From NCBI GenBank assembly GCA_005808665.1, contig SYLG01000129.1:1-46818 (forward strand): a stretch of 46,818 nt of DNA, written 5' to 3'. Shown one piece after another: positions 1 through 46,818 of this stretch (positions are counted from its first letter, which is position 1; every line of letters begins with the position of its first letter). The DNA is from Planctomycetia bacterium. Its GTDB lineage: Bacteria; Planctomycetota; Planctomycetia; Gemmatales; Gemmataceae. Under the pieces are notes generated by a model. It was not told the DNA's origin. It saw only the letters and a list, made by a program, of their open reading frames with translations, and did not search any database. The position numbers and the translations under genes are program-made.

Positions 1-136
1 TCAGTCTCTCGCCAATCAGGATCAAACGCCTTGAAACAGAACCTGTAAAGAGGATTTGTAGTCCCGACTTTTGCAGCCTGATTTAACTTTTTTCCGGGAA
101 AAACACGGTTTTCATGGTCCCAACTGCGTAACTTGG

Positions 137-160
137 GCTAATAATGGCTCCATTATTGGC
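137..160 (-). terminator. Hairpin overlapping the end of the SDR gene, possible terminator
   Basis: A 10-bp inverted repeat (137-146 with 151-160, one G-T wobble) closes a 4-nt loop and includes the stop codon of the dehydrogenase gene. No T-run follows it on the minus strand, so it is not a textbook intrinsic terminator. It may act as a 3' stabilising hairpin. Confidence 0.3.
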
Positions 161-1004
161 TTAAAAAATCCGGATAAATTCCACGGTATGTTTGGGACAT
201 TTCATCCTTGAAAAGACTGGCAACTTTTTTCTTCGCAATCCTGTCCGCCAAACCTGGAAAGAACTTGGTAATGAAAGAAATCTTTTTTGCGTCCGTTGTA
301 AGGAGAATCCGGTCACGGCCCGCTCGCATGGATTCCAGAGTTGCATAGGCAACCTCGGTTGCTGTCATGCCGCGCATATGATCCATTTGTATTTTTGCCT
401 TGCGTTCAATCATATTTTCACTGAAATGGGTTTGGGTCAAACCAGGGCAAACCACGAGAACCGATACATTGTCCTTGAATAGTTCTGCCCTAAGGGCATC
501 GGAGAATCCTTCCACAGCAAATTTGCTTGCCGAATAGGCGGCCCTGGCTGGAATCCCCCTTAGCCCCGCAATCGACGAAATGTTAACGATGGCAGGCGTT
601 TTTCCTTTTTTGATAATGGGCAGAAACGCCCGGGTTGTTTCCATAAGGCCAAAAACATTTACTTCAAAAATCCTTCGGAGGATGGAACTCTCGGCCTCTG
701 CAAAATGCCCAGTAGCTCCGATTCCCGCATTATTGACGAGAATGTCTAAACCGGTCCATAGCCCTTGAGCCCTTTCCACCATGGCCCGTCGACCCTCCAA
801 ATTGGCAACATCCGCCGCAAGAGTAATGAGTTTACCGGAAGGGGGTGCCTCCACCGAAAGTTGTTGCAATAAGGCGGGTTTGCGTGCGACCGCCATTACC
901 TCCATTCCCGCTTTAAGTCCCTCTACCACCAAAGCTCGGCCAATTCCTTGCGATGCCCCGGTTACCAACATTCTCAACCCGAATAATTGTCTGTTTTGTC
1001 CCAT
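153..1004 (-). CDS. SDR-family oxidoreductase (short-chain dehydrogenase)
   Basis: This is a classical short-chain dehydrogenase/reductase of 283 aa, using NAD(P)H to reduce a carbonyl or oxidise an alcohol; the substrate cannot be read from sequence. The Rossmann nucleotide-binding motif TGASQGIG lies at residues 15-22, the NNAG motif at 91-94, and the catalytic Ser144, Tyr157 and Lys161 (YSASK) are all present. I start at the ATG at 1004 because GGGGAGG sits 7 nt upstream of it; an upstream in-frame TTG at 1028 would add 8 residues and has no such site. The cytosolic enzyme has no signal peptide. It is a single gene separated by about 250 nt from the next gene. A 14-bp near-palindrome upstream may be an operator. 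Family call is secure, role unknown. Confidence 0.93.
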   Translation of the reverse strand: MGQNRQLFGLRMLVTGASQGIGRALVVEGLKAGMEVMAVARKPALLQQLSVEAPPSGKLITLAADVANLEGRRAMVERAQGLWTGLDILVNNAGIGATGHFAEAESSILRRIFEVNVFGLMETTRAFLPIIKKGKTPAIVNISSIAGLRGIPARAAYSASKFAVEGFSDALRAELFKDNVSVLVVCPGLTQTHFSENMIERKAKIQMDHMRGMTATEVAYATLESMRAGRDRILLTTDAKKISFITKFFPGLADRIAKKKVASLFKDEMSQTYRGIYPDFLSQ

Positions 1005-1051
1005 GATATGGCCTCCCCTGATAGGCAATTATGAACCTAAAAAATGTAGAT

Positions 1052-1065
1052 AGAGAGAACTCTCT
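1052..1065. promoter_or_regulatory. Near-palindrome upstream of the SDR gene
   Basis: AGAGAGAACTCTCT is an inverted repeat of two 6-bp arms around an AA centre, 48 nt upstream of the dehydrogenase start codon. Its size and place suit a repressor operator, but no regulator is encoded next to it and it could be chance. Confidence 0.2.
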
Positions 1066-1255
1066 TACGAAAGAGTTTCAAATTTTAGTAGAAATTAGGG
1101 TTATGCGGATTGAAGCCAAGTCATTCGAAATCCCGTCCGTTTTATTCCCCAAAGGAGAGTTATTTTCCCCCTACAGAACAGCATCTTTTCCTTATTAATT
1201 GAATTCCCCAATATAGCTTAACCTGATGAAAAATTGTATCCCATTTGGTAACTGA

Positions 1256-1972
1256 TCAATCCGTTCCGGGTTGATAAAGGATTCGACCACATGATTTACA
1301 GGTGACATAGCGATTGTCGTCGATTTCGTTTTGCATTTGCGAAGTAATGGTAACCTGACAGGCATTGCAGGTTTTGTCTGCCACCGAGGAAAGGCAGTCC
1401 TGAAAAGTCGCTTTTTTTGTGCGAAAATATCCTTGGGCAAATTCTGATGGAATAAGGGGTTCCAGTTCTGCCAATCGGTTTTTGTGGTCTACCAAAAGGC
1501 TTTCAAGATCGCTTTTTTTCGTTCCCGCCTCTTTTTCAAAATCGCCAAGGTCGGTTTTTGCCTTTTGAATCCCTTTTTCAAGTTCAGGAACTTTGGGTGC
1601 GGTTTCGTCAATTATCGTCATCAACTCAAGGACTTTATCCTCGGTTTCCCCGATCTTTTTTTTGGTTGTGGCCAATTCATGGGTAAGTGCGGTAAAGACT
1701 TTTGGATCGGACGATTCGTCCAGTTGGCGAAGGTATTTCTCCATCAAGGCAATTAATTGCCTGAGGCTAACCTCGGTTTGGTGTTGATCCACCTTGGTTT
1801 TTTTGAGAAAGTCGGCCGTATCTGTTCTGGTTTTTTCCGCGGTTACGACCCGATTTTGTTGGGCTTTGAGTTGCCGGGGAAGGCGCTCCAATCCTTCGAT
1901 GCAAAAGTGGATGGCATTCAATTCCCGGTGAATACGGCGAAAAACAATCCCGGGGGCGACCTGGTCACTCAT
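1256..1972 (-). CDS. Coiled-coil C4-type zinc-ribbon protein (CdsZ/CT398-like)
   Basis: A 238-aa cytosolic protein with a long, highly charged helical region (about residues 20-185, rich in Lys, Glu and Leu, consistent with an antiparallel coiled coil) followed by a C-terminal zinc ribbon with Cys202, Cys205, Cys225 and Cys228. This architecture matches the C4-type zinc-ribbon family (zf-RING_7), whose chlamydial member CT398/CdsZ has been reported to bind sigma-54 and type III secretion parts. Here it lies just downstream of rpoD, but separated from it by a strong terminator, so it is probably transcribed separately. I chose the ATG at 1972 because AAGGA lies 9 nt before it; a GTG at 1999 and an ATG at 1993 are possible earlier starts. 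The molecular role is unknown. Confidence 0.82.
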   Translation of the reverse strand: MSDQVAPGIVFRRIHRELNAIHFCIEGLERLPRQLKAQQNRVVTAEKTRTDTADFLKKTKVDQHQTEVSLRQLIALMEKYLRQLDESSDPKVFTALTHELATTKKKIGETEDKVLELMTIIDETAPKVPELEKGIQKAKTDLGDFEKEAGTKKSDLESLLVDHKNRLAELEPLIPSEFAQGYFRTKKATFQDCLSSVADKTCNACQVTITSQMQNEIDDNRYVTCKSCGRILYQPGTD

Positions 1973-2025
1973 GGAAAACCATCCTTGAGGCATTAGCACT
2001 GCTTGACGACTTGCTGTTATTATCG

Positions 2026-2062
2026 AAAAAAAAGGCCGTACCGGGTAGGTCCCGATACGGCC
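2026..2062 (-). terminator. Rho-independent terminator of the dnaG-rpoD operon
   Basis: On the minus strand the arms 2062-2051 and 2045-2034 form a 12-bp GC-rich stem (one G-T wobble) with a 5-nt loop, followed directly by eight T residues (2033-2026). It begins 25 nt after the rpoD stop codon. This is the clearest intrinsic terminator in the window. Confidence 0.9.
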
Positions 2063-2086
2063 CTATGGGTTAGTATTCCGGTTTGA

Positions 2087-3748
2087 CTAGCGTTTGACCT
2101 CACCCAAAAAACCTTCAAGGAGCCGACTTCGGACGGGGTGTTGGAGTTTCCGGACCGCCTTGGCCTCGATTTGCCGTACCCGTTCCCGGGTTACCTTGAA
2201 AATGCGACCAACCTCTTCCAGGGTGTAGCAATAACCGTTACCAAGGCCATAGCGAAGGCGGATGATTTCCCGTTCACGATAGGTAAGGGTTTTCAGGATC
2301 CCCTCGATTTTGTCTTTGAGCATTTCGTTGGTTGCTGCGGAAACCGGGGATTCAACCGTGCCGTCCTGTATAAAATCGCTGAAGTAACTGTCTTCAGACT
2401 CTCCCACCGGCCGGTCAAGACTGATCGGCTGGCGACTGATTTTCATCACCCGCCTTGTTTCATCCATGGAAAGATTGGCTGCGGTAGCAATTTCCTCAAT
2501 GGAAGGTTCCCGCCCGATCTGTTGTTGCAGGGTTTTGGTAATGTTTCGCAATTTGGAAATGGTTTCGATCATGTGGACGGGGATCCGGATCGTCCGTGCC
2601 TGGTCGGCGATGGCCCGGGTGATTGCCTGCCTGATCCACCATGTTGCGTAGGTGCTGAATTTGTAGCCTCTGCGATATTCGTATTTGTCCACTGCACGCA
2701 TTAACCCGGTATTGCCTTCCTGAATCAAATCGAGGAAGGAAAGGCCCCGGTTCCGATATTTTTTGGCAATGGAAACTACCAAACGAAGGTTTCCACCGGA
2801 AAGATCGCGTTTGGCAATTTCGTATTCATTGAAACGGCGATAAACAACCTTTACCCGTTTTTGGAGAAGGTCTGGTTCCTCCAGGGTACCCAACATCAGG
2901 TCATTCAGTTCCTTTATCAGGTTGGCTAATTCTTCCTCGTTTTCCGCATTCTTTCGGGGATGCCGACGAAGGGTGGTTATTTGAACCTCCAACTCCAACA
3001 TTCGCTCAAGAGTGGACCTAAGTCGGTGCATAAGGGGTTGAATTCGTTGGGTGCGAATGGAAAGTTCTTCCACAAGGGTAACAGCTTTCCTTCGTCGTTG
3101 GGAAAGGTCAAAACGGCGTTGATTCCTTTCTTCCTCTGAAATTTCCGGGTCCCGGATGGCGGAAAAATCCGAACGATTTTCCTCGAGGAGGTTTGCCAAA
3201 GTACTCAGGTTATTGGGCATTCTCAAGAGGATTTTGTCCTTCTCAAGGTTTTCCGTTAAGCTGACTTTAATCGTCCGGTCAAAAGGAAGTTCCCCTGTAT
3301 GGACCTTTTTGAGGAGATCGACCACCTGGCATAAAACGCCATCACATTCCAATAGTTTCCGGCGAAAACGGGCCCGGGAAAACTCAATACGCTTGGCAAG
3401 GCTTATTTCCTGCTCCCGCTTCAGGAGGGGTATTTCCCCCATTTGGGTGAGGTACATTCGAACCGGATCATCAGTTCGCCTTCCGTCGCCATCATCCATA
3501 AACCCGGATTCGATTTCGCTTCGAAGTTCGGCGTCGATCAACTCACCGGCACCCTGATTTGACTCCTCCGCTTCGCCTTCGTCGATCAGTTCAATTCCCT
3601 GATCTTCCAGAACCAACAAGAGTTGATCTATCTTTTCGGGATTGACCTCCTCCTCGGGGAGGAGATCATTGACTTGGCTGTAGGTCAAGAACCCTTTTTC
3701 CTTGCCAATATCGACAAGGATTTTGAATGCATCCTGAGTCTTCTCCAT
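2087..3748 (-). CDS. rpoD: RNA polymerase primary sigma factor RpoD (sigma-70)
   Basis: The housekeeping sigma factor, 553 aa, which directs core RNA polymerase to -35/-10 promoters. Region 1.1 occupies about residues 1-60, and region 1.2 starts near 93 ([17 protein letters not shown]). A non-conserved charged insert runs to about 315. Region 2 starts at 318 with [20 protein letters not shown] and includes the promoter-melting segment around [15 protein letters not shown]. Region 3 spans about 398-475, and the region 4.2 helix-turn-helix lies near 509-535 ([26 protein letters not shown]). The ATG at 3748 gives a full-length N terminus. The gene follows dnaG by 42 nt on the same strand, the conserved macromolecular-synthesis order, without rpsU. 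A strong terminator follows. Confidence 0.97.
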
Positions 3749-3790
3749 CTCGAAACTCCCCTAAAAAACGAGCCTACAACCAACAGGAAC

Positions 3791-5701
3791 TTAAACAGGA
3801 TCGCCACCCGACGCAGGTGACGCGGTTGATTTGGAAACTTTGAGGCGGCGAAGGATTTCCAACGCCTCATCATGATCATTGGTGGACAAAAGCTGTTGTT
3901 TAAGCTTTTGTTGCAAGGGCCGAACCCGCCTCTCGGCAAATCTCTCCAAAAGACTTCGAAGCCATGCCTCTCGCTGATCGGGGGCCGTCCCTTCTCCAAT
4001 TTCCTGAAGGGTAAGGACCAGCCCTACCAAACCCAAATCGTCAAGGATTTGCCGCACCAAATCTGCCCTCGCAGGGCGACCGGACCGATGGATTTCCAGG
4101 CACGCTTCAAAAATTTTCCTCAGGTCAGGTTGGGCGATTTCTTCAGGGTGAATCGATCCATCAACCATGGGCACCCATTCCGGCCCTGCCAATAGAAGTT
4201 GAAGCAACTCCCTCTCCTCTGGGCGACCAAGGGTCCTGGCTCGGCTCAATGGACCCGATGCCATTAATGAGCCACCTTCCTGATCCACTTCCGGTCCATC
4301 GGTATTGGTTCCGCCGCCAATCCTTTCGCTATGGCGGCGTCCCTCAAGGGCCACTTGGGTTTGCCTCAACATTTGTAGCCGATTCTTCAATGTCGGAAGA
4401 CTAAGGCCCAACCGCCTTTGCATCCGATTTAAAATCAAATCCAACTTCAAGGTTCCGGAATCGTCTTCCAAAGCGGGTACTCTCGCCAAAATTCCCAAGA
4501 CCCGATCCACACCCTGCTGTTTTTGTTGCACAGTCATTTGTTCTGCGTTGGCAAACTCGACCTTCAAAGCATGATCGATAGCATCCTCCGCACTCGCCAG
4601 GATTTTTTCCAATGCACCTTGGCCTTTTGAAACAAGGAGGTCGCAAGGGTCCAAGCCCTCGGGCAAGGTTGCCACACGCAGGTCAATATCACTGGCGGCA
4701 AAGATTTCCAACGCTCGTTGAACGCCGCCTTTTCCTCCAGCATCGGAGTCATAAAGGAGGGTAACTTTGGGAACAAAGCGCTTGAGGGTGCGAATATGCC
4801 TGGAATTAAGGGCCGTTCCCATGGTGGCAACCGCTTGCCTTATGCCAAATTGGTGGGCCATCATCACATCCGTGTAACCTTCCATGACCACCAACTGACC
4901 TGACCTGGAGGCATCGTTTTTCGCTAAATCCAACCCAAAAAGCTCCTCAGACTTAAAGAAAATGGCTGAGTCGGGTGAGTTATAATATTTGGGGCCTTTT
5001 TCCTCCCCCAAGGTGCCTGGGAGGACTCGTCCTCCAAATCCAACCGTTTGGCTCCTAGTATTGCGTATGGGAAACATAACCCTGTCACGGAAACGGTCGT
5101 ACCAACTTCCGTCGCGTGCCGATCGACCCAAAATTCCTAATTTATCCAAAATATCCAGAGAAATCCCTGCTCTTCGTGCTCGTTCGAGGAGCCAAGTGCC
5201 ATTGGCCGGGGCATATCCGACGCTGAAAAGGCGAATGGTTTCGTCCTCAAGGCCCCGTTTTTCAAGATAAAACCAAGCCTGTTCCCCCAAATTCCGATCC
5301 TCCAAGGCTCCACGATATTGATCATGGGCCCATTGGGAGACTTTGAGGAGGTGGGACCGCTCGTTTGCTTTGGCCTCTGCTTCAGGGTCCTCCTGTAGGG
5401 TAATACCCGCTCGCCTTGCCAATATTTCCAAAGCTTCACGGAAACTGATCTTATCCATTTCCATGACAAAGGAAATGACATCGCCCACCTTGCCACAAGA
5501 CCAACAACGATAGCGTTGGCGCCTCGGATCAACATCAAATGAGGGATGCTTGTCCTCATGAAAGGGACAAAGGCCTTTAAAGGTCGGACCGGCTGGCCGA
5601 AGGGAAAGGTAGCCTCCTACGACATCAGCAATGTCATTGGCTTGTTTCACCTGGGTTATCCGGTCGTCGTTCAAGCCTAATTGCCTCAAAGAAAGGGACA
5701 A
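3791..5701 (-). CDS. dnaG: DNA primase DnaG
   Basis: Bacterial DNA primase, 636 aa, which makes RNA primers at the replication fork together with the DnaB helicase. The N-terminal CHC2 zinc finger uses Cys45, His48, Cys66 and Cys69. The TOPRIM catalytic core carries EGYTDV at 274-279 and the metal-binding DSD at 318-320. The C-terminal third (from about 470) is helical, as expected for the helicase-binding domain, and is separated from the core by a low-complexity linker. The start appears to be a TTG at 5701 with only a weak ribosome-binding site; the N terminus is nevertheless complete by comparison with the family. It is the first gene of the dnaG-rpoD operon, and a 466-nt divergent region lies upstream. 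Confidence 0.96.
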   Translation of the reverse strand: MSLSLRQLGLNDDRITQVKQANDIADVVGGYLSLRPAGPTFKGLCPFHEDKHPSFDVDPRRQRYRCWSCGKVGDVISFVMEMDKISFREALEILARRAGITLQEDPEAEAKANERSHLLKVSQWAHDQYRGALEDRNLGEQAWFYLEKRGLEDETIRLFSVGYAPANGTWLLERARRAGISLDILDKLGILGRSARDGSWYDRFRDRVMFPIRNTRSQTVGFGGRVLPGTLGEEKGPKYYNSPDSAIFFKSEELFGLDLAKNDASRSGQLVVMEGYTDVMMAHQFGIRQAVATMGTALNSRHIRTLKRFVPKVTLLYDSDAGGKGGVQRALEIFAASDIDLRVATLPEGLDPCDLLVSKGQGALEKILASAEDAIDHALKVEFANAEQMTVQQKQQGVDRVLGILARVPALEDDSGTLKLDLILNRMQRRLGLSLPTLKNRLQMLRQTQVALEGRRHSERIGGGTNTDGPEVDQEGGSLMASGPLSRARTLGRPEERELLQLLLAGPEWVPMVDGSIHPEEIAQPDLRKIFEACLEIHRSGRPARADLVRQILDDLGLVGLVLTLQEIGEGTAPDQREAWLRSLLERFAERRVRPLQQKLKQQLLSTNDHDEALEILRRLKVSKSTASPASGGDPV

Positions 5702-6167
5702 AAAACCACACGGGCCGATTTCGAAAGAAAACGATCCATGGTCAGTGGCCTTGCCACCGAAGGTATGACTGGCATATAGGGTGATTAGTGAACCGGGCGA
5801 AAGGATATGACTTTTTATCGCCGGAAATTGGTACCCCGTAGACTCGCAGGATCATAAGCCACTCCTTGGCGGATCAGGCATTGCGCTCCGATCCCATCCG
5901 TGGGACCAGCGATACACATGCCTAGTCTGGAGGTGGAAAGGTTTCCCTTCCCCTCACCCAGTTAAATCTAGCTTTTGTAAATTTTTCGTCAAGTCCTATT
6001 GGCCGATTGCCGAAGAAATTAATTGGCTCGTTCCCTGAAAAAAAGATTTTGGCGAAGATTCCGATTCTGCAGACCGGGCAGGTTTTTCGTCCTGTGGGGA
6101 TCGGGTTCAAGACCTCCCTCCCATGAAACCGATGACACAGATGTCTGAAAATGGCGGAGGCCTAACC
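5702..6167. other. Divergent intergenic region with a hairpin
   Basis: This 466-nt region separates dnaG (minus) from the thioredoxin-fold gene (plus) and should hold promoters for both. I see no coding potential, tRNA or known RNA motif. The only marked structure is a two-part hairpin at 5884-5911: CGCT with AGCG enclosing TCCCA with TGGGA around a TCCG loop. Clear -35/-10 pairs could not be assigned. Confidence 0.4.
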
Positions 6168-8117
6168 ATGATTTTTTCCTTGCGATTTCCATTGCATCCT
6201 TTCATGGATGCCCTTCGGTTGTCACTTTTTGCCTTGGCATGTTTAACCTTGGGTTTGGCAAAATCAATGGTTTTTGCAGCACCTCCCAATACGAATCAAA
6301 TCCTACAATTTCGACCCAGGCAAACAGAGGTCCTGGTTGCCACTCCCAAACCCGAAGAGGAAGCATCATGCCGGGTTGAATTGGTTAAAGGCACAGGCAA
6401 GTCAAGTGGCTGGGTCTTACGGGATTCCTCGGGCATTATGCTGCGGCGGTTCTTTGATACCAATGGCGACAACAAAACGGATACTTGGTCCTTTTTCCGT
6501 GATGGGGTGGAAGTGTATCGTGAAATCGACACCAATAATAATGGCAAACCAGACCAATACCGGTGGCTTAATTCGGGGGGTCTCAAGTGGGGTGTGGATG
6601 CCGATGAAGACCTTAAAATCGACTCATGGTTGGCGATAAGTCCGGAAGAGGTAAGCCATGAACTTTTGCGGGCCATCATTACCAAAGACCAAGGTCGATT
6701 CAGCTCCTTATTGGTAAATGAAAACGATCTGAAAACTCTGGAATTGCCCGAAGCTCAAGCCAGAGCCATTCGCGAAAAAGCAAGTCAAGCCGGATTAAAG
6801 TTTCATGCGACAATCGCGAAGGCGACCTCAATTACCGAAAAATCTACATGGTTACATTTGGAGCTGGGAACTCCCCAATGTATTCCCGCCGACCAGCTGG
6901 GTTCCCGGGCGGATTTGGTACGCCACCCCAGAGGTTCCATGCTTCTTGAGATCAGTGGCAAAACGGAATGGATTCAAACCGGCGAAATGCTTCAAATCGG
7001 GGCCGCCTGGAAAATGGCGGACGGACCTGCCGTCGGGCTGGCCACAGAGGATGAAAACCCGAATCGACCCGGAGGCAACCGGCTCGATTTGGATAAGGAT
7101 CCTGCCTTGAAAAAACTTCTGGATGAGCTCGCCGCCTTGGATCAGGCCAGCCCAGGAGCACAAGCGACTCCCGAGGAACTGGCAAGGCACCATATTGCGC
7201 GGGCGGATGTTCTTGAGAAAATCGGTTCGGCGGTGAAAGCAGGGGATAGGGAGCCTTGGTATAAACAGCTGGCAGACAGTTTGGCTTCTGCTGCCCAATC
7301 CCTGCTAACTGCCGATTCCCCCGCTCTAAAAAGGCTCAGGAATTTGGAAACACAACTTGTCCAATTTATGCCAGGGAGCAACCTCACCGCATATGTTGCA
7401 TTTCGCCTTTTCCAAACCGAATATGCGCAAAAAATCAACAAACCCGGCGAAGACTTCACCAAACTACAACAGGATTGGGTCAATCAACTCACCCGTTTTG
7501 TGCAAACCTATCCCAAATCGGATGATGCCCCGGAAGCTTTGATGCAACTGGGATTGGTGTGTGAGTTTTTGGGCAAGGATCAGGATGCAAAGGGCTGGTA
7601 TAGCCAAGTGGTGAAATGGTATGGCGATAAAATGCTTTCAGGATCTTCTTTGTCTGTTAAAGCAACCGGGGCTCTCCGCCGTTTGGACTCCGAAGGACAA
7701 CTATTGGCCCTGCAGGGGCCATTGCTTGCCAATCCCACGCAAACCTTTGATATTGAAACTCTCAAGGGAAAGGTTGTCCTTGTCTATTTTGGGGCAACCT
7801 GGAATCAACGAAATGTCGGGGACCTTGCCAAACTCAAACTTCTCACAGAAACCCATGCAGGCTTGGGGCTCGAATTGGTGACAATAAGCATGGATGCCAA
7901 TCCTGCAACACCCCTTGAGTTTCTTAAAAAAGGACAGATCCCGGGTACACACCTCTTTTCGCCCATGAACGCCAATGGCCAGGAAGGAAAACTGGCTACC
8001 GACCTTGGAATTGTTGTTGTTCCCCACCTTTTCCTGGTGGGGAAAGATGGCAAGGTTATCAATCGCAACGCTCAGGTCAATAGCATCGAAGACGAATTGA
8101 AGCGGGTGTTAAAATAA
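6168..8117 (+). CDS. Secreted TlpA/thioredoxin-fold protein lacking the CxxC active site
   Basis: A 649-aa exported protein. The first 40 residues form a signal peptide with a long hydrophobic core ending near VFAAPPNTN. Residues of about 80-160 hold Asp/Asn-rich repeats (for example DTNGDNKTDTWSFF and DTNNNGKPDQYRW) resembling calcium-binding dockerin or EF-hand-like loops. The middle is helical, with a possible TPR-like or YbgF-like segment near 430-500. The last 125 residues are a thioredoxin/AhpC-TSA fold: VLVYFGATWNQRN at 537-549 and a cis-proline at 619 (VVVPHLFLVG). The usual WCxxC is replaced by W545-N-Q-R-N549, so disulfide exchange is not expected. I chose the ATG at 6168 because GGAGG lies 7-9 nt upstream; an ATG at 6123 would add 15 residues. 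The function is unknown and is probably structural or binding. Confidence 0.8.
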   Translation: MIFSLRFPLHPFMDALRLSLFALACLTLGLAKSMVFAAPPNTNQILQFRPRQTEVLVATPKPEEEASCRVELVKGTGKSSGWVLRDSSGIMLRRFFDTNGDNKTDTWSFFRDGVEVYREIDTNNNGKPDQYRWLNSGGLKWGVDADEDLKIDSWLAISPEEVSHELLRAIITKDQGRFSSLLVNENDLKTLELPEAQARAIREKASQAGLKFHATIAKATSITEKSTWLHLELGTPQCIPADQLGSRADLVRHPRGSMLLEISGKTEWIQTGEMLQIGAAWKMADGPAVGLATEDENPNRPGGNRLDLDKDPALKKLLDELAALDQASPGAQATPEELARHHIARADVLEKIGSAVKAGDREPWYKQLADSLASAAQSLLTADSPALKRLRNLETQLVQFMPGSNLTAYVAFRLFQTEYAQKINKPGEDFTKLQQDWVNQLTRFVQTYPKSDDAPEALMQLGLVCEFLGKDQDAKGWYSQVVKWYGDKMLSGSSLSVKATGALRRLDSEGQLLALQGPLLANPTQTFDIETLKGKVVLVYFGATWNQRNVGDLAKLKLLTETHAGLGLELVTISMDANPATPLEFLKKGQIPGTHLFSPMNANGQEGKLATDLGIVVVPHLFLVGKDGKVINRNAQVNSIEDELKRVLK

Positions 8118-8180
8118 GGATTTGGCCAGGTGAAATTGATTTATGTCAAGCCAGGACCTCTTGGATCTTTCACGAACCGG

Positions 8181-8870
8181 TCAACCACCAACCCGTTTGA
8201 CCTGAAAGCCCAACTTTTCCAACTCCTTTATTATTCGTTCGCGTTGGTCCCCTTGGATTTCAATGCAACCATCCTTAACCGTGCCACCTGTCCCACATTT
8301 TTGTTTGAGAGTTGTGGCCAATTCCTTGATTTGCTCTGTATTTAGGGGAATATCAAACAAGGTGGTTACTCCCTTGCCCGCCCGACCCTTGATTTCCCGG
8401 CCTAAACTTATTTTTTTTACGGTTGGCAACGATGGCTTGGATTCATTGCCCACCGATGGTTTTAAGGGTTGGGCCATTAGTTTTTCGGGTGAAATGGTTT
8501 TTTGGGTTTCCCCGGAAAGGAGGTTGGCAATCCATTGGTTTACCAGGTTCGGCAAGATTTGCGGAAGCGAAACCCCAGATTCTAAATCCCAAACCTCCGC
8601 TTTCGACCCAAAGGGAGCCGCTTCCCTGCAATAAATGGCATATTGATCCTTTGGGGCAAGAATAATGAGCTTGTCGGCCAGCTTACCCCCTTGGACAATA
8701 CTTTCCCTATTCTGATCCCAAAATTGGACCTTCCAGCGTAGGCCAAGCGTTTCAAAAGCCTTTTTAAAGGTCGATTCGATAAGGCTTTTTTCCAAGTCCC
8801 CGCCGAACCCCCAAACATGAAGCAGGTGGGGAATGGATTTAGCCAAGGGTTTCCTCAAATAATTGGTCAA
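8181..8870 (-). CDS. Protein with C-terminal eIF1/SUI1 (YciH-like) domain and unassigned N-terminal domain
   Basis: A 229-aa protein. Residues 155-229 are a clear SUI1/eIF1 domain of the bacterial YciH type, with the core GRAGKGVTTLFDIPL, then KQKCGTGGTVKDGCIEIQGD. Bacterial YciH proteins bind the ribosome and are proposed to affect initiation fidelity. The first 120 residues are a separate alpha/beta-looking domain that I cannot assign; the order HLLHVWGFGGDLEKSLIE then ADKLIILAPKD faintly recalls a low-molecular-weight phosphatase fold without its catalytic Cys and Arg, which is speculative. A low-complexity linker joins them. The open frame starts at a TTG at 8870; a second TTG at 8846, preceded by GAGGAAA, is an equally good start. 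It begins 15 nt after the esterase-like gene and may be co-transcribed with it. Confidence 0.83.
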   Translation of the reverse strand: MTNYLRKPLAKSIPHLLHVWGFGGDLEKSLIESTFKKAFETLGLRWKVQFWDQNRESIVQGGKLADKLIILAPKDQYAIYCREAAPFGSKAEVWDLESGVSLPQILPNLVNQWIANLLSGETQKTISPEKLMAQPLKPSVGNESKPSLPTVKKISLGREIKGRAGKGVTTLFDIPLNTEQIKELATTLKQKCGTGGTVKDGCIEIQGDQRERIIKELEKLGFQVKRVGG

Positions 8871-8885
8871 TGATTGAAAGGGGAC

Positions 8886-10841
8886 TTAGGGATTCATCCA
8901 TAGGTTGGAAAATCCACGGACCTCACTTCCCTTGGGCAACCCCCTCGCCAAAAGGGCCCCTAAATCTCCCCACCGAAGGGCTCCCGGTAAAAACCTTTCA
9001 TCCTCGAGTGTTTTTAAATCCTGAAACCGAAACCCCTGAAAGTCTAACTCTGCCCTTTCGCAAAGTCCAGGGGTTGCAGCAAGGGCCAGTCCTAGCGGAA
9101 CCGCCCCGGGCCCAATGCCTGCCAGAGATGCTTTTGTTCCCATTTGCATGGCCCAAACAAGGGCCGTCTGAATGTCACGAGCCCTCTCTGCTACAATGGG
9201 TCGGTTGTAACCCCAATTGTAACCTGCAAAGGCTTGACCAATTTGGGTTCGCTTTTGCGTTTCTTTTGAAAAACCAAAAGGTTCAATCACAAAGACCCTT
9301 TTGGATTGGTTTTTTTCCGCTGCTTTGGGCAATTGCCCTTTTAGTAATCCATCGTACTCTTGACCACTTACCGCAACCAAAAGGACCGGCCCCTTGCCAT
9401 CCATTGAACTTTTGTTCAATGCCTTTAGGCGAACAAATTCTCTTGTTCCAGGGCGGGTTAAGGTGATCACCCCATCGCCTGATTGAGCTACAATTTTTTG
9501 ATTGGGTGGGGTTCCCACAGCCATCTCCATGAGAGGATCCAAAAACGCTTCAAGGGGCTTGGCGTCTCCTAGGGTATACGCTTTCCGAATGGGATTTAGG
9601 CTCGCTTGAGCTTCCTTGATAAGGCTTTCCCTAAGAACCTGGGTTGAAAGAATTCCCTCCGGAATCGCCGTACCCTTTGGAAAAATCATCAACTCGGCCG
9701 GGGGAACCGGAACAAAGGCTGATTCTTTTATGGGACCCTGTTGGCCAAGGGCAAGGTGTTTGTTGAACCAGTTGTACATGAAATCACGAGCAACCTGATT
9801 GTAATTGTGGCCGAACTCAGGCCAACATTTTGCTTTTACCAGGTCGGTTTTTTCATACATCCCATAAAGCTTTTGCAGGTCAGGGTATCCTTCCTTTTCT
9901 ATGGCAATCGTCCAGTCGTTGGCACCGGTCAGTCCCATGGGTTTGGGAGCAAACATTCCGGCCATTTCAACATTTCCGGTGCCCACTCTTAACCAGGAAG
10001 CATTCTCGCAAACGCACCCACCCTGCATCCTGGTTCCCACCATGACTGCTGAAAAATTGGCGGTTGGCCGATCGTCGATGGCACCAAGGATGAAGGTTTG
10101 GGTTCCGCCCCCACTTGATCCGGTGACGCCAATCCTCGTTGCATCGACTTCGGGCATCCCCAAAAGAAAGTCCAACGCTCGTACACTGTTGTAGGTCTGG
10201 AGGCCAAACCAATTCATGCTCCAAAGTTCCGCCTGGGGATCAGCAAAACCCTCTCGGTGTTGAATGGGTCGATTGTCGGCATAGCCCACCATGTCATAGA
10301 GAAAAACCACGCACCCCATCTTTGCCAGTTGGTGACATTTGGCCTGAACCGGGTACTTGGCTCCGTCCGGCCTCTCCTCCGCACCAATTTTCATTTCATT
10401 CAGAATTTCCTTTGCCGGGGTCTCATGAAAGCGCCCATTGGCCCAGTGTCCATGAGGGCAAAGGACACCGGGAATTTTTCCATTTTGTGCGGAGGAAAGT
10501 TTCTGGATGTCTTTTGGAACAAAAAGGCTTCCTGTGACGATTTGACCTGGCCTGCTTTCAAACCAAACATTTTGAATGGTATAAGAATCCCGATCGATTT
10601 TCGCCGTAACGGTGGTTTTAATGGGGCTTTTGGTAGGCATGGGCCACAACCCGCCCGCCGCCATTATTTGCACCCGGAGGGACCGGCATCGTTTGGCCCA
10701 AGCTTCCCTGGAGTCTGGGACCTGGAAAAAATAATCTGTGTCGTTCAGGGTTTTGGTTCGGGACCGGGAATCCCTGTCTGGCTCGGCACCGTTTAGGCTA
10801 AACGGAATGGCCAGGAAGAGAGCCAAATACAATGGTTTCAT
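8886..10841 (-). CDS. Secreted acetyl-xylan-esterase-like alpha/beta hydrolase
   Basis: A 651-aa exported hydrolase with a signal peptide (MKPLYLALFLAIPFSLNGAE). The central region is an alpha/beta-hydrolase fold of the acetyl xylan esterase/dienelactone hydrolase group: a strand ending in PGVLCPHGHWANGR near 124-137, the nucleophile elbow GVTGSSGGGTQ with Ser243, and a likely catalytic histidine at 345 (PEFGHNYNQ). The C-terminal 250 residues look like a second, degenerate hydrolase-like domain. The start ATG has GGAG 8 nt upstream. Such proteins are numerous in planctomycetes and are assumed to deacetylate polysaccharides, but no substrate can be read here. It is followed on the same strand by the eIF1-domain gene. 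Confidence 0.85.
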   Translation of the reverse strand: MKPLYLALFLAIPFSLNGAEPDRDSRSRTKTLNDTDYFFQVPDSREAWAKRCRSLRVQIMAAGGLWPMPTKSPIKTTVTAKIDRDSYTIQNVWFESRPGQIVTGSLFVPKDIQKLSSAQNGKIPGVLCPHGHWANGRFHETPAKEILNEMKIGAEERPDGAKYPVQAKCHQLAKMGCVVFLYDMVGYADNRPIQHREGFADPQAELWSMNWFGLQTYNSVRALDFLLGMPEVDATRIGVTGSSGGGTQTFILGAIDDRPTANFSAVMVGTRMQGGCVCENASWLRVGTGNVEMAGMFAPKPMGLTGANDWTIAIEKEGYPDLQKLYGMYEKTDLVKAKCWPEFGHNYNQVARDFMYNWFNKHLALGQQGPIKESAFVPVPPAELMIFPKGTAIPEGILSTQVLRESLIKEAQASLNPIRKAYTLGDAKPLEAFLDPLMEMAVGTPPNQKIVAQSGDGVITLTRPGTREFVRLKALNKSSMDGKGPVLLVAVSGQEYDGLLKGQLPKAAEKNQSKRVFVIEPFGFSKETQKRTQIGQAFAGYNWGYNRPIVAERARDIQTALVWAMQMGTKASLAGIGPGAVPLGLALAATPGLCERAELDFQGFRFQDLKTLEDERFLPGALRWGDLGALLARGLPKGSEVRGFSNLWMNP

Positions 10842-10957
10842 TACCTATGCTCCAAGGGAGGGATTTGGGTGGGGAGGAATTCAAATGGTGTGTTGTTATT
10901 GACTTAGATACCAGGGCCGTATTCGTAATCCCCAAACAGGGGAAATAAGGACCGAAA

Positions 10958-12418
10958 TCACAATACGCCTATGGGTGTCCCGTGATAAACAAAGTTAGGG
11001 CGATTTGTGGCGTCCTTCCAGGCGGCATCCTGAGGAATGCCAAGGGCATGGTATAGGGTGGCCCCAAGGTTTTCTGGAGATTGAGGATGTTCCTTGGGAT
11101 AGGCCCCGTCTTTGTCCGAGGATCCAATGACCTGGCCTCCTGCGATTCCACCCCCCGCAATCAGGACCGATTGCACCGCCCCCCAATGGTCCCGTCCAGG
11201 TAGTTTGTAATGTTCCGGAAGCCTGGTGATCTTGGGTGTTCTGCCAAATTCTCCAGCTACAAAAACCAAAGTTTGATCCAATTCCCCCGAGGCGGCGAGG
11301 TCTTCAAGCAATGCTGCCAGACCCCTGTCAAAGGGTGGAAACAATTTGTCCTTAAGGTGAGGGAAGGCGTTTCCGTGGGTGTCCCAGGTCTCGTTGTTTC
11401 CGAGGTTCACCTGAACTAAGGGGATCCCCTGTCCAACAAGCCGCCTTGCCATCAAAAGCGACCATCCAAATGCATTTTTACCATATCGTTCTTCTTCGCT
11501 TCCGCCCCGGATATCCAGGGAGGCCCGAAGTTTGGGATTGGTTAATAAAGCGGTGGCTAATTGATTCTGGGTATCCATGGAAGGGCCGGCCTTGTCTAAT
11601 GCTAATGCTTGTCTGTCAAGCCTTTCTTTCAGGGAAATCCTCCCCTCAAGGCGCCCCTCCGCAAGAAATTGGGGAAGGTCTAGGCTTGGAGCTCCAAACT
11701 TTCGCATTGCCCCATTGTCTTTGCGCTGTTGATGATCAAAATCAAATTCCGGAAACGCTCCGTAGCGACTGGCCGTAAAGGGGGAGGCCTCGATGAACCA
11801 GGCTTCCCGACTTGGATTCATTCCCGAGGCAAATTGGCCTGGAATAACCCTCCCCGTATTATGAATCAACCTTTCAGGCAGCACTACGGCCGGAGGCAAA
11901 TTGTTTTTCCCACGGGAGCCAATATCCACCAAAGCTGCTCCGGCTACCGATACAAAGGAGGGGTGATCCGTCGATTTTGACTTGCTTGGGTCAAACCCCC
12001 TGGGAAGGTCTGACCTCATGGTAAGCATCATATGATGGCTGGCAGAGTGATCATTGCTTTTGTGGGTGAGGGACCGAATTACCGACCAATGCTGGGAACA
12101 GTCTGCCAATCGGGGCAAATGTTCCGCAATGAAGAACCCGGGGGTACGGGTTGCTTTGGGTTTAAACTCACCTCGAATGTTGGCTGGAGCATCGGGTTTG
12201 GGATCGAAGCTATCATGTTGGCTTAACCCGCCCGAAAGAAAAACATAAATGGCGGCCTTGGCTCGGCCGAATCTCGTTCCTTTTTGGCCATGGTCCATGG
12301 CACGGAGGGTTTGCAATTGGGCCATTGAAAGCCCGGCCAAGGACCAAACCCCACCATGAATCGCCGTGCGACGATCTACCTTTGCATGGGTCCAAAATGT
12401 TGATCTTTTAAAGGTCAT
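10958..12418 (-). CDS. DUF1501 family protein (first copy)
   Basis: About 486 aa and a member of DUF1501, a sulfatase/alkaline-phosphatase-like superfamily abundant in planctomycetes. An N-terminal RRTAIHGGVWSLAGLSMAQL segment resembles a Tat-type export signal. Family hallmarks include YVFLSGGLSQHDSFDPKPDAP near the N terminus, VQVNLGNNETWDTHGNAF in the middle, and VFVAGEFGRTPKI followed by GRDHWGAVQSVLIAGGG near the C terminus. I use the ATG at 12418; a GTG at 12448 is in frame and neither has a strong ribosome-binding site. Unlike the second copy at 17978-19435, this gene has no DUF1553 partner beside it. The biochemical role of the family is not established. Confidence 0.88.
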   Translation of the reverse strand: MTFKRSTFWTHAKVDRRTAIHGGVWSLAGLSMAQLQTLRAMDHGQKGTRFGRAKAAIYVFLSGGLSQHDSFDPKPDAPANIRGEFKPKATRTPGFFIAEHLPRLADCSQHWSVIRSLTHKSNDHSASHHMMLTMRSDLPRGFDPSKSKSTDHPSFVSVAGAALVDIGSRGKNNLPPAVVLPERLIHNTGRVIPGQFASGMNPSREAWFIEASPFTASRYGAFPEFDFDHQQRKDNGAMRKFGAPSLDLPQFLAEGRLEGRISLKERLDRQALALDKAGPSMDTQNQLATALLTNPKLRASLDIRGGSEEERYGKNAFGWSLLMARRLVGQGIPLVQVNLGNNETWDTHGNAFPHLKDKLFPPFDRGLAALLEDLAASGELDQTLVFVAGEFGRTPKITRLPEHYKLPGRDHWGAVQSVLIAGGGIAGGQVIGSSDKDGAYPKEHPQSPENLGATLYHALGIPQDAAWKDATNRPNFVYHGTPIGVL

Positions 12419-12628
12419 TTTACCAAGCCACAAGGAGGAATTTGACACAAAAGGCCGGTATTATGTATTGTGGGGTCTAAACCCAAAGGTGTCAAACCCA
12501 ATCCGGTAATAGCCATGCTCCCATCCATTTGGCGTCCCTTGGGAAAATCATCGTTTTTGCAGCTGTAAATAATGTTGGGCCCTGGTTGGATTCCAAACAA
12601 ACGCCTCGCAAAGCAACCGTGGGGAAGG

Positions 12629-14095
12629 TCAGGGAACCGAAACCGATGGCTTGCCTGCCAAGCGATAGTCCAACGGAGGCTTCTGTTTCTTGTCCAAAAG
12701 AGGTTGATAAGCCCCGCCGGCAAGCCGCCTTTTGTGCTCGGCTTGGGCCCGGAGAACCAATTCGGGTTGGGTCATGATATCCATCGCATTCGCTGCCAAT
12801 ACCTTGGCAGCAAGCATCATCCCTTTTTGGCCAATGGAGGTTCCACCACAAGCCACCGCCTGCCATGAATGCCCAGGCGTGCCCGGAACCCAAGTGGCGG
12901 TTGAGAAACCGGCCGTTGGCACGGCCCATGAAACATCTCCCACATCGGTGGAGCCCATTGTCGTTTTCCCAGAGAGGTCCATGACCTCCTTGAGAGATTC
13001 CAAAGGGGGTGCTTTATCCGGAAAGGTTTCCCTTATTCTAAGAGCAAATGCGGTTTCTTCAGGCGTATAGGCAAGATCGTTTAAAGCCGTTAGGTTTTTT
13101 CGCGACACCTGGGCAAGCGTGTCATTGGGTAATAGTTCAAGCGTACCTCCAAGCGGGACCACCTCCAACCTGGTTTCCGTAGCAATGGCCCCTCCCTGGG
13201 CACAATTCAAAAGTCGTGGCCAAAGCTTGGATACTACCTCGGATTTTGGGTGGCGAACATAAAAAAATCCTTCCGCAAACTCGGGGACCACATTGGCCGC
13301 CCCGCCACCTGAAGTAACGGTATGATGAAGGCGTGTCCCCTCGGGAGTGTGCTCCCGCAACAGCTCCACACCGTGCATGGTCAATAGCAGGGCATCCAAA
13401 GCAGATCGCCCTTTTTCAGGGGAACCTGCGGCATGGGCGGCTTGGCCATGAAAACGAAACTTGACCGCAATGCGCGCCAAACACGAAGAATCCCCTGCGG
13501 CATTGCGACTGCCAGGATGCCAATGCAAGGCCACATCCACATCCTTGAACAGGCCCTCGCGCACCATGAACGCCTTGGCCGCTCCTCCCTCCTCCGCCGG
13601 GCAACCATAAAATCGAACGGTGCCCTTGAGGTTTCCCGCTTTGATGGCATCCCCTAATGCCATTGCCGCCGTTGCAGATGCCACTCCAAAAAGGTGATGG
13701 CCGCAGGCTTGCCCATAGCCCGTTCCCCCCAATCGGGGTTTTCGGAAAGGCACTGCCTCCTGGGAAAGTTCTGGCAAGGCATCATATTCGCCAAGGAGGG
13801 CAATGACCGGCTTCCCCGAGCCAATCGATGCGGTGAATGCGGTGGGAATACCTGCAACCTGTTTTTGAACAAGGAATCCTTCCTTGGCAAGGAGGTTTTC
13901 CAATACTTTTGATGATTGCAATTCCAGGTAACCAGGCTCGGCAAAGTCCCAAATTTTCTGGGCCGCTTTCCAAGCCATTTCGGAGCGTTTTTCCACTCCC
14001 AAAAGAACCACGGTTTTGGTTTCCTGGGCATAAATACCAGCTCCCGCCCCAAACAAAATCGTTCCAAAACAAAACAGAAATCGGCATGAAATCAT
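12629..14095 (-). CDS. M20-family amidohydrolase (AbgB-like), exported
   Basis: A 488-aa metallopeptidase of the M20D group, most like the subunit B type of p-aminobenzoyl-glutamate hydrolase. A signal peptide precedes IYAQET. Candidate metal ligands and catalytic residues are present: YDALPE with Asp105, QACGHHLFG with Cys131 and His133, CPAEEGG with Glu168/Glu169, and ALHWHPGSRN with His191/His193. The dimerisation (lid) domain fits residues of about 210-330. Its first codons overlap the stop codon of the SGNH hydrolase gene by 4 nt (ATGA), so the two are translationally coupled. Export suggests hydrolysis of an amide in the periplasm; the substrate is unknown. Confidence 0.88.
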   Translation of the reverse strand: MISCRFLFCFGTILFGAGAGIYAQETKTVVLLGVEKRSEMAWKAAQKIWDFAEPGYLELQSSKVLENLLAKEGFLVQKQVAGIPTAFTASIGSGKPVIALLGEYDALPELSQEAVPFRKPRLGGTGYGQACGHHLFGVASATAAMALGDAIKAGNLKGTVRFYGCPAEEGGAAKAFMVREGLFKDVDVALHWHPGSRNAAGDSSCLARIAVKFRFHGQAAHAAGSPEKGRSALDALLLTMHGVELLREHTPEGTRLHHTVTSGGGAANVVPEFAEGFFYVRHPKSEVVSKLWPRLLNCAQGGAIATETRLEVVPLGGTLELLPNDTLAQVSRKNLTALNDLAYTPEETAFALRIRETFPDKAPPLESLKEVMDLSGKTTMGSTDVGDVSWAVPTAGFSTATWVPGTPGHSWQAVACGGTSIGQKGMMLAAKVLAANAMDIMTQPELVLRAQAEHKRRLAGGAYQPLLDKKQKPPLDYRLAGKPSVSVP

Positions 14096-15222
14096 GGGGA
14101 GGTCCTTTTCGTTTTGGGTTTTTCAAGCAGTGCCAAAAGGGTCCAGGCATAGAGCCTGTGGCCAAAGTCGTTAGGGTGATTGAGTCCATTTCCGGTAAGG
14201 TCATGGCTATGTTTGTGGGTTAGCAAAGTTTGCCAAACCGAGGTCACATCCGCAAGGGCTACTCCCGGTTTCTCCAAAGCAGCAAGTTGGTCCCTGTAAG
14301 CGCCAAACATCTCTGCTGGGGTGTGAATCCACTCCTTGTTACCCAACATTGGCGAAACAAGTATGATTTCCGCCTCAGGGAGGTCTTGATTTATCCGGGT
14401 CACAAATTCCTTGACACGGATACCAAACCAGCTGGGGTCCCGACGGCCTACATCGTTCATGCCATAGGCAACGATGACAAGATCCGGTTTCGACTCAACC
14501 AATTTGGGCCAGTCAGAAAGGCCAAAGGAAATACTGGTTCCCGAAACGGCCCGATTGGTCAAAACGATTCTGGCACCAAACGCTTTTTCCAATCCCCCAA
14601 TCAATAGGTCAGGATACCCTTTTTGCAGGGGCGGAGCCTTCACCAGGAAGGATGCATCTAACCCCGTGGAAATGCTATCACCACTTAGGGCAATCCTGAT
14701 GTCCTTTTTCGTGAGCAACTTTTTTATTGTTTTTGGCAACAGGTCCTTTTTCGCTCCGGGTTTGGTTTCAACCCAAGGCTCTTCGGTTTCGTAGGTCACC
14801 TCCACCTGTCGGTCATGAAACCAACGACCTGGTCCATAAAGCATGTTTTGATCGGGATGCCCCACTCGATGTTTGTAACTATTGGGACTCCCTGGGGCGG
14901 GAAAAAGATCCTTCCCTTTAATGACCGGAACACCGCCTGATTTGGCGAAAATCAATCTCCTTTGGTCCTTGGAAATCTGGTATTCGTTTGGTCCAAAAAC
15001 ATGGGATCCGTTGGCTGCCACTACTTCCAGGATTCTGGTGGCCTGAAAGCCCAAACGAGCTTCCACCGGGGCCTCGTCGTTCATTTGGAGTAAAATGCTT
15101 GACTCCCGGAATACGATTCTGGTGTTTCCATCCTGGTGCCAAGGTGGCTTTTCCTTACCAAGAATTTGATCTGCAAAATGCCCCCCTTGGCAACAAATTC
15201 CCCATAACAGCAATAGAGTCAT
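14092..15222 (-). CDS. SGNH/GDSL-family hydrolase, exported
   Basis: A 376-aa protein with a short N-terminal signal (MTLLLLWGICCQGGHF). Residues of about 30-150 form a beta-rich accessory domain, and the C-terminal 200 residues are an SGNH hydrolase: block I SGDSIS with nucleophile Ser183, block II near NRAVSGTS, block III YGMNDV with Asn256, and block V HPND with His349. Members are esterases or carbohydrate deacetylases. AAGGG lies 6 nt before the ATG. The 4-nt overlap with the downstream M20 amidohydrolase suggests one operon of two exported hydrolases that may act on one substrate. Confidence 0.88.
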   Translation of the reverse strand: MTLLLLWGICCQGGHFADQILGKEKPPWHQDGNTRIVFRESSILLQMNDEAPVEARLGFQATRILEVVAANGSHVFGPNEYQISKDQRRLIFAKSGGVPVIKGKDLFPAPGSPNSYKHRVGHPDQNMLYGPGRWFHDRQVEVTYETEEPWVETKPGAKKDLLPKTIKKLLTKKDIRIALSGDSISTGLDASFLVKAPPLQKGYPDLLIGGLEKAFGARIVLTNRAVSGTSISFGLSDWPKLVESKPDLVIVAYGMNDVGRRDPSWFGIRVKEFVTRINQDLPEAEIILVSPMLGNKEWIHTPAEMFGAYRDQLAALEKPGVALADVTSVWQTLLTHKHSHDLTGNGLNHPNDFGHRLYAWTLLALLEKPKTKRTSP

Positions 15223-15542
15223 TTGGATCCCTTATGTTGGCAAACCAAGGACAAATAAACCATTTACCCTGAGGCAATTGGGAAATCCTAGCAAGCCAGT
15301 CCTAATCAATCCACTAACCATTTCCAATATTCCAACTTTGCAATAAACCGGCTGAAACAAGCCGCCCAACCAGGTTGAACACATTTCACCCATGCTAAAT
15401 TGAGTCTGCTTTCCCTAAACAGCCAATTCGCCCCGTGGCTCATCCTTTCAATGAACCAACCATTGAAAACCACACTTTTCAATGCATACATTTACGGATT
15501 ATTTACCGATAAAAAAAGGATCGCCCACAATTTAGGTGAGGC
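15223..15542. other. Intergenic region with repeated inverted TTTCAATG arms
   Basis: This 320-nt stretch lies upstream of the SGNH gene and downstream of the 708-aa gene, both on the minus strand. I see no gene in it. Three 8-9 nt elements alternate in orientation: TTTCAATG at 15446-15453, CATTGAAAA at 15461-15469 and TTTTCAATG at 15476-15484. Each neighbouring pair could form a short hairpin, so the two structures are mutually exclusive. Confidence 0.4.
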
Positions 15543-17669
15543 TTATTTTCCTGACCCCAAAGGCAAGCTGATTTTTTCAAGGATAGTACCCTCGGGGGGA
15601 TCGTTTGGGCCGTAACCCAAACGAAGGGCTTCTGTTGTGGGGACCCAATGCACCGGATTGTTGTTGGGTCCCCGCCCCTGAAATGCAGATTGGGAGTATT
15701 TCACCACCCTGCCAAGCACACACCGCCCCATTTCATCCTTTTTTTCCACGAGCAAACCCCGGTTGGAAAACTCCACAGCTTTGTTACCGTCAAAGCGGGT
15801 CCAACCCAAAAGGAACCCCTCCTTTGAATACCGATATTGGTCACGCCATGGAAGCGAAGGACTTAGTCGTTGATCCACAAAATGAACTCTATAGGAGGTG
15901 GAAAGGCAATTCGCAAATAGTGTCCTGGCAAGGACGGATTGAATCATGAAGTCACGCCTTGCCTGTTCAAAAGGGGACTTGGCAGGTCCGGATTTGGGAT
16001 CGGCAAGGCCATAACCGGTGCATGTCCATTTATCATCAAGGCTTAGATTTTTGGGAGGGCCAGGATGGCGTAATTTATCCGTAGCCATCGTTCGGAAGTT
16101 GAGGTCCATGGACTTGGGAACCAACAAATCATTGACCTCCTGATCCGCCAGGCTTAGGGCTTTTTGTGCTTTGGCAAAATCGACTTCAGCCGCCTTGATA
16201 GCGGTTTCGACCTTTGATTCCTTCGCCTTGGTTAAGGCCAATTGGCTTGATTTTTGACCCTCCCTGGCTGACTTTTGAACAGTCTGCTTTTGGGCCAAAA
16301 CCGGAGCGATTTTCTTCAACTGGGCTCTGGTTTGTTCCGAAAGGCCCAAAGCCGAGGCACCCTCCGGGGTGGCCGCTTTGGCAACAAAAAGGGCCCAATT
16401 GGTAACCTCGGGGTTACTATCACCAAAAAGATAGGAGTTTTCCTTGATATTCCCTATGTTATCATAAACGCGGTCTTCATTATCCAGAAAAAACCAGGTT
16501 AGGAACGATGGAGCGGAATATCTTGCCCCGTTGTGAACAAATACTCCGATGTCTACCCGGCTTGAGAACATGGCAGATCCGGGAACAATCGGCCTGCGAG
16601 TTTGCCAATCAACTTCGATTTCACAATCCGATCCATCCTTATTTCCAGGCTTTAAGCGCACTCGGTCCGGATCACCCTGCAAAAGAACCCAGGTAAACTT
16701 TAACGGCCGACCATTGGGGTCCTTGGTGGAGGCCGCACTAACCGACATTTTCCTGGTTTTCTGCTTACCCAGGAACACCCTGGCAATCACGCAAGGTGTG
16801 TCAGCGAGTTTTTCATCCATCAATGGATGGAAAAAATCCCTGCCCTTTTCTGGAATCATTTCGGACATCACCTTGAGGGAGACATAGGGAGCGATCTCCT
16901 CAACTTTGAGGGCATGAGCCGCTTTGGCCATTGCCAAATCGTCCACCCATGCCCCTTCGAACACGGGAGGGTGAGCCTTTCCCGTCAAGTAGTCTCCAGG
17001 ATTTTTAAGGTGCTTATTGGATTGACGAAATATTTGTTGAAGTGTAGGCATGAGAAGGCCCGTTTCGACCAATTTCTTTTTCACCACTGGTTGAAATGCG
17101 GCAAGGGTCGATGCCACCGCCTTCATAAAGGGTTGATCGGTGTAAGATGATCCCTGCGAAATGAGCAAATAGGGAGTATTGGTGGGATAAAGGTCCCCAA
17201 ATCCATCGTTGGTGCCGTTTTGCCCCGGATCAAAGTCTTTGTGTTCGGGATAAATGTACAGGTTGTTTTTGATGTACTGCTCAAATAGAAATGTTATTCC
17301 CTTGGAGGAACCGTAATATTGGCGGGGATTACTTCCTCCCAAAGTGGGTGGAGCGGAGGTTGAGGAATTACCAAAAGTTACCTCGGGTCGAATCACCCTG
17401 GCGGCAGCCCAATTGGCCCGGGCTTTTTTTTCTTCGCCTGTGTAAATAAATTTTTTGAGCTGGGGGTAGGGTTTCAGATCCAGGTCCGAGTGGGCCTCAT
17501 CCCGATTGTCGTACCAATCGCCAATGTTGCCTGATGCGGTTTTTTCAGTCCACCATTTACGGAGTAAGTCACCGGTTGGCCCTGTTACGGTTGAAATCGA
17601 CGGCTCTTGCCCTTTGATTTCAACAAAGAACACCATTAATGCCAATAACAAAACGGCATTGGTTCTCAT
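15543..17669 (-). CDS. Large exported protein of unknown function
   Basis: A 708-aa protein with a signal peptide (MRTNAVLLLALMVFFVEIKGQ). I do not recognise a catalytic domain. The first 250 residues are rich in aromatic and polar residues, with motifs such as TFGNSSTSAPPTLGGSNPRQ and YPEHKDFDPGQNGTNDGFGD. Residues of about 330-390 resemble an Ig/PKD-like beta domain (DPNGRPLKFTWVLLQGDPDR). Residues of about 455-525 are a Lys/Ala/Glu-rich helical segment, probably coiled coil. The overall plan recalls conserved planctomycete secreted proteins. It stands alone between two intergenic gaps of about 300 nt, with AAGGGG upstream of the ATG. Gene reality is strong; function is open. Confidence 0.8.
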   Translation of the reverse strand: MRTNAVLLLALMVFFVEIKGQEPSISTVTGPTGDLLRKWWTEKTASGNIGDWYDNRDEAHSDLDLKPYPQLKKFIYTGEEKKARANWAAARVIRPEVTFGNSSTSAPPTLGGSNPRQYYGSSKGITFLFEQYIKNNLYIYPEHKDFDPGQNGTNDGFGDLYPTNTPYLLISQGSSYTDQPFMKAVASTLAAFQPVVKKKLVETGLLMPTLQQIFRQSNKHLKNPGDYLTGKAHPPVFEGAWVDDLAMAKAAHALKVEEIAPYVSLKVMSEMIPEKGRDFFHPLMDEKLADTPCVIARVFLGKQKTRKMSVSAASTKDPNGRPLKFTWVLLQGDPDRVRLKPGNKDGSDCEIEVDWQTRRPIVPGSAMFSSRVDIGVFVHNGARYSAPSFLTWFFLDNEDRVYDNIGNIKENSYLFGDSNPEVTNWALFVAKAATPEGASALGLSEQTRAQLKKIAPVLAQKQTVQKSAREGQKSSQLALTKAKESKVETAIKAAEVDFAKAQKALSLADQEVNDLLVPKSMDLNFRTMATDKLRHPGPPKNLSLDDKWTCTGYGLADPKSGPAKSPFEQARRDFMIQSVLARTLFANCLSTSYRVHFVDQRLSPSLPWRDQYRYSKEGFLLGWTRFDGNKAVEFSNRGLLVEKKDEMGRCVLGRVVKYSQSAFQGRGPNNNPVHWVPTTEALRLGYGPNDPPEGTILEKISLPLGSGK

Positions 17670-17977
17670 GGATTCGATCCCCTTTCCTTGACCAATTCAA
17701 TTTTGGTGTTTTTAGGTTTTTAACCGAAAGAAGGTAGTGGATTTGGCAACCGTTTGGTTGGATCCAATGGATTCAAGGTACTGGGGGAACGCCATAAACA
17801 CTTTACCATGCGGTTATAAAATGCCTGGATTGGTGACTCCCCGGTTTTGGTTATTCATGGCAATACCGAAACACATGGCGAGAATGAAATACCATTTGCA
17901 TGCCAAATTTGGCTTTGGGTTTTATTGCAAATACCTTACCTTTATGGGTGCCTTTTTTTCAATTATAACCGGGAAAA
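17670..17977. other. Intergenic region without recognised features
   Basis: This 308-nt region lies upstream of the 708-aa secreted-protein gene and after the DUF1501 stop. It is AT-richer than the flanking genes and probably holds the promoter of the secreted-protein gene, but I could not assign a promoter, terminator or RNA. Confidence 0.3.
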
Positions 17978-19435
17978 TTAGACCAAGACCCCGTTAATGA
18001 CACTCCCATGGACATCGGTAAGGCGCCTTTCGATACCATTGTGGTACCAGCTTAGGCGTTCATGATTGAGTCCCAAAAGGTGCAGGATCGTGGCATGGAG
18101 GTCATAAATGGTTGCACTATCCACAATTGCCTGGTGGCCGAATTCATCGGTGGCACCATGGCTATGTCCTTTTTTTACCCCCGCCCCGGCCATGAAAACG
18201 GTAAAGCCTTTTGGGTTGTGGTCCCGGCCACTGGCTCCTTTTTGGAAGGTTGGCATACGGCCAAATTCCGTTACCCAGACCACAAGTGTTCGTTCGAGCA
18301 TTCCACGATTTTTCAAGTCCTGTAACAGCCTTGCACAGGCCCGGTCGAGAATCCTGGCGTGAATGGGATATTGTGCTTTAATGGTTTTATGGCCATCCCA
18401 ATTGCCAACCCCCTCCCCCATGGCATAGGAGCCATTGAAAAGTTCCACAAATCGGACACCATTTTCCAGAAGCCTTCTGGCCAAGACACAGTTTTTGGCG
18501 AAACCAGCTACATCGGGATCCGGGTCAAATGCACCGTAGGATTCAAGCAAAGCCTTGGGCTCCCTTGTCAAATCAGCCACCTTGGTGGCTTCAATCTGCA
18601 TTTTTGCGGCCAGTTCAAGGCTGGCGATCCGGGCTGCCAATTCACTATCCAGGGGTCGCGCATCAAAATGTTTTTTATTGAGCAAATCAAGCAATTGACG
18701 AGAGGCACGGTCGGCCTGTTCGGACATTCCCCCGGGACGCAGAAGGTGAGGAATGGGCTTGGACGCATTCATGGGAGTGCCCTGGAAAACCGCTGGGAGG
18801 AAGGCACTGGACCAATTGTTGGAACCTACCTGAGGCACCCCACGAGGATCGGGAATTGCAACAAAAGCCGGTAGGGAAGCACATTCGCTACCCAGGGCAT
18901 AGCTTGCCCATGCACCAAGGCTTGGAAACCCATCCAATGTATAGCCCGTGCTCATTTGGTTTTCACCTGGTCCATGGGTATTGCTTTTGGCGGTCATGGA
19001 ATGAATGAAACATAATTCATCTACAAGAGACCCCATATGAGGCAAAAGGTCAGAGGTCATTTTGCCGCATTGCCCGCGTGGTCTGAAAAGCCATTGGGGA
19101 CGGGTCAAGGCTCCCTGTTCACCTTGAAAAGTAATTAACTTGCCAGAACCAGGCATCGACTGGCCATCCCGTTTTTCCAATTCCGGTTTGTAATCAAATG
19201 TGTCTACCTGACTTACTGCACCTGAACAAAAAATCAGAAGGACCTGGTCCGCTTTGGGGACAAGTGGGGCCGGCCTTGGTGAGGAGGGCAACTCGGACCG
19301 GATAACCGGGCGGTAGGGTTGGGTCGCCCCGTTGCTATTGGGCAAAAGTCCCAGAAGTGCGGTGGATGCCAACCCTGTTCTGGTCAGGTCAAGAAAGTCC
19401 CTCCGGGATCCAAGTCCCCGGGAAAAATTGTTCAT
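17978..19435 (-). CDS. DUF1501 family protein (second copy), partner of the DUF1553 protein
   Basis: A 485-aa member of DUF1501. A twin-arginine-like start (GSRRDFLDLTRTGLASTALL) indicates export by Tat. Family motifs are LLIFCSGAVSQVDTFDYKPE near residue 66, NWDGHKTIKAQYPIHARILD in the middle, and VVWVTEFGRMPTFQKGASGR with DHNPKGFTVFMAGAG near the C terminus. It begins 21 nt after the stop of the cytochrome/DUF1549/DUF1553 gene, the standard planctomycete pair, so the two products probably work together in the periplasm. The reaction is not known. Confidence 0.92.
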   Translation of the reverse strand: MNNFSRGLGSRRDFLDLTRTGLASTALLGLLPNSNGATQPYRPVIRSELPSSPRPAPLVPKADQVLLIFCSGAVSQVDTFDYKPELEKRDGQSMPGSGKLITFQGEQGALTRPQWLFRPRGQCGKMTSDLLPHMGSLVDELCFIHSMTAKSNTHGPGENQMSTGYTLDGFPSLGAWASYALGSECASLPAFVAIPDPRGVPQVGSNNWSSAFLPAVFQGTPMNASKPIPHLLRPGGMSEQADRASRQLLDLLNKKHFDARPLDSELAARIASLELAAKMQIEATKVADLTREPKALLESYGAFDPDPDVAGFAKNCVLARRLLENGVRFVELFNGSYAMGEGVGNWDGHKTIKAQYPIHARILDRACARLLQDLKNRGMLERTLVVWVTEFGRMPTFQKGASGRDHNPKGFTVFMAGAGVKKGHSHGATDEFGHQAIVDSATIYDLHATILHLLGLNHERLSWYHNGIERRLTDVHGSVINGVLV

Positions 19436-19456
19436 GGATTCGGTCCCATTTACGGT

Positions 19457-22400
19457 TTAGTCTGGGTGGAGGAATTCATTGGAAGCCAAAATGGCCCGGC
19501 AGAAGGCTGCTGGCCCGATCGTTGTATACACAACAAGAGCAGATGCCAATTCTCCGGAATCAGGTTCTCTTTGATACGCCAGATGGAAGGCGCGTCTGAC
19601 TTGGGTTGAAGGGGAATCTGCTTCCTTGGCGAGGCGATCAGAGAAAATTCGGGCTTGATCATTCAGAAAACCACTGTTGAGCAATCCCAAAGATTGCAGG
19701 GGATTGGTCGAAAGGGTTCGCTTTGGGGTAATCTGTCCGGCATCAGGGCAATCAAATACCCCAAAAACATCATCAAGTTGCATCCTTGGTTTGGATTGAT
19801 AAACCATTCGCCTCCATTCGGGGGGCCCGAAAGTCGCTTTGGATCGATACACTTTTACATAATTGGAGTTGGGTTCAAAAAGGTCAAAACCAGGGCCGCC
19901 CCCTTCATCACGGAGATTTCCCGAAACAAAAAGGATCGAATCGCGAATTCCTTCGGCCTCAAGGCGGCGTGAGGGAAAGCGCCACAAAAGCCTGGTTTGG
20001 GCGTCTGCGGCCAGCCCGGTGGCCGTGATTTGTGATGATTGGTTGTAGGCCCGGCTGGTAACAATCAATCTTTGAATGTGTTTTAGCGACCAAGGCTTGG
20101 CGACCTCCCCATGCAAAAGGAATTGTGGATGGATCAATTCCATGGCCAGCCAATCCAGGAGTTCGGGATGGGTTGGCCTGGCTCCATTTTTGCCAAAGTC
20201 GCTTGGTGTTGCCACAATACCGGTGCCAAAATGGAATTGCCAAAGGCGGTTAACGATAACTCTTGCCGTAAGCGGATTTTTCGGGGAGGCAATCCAACGG
20301 GCCAAAGCCATGCGCCTATTTGCTTCAGAGGTGTTTGGCAGTAATTGGAAGGGCTGTCCAATGCGATCAAACGAACCAGGGGCAATTTCCTGACGAGGTT
20401 CCATGGGATCGCCACGAAAGAGTAGCCGCGTGGGACCAGGCTGGACAAAAGTGCCCACATAGCCCCGACTGGAATTACCTCTTGAGGATACCTCTGACCG
20501 GATTTTCTGATATTCCCTGATTCGGTCGGCTACCTGGTTTCGGTCAACCTTAATAGGGTTAAACTGTAGGGACGGACCATCCGGAGAACCAGGTTTGGCA
20601 CGGTCGGAGGAGTCGGCTATAACCGCCATAATACCAGGGGAAACTCCCGCTTCAATGCGATACCCGGTCATCACCCTATCCAAAAATTTGGGGGGATTGG
20701 TTCGATCCCGGCTCCATTGAATTTGATGGATGGGGACAGGTTTTGGAAGTTGAAATTCCACCCAAACCCCGTTTACCCTGTCCCCAATCCAACTTTTTTC
20801 GTTGCCATAATGGCCATCGTTTATCTGTTCAAGTTTGTGAAAGGGGTGGGGAGGAAACGATCCCGATGCTTTCACAAGTACACCACGATTTTTGTGTAAT
20901 AAATTGACATCCGGGTCGATGGGACCAAATGCCTCCACCTCGTCAAGGCAAGGCTCGGAACCATTTGTGGAATTAATTGTGATTCGAATCCGGTCGGCAA
21001 GAACCGGGGAGAAAGCTTCCAGGTTTTTGCCCGTTTGAACCGGACTCCTAAGAATAATGGAACGATTTTCCCGACTGTTGGAAGGAGGTGATTCGATAGC
21101 TAACTGTTGAAGGACTAATAAGTCTGCACTTGTAAAAGAGTCATCCGGACCAGCTTGAAGCAAGATTGCGGACCGCTTATTCAAACGAACGATTCCAAAA
21201 CGGGAAAGTCCGCTCCAAAGGGGTTTTTGCAGAACCAGGGAATTTGGGTCTGTCAAATGCTGTTGGTTAAGGATACCCAATTCCCGACGGTCATTAGTCG
21301 TTTGAATGTCCCCATCCCAATCAAGCAACAATTTAGCTTGGGTAGTGTGGGTGTTCCACCCGGCACCCCAACTATAACCGAGTGAAAACTCACCCGTCAC
21401 GCCGGGACGATAGGCGGCAACAATTTTATCCCTGACCTTGGACCAATAGGCATACCCCGTTCCAAGGGTGGGCAAATGGTTCAAATCTCCTTCGTAGGAT
21501 CCTTCACCCTTACCTGAACCAAGGGAATATGCAGCTATTCCCAGAGGTGGGATAAGGGGTTCAAAGGTTGGAGTGACGGATTTGGCAGGAAAAATCCATA
21601 TGGTCTTTCCAGGCCTTGCCAAAACCCTCTGGGAATTCAATGCGTCCTCCAAAACGACCAGGCGTTTATTCAGTGCGATCAATTCCTTAGCCTTTGAAAC
21701 ATTCGGGGGCAAATCCCTCTCGCCACTGATTACTCCCTCAAAAACGGCCTTGATTCGGTGATAATCCTCATGGCTTACCGGGTCGAATTTATGGGAATGA
21801 CACCTGGCACAGCCCCCGGTGATTCCCAAAAAAGTGGAGGTGGTCGTTGCAACCATATCGTGGAGTTCATCCGCCCGTTGTTGGCGTGTAAGGCTTTCAT
21901 CGGGACTTTTCACCGCATCCCATGGCCCCCCTACCAAAAAACCAGTTCCTTCCGGATGCCCCACCTGTTCCCCAGCGAGTTGAGCAATGACAAATTGGTC
22001 GTAGGGAAGGTCCTTATTGATGCAATCAATTACCCAATCCCGGTACACCCAGGCGGTGGGACGCGCTGTATTGGTTTCAAAACCATTGCTTTCCGCAAAA
22101 CGAACTACATCCAACCAGTGCCTGGCCCACCGCTCGCCATGGGCTTTGGAAGCCAAATAGTTTTCAACAAGTCGGGCAAAAGCATCGGGTGATGTGTCGC
22201 CCTCAAAAGCCGATATTTCCTCCGGTGTAGGGGGGAGGCCAACCAAGCCGAATTTGAGTCTCCTGATTTGGGTCCGTTTGTCCGCTGGAAGACTATAATC
22301 AAGCCCCTTTTCTGATAGTTTTTGATGCAAAAAAGCATCCAGGGGATGTTCCGAGCCAATTCCTTTTGGTACCGATGGCCGAATGGGTTGGGCAAGGGAC

Positions 22401-22759
22401 CAAAAAAGATCGGTTTTTGGACCGGCTCGCAGGGTGGCAAGGCTTTTGGAGAGATCGTCTATTTCCTTTGAAGAAAAACGGGGGCCCTTGGGGGGCATTG
22501 CGCCCTCTTCGGAAGGCATTCGTTTTAGCCTTTTGATAATTTCTGAAATGGCATGGCCCGAATCACCCCCCGCCAATAATCCCTCTTGGGTGTCAAGTGC
22601 CAGACCACCCCGTTTTTTTTCCGCCTGATGGCAAGGAAAACACCTTTGGGAAAGGGTAGGTAAAATGTTTGACCACCCGTAAGGTGGGGCGGATTGGCCG
22701 ATGGCGGTTAGGTGCCATGGAAAAACCAAAACCAAAGCAAGAATAAACGGTGGTTTCAC
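19457..22759 (-). CDS. Planctomycete cytochrome C / DUF1549 / DUF1553 protein
   Basis: An exported protein of about 1100 aa. I start at the GTG at 22759, because the residues after it form a signal peptide (VKPPFILALVLVFPWHL) and a longer frame would run into the neighbouring methyltransferase gene. A haem-binding CFPCH (Cys40, Cys43, His44) marks the Planctomycete-type cytochrome domain. DUF1549 follows (about 135-340) and contains a second CxxCH at 317-321 (GGCARCHSHKFDP). A beta-rich insert of about 450 residues contains a discoidin-like segment (WVEFQLPKPVPIHQIQWSRD). DUF1553 ends the protein, with ARVIVNRLWQFHFGTG and SRAYNQSS. The family is thought to be periplasmic and redox-linked, but its substrate is unknown. 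It forms an operon with the DUF1501 gene. Confidence 0.93.
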   Translation of the reverse strand: MKPPFILALVLVFPWHLTAIGQSAPPYGWSNILPTLSQRCFPCHQAEKKRGGLALDTQEGLLAGGDSGHAISEIIKRLKRMPSEEGAMPPKGPRFSSKEIDDLSKSLATLRAGPKTDLFWSLAQPIRPSVPKGIGSEHPLDAFLHQKLSEKGLDYSLPADKRTQIRRLKFGLVGLPPTPEEISAFEGDTSPDAFARLVENYLASKAHGERWARHWLDVVRFAESNGFETNTARPTAWVYRDWVIDCINKDLPYDQFVIAQLAGEQVGHPEGTGFLVGGPWDAVKSPDESLTRQQRADELHDMVATTTSTFLGITGGCARCHSHKFDPVSHEDYHRIKAVFEGVISGERDLPPNVSKAKELIALNKRLVVLEDALNSQRVLARPGKTIWIFPAKSVTPTFEPLIPPLGIAAYSLGSGKGEGSYEGDLNHLPTLGTGYAYWSKVRDKIVAAYRPGVTGEFSLGYSWGAGWNTHTTQAKLLLDWDGDIQTTNDRRELGILNQQHLTDPNSLVLQKPLWSGLSRFGIVRLNKRSAILLQAGPDDSFTSADLLVLQQLAIESPPSNSRENRSIILRSPVQTGKNLEAFSPVLADRIRITINSTNGSEPCLDEVEAFGPIDPDVNLLHKNRGVLVKASGSFPPHPFHKLEQINDGHYGNEKSWIGDRVNGVWVEFQLPKPVPIHQIQWSRDRTNPPKFLDRVMTGYRIEAGVSPGIMAVIADSSDRAKPGSPDGPSLQFNPIKVDRNQVADRIREYQKIRSEVSSRGNSSRGYVGTFVQPGPTRLLFRGDPMEPRQEIAPGSFDRIGQPFQLLPNTSEANRRMALARWIASPKNPLTARVIVNRLWQFHFGTGIVATPSDFGKNGARPTHPELLDWLAMELIHPQFLLHGEVAKPWSLKHIQRLIVTSRAYNQSSQITATGLAADAQTRLLWRFPSRRLEAEGIRDSILFVSGNLRDEGGGPGFDLFEPNSNYVKVYRSKATFGPPEWRRMVYQSKPRMQLDDVFGVFDCPDAGQITPKRTLSTNPLQSLGLLNSGFLNDQARIFSDRLAKEADSPSTQVRRAFHLAYQREPDSGELASALVVYTTIGPAAFCRAILASNEFLHPD

Positions 22760-22869
22760 GGAGGCAAACCCAAGGTAGGTTAACGGGTTTGAAATCTGGA
22801 CCTTCAATCCAATTGTACAAGAATTGCCAAACCGCTGGAAAGGGGAAATCGAACGCAAAGCCGGTTGGT

Positions 22870-23367
22870 TCAAAGCATGGAAAACTCCCATTCGCAACGG
22901 AGGAGCTTGGGTTTCCATTCTATCCCGCCGGTAAATCCACAGATGCGTCCATTGGCCCCCAACACCCGATGGCATGGAATCAGGAGGCACCAATGATTGG
23001 ATGCACAAGCCCTGGCAACGGCTCTGGATGCCGTGGGGCGACCCATTTTTTTTGCAATTTCCCCATAGGCTTCGGTTTCACCGACCGGGATCCGGACAAG
23101 GAGTTCCCAGACTTTTTTTTGCCAAGCCGTAGGTTCCAAAACCAGGGGAATATGAGCCGGGGCGGGCAGGGTTGGCCATTTTTCAAGAAACGCCACCAAG
23201 GGTTGAAATGGATCAAGGAGGCGGGAATTACCCTTGGGACATGGAATCGTACTCAATCGAATTTCATGGATCCCGGCAGCGGAAACATGGATGTCCACCC
23301 GGCCCAGGGGAAATGGCAAGGAACAAGTCGCTATTTCGATGGATTTAGGCGGTTTTACGAAATTCAT
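22870..23367 (-). CDS. ogt: Methylated-DNA--protein-cysteine S-methyltransferase (MGMT/Ogt)
   Basis: A 165-aa suicide repair protein that removes methyl groups from O6-methylguanine (and O4-methylthymine) in DNA. The DNA-binding helix region PTASRAVARACASN (111-124) is followed by the acceptor motif IPCHRV with Cys132, then GANGRICGFTGGIEWK. The residue after the conserved Asn is His (NHW) instead of the usual Pro, a small variation. AAGGA lies 8 nt before the ATG. The first 23 nt overlap the end of the glycosyltransferase gene, so translation is likely coupled. The DUF1553 gene starts 110 nt further on. Confidence 0.94.
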   Translation of the reverse strand: MNFVKPPKSIEIATCSLPFPLGRVDIHVSAAGIHEIRLSTIPCPKGNSRLLDPFQPLVAFLEKWPTLPAPAHIPLVLEPTAWQKKVWELLVRIPVGETEAYGEIAKKMGRPTASRAVARACASNHWCLLIPCHRVLGANGRICGFTGGIEWKPKLLRCEWEFSML

Positions 23368-24136
23368 GGAGCGTTTCCTTGGGCAAACGGTTCAATGGAG
23401 CCAAAGGAGGGCCCCCCAAAAACCGGGGAACCGCCAAATAGAGGAGCATGGCAAGAGACCGGACACACTCCTTGAGATTTACTTTGGAGGCACCTTGTCT
23501 GCGATCAGCAAAAAGGATGGGAGTTTCACCGATTCTGGCCCCGGCCCGGTGGCACCTCAGAAGCATTTCCTCCTGGAACGAATATCCTACCGAAAGAAGA
23601 TGGTCAAGATCGACTCTTTCCAAATAGTACCTTTTATAGGCACGGTAGCCCCCGCTATTATCCCTGGCGGGGAGACGGTGGAGTACACGAACCAGGCAGT
23701 TTACGGCCTTGCTTAAAAACCGGCGGAGCAAGGGCCAATCTTTGGTCCCACCCCCGACAATATAACGCGAACCAATCATCACATCGAATTCGCAAAGACC
23801 TGCCAACAACCGGGGAAGCACCGCAGGATCATGACTCAGGTCTGCATCCATGGTGACCAGGACCCCAAATCCTTCATGCAAGGCATATTTCATGGCGGCA
23901 ACCATTGCAGTACCCAAGCCAAGTTTCCCAGGTCGATGGATAATGGCAATTCGTCCCATTGTTTTTGCCAGCTGCTCTGCTAACTGACCTGTTCCATCAG
24001 GAGAATTATCATCGATCACCAAAATGTGTGAGGTAGGGGCATGAAGCCTTAATTGGGAAAGCAACAAAGGCAGATTTTCCCGTTCGTTGTAGGTTGCTAC
24101 AGCGATTAACGAGGACACGCCGTGGGTAGGCTTCAT
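23345..24136 (-). CDS. Polyprenol/dolichol-phosphate mannosyltransferase-like GT2 glycosyltransferase
   Basis: A 263-aa family 2 glycosyltransferase of the DPM1 type, transferring a sugar from a nucleotide donor to a polyprenyl phosphate on the cytosolic face of the membrane. Diagnostic motifs are VATYNERENLPLLL (13-26), VIDDNSPDGTG (40-50), the metal-binding MDADLSHDP (96-104, DxD at 97-99), GSRYIVGGGTKDWP (122-135), and the acceptor-loop SFQEEML (186-192). There is no C-terminal GtrA-like membrane domain, so it is the short soluble form. The sugar could be mannose or glucose. It is the first gene of a two-gene overlap with the methyltransferase. Confidence 0.93.
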   Translation of the reverse strand: MKPTHGVSSLIAVATYNERENLPLLLSQLRLHAPTSHILVIDDNSPDGTGQLAEQLAKTMGRIAIIHRPGKLGLGTAMVAAMKYALHEGFGVLVTMDADLSHDPAVLPRLLAGLCEFDVMIGSRYIVGGGTKDWPLLRRFLSKAVNCLVRVLHRLPARDNSGGYRAYKRYYLERVDLDHLLSVGYSFQEEMLLRCHRAGARIGETPILFADRRQGASKVNLKECVRSLAMLLYLAVPRFLGGPPLAPLNRLPKETLHEFRKTA

Positions 24137-24253
24137 GAAATATCATTCCTCCAAATGGGGCATCATAAATTTTCCCCTGCCTATTAACGGGTTTTGCTGT
24201 AAAAAACCGGAGTCGGAAACCTTGCTCATCCTTTTCCAACCGGGCCTAATATC

Positions 24254-24949
24254 ATGTCAGACAACACCACCATTGCCTGTCCAAAATGTCAAACCCGCCT
24301 GATGATACCCAATGCTTCTCTTGGAGCCAAGGTCCAATGTCCAAGCTGCAAAACCGTCCTGCAAACCCAGGCTTCCAAGGGAAATAGCCCTGCCCCAATG
24401 GCAAAACCTGGGCCAAAACCACCCGTAAACACTCCTGGCAAACCGGGCATTCCTCCCCAGGCGAAAACCGCTCAAGCGGCACCTCCAAAAGAGGACAGTT
24501 TTGCCTTTCAAGGGCAGGATGAAGATGAGGGAGGGTACGGAGTAAACCGGGAGGAGGATTCCTATCGGTGCCCAAGTTGTGCCAATGAGCTTACTTCCGC
24601 CGAAGATGTGATCTGCTTAACCTGTGGTTATGACCTTCGGTCACGAACTCCTAACCGGCTGAAAAAACTCGAACACAAGGGATTTGCTGATTATGTGCTT
24701 TGGCACCTCTTGGCCAGTTTGTTTACCATCCTGATCATAGCCCTCATTGTCTGGAATGTCTTGGTTTTCACCGCCCTTCCTAGGTGGCTTGGGCCCGAGG
24801 ATAGCTGGGGAAACAGCATGGTTTCCCACGGTTTTTTCCGCCTTTGGAACACGATTTTCAGTATCGGGGCGATCTGGGTGATGGGGAAATATGCGATTGT
24901 CCGGTTCTTTTTTGAACCTCACCCCCCCGAGGTAGAAATCTTGAAATGA
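24254..24949 (+). CDS. Membrane protein with two zinc ribbons
   Basis: A 231-aa protein. The N-terminal zinc ribbon uses Cys9, Cys12, Cys29 and Cys32 in a MJ0042-like arrangement (ACPKCQTRLMIPNASLGAKV). A Pro/Ala/Gln-rich linker (40-80) and an acidic stretch lead to a second ribbon with Cys106, Cys109, Cys121 and Cys124 (YRCPSCANEL, ICLTCGYDL). Two probable transmembrane helices lie at about 148-174 and 196-218. Such zinc-ribbon membrane proteins are common in planctomycetes and have no known function. The gene is monocistronic, divergent from the glycosyltransferase, 117 nt away. Confidence 0.85.
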   Translation: MSDNTTIACPKCQTRLMIPNASLGAKVQCPSCKTVLQTQASKGNSPAPMAKPGPKPPVNTPGKPGIPPQAKTAQAAPPKEDSFAFQGQDEDEGGYGVNREEDSYRCPSCANELTSAEDVICLTCGYDLRSRTPNRLKKLEHKGFADYVLWHLLASLFTILIIALIVWNVLVFTALPRWLGPEDSWGNSMVSHGFFRLWNTIFSIGAIWVMGKYAIVRFFFEPHPPEVEILK

Positions 24950-25111
24950 GGGTACTTTAACCCGTGGGATTTACCTATTCCTTAGGAGCCTTTCCAATGG
25001 TCCCAAGCCCGGAATTAAGGTTCTCGTTCCCTGCCTGTTTGTAGGCATAATGGAGATAGTTTGGAACCTTAAAGGTACCTTAAAAGGGCAATAGGATTGG
25101 GACGGAGCACA

Positions 25112-25140
25112 AAAAAGCCCCTCGGAAATGAGGGGCTTTC
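25112..25140 (-). terminator. Rho-independent terminator of the TIGR03000 gene
   Basis: Arms 25140-25131 and 25124-25115 form a 10-bp stem with a 6-nt loop, and the minus strand then runs into T residues (25117-25112). It lies 22 nt after the gene's stop codon. On the plus strand the stem is followed by only three T, so it mainly serves the minus-strand gene. Confidence 0.88.
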
Positions 25141-25161
25141 AACCTACGAGGAAACCGTGCC

Positions 25162-25785
25162 TTAGCGACTGGCAAGGCCCGAAAATTCCCGGGACAGGTC
25201 CAGAATACTTTCCCGGCCAGCCTCGACGGAAACTTTGCGTTCAATCACTATGGAATCGTCGTCACCCTCGCGACGAGCCACAATCTCATAATGGAAAGCT
25301 TCACCTGCCGAAAGCTCAGGGGTTTTCAGGACTTGCTCGTCATTTTGTCGATGAATGAGTTGGCCATTTACATAAATCTTTACATCCATAGGGGCCTTTA
25401 CCAGAACCCTGGCAGGGGCGTCCAACAAAGCGGCTTTTCCCTTCCCAGGAGCCTGACCCTTGGGCGTTTGGTCCTTGGAAGGGGATTGAGCTTTGGGTGT
25501 TTGTCCCTTTAGGGAAACAGGGGGTTGTTGGTATTCCACAATCACCCTTTCGGTAATCATTTGGCCACCGGTGCAGCCAAAGCTTGGGCTGTAAACAACG
25601 CCGCCGCAGCAACCAAAGCAGGAACTGTAAACCACAACCGGAGGGCGGTAATAAGTCCGAACGGGAACGGCAAAGCCCCCATAACATCCATAACAACCTG
25701 AATACTCTCGAATGGGACGCAAGCGATGGGTATCAGGGGTTTCGGCCCCGGCAGTCAACAGGGTTGCAATAACCAAACTGTACAT
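25162..25785 (-). CDS. TIGR03000-type domain protein, exported, Cys/Gly/Tyr-rich
   Basis: A 207-aa protein with an N-terminal signal (MYSLVIATLLTAGAETP). Residues 30-72 are unusually rich in Cys, Gly and Tyr (YSGCYGCYGGFAVP, YSSCFGCCGGVVYS), followed by a Lys/Gln/Pro linker with PKGQAPGK-type repeats. The C-terminal 75 residues match the small planctomycete domain TIGR03000: ARVLVKAPMDVKIYVNGQLI, then ELSAGEAFHYEIVARREGDD, ending with GRESILDLS. Proteins of this kind are thought to sit at the cell surface. An ideal AAGGAG lies 8 nt before the ATG, and a strong terminator follows. The function is unknown. Confidence 0.88.
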   Translation of the reverse strand: MYSLVIATLLTAGAETPDTHRLRPIREYSGCYGCYGGFAVPVRTYYRPPVVVYSSCFGCCGGVVYSPSFGCTGGQMITERVIVEYQQPPVSLKGQTPKAQSPSKDQTPKGQAPGKGKAALLDAPARVLVKAPMDVKIYVNGQLIHRQNDEQVLKTPELSAGEAFHYEIVARREGDDDSIVIERKVSVEAGRESILDLSREFSGLASR

Positions 25786-26112
25786 GGTGATATCTCCTTG
25801 TAGCCAAAAGTGCCCTTAAACCCAGTCCAAGGCACCCATTTCGCTCATTGTATCTGCAAGAAAATAAATTGAATAGGCAATTTGAGGATTTTGAGCCAAT
25901 ATATTGAATTTTCCGCCCATTTAATCCGACAAGCAAGGTCCTTTTGGCTTCCCGTTATTGGGCTTTCAAGAGATTTGGAAACATTGGATCCTGGAGGATT
26001 TCCCCATGTTTTCCAATACCTGATTTCATCACGGTGTCCAAAGGGAAATTCTCTCGCCTTGGCAACCCGTTTCCCCTTACCATGACAATGTCCCTATTCG
26101 GAGTAGGCCTGA
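25786..26112. other. Divergent intergenic region
   Basis: This 327-nt region separates the TIGR03000 gene (minus) and the S41 protease operon (plus). It is AT-rich near 25855-25925, where promoters are expected. I see no gene, RNA or strong hairpin in it. Confidence 0.3.
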
Positions 26113-27516
26113 ATGATGCGCAAAAATTTTGGTTGGCTGCTGGGTATCCTTGCAACCTCTGCCCTTGGTTTGGCACTATTTGCCTACGCGCCCTCCAAAG
26201 ACCGGGATAGGGACTATGCAATGGTCCGATTGTTGGTGGATGTTTTCCATGAGGTTCGCAATCGCTATGTCAAGCCCCTTGACCCTGACCGCGAACGCCA
26301 ACTTGTCGAGGACATGATCAATGGGGGTTTGGAACGGTTGGACCCCTATTCTTCGTACATCAATCCCGATGATTACAAACAGTTCAATTCCACCAATAAG
26401 GGTCGGTACGGTGGCATAGGGGTCCAAGTCACGCGAGATCCTCGCTCCAACCTGCTTCAGGTCATTAGCCCGATGGTGGGTACCCCTGCCTATGAAGCGG
26501 GAATCATTGCGGGTGATTTGATTGTAAAAATTGAAGGCAAGGCCACTGAAAACATTCCGGTAAATGATGCAGTAAACCTGATTCAAGGGGAACCTGACAC
26601 CCCAATTACCTTATCCATCCTCCATGAAGGGGAAAAGGACCCCATTGATATCACCATCAAACGAGCCCTCATTAGCCTTGCCGCTGTTCTTGGGGATACC
26701 CGATTGCCGGATGGTAAGACATGGGATTTTATGTTTGACAAAGAAGCTAAAATCGGCTACATCCGGATTTCAAATTTCAGCGAAACTGCGGCGAAAGAAA
26801 TGCGTCAAACCATGGACGGCCTTCTTGGCCAGGGAATGCGGGGCCTGGTTCTTGATTTAAGGAACAACCCAGGCGGTTTGTTGCGTTCTGCGGTAGAGAT
26901 TGCCGATATGTTCCTTTCTTCAGGACGAATTGTCAGCACCCGTGGCCGGGGTATGGAAGAAGAATCTTTCGATGCCAAAGGGGAGGGAACCATTTTCCTT
27001 CCCGTGGATCAACATCCCATGGCCGTGTTAATTAACCGCTCCAGCGCCAGTGCCAGTGAAATTCTGGCCAGTGCCCTCCAGGACAGCGGTAGGGCCATCG
27101 TCATTGGTGAACGAACCTTTGGCAAGGGGAGCGTTCAGAATGTGATTGAGATGGAGGGTCGTCAAAGTGCCCTCAAACTGACAACCGCATCGTATTGGCG
27201 ACCCAATGGAAAAAACATTCACCGCTTTCCTGACAGCAAAGAAACCGATGAATGGGGGGTGAAACCAAGCGAAGGGATGGAGGTAAAACTTTCCCCTGAG
27301 GAGTTTCGAAACTTTTTTCTTTGGCGTGCCGACAAGGACATTATCCGGAATGGCAAAAAGCCGCGAACCTTGGTGCCTATCGAACCCAAAAAGGATAATT
27401 CCCGTTTGCCTCCCAAGGATTTCAGGGACCGGGTGATGGAAAAGGCCCTTGAAATCATTCGGACCAAACTCAAAGGGGCAAGTGTCGGAAATTTCCCCCC
27501 CATTGAAAACGCCTAA
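26113..27516 (+). CDS. S41-family C-terminal processing peptidase (CtpA/Prc-like)
   Basis: A 467-aa serine protease of the carboxyl-terminal processing group, anchored or exported by one N-terminal hydrophobic segment (residues 5-25). A PDZ domain covers about 95-185 (GGIGVQVTRDP, AYEAGIIAGDLIVKIEGK). The S41 core runs from about 210 to 380 and contains the Ser-Lys dyad: Ser313 in NRSSASASEILAS and Lys338 in GERTFGKGSVQ, 25 residues apart as in the family, with Gln342. It should cleave unfolded or tagged proteins in the periplasm. Two ATG codons stand side by side at the start, with GGAG upstream. It is the first gene of a run with the pseudouridine synthase (31 nt later). Confidence 0.95.
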   Translation: MMRKNFGWLLGILATSALGLALFAYAPSKDRDRDYAMVRLLVDVFHEVRNRYVKPLDPDRERQLVEDMINGGLERLDPYSSYINPDDYKQFNSTNKGRYGGIGVQVTRDPRSNLLQVISPMVGTPAYEAGIIAGDLIVKIEGKATENIPVNDAVNLIQGEPDTPITLSILHEGEKDPIDITIKRALISLAAVLGDTRLPDGKTWDFMFDKEAKIGYIRISNFSETAAKEMRQTMDGLLGQGMRGLVLDLRNNPGGLLRSAVEIADMFLSSGRIVSTRGRGMEEESFDAKGEGTIFLPVDQHPMAVLINRSSASASEILASALQDSGRAIVIGERTFGKGSVQNVIEMEGRQSALKLTTASYWRPNGKNIHRFPDSKETDEWGVKPSEGMEVKLSPEEFRNFFLWRADKDIIRNGKKPRTLVPIEPKKDNSRLPPKDFRDRVMEKALEIIRTKLKGASVGNFPPIENA

Positions 27517-27547
27517 CCTATCCTTTGTTTCTTGGGAAATTTCTTTT

Positions 27548-28270
27548 ATGCAGATCCTCTTTGAGGATAATCATTGTCTGGTTGTGAATAAGGTTGCGGG
27601 CCTCCCTACCCAGGCACCAAGCCATGTGCCTGACTCCGAGGAGTGCTATGCCCGCGGTTGGCTCATGAAAAACAAAAATAGGACAGAAGGCAGGGTCTAT
27701 CTCGGGATTCCCCATAGGCTTGATCGACCTGTTAGTGGGGTCCTTCTATTTGCAAAAAGCTCCAAAGCTGCGGCTCGATTGGCAGAACAATTTCGTACGC
27801 GGCAAGTAGAAAAAACCTATTGGGCCATTGTTCCAAACGCTCCACAACTCCCTTCCAAAAGCCTTGAAAGCACCTGGATCGACCACCTTGAAAAGGTCGA
27901 AGGCATTGCTCGGGGGCGGGTGGTGAAAGTTGATTCTCCCGGTTCGAAAAGAGCCGAATCCAGGGTTCAAGTTTTAGGCCATGAACCGGATTGGGCATTG
28001 CTTGAAGTTAAACCCCAAACGGGCCGAATGCACCAAATTCGCCTTCAATGTAGTCACCGGGAATTGCCTGTTCTTGGGGATTTGACCTATGGATCTCCCT
28101 TTGCATTGGCAGGGGTTAGGGGAATGCCATTGATTGCACTTCATGCACGCAAGCTGGTTTTTTTGCATCCCATCCGGTTTGAACCGGTCTCCATTGAAGC
28201 CCCGGTTCCTTTTGAATGGGACCGTTTTCCAATTGGAATGGGCTTGCGCATGGCCCTTGGATTGTCATGA
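27548..28270 (+). CDS. RluA-family RNA pseudouridine synthase
   Basis: A 240-aa enzyme that converts uridine to pseudouridine in rRNA or tRNA. The catalytic motif HRLDRPVSG carries Asp59; further family motifs are EDNHCLVVNKVAGLPTQ at the N terminus, TGRMHQIRLQCSH and GDLTYGS. No S4 domain is present, so it is the short form. I start at the ATG at 27548, since this gives the usual N terminus; the frame is open further upstream into the protease gene. The stop codon overlaps the next start by 4 nt (ATGA). The target site cannot be inferred. Confidence 0.93.
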   Translation: MQILFEDNHCLVVNKVAGLPTQAPSHVPDSEECYARGWLMKNKNRTEGRVYLGIPHRLDRPVSGVLLFAKSSKAAARLAEQFRTRQVEKTYWAIVPNAPQLPSKSLESTWIDHLEKVEGIARGRVVKVDSPGSKRAESRVQVLGHEPDWALLEVKPQTGRMHQIRLQCSHRELPVLGDLTYGSPFALAGVRGMPLIALHARKLVFLHPIRFEPVSIEAPVPFEWDRFPIGMGLRMALGLS

Positions 28271-28965
28271 TTGTCCGTGCCGTGATTGATTTGCTTAATG
28301 GCGTGGTGGTTCGTGGAGTCAAAGGCCAACGGGATCGCTATTCCCCCATCCAAAGTTGCCTTACCCAAAGCAACACCCCCGACGATGTCGCCTTGGCAAT
28401 ATTTGAATCAACCGGCCTGAAACATTTTTATCTTGCAGACCTGGATTCATTATTACATAAAAAAGATCCACATTGGGATCTTGTTTCCCGTTGGGCTAGC
28501 CGGGGATGGGAGGTTTGGGCCGATTTTGGCCTGGCGGATTTCCGGGCAATCCAACATGGGCATGCCATTGTTCCGGTCGTTGCCACCGAAACTTGGAAGG
28601 AAAATCCTCAATCCCTTATTCACCCATCCAATCCGCCCAAAGTGCTTTCCCTTGATTTGCTGGATGGCCAATTGATTGGAGAGGCGGCTAACAAATTTAA
28701 ATCGCCAAAAGAGTGTTTGGCCGTTTGGGAAGGAGTAGGGATTTGCGATCTCCTTTGGATGGACCTTGTTCGGGTGGGATCCAACTTGGGGCCGGTGGCT
28801 TGGCAAGATTTACCCCCGTTTCAACCTGGCACAAAAGTTCATGCCGCTGGGGGTATTCGTGGCCCCAAGGATCTCTCGGTTCTAAAGAATCAGGGATTTA
28901 GCGGAGTCCTGGTTTCTTCCGCAATCCATGAAGGCAGATTGAGGGATTACCATTTTGTTCGGTAG
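28267..28965 (+). CDS. HisA/HisF-related TIM-barrel protein
   Basis: A 232-aa relative of the histidine-biosynthesis isomerase HisA, closest in appearance to the hisA/hisF-like family found with tetrahydromethanopterin/methanofuran C1 genes in archaea, methylotrophs and planctomycetes. It starts VRAVIDLLNGVVVRGVKGQ, with Asp8 at the HisA catalytic position; a second Asp falls at 130 (VLSLDLLDG), also where HisA has its catalytic Asp. The phosphate-binding region AAGGIRGPKDL and the final GVLVSSAIHEGR are recognisable. The ATG overlaps the stop of the pseudouridine synthase gene. A role in C1-cofactor biosynthesis is inferred from family distribution only; a histidine-pathway role is less likely because no his genes are nearby. 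Confidence 0.82.
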   Translation: MIVRAVIDLLNGVVVRGVKGQRDRYSPIQSCLTQSNTPDDVALAIFESTGLKHFYLADLDSLLHKKDPHWDLVSRWASRGWEVWADFGLADFRAIQHGHAIVPVVATETWKENPQSLIHPSNPPKVLSLDLLDGQLIGEAANKFKSPKECLAVWEGVGICDLLWMDLVRVGSNLGPVAWQDLPPFQPGTKVHAAGGIRGPKDLSVLKNQGFSGVLVSSAIHEGRLRDYHFVR

Positions 28966-29167
28966 TTGGAGGTTCTTCATGCTTGCAAACCGGAAATAGT
29001 GTTCGAAAAACGGACTGGATTACCCAAGGCGGTTTCCAAGGCTTAGCACATTTAGGATTTTACGGGTTACCTGGTTAGGCCAGAAGCAAATTCCAGGATG
29101 GAACATCTCAGGACAAGGCCAATTCATACCCATTTCCAAATGTGATCACCCCTAATAAGGAGGACCT

Positions 29168-29443
29168 TCAGATTTGGTTTTTGGCCTCTGGATGGGGTGG
29201 TGCACCAACCCCCTTAGGCGCCACTCTCCCATTTTCTTTTGCTTGGAATACATGCCTTGCCTGGGGCTCGAACGCTTCCTGGAGAGGGGTAAAACAACCA
29301 GCCGGGCTTCCACCAGGCTTTCGATGCCAGTAATAAATCCACCCTCGTTTTTCCATGGAAAGAAGGCCAAGGTGAAAGCCTTTGAGGGCTGGGAAAAGGC
29401 CACCAAAAATCAAAGCAGCAATAATCCAATAAAGGGTTTCCAT
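29168..29443 (-). CDS. Small membrane-anchored protein, conserved-looking, unknown function
   Basis: A 91-aa protein beginning METLYWIIAALIFGGLFPAL, a single N-terminal hydrophobic helix, followed by a basic, aromatic segment (KRGWIYYWHRKPGGSPAG) and EAFEPQARHVFQAKE. The pattern of a helix, a short WIYxxxRKP segment and an RHV motif resembles small planctomycete proteins that I recall without a function. GGGGAG lies just upstream of the ATG. The frame extends upstream without a better start. It stands alone between convergent HisA-like and divergent cysH genes. Confidence 0.6.
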   Translation of the reverse strand: METLYWIIAALIFGGLFPALKGFHLGLLSMEKRGWIYYWHRKPGGSPAGCFTPLQEAFEPQARHVFQAKENGRVAPKGVGAPPHPEAKNQI

Positions 29444-29767
29444 GAACTCCCCACCATCGCAAAAGCCAAAAAATGCCTCGATTCCATTGTACATTTTGAA
29501 AACCAGGAACGAAAGGCAACCCAATGAAGGTGGTTCAAAGGGATGCTTTTTTACATTGACACCAGGCAAAAGGCATTCAAATACATGCATGTGATATCAC
29601 TGGCTGATTGGCGTTTTCCAAGAAAAAAGGGAGAGAAAGGCATGGAAGATTACAGGGCAACCGCAAATAGTCCCTGGAGTTTTGGGTATATCCTCAGCCG
29701 CAAACTTGACATTAAGCCAATGATGACCTAGATAATCAGAGTATTCAAGTTTAATCGAGGTGGGGCA
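29444..29767. other. Divergent intergenic region upstream of cysH
   Basis: This 324-nt region lies between the small membrane protein (minus) and the sulfonucleotide reductase (plus). A 62-codon plus-strand frame at 29543-29731 lacks a good ribosome-binding site and recognisable features. A binding site for the Rrf2 regulator encoded two genes on would be expected here, but none could be identified by eye. Confidence 0.3.
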
Positions 29768-30526
29768 TTGGTTTCCAAAATTCCTGATGATGCCCGGAAC
29801 GGGATTTTGACCCCCACTTGGAAAGAACAGTTAACCACTTGGAACCACTCCTTGGAAGGGGCAACCGCCCAAGAGATCCTCGCCTTTTCCGTTCGTGAAT
29901 TTATGCCCCGTTTGACCATGGCAACGGCCTTTGGTGCGGAAGGTTGTTGTATTATCCAAATGCTTGCGGAAATTGACCCTTCTGTCCGGGTCTTTAATCT
30001 CGAAACCGGTTATCAATTTCCGGAAACACTTGAACTTCGCGAAAAAATCCTCAAACGGTACGGGATTGAAGTCGAATTTGTTCGGCCAGAGTTGACCATT
30101 TCGGAATATGAAAAGGATCATGGTGGCCCTCTTTGGGGCAGTCGGCCGGATCAATGTTGCCATGATCGAAAAATAATTCCCCTAAAACGGGCGGTGGTCG
30201 GTTATGACGCATGGATAAGTGCCATCCGAAATGACCAAACGCCGGATCGGGCCCAGGCATCCCTGATCGCCTGGGACAACAAATTTCGATTGGTCAAAGT
30301 GAATCCCCTCCTCCACTGGACCAAAAGGGATGTTTGGTCCTACATCATGAAACATGATATTCCCTATAACCCGCTTCATGACCAGGGGTTTCCGAGTATT
30401 GGTTGTCAGCCCTGTACCCAACCCATATCAGAAGGATCCGATGACCGTTCTGGTCGCTGGTCTGGAATGGTAAAAAAAGAGTGCGGACTCCATGTTATGG
30501 AGTATTCGGACGGAAGCGGCATTTAG
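29768..30526 (+). CDS. cysH: Phosphoadenylyl/adenylyl-sulfate reductase (APS-type)
   Basis: A 252-aa assimilatory sulfonucleotide reductase that reduces activated sulfate to sulfite. The PP-loop-like fold starts around ATAFGAEGCC (52-61). The presence of Cys130-Cys131 (DQCCHDRK) and Cys213/Cys216 (GCQPC) predicts a [4Fe-4S] cluster, which marks the form able to use adenylyl sulfate rather than only PAPS. The catalytic Cys239 lies in KKECGLH. The start is a TTG at 29768 with GAGG 7 nt upstream. It is followed after 25 nt by an Rrf2-type regulator, which probably controls it. The electron donor is expected to be thioredoxin. Confidence 0.94.
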   Translation: MVSKIPDDARNGILTPTWKEQLTTWNHSLEGATAQEILAFSVREFMPRLTMATAFGAEGCCIIQMLAEIDPSVRVFNLETGYQFPETLELREKILKRYGIEVEFVRPELTISEYEKDHGGPLWGSRPDQCCHDRKIIPLKRAVVGYDAWISAIRNDQTPDRAQASLIAWDNKFRLVKVNPLLHWTKRDVWSYIMKHDIPYNPLHDQGFPSIGCQPCTQPISEGSDDRSGRWSGMVKKECGLHVMEYSDGSGI

Positions 30527-30551
30527 GAAAAACTCCCCGGGGCCCTATTCA

Positions 30552-30986
30552 ATGAAAGTCACCGTTCGTTCCGAATATGCCTGCCTTGCCATGATGGAGC
30601 TTGCATCCCCAGGAGCGAAAAAAAGACCGCTTCGGGTATTGGATATGGCCAAAGGCCAAGGGATTTCCCCTCAATTCCTTGTTCAGGTCCTTCAACAACT
30701 AAGGGCGTCTGGATTGGTGGAAAGTATCCGTGGGGCTGCGGGGGGCTTTTCCTTGGCCCGTTCTCCTTCGAAAATAACCATGGCAGATATCGTTGATGCC
30801 GTCGATGATGCTGCCAGGATGCCTCGTATTGCATTCTTGGAGGAAAAGGCAACCAAAGAAATGGGGGTTATCACCGGACTTTGGCAGGAACTTCATCGTA
30901 AACAAAGGAAAGTATTGGTGGAAACCACCCTTGCCGAAATGGTTGCAAGGTTAGTTAGTCTTGACGACCTTGTTTATATGATTTGA
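30552..30986 (+). CDS. Rrf2-family transcriptional regulator without cluster cysteines
   Basis: A 144-aa winged-helix regulator. MKVTVRSEYACLAMMELA and ISPQFLVQVLQQLRASGLVE form the DNA-binding domain, and AAGGFSLARSPSKITMADIV the wing. The region between about 88 and 115, where IscR, NsrR and RsrR carry three iron-sulfur cysteines, contains none here; the only Cys is at position 11. It therefore resembles CymR-like members that sense by protein contact rather than by a cluster. Its place 25 nt after cysH suggests control of sulfur assimilation. The ATG at 30552 fits the family's usual N terminus. Confidence 0.9.
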   Translation: MKVTVRSEYACLAMMELASPGAKKRPLRVLDMAKGQGISPQFLVQVLQQLRASGLVESIRGAAGGFSLARSPSKITMADIVDAVDDAARMPRIAFLEEKATKEMGVITGLWQELHRKQRKVLVETTLAEMVARLVSLDDLVYMI

Positions 30987-31116
30987 AATATTAAACCTAC
31001 AAAACGGATGCTTAAAAACGAATTATGATATCCACCAGGTTGTGAACCGTTTCCAACCAAACCACCTGATCAACCCCCTCCACCCAACCCATGTTTTTTT
31101 CCAAAAGGAATCGCCA

Positions 31117-32013
31117 ATGCGACTAATCGCCGGTTGTGGTTACCTGGGAAAGCGCGTTGCCAGGCTTTGGATCGACCAGGGAATTTCCGTGGCGGCACTG
31201 ACTCGGACCAAAGAAAATGCCCAGGTTCTAGGGGCACTTGGCATACAACCCATAATTGGCGATGTTACCGATCCAAATAGTCTTATTAACATTGCACGAT
31301 ATGGCCCATTCGAAGGGATTTTTCATGCAGTAGGATTTGACAAATATTCTGGAAAAACCATTACCGATGTTTCTGTCCATGGGTTGGCAAACCTGATGAA
31401 CGAACTCCCCTATGAGGCATGCCCCAAAGCTGTTTTTGTATCAAGCACAAGTGTTCATGCTCAAACCGATGGATCCTGGATTACTGAAATGATTTCACCA
31501 ACTGCCATCACTGGCCCGGGAGGCACGGCTATCCAGGCAGAATCGGTTATGAGGAAGCACTTGCCTGGTTCCGTTATTCTTCGTTTTGCGGGGATTTATG
31601 GTCCGGAAAGGCTTCTTCGATCAATGGCTATTAAAAATGGTGATTCTATCCCGGTGGATCCTGAGAAATGGCTCAATCTGGTTCATGTGGATGATGGGGC
31701 AAAGGCGGTAGACTTGGCTTGGAACAAAGCCCCAAAAGGATCAACGCTTCTTATAGCGGATGGAAATCCGGTCCAAAGGGGAGATTTCTACCGTACTCTG
31801 GCCAATCTTTTGGGTGCCCAAGAACCTACTTTTAGGGTTGGTTTACCCGGGGGTCGAGGGGGGCCGGATGCCTCCCATCGGCGAATTGATTCGAGGTTTG
31901 CCAGGGAGTCTCTTGGTTGGAAATTATGCTATCCGAACCACGAAGCAGGCCTACAAGCTATCCTTGCAGGGGAAATTCCTTTACAACCCAAAAAGGGTTT
32001 CCATAACTCGTAG
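31117..32013 (+). CDS. NAD(P)-binding epimerase/dehydratase-like protein (YeeZ-type atypical SDR)
   Basis: A 298-aa protein starting with the nucleotide-binding MRLIAGCGYLGKRVARLW (GxGxxG at 6-11). Later motifs, VFVSSTSVHAQTDGSWITE, RFAGIYGPERLL and NLVHVDDGAKAV, match atypical SDR proteins of the YeeZ group. The Tyr of the usual SSTxVYG is His here, and no YxxxK is seen, so classic dehydrogenase chemistry is doubtful. AAGGA lies 8 nt before the ATG at 31117; an upstream frame from 31042 has no such site. Substrate unknown. It stands 130 nt after the Rrf2 gene. Confidence 0.88.
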   Translation: MRLIAGCGYLGKRVARLWIDQGISVAALTRTKENAQVLGALGIQPIIGDVTDPNSLINIARYGPFEGIFHAVGFDKYSGKTITDVSVHGLANLMNELPYEACPKAVFVSSTSVHAQTDGSWITEMISPTAITGPGGTAIQAESVMRKHLPGSVILRFAGIYGPERLLRSMAIKNGDSIPVDPEKWLNLVHVDDGAKAVDLAWNKAPKGSTLLIADGNPVQRGDFYRTLANLLGAQEPTFRVGLPGGRGGPDASHRRIDSRFARESLGWKLCYPNHEAGLQAILAGEIPLQPKKGFHNS

Positions 32014-32459
32014 GGAAACTGGATTTCACCCCTTAATAAGGACACTTTCAGAAAAATACTCCTTACAAGTTACAAGCGTTTTCCACTCCACCGATGCCAA
32101 AAGGATTTTCAGGATTTTTACGGGATTTTTCCCATCCTAATTGAGTCAAACTACATGCGACCTTGAAATAGCCTGCCCAAAGGTGCATTAATCCGGGAAA
32201 CAATTGACCTAAACCACAAATCCTGTCCTGGGGGGTACACTCGGTTTCAAACACCGTTTTCCTTGCAAATGGAAACAGGGTTTTGATTTTGGCCTGCGTA
32301 AAGCTCCTGTATTTCCTAGCCCGTTATTTCCCATCTTTATGAGTCCCTGGCCAAAAATAAACGCAAAAGCCATTCAACCAACCCAATTAATATCTTGACC
32401 TTGTTCCCCCTTGGGCCAGAATAGTCCTTACTTTCTCGTCATCCCTATTTTGGAATAGC
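32014..32459. other. Intergenic region upstream of pyruvate kinase
   Basis: This 446-nt stretch has no frame that looks coding. A TTGACC at 32395-32400 followed at about 17-19 nt by an AATAGT-like element would place a sigma-70 promoter 40-65 nt before the pyruvate kinase start; the -10 match is poor. Three short GGATTTTT repeats lie near 32100-32130. No RNA gene is recognised. Confidence 0.35.
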
Positions 32460-33872
32460 ATGCAAACCCTTCGCAAAACCCGAATCGTAACCACAATTGG
32501 CCCGGCCACGAACAAACCGGAAATCCTCGAACAACTCATTCGTTCCGGCGTCGATGTTTTTCGGGTGAATATGTCCCATGGAACCCACCAAGACCACTCC
32601 CAAGCGATTGAAACCATCCGGGCAATTTCCGATAAACTCGGTCAACCGGTGGGGATCATTGCCGACCTTTGCGGGCCAAAAATCCGGGTTGGAAAATTTC
32701 CGGGAGGGGGTATTGACCTTATTGCCGGAGAAAACGCAATCATCACCACCCGTGATGTGGAGGGTGGACCAGGTCTGATTGTCTCTTTGTATCGGGATCT
32801 GCATCTAGATTTAAAAGCAGGGGATCATGTTCTTTTTGATGATGGGCTTATGGATGCTACTGTTTTAAGTGTAAAGGACCAGGACCTTTCCATCCGGATG
32901 GATCATGGTGGCTTCCTCAGAAACAACAAGGGGATGAACCTTCCAGGAGCGAAACTTTCGGTGGGGGCCCTTACCCCCAAAGACCGCACCGACGCATTAT
33001 TCGCCCTCAAAACGGGTGTGGACTACTTGGCCCTTTCCTTTGTCAGAGGCCCGGAAGACATTGAAAATCTGCGTCAATTGATCACCGAAACAGGGGCAAC
33101 TACTCCCATTATTGCCAAGATTGAAAAACCGGAAGCCTTGGAACAGATTGAAGCCATCGTTGATTGTGCCGATGGCTTGATGGTTGCCCGGGGTGATTTG
33201 GGTGTTGAATTACCTTTGGAAAAAGTTCCCATTGTCCAACGGGATTTGGTGCTTCGTGCCAGGGCCCAGTCCAAGCCGGTGATTGTGGCGACCCAAATGC
33301 TTGAGTCCATGATTCAAAATCCCCGTCCTACCCGGGCAGAAGTCTCCGACGCTACCACCGCGGTAATTATGGGAACTGATGCGGTAATGTTAAGTGCGGA
33401 AACTGCGATTGGCCTTTATCCGGTTCAATCGGTCGAGATGCTTCACCGGATTTCCCTCGAAGCGGAACGATGGCAAAACTCTCTTCCCCAGCCACCCGAT
33501 CCCGTTTTGCACGGAGGTCAGAAATCGGTCTTGCGGCTGGCTGTGGCCCGGGCCACCATGCAGCTAGCCCGGGACTTGAATGTTGGGGCGGTTGTTGTTC
33601 GCTCTTTGGGGGGTCGGTCGGCCCGGGTTGTTTCGTCCACACGGCCAATGGCCCCTATCATCGCCTTAACAACGAGCCCTGAAACGGTCAGGCGGCTAAG
33701 GCTGCACCGTGGTGTTATCCCATGCCTTGTAACCCAGGAGGAATTCAATCAACCAAGGCCTACGGCCCGGGAAATTGCCCGCCGATTGAATTTGGTAAAG
33801 ACAGGGGAATATCTGCTTTTACTGGCAGGATTTGGCCGCGAGGAACCAACACTTACGGCCCTTCCGGTTTAG
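32460..33872 (+). CDS. pyk: Pyruvate kinase
   Basis: A 470-aa glycolytic enzyme converting phosphoenolpyruvate and ADP to pyruvate and ATP. Features in order: RKTRIVTTIGPATNK (4-19), RVNMSHGTHQDH, ADLCGPKIRVG, the active-site signature PIIAKIEKPEALEQIE with its catalytic Lys, MVARGDLGVELPLEKVP, and DAVMLSAETAIGLYPVQSVE. The B domain is present between about 70 and 170. The C-terminal domain ends at the usual length, without the extra phosphohistidine-like domain seen in some bacteria. The PII gene starts 10 nt downstream, so the two are probably co-transcribed. Confidence 0.97.
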   Translation: MQTLRKTRIVTTIGPATNKPEILEQLIRSGVDVFRVNMSHGTHQDHSQAIETIRAISDKLGQPVGIIADLCGPKIRVGKFPGGGIDLIAGENAIITTRDVEGGPGLIVSLYRDLHLDLKAGDHVLFDDGLMDATVLSVKDQDLSIRMDHGGFLRNNKGMNLPGAKLSVGALTPKDRTDALFALKTGVDYLALSFVRGPEDIENLRQLITETGATTPIIAKIEKPEALEQIEAIVDCADGLMVARGDLGVELPLEKVPIVQRDLVLRARAQSKPVIVATQMLESMIQNPRPTRAEVSDATTAVIMGTDAVMLSAETAIGLYPVQSVEMLHRISLEAERWQNSLPQPPDPVLHGGQKSVLRLAVARATMQLARDLNVGAVVVRSLGGRSARVVSSTRPMAPIIALTTSPETVRRLRLHRGVIPCLVTQEEFNQPRPTAREIARRLNLVKTGEYLLLLAGFGREEPTLTALPV

Positions 33873-33882
33873 AGTCTTACAC

Positions 33883-34197
33883 ATGAAGATGATCTCCATC
33901 GTGGTTAAACCTTTTTTGGCGGAATCGGTTATCCGGATCCTCGAGGAATCAGGGCTTGAATCCTGGTTTGTACGCGAAGCCAAAGGATATGGACGGCAAA
34001 AAGGGTATTTGGACAGATATTTGGGAGGTGAATATTCCATGGCATTTCTCCCCAAGGTTGAAATCCTGGCCTTGATTCCAGTCCATGATTTTGAATCCCT
34101 TTCCGAAAAAATCGTCAAGGCGGCAAGGACTGGACGCATTGGGGATGGCAAGGTTTTTATTATGGCCGTTCCCGATTTGCTTGCGACAGGGTTTTAA
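33883..34197 (+). CDS. PII-family signal transduction protein
   Basis: A 104-aa GlnB/GlnK-like trimeric sensor of 2-oxoglutarate and ATP/ADP. The T-loop region GYGRQKGYLDRYLGGEYSMA has the same length as in GlnB, and Tyr51, the uridylylation site of GlnB, is kept, as are Arg38, Gln39 and Lys58. The B-loop TGRIGDGKVFI lies at 83-93 with Lys90. The C terminus stops at VPDLLATGF, so the Arg101/Arg103 that contact ATP in GlnB are missing. It is not next to amtB or glnA but 10 nt after pyruvate kinase. Its last 38 nt overlap the end of the convergent ABC ATPase gene. The ATG at 33883 gives the normal N terminus. Confidence 0.9.
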   Translation: MKMISIVVKPFLAESVIRILEESGLESWFVREAKGYGRQKGYLDRYLGGEYSMAFLPKVEILALIPVHDFESLSEKIVKAARTGRIGDGKVFIMAVPDLLATGF

Positions 34198-34957
34198 GCT
34201 GTTCTGGCTCCATCACGGCGATTTTTCCTTTGTCAAGGTGCCAAACACTATGGGCCAGTTGGGAAATGGAATTGAGATCGTGACTCACCAATAACACCGT
34301 TACTCCGGTTTGTTGGTTGATTCTGGCAATGAGTTGGTAAAAGCGCTCCACATCCTGATAGTCGATGCCTGCAGCGGGTTCATCGAGCAGTAACAGTTCC
34401 GGGTGTGGTTCCATTGCCAACGCCAATAAAACCCTTTGGAGTTCACCCCCTGAAAGTTTTTCCACCGGTCGATCCAGCAAAGATTCCGCGGCACCCACCC
34501 CTGTTAAAATGTTGACCATTCGTTTTCGGATAGCAGGTCTCAAACCAAAAAACAAAGGTTTTCGTTGCAAGGCCAATCCAAGAAAGTCAGCAACAGTCAA
34601 CGGCAAATGTGCTTCATTTCGCAGCTTTTGTGGCACATACCCCACCTGCGAGGGAACGGGGCGACTGTGATCGTGGCCACAATGGTAGCGAATGGTTCCC
34701 TGGTGAGATATCTCTCCCAAAAGCACTCGCAAAAGGGTCGATTTTCCTGCACCATTCAGGCCAACAAGGGCGGTTATTTTCCCAACCTCAAGTTCCGCAT
34801 CAAGGCCATGAAGGATGCAATTCCCACCGAGTGCCACATGGACACCACGCATTGTCAAAAGGGGTTGACAGTTGGCGTGGCGGGAAACCGGTAGGGACAC
34901 CAAAACGGGATTGGTTCCAGGACCTGACGGTTTGGCACCTGCAAAGGATTCGGTCAA
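34160..34957 (-). CDS. Metal (zinc/manganese-type) ABC transporter ATP-binding protein
   Basis: A 265-aa ABC ATPase of the ZnuC/MntB group that would power import of a divalent metal. Walker A GLNGAGKST (66-74), signature LSGGE (168-172), Walker B LLLLDEP (188-194) and the switch His in VSHDLNS are all present. The first 30 residues are an unusual extension before the first strand. The start is a TTG that overlaps the stop of the binding-protein gene (TTGA), with GGAGGGG 5 nt upstream. The membrane permease that should follow is not found on this strand; the next gene is the convergent PII gene. Confidence 0.92.
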   Translation of the reverse strand: MTESFAGAKPSGPGTNPVLVSLPVSRHANCQPLLTMRGVHVALGGNCILHGLDAELEVGKITALVGLNGAGKSTLLRVLLGEISHQGTIRYHCGHDHSRPVPSQVGYVPQKLRNEAHLPLTVADFLGLALQRKPLFFGLRPAIRKRMVNILTGVGAAESLLDRPVEKLSGGELQRVLLALAMEPHPELLLLDEPAAGIDYQDVERFYQLIARINQQTGVTVLLVSHDLNSISQLAHSVWHLDKGKIAVMEPEQLKTLSQANRERP

Positions 34958-35922
34958 GGAAGCCCCTCCACAAGCCGATCGAGGTTATTTCCCAAAATGC
35001 GCACAAACCACTTGGCATCAGGACCTGCCGGGTCTTCGCAGGTCTCCATCGGATCAATTTCAATGAGCCTTGCATCCAGTCCGGACTTTTTCAGTTCGCC
35101 AAGGAGCCACTGGGCGGCAGTCGTTTTAGGATATTGGGGCTCTACAATAATGGTTTTGATCCCGACCTTTTTACATCGCTCAACCAACTTTGACAACCTG
35201 GGCGAGCTGGGTTCATCCCCTGGACCCGCCTGAATCACATCCACCACTTTAATACCAAAGCTTTGGGCAAAATAGGCCATGGACTCGTGCATGGTAATCA
35301 CCTTGCGATCGGTTTTGTCCTTAAGGCGATCAGGGAGAGATTTCTTTAGAGCCATTATCTCCTGGACCAATCCTTCTGCCCGATCCTTGAACCCTTTGGC
35401 ATTGGGAGGATCCATTTCCGACAATTCTTTCGCAATCTCCCGAATGCAAAAGGCGGATTGCGGAACACCGAGCCAATAGTGGGGATCTTTTTCCCCATGG
35501 TGATGTTCGTGACCCGGATGTGCCACCTCCGCCTCATCATGGTTGTGGGGAGACTCCAAAACCAGATCTTCGGGCAAAAATTGGCCCAAGTTAAGTGTTC
35601 GCATGTTGGGACCACCGTGTCCCTTTGCTAGCTTTCCCGCAAAATGATCATCCAAGGTCAACCCATTCATCAGGAACAAGTCGGTTCGCCTCAACAATTG
35701 GCCATCTTTGATTTGAAATTGGTGATGATGCGGGCCGTTGGTGGTGCACAGGGTTTTTACCGATCCCTTGTCCCCCAAAATGGATCTTGCCCAACTCGCC
35801 AACGGGGGAAAGCTGGCCACAATTCGTGGCGAGGTCGTCTCTTGTCCCCATGGATCAGGCGCACTCGAACAGCCAACCAAAGCACTAAGGCCAAGGCTCA
35901 ATCCTATCCAAACCTGCCTCAT
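34954..35922 (-). CDS. Zinc-type ABC transporter substrate-binding lipoprotein (ZnuA-like)
   Basis: A 322-aa cluster A-I (ZnuA/TroA-like) binding protein. The N terminus is a lipoprotein signal with lipobox LVGC (MRQVWIGLSLGLSALVGCSS). Metal-binding features include GPHHHQF near residue 63-69, a His-rich loop HNHDEAEVAHPGHEHHHGEK typical of zinc binders, then the GVDQ-type region with TMHESMAYFAQSFGIK. The His-rich loop favours zinc over manganese. GGAG lies about 7 nt before the ATG. It starts 15 nt after the BNR-protein gene and overlaps the ATPase gene by 4 nt, so all are likely one transcript. Confidence 0.92.
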   Translation of the reverse strand: MRQVWIGLSLGLSALVGCSSAPDPWGQETTSPRIVASFPPLASWARSILGDKGSVKTLCTTNGPHHHQFQIKDGQLLRRTDLFLMNGLTLDDHFAGKLAKGHGGPNMRTLNLGQFLPEDLVLESPHNHDEAEVAHPGHEHHHGEKDPHYWLGVPQSAFCIREIAKELSEMDPPNAKGFKDRAEGLVQEIMALKKSLPDRLKDKTDRKVITMHESMAYFAQSFGIKVVDVIQAGPGDEPSSPRLSKLVERCKKVGIKTIIVEPQYPKTTAAQWLLGELKKSGLDARLIEIDPMETCEDPAGPDAKWFVRILGNNLDRLVEGLP

Positions 35923-35937
35923 CAGAAATCTCCGCTC

Positions 35938-38580
35938 CTAGGGTTTCTCGCGGCAAAGGAATGATTTCTCAATCTTTTGGCCATCCAGTTCCGCACTTAC
36001 CCTGTAGACCAAATCCCGGGCTTTTTTACCATTCTCCGGAGTTTTGGCAACGGGATCAACCGCAAGGGGCACTGGAATTGGAACATCCCAATATATCGAC
36101 TGGAATCCTTCGTTATTCCTTCCCTTAAGCGAGGCAACAACCTTTCCGGCTGAATCCACAATGTTTATTTGGGGGTTACCTTTCGCTCCTCTGGGGACAT
36201 AAAAACCCAATTCCACCCCAGGCTTGGGATTCGTCCCAATAAAATCCAGGCCGGGTCTGATTTTGGTAACCCTTTGCAAGGGTAGCCTTTCAAAATCTGA
36301 AATGTCCAATAAGGAAAACTTCTTTGGAATCCCAAACTTTTGTACATAAATTGCAACCGATAGGTCCAGAATCCAGACTCCTCGACCATGCGTCCCTACA
36401 ACCAATTCGTCGGTTTTACGGGAAGCTGCCAAACCATGAATAGGAACCGTGGGAAGGGAGTCCAATTTGAAAAACGAATCCCCGGCGTTTACGCTGCACC
36501 AAAGTCCATTTTCTGTGCCCACAAACCACAATCCAGGCTGGGTGGGGTGTTCCAGGACAACATGAATAAACCCTGACCTTTCCCCATCCGCAGACAACCT
36601 GGAAGAAAGATCCAACCAGGATTTCCCTTCGTCATTCGTTTGAAAAAGGTAAGGGCGATCATCCCCCAGACGATGTCGGTCAACCCCAACCAAAGCAGAA
36701 CCTTTGCATTTGGCCAAGGGACAAATGGCCCGGATCCACCCAGGGGTATCTAGAGGTATGTGGCTCCCTACCTCGGACCAGGATTTCCCCAAATCTTTTG
36801 TAACATGGACCATTCCATCATCGGATCCGGCCCAAAGGCAATGGCGATCGATTAAATCCTCAGCTAAAACAGAGAGGTTATTTCCCGATTGGGAATCTGG
36901 CCCGGGAACGCCGCGGGTAAGGTCCGGGCTGATTCTTTGCCAGTTTGCCCCTTTTGCCTCGGAACGGAATACATGATTCGCACCAAAATAGATCGCATTG
37001 GGAGTATGTTTTGACATTATCAGAGGGGCATTCCACTCAAAACGCAAGGCAGGCTCTCTTTCCGATGGCCTTGGCCTGATATCAATACTAAGGCCTGCAC
37101 GAAAATCGTGGCGGCGCAATCCCCCATTTTGCGATTCAAGGTAGGCAATATGAGCCGTAAATGGATCCTGCTTGGCTTGAAATCCATCCGCACCAAAGAG
37201 CCGACTCCAATCCGTTGCCAGGATTCCTTCGGGACGGCCTGTCCGGGAAGGACCAATCCAGGTTCCATTGTCCTGGAGGCCACCCATTACCCGATAGGGT
37301 GTCCGTTCATCAACATCCACCGCATAAAACTGGGAAAGTACCATGTTATTGTGATGGACCCAACTCCTGCCACGGTCTTTGGAAGAATATAGTCCTCCAT
37401 CCGTACCCAGGATCATTGTCCGAGGTTCTTTTGGGTCAAAAACCAAGGCATGATGGTCAGGATGAACATTAAATCCCATATCGCTTCGAAATGTTTTACC
37501 TCCATCGGTTGTAAGAAACAGGGGAATGCCAAGGACCCAAATCCGTTTGCCATCCTTTGGGTCAACCCGAATCTGCCCAAAATAAAAGGGGCGTGGACAC
37601 AGGTCATTTAATTTGAACCATGAATCCCCTCCGTCAAGGGATTCAAAGATCCCCCCGGTTTCCACAGGTCCGGGAATACCCATGGTGGGAACCTGGTCCG
37701 GGACATTTACAATTTTGGTATCACCAGTCTGGATCACCGCCAAAATACGACCGGGTTTTGTTTTATCGAAATCGATGCCACACCTGCCATAGGTCCCCAT
37801 GGGAAGGCCCATAATCGCTTTTTGAAAGGATTTTCCGCCATCTTTTGAATGGTAGATCCCAGCTTCGGAGGCAAACTGCTCCTGAGGGTTTCCACCCGCA
37901 AAAGGACCACGCCGAACCCGGTAGGCACAGGCCACAATGTGGGAAGGATCGTGTGGATCCAACCGCACATCCACCGCCCCAACATCACCAGGAACCGGCA
38001 GGACCTGTTTCCAGGATTGGCCGGAATTCTCGGTTAAAAAGAGTCCCCGTTGGCCCCCTTCATTCCAAAGTGGACCAAGGGAAGCCACGAAAATGCGACT
38101 AGTGTTCCTGGGGTCAATGACGATTCGTCCAATGTGCCTCGATGAGGCCAATCCCTTTTTCTGCCAGGTTTGACCATTGTTGATTGAAACATAAACCCCA
38201 TCACCCTGGGAGACGCTGTTTCTTGGATTGGCCTCCCCGGTCCCAACCCAAATTTCCCTTGGGTTATTGGGGTTTATTGCCACCGATCCCAAGGTGGAGG
38301 TGGATTCCTTATCAAAGGAACAGGTCCAGGTGATGCCAGCATTTTCCGTGATCCAAAGTCCTGAAGAGGCCGTGGCCACTAACCAACGGGAACTGTTGGT
38401 TGGATCCAAGGCAATTTCGGTTATCCGCCCGCCCATATTCGCCGGCCCAATCGACCTGGCAGGCACGGGAATCGATTCCCCTCGGACCATTTCACCCAAA
38501 AATAGCCGACAGGAGCTTGGAACAAGGCCAATCCAAACCAGCAGGAAATAGACACCAAAAAAGCCCTTGGGCTTAAACAT
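35938..38580 (-). CDS. Exported BNR-repeat (sortilin/VPS10-like beta-propeller) protein
   Basis: An 880-aa exported protein with a signal sequence (FFGVYFLLVWIGLVPSSC). It contains many Asp-box/BNR repeats such as SINNGQTWQKKG, TENSGQSWKQV, SKDGGKSFQKA, SLDGGDSWFKL, TTDGGKTFRSD, SKDRGRSWVHH, TKDLGKSWSEV and TNDEGKSWLDL, which build one or two seven-bladed propellers as in sortilin/VPS10 and xyloglucanase-type glycosyl hydrolases. The last 150 residues are a beta-sandwich with GVELGFYVPRGAKGNPQINI, a planctomycete C-terminal arrangement. Whether it hydrolyses glycans or only binds is not clear. Its start shares one base with the stop of the 66-aa gene (TAATG). Confidence 0.88.
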   Translation of the reverse strand: MFKPKGFFGVYFLLVWIGLVPSSCRLFLGEMVRGESIPVPARSIGPANMGGRITEIALDPTNSSRWLVATASSGLWITENAGITWTCSFDKESTSTLGSVAINPNNPREIWVGTGEANPRNSVSQGDGVYVSINNGQTWQKKGLASSRHIGRIVIDPRNTSRIFVASLGPLWNEGGQRGLFLTENSGQSWKQVLPVPGDVGAVDVRLDPHDPSHIVACAYRVRRGPFAGGNPQEQFASEAGIYHSKDGGKSFQKAIMGLPMGTYGRCGIDFDKTKPGRILAVIQTGDTKIVNVPDQVPTMGIPGPVETGGIFESLDGGDSWFKLNDLCPRPFYFGQIRVDPKDGKRIWVLGIPLFLTTDGGKTFRSDMGFNVHPDHHALVFDPKEPRTMILGTDGGLYSSKDRGRSWVHHNNMVLSQFYAVDVDERTPYRVMGGLQDNGTWIGPSRTGRPEGILATDWSRLFGADGFQAKQDPFTAHIAYLESQNGGLRRHDFRAGLSIDIRPRPSEREPALRFEWNAPLIMSKHTPNAIYFGANHVFRSEAKGANWQRISPDLTRGVPGPDSQSGNNLSVLAEDLIDRHCLWAGSDDGMVHVTKDLGKSWSEVGSHIPLDTPGWIRAICPLAKCKGSALVGVDRHRLGDDRPYLFQTNDEGKSWLDLSSRLSADGERSGFIHVVLEHPTQPGLWFVGTENGLWCSVNAGDSFFKLDSLPTVPIHGLAASRKTDELVVGTHGRGVWILDLSVAIYVQKFGIPKKFSLLDISDFERLPLQRVTKIRPGLDFIGTNPKPGVELGFYVPRGAKGNPQINIVDSAGKVVASLKGRNNEGFQSIYWDVPIPVPLAVDPVAKTPENGKKARDLVYRVSAELDGQKIEKSFLCREKP

Positions 38581-38780
38581 TACTTTGCGACATCAACAAT
38601 GACCAACCGGGCCGCCTTGTAGGCATTCTTGATGGCGGTAGCCCGGGCCTCCATTTGCCCTTCATTAAAGAAACTTCCAGGCTGATTCCTGGCCAACCCG
38701 GCGAGCTCGAATGTCAGGGGCAAAAGGCGGATGAATTCCTGAATTTTTTGCTGTTGGGCTTGTGCGTTGTCTGCGCTCAT
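38580..38780 (-). CDS. 66-aa conserved-looking small protein
   Basis: A 66-aa soluble, helical protein beginning MSADNAQAQQQKIQEFIRLL, then LTFELAGLARNQPGSFFNEG and ending KAARLVIVDVAK. GGAG lies 8 nt before the ATG. An upstream extension of the frame runs antisense through the CBS gene and is rejected. The stop codon and the start of the BNR gene share a base (TAATG), a sign of translational coupling. I recall similar short planctomycete proteins with an IQEFxRLLPLTxELAGL pattern but no function. Confidence 0.65.
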   Translation of the reverse strand: MSADNAQAQQQKIQEFIRLLPLTFELAGLARNQPGSFFNEGQMEARATAIKNAYKAARLVIVDVAK

Positions 38781-38940
38781 GGGGAAAACTCCGCAATTGG
38801 CTTGGGGTTGGGATGTACCATTATCCCCCGTCATCTTACTCATGAACCGGTTTGATTCCAACTTGCCGATGAAGGGGATCCACCAGAACCCTATAAAGTA
38901 CCATTCAAGTTTCTCTGGTTTGGTCCTCCGGAGTGCGCTT
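38781..38940. promoter_or_regulatory. Divergent control region between the zinc/BNR operon and the CBS-oxidoreductase operon
   Basis: This 160-nt region must hold the promoters of two divergent operons. A TATAAA at 38892-38897 is placed 43 nt before the GTG of the CBS gene and could be its -10 element, but a matching -35 at normal spacing is not evident. No operator palindrome is obvious. Confidence 0.35.
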
Positions 38941-39447
38941 GTGGAATTGGCTCGCAATTTAAAAGTAGAATCTGTCGGCCAACTTGCGTTGATGCCACCG
39001 ATCGCTCTTTCCCCCAGACAAAGCGTTGAGGAAGCCATCCGGTTAATGCGAAGCCACGGATCCGGATGTGTTTTGTTAACCATTGAAGGCAGGTTGTCTG
39101 GAATTTTCACGGAAAAAGACCTACTTTGCCGGGTTTTGGTCCCAAGACTCCCCCTTGCCACGGCCCTGGCGGAGGTTTCAACCCAACCTCCCACTTTTTT
39201 GGGGGCGACGGACCCAGTGGGCTTGGCAATGGCACGAATGGTAGAAAATCGAACCAGACACATACCTGTGGTTGATGAATCCCAGCGACCGGTTGGGGTC
39301 CTTACTTCCCGTATCCTCCTCCGGTTTATTGCCCAACATTTTCCAAGAACCATCCATACACTGCCGCCTCGCCCATTTAAACCAAATTCTCAATTCGAAA
39401 ACGATGAGCCCCTTTGCCAGCAAACCATGAAAAAGGGGAGCCTGTGA
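38941..39447 (+). CDS. CBS-domain pair protein
   Basis: A 168-aa protein made almost wholly of one CBS pair (Bateman module). CBS1 spans about 22-80 (PPIALSPRQSVEEAIRLMRS, SGIFTEKDLLCRVL) and CBS2 about 85-145 (GLAMARMVENRTRHIPVVDE, PVGVLTSRILLRFI). Such modules bind AMP, ATP or related nucleotides and regulate partner enzymes. I start at the GTG at 38941 because GGAG lies 7 nt before it; longer frames would overlap the divergent gene's start. Its TGA overlaps the GTG of the oxidoreductase (GTGA), so the two are translationally coupled and the CBS protein probably regulates that enzyme. Confidence 0.87.
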   Translation: MELARNLKVESVGQLALMPPIALSPRQSVEEAIRLMRSHGSGCVLLTIEGRLSGIFTEKDLLCRVLVPRLPLATALAEVSTQPPTFLGATDPVGLAMARMVENRTRHIPVVDESQRPVGVLTSRILLRFIAQHFPRTIHTLPPRPFKPNSQFENDEPLCQQTMKKGSL

Positions 39448-41915
39448 ATCCAAAGCTCCTCCCTCCAGACCCTACCCATTTACCTACACCCAATTATCCA
39501 AACCCAACCTCCAAAACTTGCCATGAATGGATTCAAACGGGTGCCCCAGGATACAAACGGTTGCACCTTCGCATTGCAGGGGACTTGGGCGATGGGGTAG
39601 TTCAGCTTGCCAGGCTTGCCGCCCGCGGCTTTGCCATGCAAGAGTACCCCGTAGAACTTTGCATTCATCCCACCGCCTGGATTCGTGCTGACCCCGGTAC
39701 CCCTGGGGCTCACCTGATGATAGACCTCTATGCCCTGGTTCCCATGGAATTTCATTATTCCAATAGGCCCTATTCTGAGGAAACAAACGGTTTGGAGGGG
39801 GGAATTGATGGTTGGATTGCTTTTAGGTCCAACTCCCTGCCCCATGGATTTTCCCCACAAAAAGATCGGGTTTGGGTCCTTGTTGATGCGGATGCCCTAA
39901 GTGCCCGCCAATTAGCCATGCCTCACGACCTGCCTTGGGATACGGCAAAAAGGGAGGTTGAAATCCACTCCTTGTCCTTTCTGAACCTGCCAAAAGAACT
40001 GGACCTGGATAGACATTGGCGACGAACCCAGCGTTTACTTAGTCCCCGCGAATTGGCCCGTTGTCGCTCTTTTACACCACTTGGATGGATTGCCGGTCGT
40101 TTTGGCCTGGAAATGGGACCGTGGGATTTATGGATCGAAGAACATTTCCGGAATCACCCTCCCATGAAAGACATGGCCCAAAGCCTTCTCCGAGCCGGCC
40201 AACATTGTGCTTTAGCGTTAACCTCTTTCCAGCCAACCCATCCCTTTCAAAAACCTTCCCGCACCCTGCCCCTTTTGGACCGTGGAGTATGGAAAATGGT
40301 TTCAGGATTTGAAGCCCTGATAAATGGCCTTTTGGACTCCATTTCCAGGTTTTCAAAACAAATCCATATTTTCGCCCCACAAAGTCCAACTTATGCACCG
40401 TTGCTAATCCTGGCCTCCGGTTTGGAATCGCATGGAATCATCATTCACCCGGCCGAAAGCCCATGGGCGGCTGCGTGGAATGCCTGGGGTGCATGGATGG
40501 GTGGCGCATGTGTCCTTGTGTTGGGAGCCGGGGATTTTCGTCCATTACTTCCCCAGCAAAACCCCTTCCGATCGGGCGGTGGACTCGTTTTTCTCGACCC
40601 CGAAAAAAACCAGCCTTTGGAAATGCCAACTCAATTGGTAATTGATTCGCCTTCAGCACTCGAAACCGTCGCAAAAACCTGGATTCATTCCAGGGAAATC
40701 ACCCATGTTAACCATGTCCGTGATTTATGGAACCGCGAAGAACCCATTCACCTGGGATTAAAACTATCAAACCTTCCCAAAATAGCACACCATACGGCTA
40801 GGGAGCCCAAAAAAACAGAACTCGAATACATATCTCCCAAAACGGATTTACCACCAAACGGGCCAAATTCCAAAAATGGAAATGCACCCCATCCCAAGCC
40901 AACGCCCAAACATTCCCCCCTGAACACATTCCACTCCCCAAAGCAGGGTTGGTGCCCAGGTTGCGGGAATTACTCCATTTTGGAGCATTTGACTCCGTAT
41001 CTTGAAAACGGCGTTCCGGTAGTAATTCTCGGCGCTCCCGGATGTGCAGGGCTTTTGGGTGATTGGCTTGCAGTCCATCAGTCCCATTGCCCTACAGGTG
41101 CGGTGATTCACGCCGCTACCGGGCTTTTTCATGCCTGGCCCGAAGCCATGATTTGGGTTGCGGCAGGGGATGGCGAGCTCAGCGGCCCAAGCTTGGGGCC
41201 CTTTTTGGGTTTGGTCCGGCAAAACTACCCCATAAAGGTTCTCTTCGTAAACAACGAATGTGCCGCAGGTGCAAAAGGTTTGACAACCCCGGTCTCAGGA
41301 CCCCTGGATTACCACAATTCGGGAGGATCCCCGCTCCCTTTGGCAGGCTTACTCATTCTTGCCGGGGCAAGTTTTTATGCCAGGACTCTTGATGTCGAGG
41401 TCGACCAATTGGACGGAATCCTGGGCTCTGCATCCAGTCATCGAGGTTGCGCCATTGTCGAAATTTGGCAAAATTGCCGTGTCCACAACGACGCCAACCA
41501 TGACGACCTGATTGATCGCCATCTGAGCAAAAAACATCGCCTTGACCTGCATCCAGGCCGACCCATGAGTCCTGAATGCGATCCGGACAAAGGACTCGTT
41601 TGGGATGGTGGAATGCTCGTCGCAAATTCCCAATCGGGAACCGACCCTGGCCCATTTTTGATCCATGATCCGACTACCACAACGCCGACTCTGGCCGTGG
41701 CTTTGGTAGCGATGGGCCTGAATAACCCTGCTGAGCCAACCTGTTTCGGGATATTCGTGTCCAGGCGACTTCCTTCACGCACTCCTGCTTTGTCTATGGG
41801 GGGAAGTGGACCCAAAAACCCCAATTCAAAAGTCTGGATCCTGCCTGACTACCCGGAAACAAATGAGGCCTATGTTCCGGAAATGCTATTCCCCCCCATG
41901 GGGAGTACTCCATGA
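39444..41915 (+). CDS. Single-chain 2-oxoacid:acceptor oxidoreductase (gamma-like, shortened alpha-like, beta)
   Basis: An 823-aa fusion of the 2-oxoacid:ferredoxin oxidoreductase superfamily. Residues 38-230 are gamma-like, beginning RLHLRIAGDLGDGVVQLARL. Residues of about 283-440 resemble the start of the alpha (pyrimidine-binding) subunit: SGFEALINGLLDS, then HPAESPWAAAWNAWGAWMGG, where Glu338 sits at the position of the TPP-activating Glu; the rest of alpha, normally over 200 more residues, is absent. A low-complexity linker (450-500) precedes the beta domain, which keeps four cluster cysteines (Cys504, Cys507, Cys534, Cys678) and the TPP motif GDG 575-577 with Asn603-Asn604. The last 120 residues are unassigned. 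The GTG start is in a 4-nt overlap with the CBS gene, and the end overlaps the zinc-ribbon/CBS gene (ATGA). A TTG at 39414 is a weaker start. Substrate unknown; 2-oxoglutarate or pyruvate are possible. Confidence 0.83.
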   Translation: MNPKLLPPDPTHLPTPNYPNPTSKTCHEWIQTGAPGYKRLHLRIAGDLGDGVVQLARLAARGFAMQEYPVELCIHPTAWIRADPGTPGAHLMIDLYALVPMEFHYSNRPYSEETNGLEGGIDGWIAFRSNSLPHGFSPQKDRVWVLVDADALSARQLAMPHDLPWDTAKREVEIHSLSFLNLPKELDLDRHWRRTQRLLSPRELARCRSFTPLGWIAGRFGLEMGPWDLWIEEHFRNHPPMKDMAQSLLRAGQHCALALTSFQPTHPFQKPSRTLPLLDRGVWKMVSGFEALINGLLDSISRFSKQIHIFAPQSPTYAPLLILASGLESHGIIIHPAESPWAAAWNAWGAWMGGACVLVLGAGDFRPLLPQQNPFRSGGGLVFLDPEKNQPLEMPTQLVIDSPSALETVAKTWIHSREITHVNHVRDLWNREEPIHLGLKLSNLPKIAHHTAREPKKTELEYISPKTDLPPNGPNSKNGNAPHPKPTPKHSPLNTFHSPKQGWCPGCGNYSILEHLTPYLENGVPVVILGAPGCAGLLGDWLAVHQSHCPTGAVIHAATGLFHAWPEAMIWVAAGDGELSGPSLGPFLGLVRQNYPIKVLFVNNECAAGAKGLTTPVSGPLDYHNSGGSPLPLAGLLILAGASFYARTLDVEVDQLDGILGSASSHRGCAIVEIWQNCRVHNDANHDDLIDRHLSKKHRLDLHPGRPMSPECDPDKGLVWDGGMLVANSQSGTDPGPFLIHDPTTTTPTLAVALVAMGLNNPAEPTCFGIFVSRRLPSRTPALSMGGSGPKNPNSKVWILPDYPETNEAYVPEMLFPPMGSTP

Positions 41916-42433
41916 ATTGCCCCTGCTGCAATACCCGGGTCATTTCCGGTGATCCCTGGTGCCCCGATTGTTGGACTCCACTAGCCAACGAAGGATCTGC
42001 CATCCCCCAGGACCGGGTGGAATGGAGCTTGCTTCGTGACACCGTGGCTAAACTTGGCCCAAACAAGGTTCCCATTTATCCAAGAGCCACACCCGTTGGG
42101 TTTGTCCTGGAAGGAATGGAACGCGAAAAATCTACTTCTGCCATCCTTATCAGGGATAATGGTTCCCTGGCCGGAATCCTGACAGAAAACGACATCCTCA
42201 ACCGCATCGCTCCCCTTGGCCCCCAAGGTTTGGAGCTACCTGTTAGCCAATTCATGACTCAAAACCCCCATACGATCCAGGAACAGGAATACCTGGCCCG
42301 CGTCCTTCAAATCATGGACGGAACAGGCTACCGCCACCTCCCCGTGGTCCGTGGCGAAAAACCGGTTGGCATGATCACCCTCGGAGTCCTAATGCGCCAT
42401 TTTCGAGAACTTTGCACCGAGGCCCTTGGATAA
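41912..42433 (+). CDS. Zinc-ribbon plus CBS-pair protein
   Basis: A 173-aa protein with an N-terminal zinc ribbon (Cys3, Cys6, Cys17, Cys20 in MNCPCCNTRVISGDPWCPDC) followed by a CBS pair: residues of about 55-110 (PVGFVLEGMEREKSTSAILI, AGILTENDILNRI) and 115-170 (SQFMTQNPHTIQEQEYLARV, GYRHLPVVRGEKPVGMITLG). It overlaps the oxidoreductase stop by 4 nt (ATGA). The two CBS proteins that bracket the enzyme suggest dual nucleotide control of one redox reaction. The operon ends here, 15 nt before the convergent permease gene. Confidence 0.9.
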   Translation: MNCPCCNTRVISGDPWCPDCWTPLANEGSAIPQDRVEWSLLRDTVAKLGPNKVPIYPRATPVGFVLEGMEREKSTSAILIRDNGSLAGILTENDILNRIAPLGPQGLELPVSQFMTQNPHTIQEQEYLARVLQIMDGTGYRHLPVVRGEKPVGMITLGVLMRHFRELCTEALG

Positions 42434-42448
42434 GCCTTGGTTGGTCGT

Positions 42449-43894
42449 TCATACCTTTCCCATCGGTCCAATTGTTGTCTTTTTTCCAATTGCCAAAACC
42501 CATTTTGCCGCCGGGATTCCAAGGGCGATCGTAACCAGACTGCAAAGGGAAGGAATGCGGCGGTCAGGGTCCATCACCATTACAAGGATCGTCCAACCTG
42601 AAAGGAGCAAATATAGAATTGCCGGTAGGGGATGAAACCACATGCGAAAAGCAGGTGCCAAATCGGTTCGTCTCCTAAGCGGGAAAATGCTTGCAACCAC
42701 CAGGGTACTAACCATCGTTAACCCAACCGAAGTGTAATCCAATAATTCCAGAAAGGAACCAGACCAACAACACCCGATGCTGACCAGCGCCTGGCAGGCG
42801 GTGGCCTTTGCAGGTGTACCCCGGCTCACCGAAAGGTCACCTGCAAACCGGGGAAACGCACCTTCAAGGGCCATGGCAACCACCACTCTGGGTCCGGTAA
42901 GGAGATAGGCACTTGCCGAAGCCACCAACCCGATCCCGAATAGAATGGCCACCACCCCGGCAACCGAAGGTCCCAAGGATTCCCTTGCCGAGATTTCAGC
43001 GATTCGACCCACTTCACCCGGGTTTAGGGTTTGGACCTTCGCTATATCCACTGACCAAATATAATAAACATTTAAGAGTAAATAGAGGGCTGTTACTCCA
43101 AGACACCCCCCCACCAGAGCCATTGGCAATTGCCTCCGCGGATCGCGAATCTCCCCGGCCAGATACGCGGCCCCATTCCATCCGGCATAGGCATATCCCA
43201 CATAGGCCAGCCCGGTTCCAAGCGAGGACCACTCCCCACCATGGGGCCAATGACCAGCGGAAAAATGGCTCCAATCCCCCTTTCCAAAGACCAAGCCAAC
43301 CATGGCCAAACCAAGGAGCATAATGACCTTGGCAAGAGTCGTTATCGCCTGCAGGGCTGCGCTTTCCGAGGCACCCAGGCAGTGCACCACGCTGATCAGG
43401 GCAATCAACAGCGTGGCTACAACAGGTTCACGAATTTCCCAAAGCCAGGGAGGGATATACCCGGTTGAAATATCGACAAAGGGAGCTGTCAGGTAATTCG
43501 CTGAAAGCCGTGCCACAACAGCGGTTGGGGCTGCAAATCCAAGGAAAAAGGTTGCCCAACCCGCTACCGCACCGGTTTCTCGTCCAAACGCCTCCCGCAC
43601 AAAAACATAATCCCCACCCATTCGCGGAAGGGCCGTTGCCATTTCCGCAAGGCAAAGTGCCCCGGACAACGCCATTATCCCCCCAATTATCCAAATGACC
43701 AACAATCCCCAAGGATTTCCGGTTTGTTGCAGGGTATAGCCAGGGGAGGTGAGGATTCCGGCTCCAACCATGCTGGCCACGACCAAAAAAACACCAGACC
43801 AAACCCCATAGGGGCGACCGGGGTCGGCTTGGAAGTACGATTTCGAATGTGTCGGATTGGATTGGGTTGAGGTCATACCCCGTTTTTTAGCCAT
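42449..43894 (-). CDS. APC-superfamily amino-acid permease
   Basis: A 481-aa integral membrane transporter with about 12 hydrophobic segments. The first helix region SGVFLVVASMVGAGILTSPG carries the GAGI substrate-loop signature of the amino acid/polyamine/organocation family, and GDYVFVREAFGRETGAVAGW follows as in that family. Later segments include YAYAGWNGAAYLAGEIRDPR, the conserved inner loop. The substrate (an amino acid) is not resolved. Possible starts are the ATG at 43894 (used here), a TTG at 43909 and an ATG at 43876; none has a strong ribosome-binding site. It lies downstream of the STN-like gene, with a hairpin between them. Confidence 0.9.
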   Translation of the reverse strand: MAKKRGMTSTQSNPTHSKSYFQADPGRPYGVWSGVFLVVASMVGAGILTSPGYTLQQTGNPWGLLVIWIIGGIMALSGALCLAEMATALPRMGGDYVFVREAFGRETGAVAGWATFFLGFAAPTAVVARLSANYLTAPFVDISTGYIPPWLWEIREPVVATLLIALISVVHCLGASESAALQAITTLAKVIMLLGLAMVGLVFGKGDWSHFSAGHWPHGGEWSSLGTGLAYVGYAYAGWNGAAYLAGEIRDPRRQLPMALVGGCLGVTALYLLLNVYYIWSVDIAKVQTLNPGEVGRIAEISARESLGPSVAGVVAILFGIGLVASASAYLLTGPRVVVAMALEGAFPRFAGDLSVSRGTPAKATACQALVSIGCCWSGSFLELLDYTSVGLTMVSTLVVASIFPLRRRTDLAPAFRMWFHPLPAILYLLLSGWTILVMVMDPDRRIPSLCSLVTIALGIPAAKWVLAIGKKTTIGPMGKV

Positions 43895-43925
43895 CGAACC
43901 CGGCTTCAAACAGGGTTACAACCAT

Positions 43926-43951
43926 TTTGCCCTTTTATGAAAAAGGGCAAA
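43926..43951. terminator. Strong hairpin between the STN-like gene and the permease gene
   Basis: TTTGCCCTTTT (43926-43936) and AAAAGGGCAAA (43941-43951) form a perfect 11-bp stem with a 4-nt loop, 5 nt after the STN-like stop codon. No T-run follows on the minus strand, though the stem ends in A-T pairs. It may be a weak terminator or an RNA-processing/attenuation site ahead of the permease. Confidence 0.5.
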
Positions 43952-43956
43952 TTGGT

Positions 43957-45144
43957 TTATTTCGCCCCACCCATTATCCTTTGGTGGTTTTCCGCCGTCG
44001 CCTTGATCACCAGAGACATGGTTCCGGGATGATAGGTAATTCGGGATTGGCCATCCGCCCCAAACGCCTGAGAGTCGATTCCCGTGATCATTTCCATCAA
44101 AGAGAGGACATTTTGCCTCATGATGAGTTGTTGCCCCAAAGGAGTTCCTGCTGGATTAGGGCCGTAAAGTAGAACCGGGTTTCCCCAGGCATTGCGCCAG
44201 AGCTGGTAGTTCCAGGTTGGAGGCGCAAAGACCGCAGCCAGGTCACCCACATAATAGGTTCGGGTGAGCAGGGTGGTTCGGGCTTTTTCCTGGCTGACAA
44301 CCTCAATCCCTTCATCCACAATCCAATAGCTCAGGTTGTATTTGGCTACCACCATTCGAATGGCACTCCGGATGGTCAGTTTTCCGGATATTTTGGGAGT
44401 TGTTGCGGAAAGGATCACGCTCCCCGCACCTTGGGAGTCAAGGTCTGCCTGGCTGTAAAGGACCTCAATCCCATGCTTGTCACTTAAATATTTGAAAAAA
44501 TCCTCAACCGTTACATTGTCCAATTCCCGACCAATGGGTTGATTCAGTTTTTTGATAATGGCTTTTTCTGCTGGGGTTGGGTGGCCATCCATCGAGGATC
44601 GATTGGCCAATATTTTTTGTCTTTCGGCAGAGGGCCCGGTGAAATCCTCCTTGGGAGCTATCCCGGACTGATCAACCCCATTCAACTGCTCACCCAACGC
44701 TTTTTCCCGCCTTTCCCCTAACTTGGCTTCCGCTTCCGCCTTGCGACGGCGGTCGTTCCAGAGGCCCTCCTCGTCCAATTGAGCCCTTTCCTTGGGAAGG
44801 GGTTGCCCGGTTCCCGGTTTGGGATGGGGAAGGACTGGCAACGCTCCGGCCGACTGACTCAAAACCTCCAATTCACGGGTAATGACCCGGTCAAGTTCAC
44901 TAATGGTCGTATCAGGAAGGTCCGTTTCGCGTCTGAGGTCGGCCCGGGCACCTGACAAAATTTCCCGAGCTCGAGTATCCGTGGCCCGACGGCTTGCCCG
45001 GATGGCTTCGCTTACCCTCGCTTTGGCCCGATCTATAGCAACCTGACGATGCCCAGAAACTTCTGGAAGGAGGTCTTGGGCCAAAAGGACATTACCGAAT
45101 TGCAAGATTCCACAAAGGAAAACAATCGCAATGGTCCATTTCAT
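43957..45144 (-). CDS. Exported protein with coiled coil and STN/secretin-like domain
   Basis: A 395-aa exported protein (signal MKWTIAIVFLCGILQFGNVLLAQ). Residues of about 30-160 are charged and helical (many Arg, Ala and Glu), probably coiled coil. Residues of about 205-300 resemble a secretin/TonB short N-terminal (STN) domain: LDNVTVEDFFKYLSDKHGIE, then LTIRSAIRMVVAKYNLSYWI and VDEGIEVVSQEKA. No secretin channel domain follows; the last 90 residues form a further alpha/beta segment ending near VIKATAENHQRI. GGAGG lies 5-6 nt before the ATG. It starts 13 nt after the dtd gene. The role is unknown; many planctomycetes carry such STN-like proteins. Confidence 0.82.
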   Translation of the reverse strand: MKWTIAIVFLCGILQFGNVLLAQDLLPEVSGHRQVAIDRAKARVSEAIRASRRATDTRAREILSGARADLRRETDLPDTTISELDRVITRELEVLSQSAGALPVLPHPKPGTGQPLPKERAQLDEEGLWNDRRRKAEAEAKLGERREKALGEQLNGVDQSGIAPKEDFTGPSAERQKILANRSSMDGHPTPAEKAIIKKLNQPIGRELDNVTVEDFFKYLSDKHGIEVLYSQADLDSQGAGSVILSATTPKISGKLTIRSAIRMVVAKYNLSYWIVDEGIEVVSQEKARTTLLTRTYYVGDLAAVFAPPTWNYQLWRNAWGNPVLLYGPNPAGTPLGQQLIMRQNVLSLMEMITGIDSQAFGADGQSRITYHPGTMSLVIKATAENHQRIMGGAK

Positions 45145-45157
45145 AACCGCCTCCCTG

Positions 45158-45640
45158 TTAGGGCCTACCTACCATTGTACCATCCAAAAGGCCATTCAGA
45201 GATGGCGTGTCCAACCAAAGAGTTACGGGGCCATCATTGGTTGATTCGACCTCCATCAAGGCCTGAAAGATACCTGTTTCAACCAGAACACCTTTGGCTC
45301 GTAAATGTTGGACAAATTTTTCATAAATCTCTTTGGCAAACTCAACAGGGGCCGCCGAGGAAAAATCAGGCCGCCTCCCTTTTTTGCAATCCCCATAAAG
45401 TGTAAATTGGCTCACCACCATGACGCTTCCACCTGTTTCCAACAGGGAAAGATTCAACCTGCCATGGGAATCATCAAAAATCCGCAAGGTAAGGATTTTT
45501 TCGGTCATCCATTGGATTTGCAAGTCGCCATCACCCTTGCCAATAGCTACAAAGACCAGGATCCCCGGACCTATTTGCCGGATAATTTGTCCTTCTACCA
45601 GAACCCTTGCTTTGGAAACCCGTTGAAGTAGGACACGCAT
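45158..45640 (-). CDS. dtd: D-aminoacyl-tRNA deacylase (DTD)
   Basis: A 160-aa enzyme that hydrolyses D-amino acids (and glycine) from mischarged tRNAs, a proofreading step in translation. The two active-site motifs are SQFTLYGD (SQFT at 77-80) and NDGPVTLWLD (GPVT at 137-140, the Gly-cisPro motif). MRVLLQRVSKARV at the start matches the family N terminus, so I use the ATG at 45640 instead of the longer frame from 45670. The C terminus is about 12 residues longer than usual. It is followed 13 nt later by the STN-like gene, probably in one transcript. Confidence 0.96.
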   Translation of the reverse strand: MRVLLQRVSKARVLVEGQIIRQIGPGILVFVAIGKGDGDLQIQWMTEKILTLRIFDDSHGRLNLSLLETGGSVMVVSQFTLYGDCKKGRRPDFSSAAPVEFAKEIYEKFVQHLRAKGVLVETGIFQALMEVESTNDGPVTLWLDTPSLNGLLDGTMVGRP

Positions 45641-45941
45641 AATGCCTCGATTCACCCCTTCTTTAGCCAAGCCTTTGGATGGAACCTACCGAATCCTTAC
45701 AGATTTGAATCCAAACCTAACCTATCACCATCAGCCCCCATTGAACTCCAATAAAAAACTTGGGGCGGTGCCAATTGCTGATTGATTTATCAACCGACGG
45801 TTCCAGGCGGCTGGGGAGGGTCTGGCAACCGATCCTTAAATTGGGGCAAAACTCAAAACCATTTGGGAAATGAGCTAAAAGCAAGATCCAAGGCAAACCT
45901 TCCATTCATCGTGATGCTTGGTACCCCATTTCCCAATATTA
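45641..45941. other. Intergenic region without recognised features
   Basis: This 301-nt region lies between the dtd gene and the end of the TPR gene, both on the minus strand. A promoter for dtd is expected near its left end. Short frames here lack ribosome-binding sites and similarity to anything I know. Confidence 0.3.
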
Positions 45942-46625
45942 TTATTCGCCTCTTAATTTTTTGGCGGTAGAAAAGTCGGCCTGAGCCTCCCGGTCTTTGC
46001 CTATTTCCTTGTAGGCGTTTCCCCGAACATCATAAAAATCGGGGTCGTTAGGGTCGATATCTATGGCTTTGCTATAATCCGCAATGCTTTTATCGAATTG
46101 TTTGAGCCCCAAGTTTGCGGCTCCCCGAACTCCGTAGGCATAGGCCATTTTGGGATCCAAGGCAATGGCCGAATTACAATCCTTAAGGGCGTTATCGAAT
46201 TGTTCGAGCCCTAAATATGCGGCTCCTCGAACTGCGTAGGCATTTGCCATTTTGGGATCCAAGGCAATGGCCGAATTACAATCCTTAAGGGCGTTATCGA
46301 AATGTTTGAGCATTAAATATGCGACTCCCCGATTGTAGTAGGCATTTGCCATTTTGGGATCCAAGGCAAGGGCCGAATTACAATCCTTAAGGGCGTTTTC
46401 GAATTGTTCGAGCCCTAAATATGCGGCTCCACGGTTACCGTAGGCATAGGCCATTTTGGGATCCATGGCAATTGCCGAATTACAATCCTTAAGGGCGTTT
46501 TCGAATTGTTTGAGCCTTAAGTATGCAGCTCCCCTGTTGGCGTAGGCATCTGCCATTTTGGGATCGATTTCAATGGATTTGGTATAATGATCAATGGCTT
46601 TGTCAAACTGATTATATTTTGACAT
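45942..46625 (-). CDS. TPR-repeat protein built of near-identical repeats
   Basis: A 227-aa cytosolic protein of six tetratricopeptide repeats and a capping helix. Each 34-residue unit follows the pattern of A-Y-x-N/V-R-G-x-A-Y-L-x-L, then F-x-N-A-L-K-D-C-N-S-A-I-A-L-D-P-K-M. TPR stacks form superhelices that bind other proteins. There is no signal peptide or enzymatic domain. AAGGTG lies 7 nt before the ATG. The first and the last repeats are more diverged than the inner four, which are almost identical at both protein and DNA level. Partner proteins cannot be inferred from the neighbours. Confidence 0.92.
   Translation of the reverse strand: MSKYNQFDKAIDHYTKSIEIDPKMADAYANRGAAYLRLKQFENALKDCNSAIAMDPKMAYAYGNRGAAYLGLEQFENALKDCNSALALDPKMANAYYNRGVAYLMLKHFDNALKDCNSAIALDPKMANAYAVRGAAYLGLEQFDNALKDCNSAIALDPKMAYAYGVRGAANLGLKQFDKSIADYSKAIDIDPNDPDFYDVRGNAYKEIGKDREAQADFSTAKKLRGE
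46145..46552. repeat. Four tandem 102-bp DNA repeats inside the TPR gene
   Basis: The anchor CCATTTTGGGATCC recurs at 46145, 46247, 46349 and 46451, exactly 102 bp apart, and a partly diverged copy follows at 46553. About 50 bp of each unit differ by only a few bases. This points to recent expansion by unequal recombination or slippage. Confidence 0.93.
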
Positions 46626-46719
46626 TTCGACACCTTTGTTGTATTCTATTATTGCTTTATTTGTATTTAATACATTTAAAGTATGCGTTCACGGGATTTT
46701 GAGATTTTAGTTGACACGA

Positions 46720-46818
46720 ATGGGTCTTTCCAGCGATACCAGCTGGCATGCAGTCACCCGACATACTTTTGGAAACGGTACACGATCTCGAGACTTTACT
46801 CAGATGTGCCAGGGAGGA
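46720..46818 (+). other. Open frame at window edge with a recombinase-like HxxxRHTF motif
   Basis: An ATG at 46720 opens a plus-strand frame of 33 codons that reaches the window edge. It contains WHAVTRHTFGNG, which resembles the HxLRHTF box of tyrosine recombinases, but the following residues do not match the usual continuation. It could be a fragment of a mobile-element gene, or chance. The rest of the 46626-46818 interval looks non-coding. Confidence 0.2.

Follow-up and report, generated by a model that had tools for sequence, protein, structure and literature searches.

A truncated KorA-KorB fusion between two CBS proteins in a Gemmataceae genus derives from a four-gene CBS-KorAB module

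The three genes at positions 38941-42433 of the window, the 46,818-nucleotide stretch of DNA analysed here, go back to an old module of four genes, CBS1-korA-korB-ZnR-CBS2. The module is widespread in bacteria and apparently undescribed. At this locus, the two central genes were fused into a single chain with a truncated alpha part, from which the catalytic motifs have been lost. Judged by its sequence, the identity of this copy as a 2-oxoacid oxidoreductase is doubtful. The explanation that we prefer, held at a little less than an even chance, is that the fused cassette, having arisen from a CBS-gated 2-oxoacid:ferredoxin oxidoreductase (OFOR), now serves as a [4Fe-4S]/TPP unit of regulatory or redox function under the control of the CBS proteins.

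Results

Layout of the locus

The three genes lie on the plus strand of the window, whose contig belongs to a 4.48 Mb genome, and neighbours overlap by 4 nt each. CBS1 (38941..39447, plus strand) has a GTG start and encodes 168 aa with a tandem CBS pair. Its stop overlaps the start of the enzyme gene in the 4 nt GTGA (39444..39447, plus strand). The enzyme gene (39444..41915, plus strand), also with a GTG start, encodes a chain of 823 aa in which a truncated KorA(gamma-alpha) is fused to KorB(beta), and it overlaps the next gene in the 4 nt ATGA (41912..41915, plus strand). ZnR-CBS2, or CBS2 (41912..42433, plus strand), has an ATG start and encodes 173 aa with an N-terminal zinc ribbon and a tandem CBS pair. 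The CxxC...CxxC cysteines of the ribbon are encoded at 41918..41971 (plus strand). The initial annotation had described three genes joined by GTGA and ATGA overlaps, and the exact coordinates agree with it. Promoter and terminator scans gave no signal above chance. A frameshift or assembly artefact was rejected because the identical fused frame is found in the genomes of three species. The host genus is a lake-dwelling planctomycete of the Gemmataceae.

Conservation of the module in relatives

The module places CBS1 upstream and ZnR-CBS2 downstream of ordinary KorAB. The source locus fits this plan, with its korA/korB-derived gene between CBS1 and ZnR-CBS2 on one strand. By profile search, a full-length ZnR-CBS2 match was obtained in 61 of 99 relatives, and in 49 of these 61 its immediate upstream neighbour is korB, on the same strand. 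Among 61 genomes of the family, KorB and CBS2 occur together in 50, KorB alone in three, CBS2 alone in one and neither in seven; the CBS2 contig of the single CBS2-alone genome also ends in a korB fragment. Both CBS flanks were seen at 12/15 non-genus planctomycete KorAB loci inspected (one with CBS1 about 2.7 kb off). Phylum-wide, across 244 planctomycete genomes, a few of them also among the 99 relatives, korB is directly upstream at 11/11 ZnR-CBS2 loci with E <1e-38, the source locus excluded. At KorB loci from many phyla, CBS genes stand on both sides in 9 of 79, and these include Anaerolinea, other Chloroflexi, Dehalococcoidia, and Hydrogenedentes and Planctomycetota MAGs. The operon is broken up in some relatives, for example G043, G012 and G039. 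CBS1 alone still adjoins KorAB in G012, G008 and G021, and the two CBS genes of G043 lie near each other, apart from KorAB.

A chance neighbourhood was rejected, since the cassette alone persists beyond the genus and the other flanking genes are syntenic within the genus only. The initial annotation had named unlinked CBS genes in relatives as the observation that would count against its proposal; when checked, the linkage was found to hold in Gemmatales, in other planctomycete classes and in other phyla. Therefore, the CBS proteins can soundly be regarded as dedicated OFOR partners, and this partnership is well supported. A description of the CBS-KorAB module was not found in the open-access papers searched.

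Domains and motifs of the fused chain

In Pfam, the fused chain matches TPP_enzyme_C (E 2e-9) and no KorA-type alpha or gamma family. In NCBIfam, aa 503-690 match PorB_KorB (E 4e-24), and aa 40-359 weakly match OAFO_sf alpha (E 1e-4). The KorA HMM of 603 positions aligns at positions 8-306 only, leaving alpha domains I and II incomplete; this mapping is a weak similarity, with E ~1e-16 against a 3-sequence database. The HMM match begins at aa 39, in the gamma-like domain III region (aa 39-260, 39558..40223, plus strand), where pLDDT is about 80 over much of the length. After it comes what is left of alpha domain I (the alpha remnant; aa 285-360, 40296..40523, plus strand), and the HMM match ends there, at model position 306. 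The C-terminal half of KorA, domain II included, is gone or unrecognisable and has no alignable counterpart. In place of the remaining alpha there is a low-complexity linker (40524..40943, plus strand), which is predicted to be disordered (pLDDT <50) and is the fastest-evolving part. The beta region, domain VI (40941..41783, plus strand), carries CPGC (C504, C507), C534, C678 and a TPP-Mg motif of GDG575-577 and N604. In the AlphaFold model the beta part is well formed, the gamma part moderate and the alpha remnant poor, and aa 346-502 are disordered (pLDDT <50). The best PDB matches of the beta-part model are KorB of StOFOR (5b46_B, Z 26.5) and the Magnetococcus KGOR (6n2n_B, Z 25.7).

In StOFOR, Glu294a activates TPP, Thr256a of YPITP and Arg344a bind the 2-oxoacid carboxylate, and GDG 89-91b and Asn118b bind Mg-TPP; active-site residues were shown to be essential (Yan et al., PMC5020499). 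By alignment count, Glu294 falls on the second Glu of AEDE or at most one residue from it, and the fused chain has proline at that Glu. The column holds Pro340 in the source protein (codon 40461..40463, plus strand) and proline in both congeners (3/3 fused proteins). YPITP is replaced by PQSPT, or by APQSP with one gap. The region of Arg344a has no safely alignable counterpart, and a conserved PFR lies nearby. The beta part keeps all four [4Fe-4S] cysteines (CPGC, GC, QNC) and the TPP-Mg motif (GDG and NNE) in all three species. Given the weak KorA similarity and the low confidence of the alpha region in the model, the active site could have been rebuilt.

The two CBS proteins

The initial annotation had assigned CBS pairs to the outer two genes, and Pfam bears this out: PF00571 is found in both proteins, with E 3e-22 for CBS1 and 2e-17 for CBS2, in two stretches apiece. 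They are dissimilar paralogues, CBS2 with a zinc ribbon and CBS1 without. The ribbon reads CPCC...CPDC in the source protein, and a zinc ribbon is kept in 24/24 CBS2 sequences examined. The predicted CBS1 model (pLDDT 86) has a Bateman fold, and its structural neighbours in the PDB include AMP-bound CBS pairs. The first CBS of CBS1 retains the nucleotide-site motif GIFTEKD. At this locus the Asp of the site is absent from the second CBS of both proteins, and in CBS1 it is missing there throughout the sequences examined. One intact site of the GIxT/S-x-x-D type (G-h-h-T-x-x-D) is present in every CBS1 and CBS2 examined. From the AMP-bound fold neighbours of CBS1 and the single canonical site in each protein, we infer that CBS1 and CBS2 may bind adenine nucleotides, for which the site motif is suggestive only.

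Spread of the fusion and selection on the cassette

Among the 99 relatives, a full-length fused chain is found in two congeners only, with 77% and 58% identity, and everything else that matched is plain KorB or KorA. A query limited to the N-terminal part, run against 95 genomes of the family, again matched within the genus only (3/95). The fusion is genus-specific and derived. The initial annotation was right that the enzyme is a single chain; this single-chain state is a derived one of a single genus, with a truncated alpha part and lost catalytic motifs.

Between G000, the source genome, and its congener G002, dN/dS of the fused chain is 0.16, with 0.11 for the gamma part, 0.18 for the alpha remnant and 0.07 for the beta part, and that of ZnR-CBS2 is 0.03. 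The linker and tail are fast-evolving. The fused cassette is under purifying selection and is not decaying.

Graded erosion of KorA and other enzymes for the same step

YPITP is replaced in related Gemmataceae cassettes too, by FPFAP, TSRPP, TARPP, TAQPP, FPAPP, FPSAP or FPVAP. These sister cassettes keep a full-length KorA, and most of them keep Glu and Arg. Two of the YPITP-altered cassettes have Asp for Glu, and the L008/L040 cassette has lost Glu and Arg besides YPITP. All of the YPITP-altered KorA proteins sit in CBS2-linked cassettes. Elsewhere, YPITP, Glu and Arg are intact in 74/74 KorA sampled, 12 with CBS and 62 without. In the KorB tree, the fused and eroded cassettes fall on one side of a 99% branch, to be read with caution given long branches. 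The very long fused branch leaves its exact place in this tree unfixed, and the CBS2 tree served as a second line: there the fused genus clusters with cassettes g19 and g29 (98% SH-aLRT). The CBS1 tree does not settle the placement.

Most lineages with an eroded KorA also possess a different enzyme that serves this step. SucA is present in G020, G046, G030, G022 and G011, all of them eroded-KorA lineages; it was not found in G042 or G057, the latter an incomplete assembly, and had no match in the source genome. All three genomes of the fused genus contain a canonical KorAB unlinked to the cassette. In the KorB tree, its KorB nests among Gemmataceae cassette KorBs. Therefore, this canonical KorAB has probably lost its CBS flanks. 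The ordinary 2-oxoacid:ferredoxin chemistry can fall to it.

Discussion

In the ancestral module, CBS1 and CBS2 would contact KorAB and gate it, so that OFOR activity or assembly would be set by adenine nucleotides on the CBS1/CBS2 assembly. A different role was considered for the type-1 cassettes, that is, for the ancestral module rather than for this copy: the CBS proteins could be assembly factors or Fe-S/zinc chaperones of KorAB and not nucleotide sensors. The zinc ribbon shared by all CBS2 sequences examined and the missing Asp in the second CBS of CBS1 are in its favour. However, each protein has one intact nucleotide site and the fold neighbours of CBS1 bind AMP, and we regard this role as rather unlikely.

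In the fused genus, korA and korB were joined, the C-terminal half of KorA was lost or became unrecognisable, the classical active site was lost, and the CBS proteins were retained. The fused chain would no longer oxidise 2-oxoacids in the usual way. It may be mainly a cofactor-holding redox or regulatory unit with [4Fe-4S] and possibly TPP, and it may be read out jointly with the CBS proteins and their nucleotide state. Such a unit would perhaps act on canonical KorAB or another partner. A bolder formulation describes a sensor, non-catalytic or re-purposed, that was once an OFOR: two dedicated CBS proteins would read the fused KorAB, with its [4Fe-4S] and TPP, along with the adenylate state, the whole having come from a widespread undescribed CBS-gated OFOR operon. 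This formulation is put forward tentatively, with the balance leaning against it.

The main rival to a regulatory or redox unit is an enzyme with a new substrate or reaction. The fused chain would then depend on TPP and [4Fe-4S] and act as an oxidoreductase or decarboxylase; its pocket would have been remodelled, and the CBS proteins would place it under nucleotide control. The conserved TPP-Mg motif and the four cluster cysteines in all three species suit this idea, and so does the strong constraint on the beta part. Sister cassettes with a full-length KorA and a changed YPITP, most of them with Glu and Arg in place, are as expected if specificity moved first. However, TPP activation normally requires the Glu that is proline here, and the chain lacks domain II together with half of domain I. 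Such an enzyme seems to us unlikely, if worth serious attention.

The initial annotation proposed a working nucleotide-gated single-chain 2-oxoacid:ferredoxin oxidoreductase with dedicated CBS partners. The partnership is upheld by the linkage. The working oxidoreductase is not, because the Glu is proline in all three species, YPITP is gone, roughly half of KorA is absent or can no longer be recognised and a canonical unlinked KorAB exists in all three genomes. That the beta part is homologous to KorB and the CBS linkage is conserved speaks for activity; in a shifted alignment Ser could replace the Thr of YPITP, and the Arg of PFR is near the position of the lost one. On balance, a working nucleotide-gated OFOR in a single chain is quite unlikely. 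A decaying duplicate, a pseudogene in the making with the CBS neighbours as bystanders, would account for the long branch of the fused KorB and the fast linker and tail, but it is very improbable and already disfavoured, given a frame open in three species at identities down to 58%, the low dN/dS overall, in the beta part and in CBS2, and invariant cluster cysteines.

OFORs stand at a junction of carbon flow and low-potential electron flow. Two conserved CBS proteins whose genes accompany KorAB across several phyla would amount to a regulatory layer dedicated to this junction. The Gemmataceae series, from intact through YPITP lost and Glu/Arg lost to fused and truncated, offers a natural experiment in what is left once the catalytic constraint is lifted and the CBS partners are kept.

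The cassette can be compared with three known systems. With stand-alone CBS-pair proteins, among them the AMP-bound PAE2072 (2rif) and plant CBSX2 (4gqy), CBS1 shares the tandem CBS fold. Unlike in those proteins, two dissimilar CBS proteins, one with a zinc ribbon, are encoded with one oxidoreductase; such a CBS partner set for an oxidoreductase was not found in the open-access literature searched. With the single-chain pyruvate:ferredoxin oxidoreductase PFOR (DaPFOR 1b0p, 6cio), the fused chain shares alpha, gamma and beta-type domains on one polypeptide. However, PFOR has about 1,160-1,230 aa, the order I-II-III-V-VI and two further clusters, whereas the fused chain has 823 aa, the order III-I(part)-VI and one cluster site. 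Therefore, the fusion is independent of PFOR, and descent from a single-chain PFOR was rejected on domain order and length. The KorAB-type OFORs (StOFOR1/2, Magnetococcus KGOR 6n2n, TIGR03710 with TIGR02177) have the same order of gamma-alpha then beta, the same beta fold, the four cluster cysteines, and GDG and Asn for Mg-TPP. The fused chain differs from them in being a single chain with Glu replaced by Pro, YPITP lost and the C-terminal KorA half missing, and in its place between two CBS proteins.

No match to SucA was found in the window's genome (G000), which is estimated to be 100% complete. Unlike G000, its congener G001 does have a SucA match. The canonical KorAB on contig C163 of G000, which is not linked to the cassette, probably carries 2-oxoglutarate oxidation in this genome.

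Upstream of CBS1 in the window, the gene of a 66-aa protein without a Pfam match (38580-38783, minus strand) adjoins CBS1 divergently and is followed by that of a BNR/sortilin-like protein (35938-38580, minus strand). The synteny of both genes is kept at the G001 cassette (L032), but in other genera neither gene was found beside the cassette.

In a Poribacteria MAG (L078:2004-2978), two CBS genes lie in tandem upstream of KorAB rather than one gene on each side. At L066:2763-4058 and L174:1-1980, CBS-matching frames far above the usual length adjoin korA or korB; these are possibly further fusions, or merely open frames. At L187 (G043 C1:630000-642000), CBS1 and ZnR-CBS2 are located on opposite strands, and the roughly 3.4 kb between them contains no KorAB. 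Since the two lie near each other there while the KorAB of G043 is about 95 kb distant, CBS1 and ZnR-CBS2 may work jointly.
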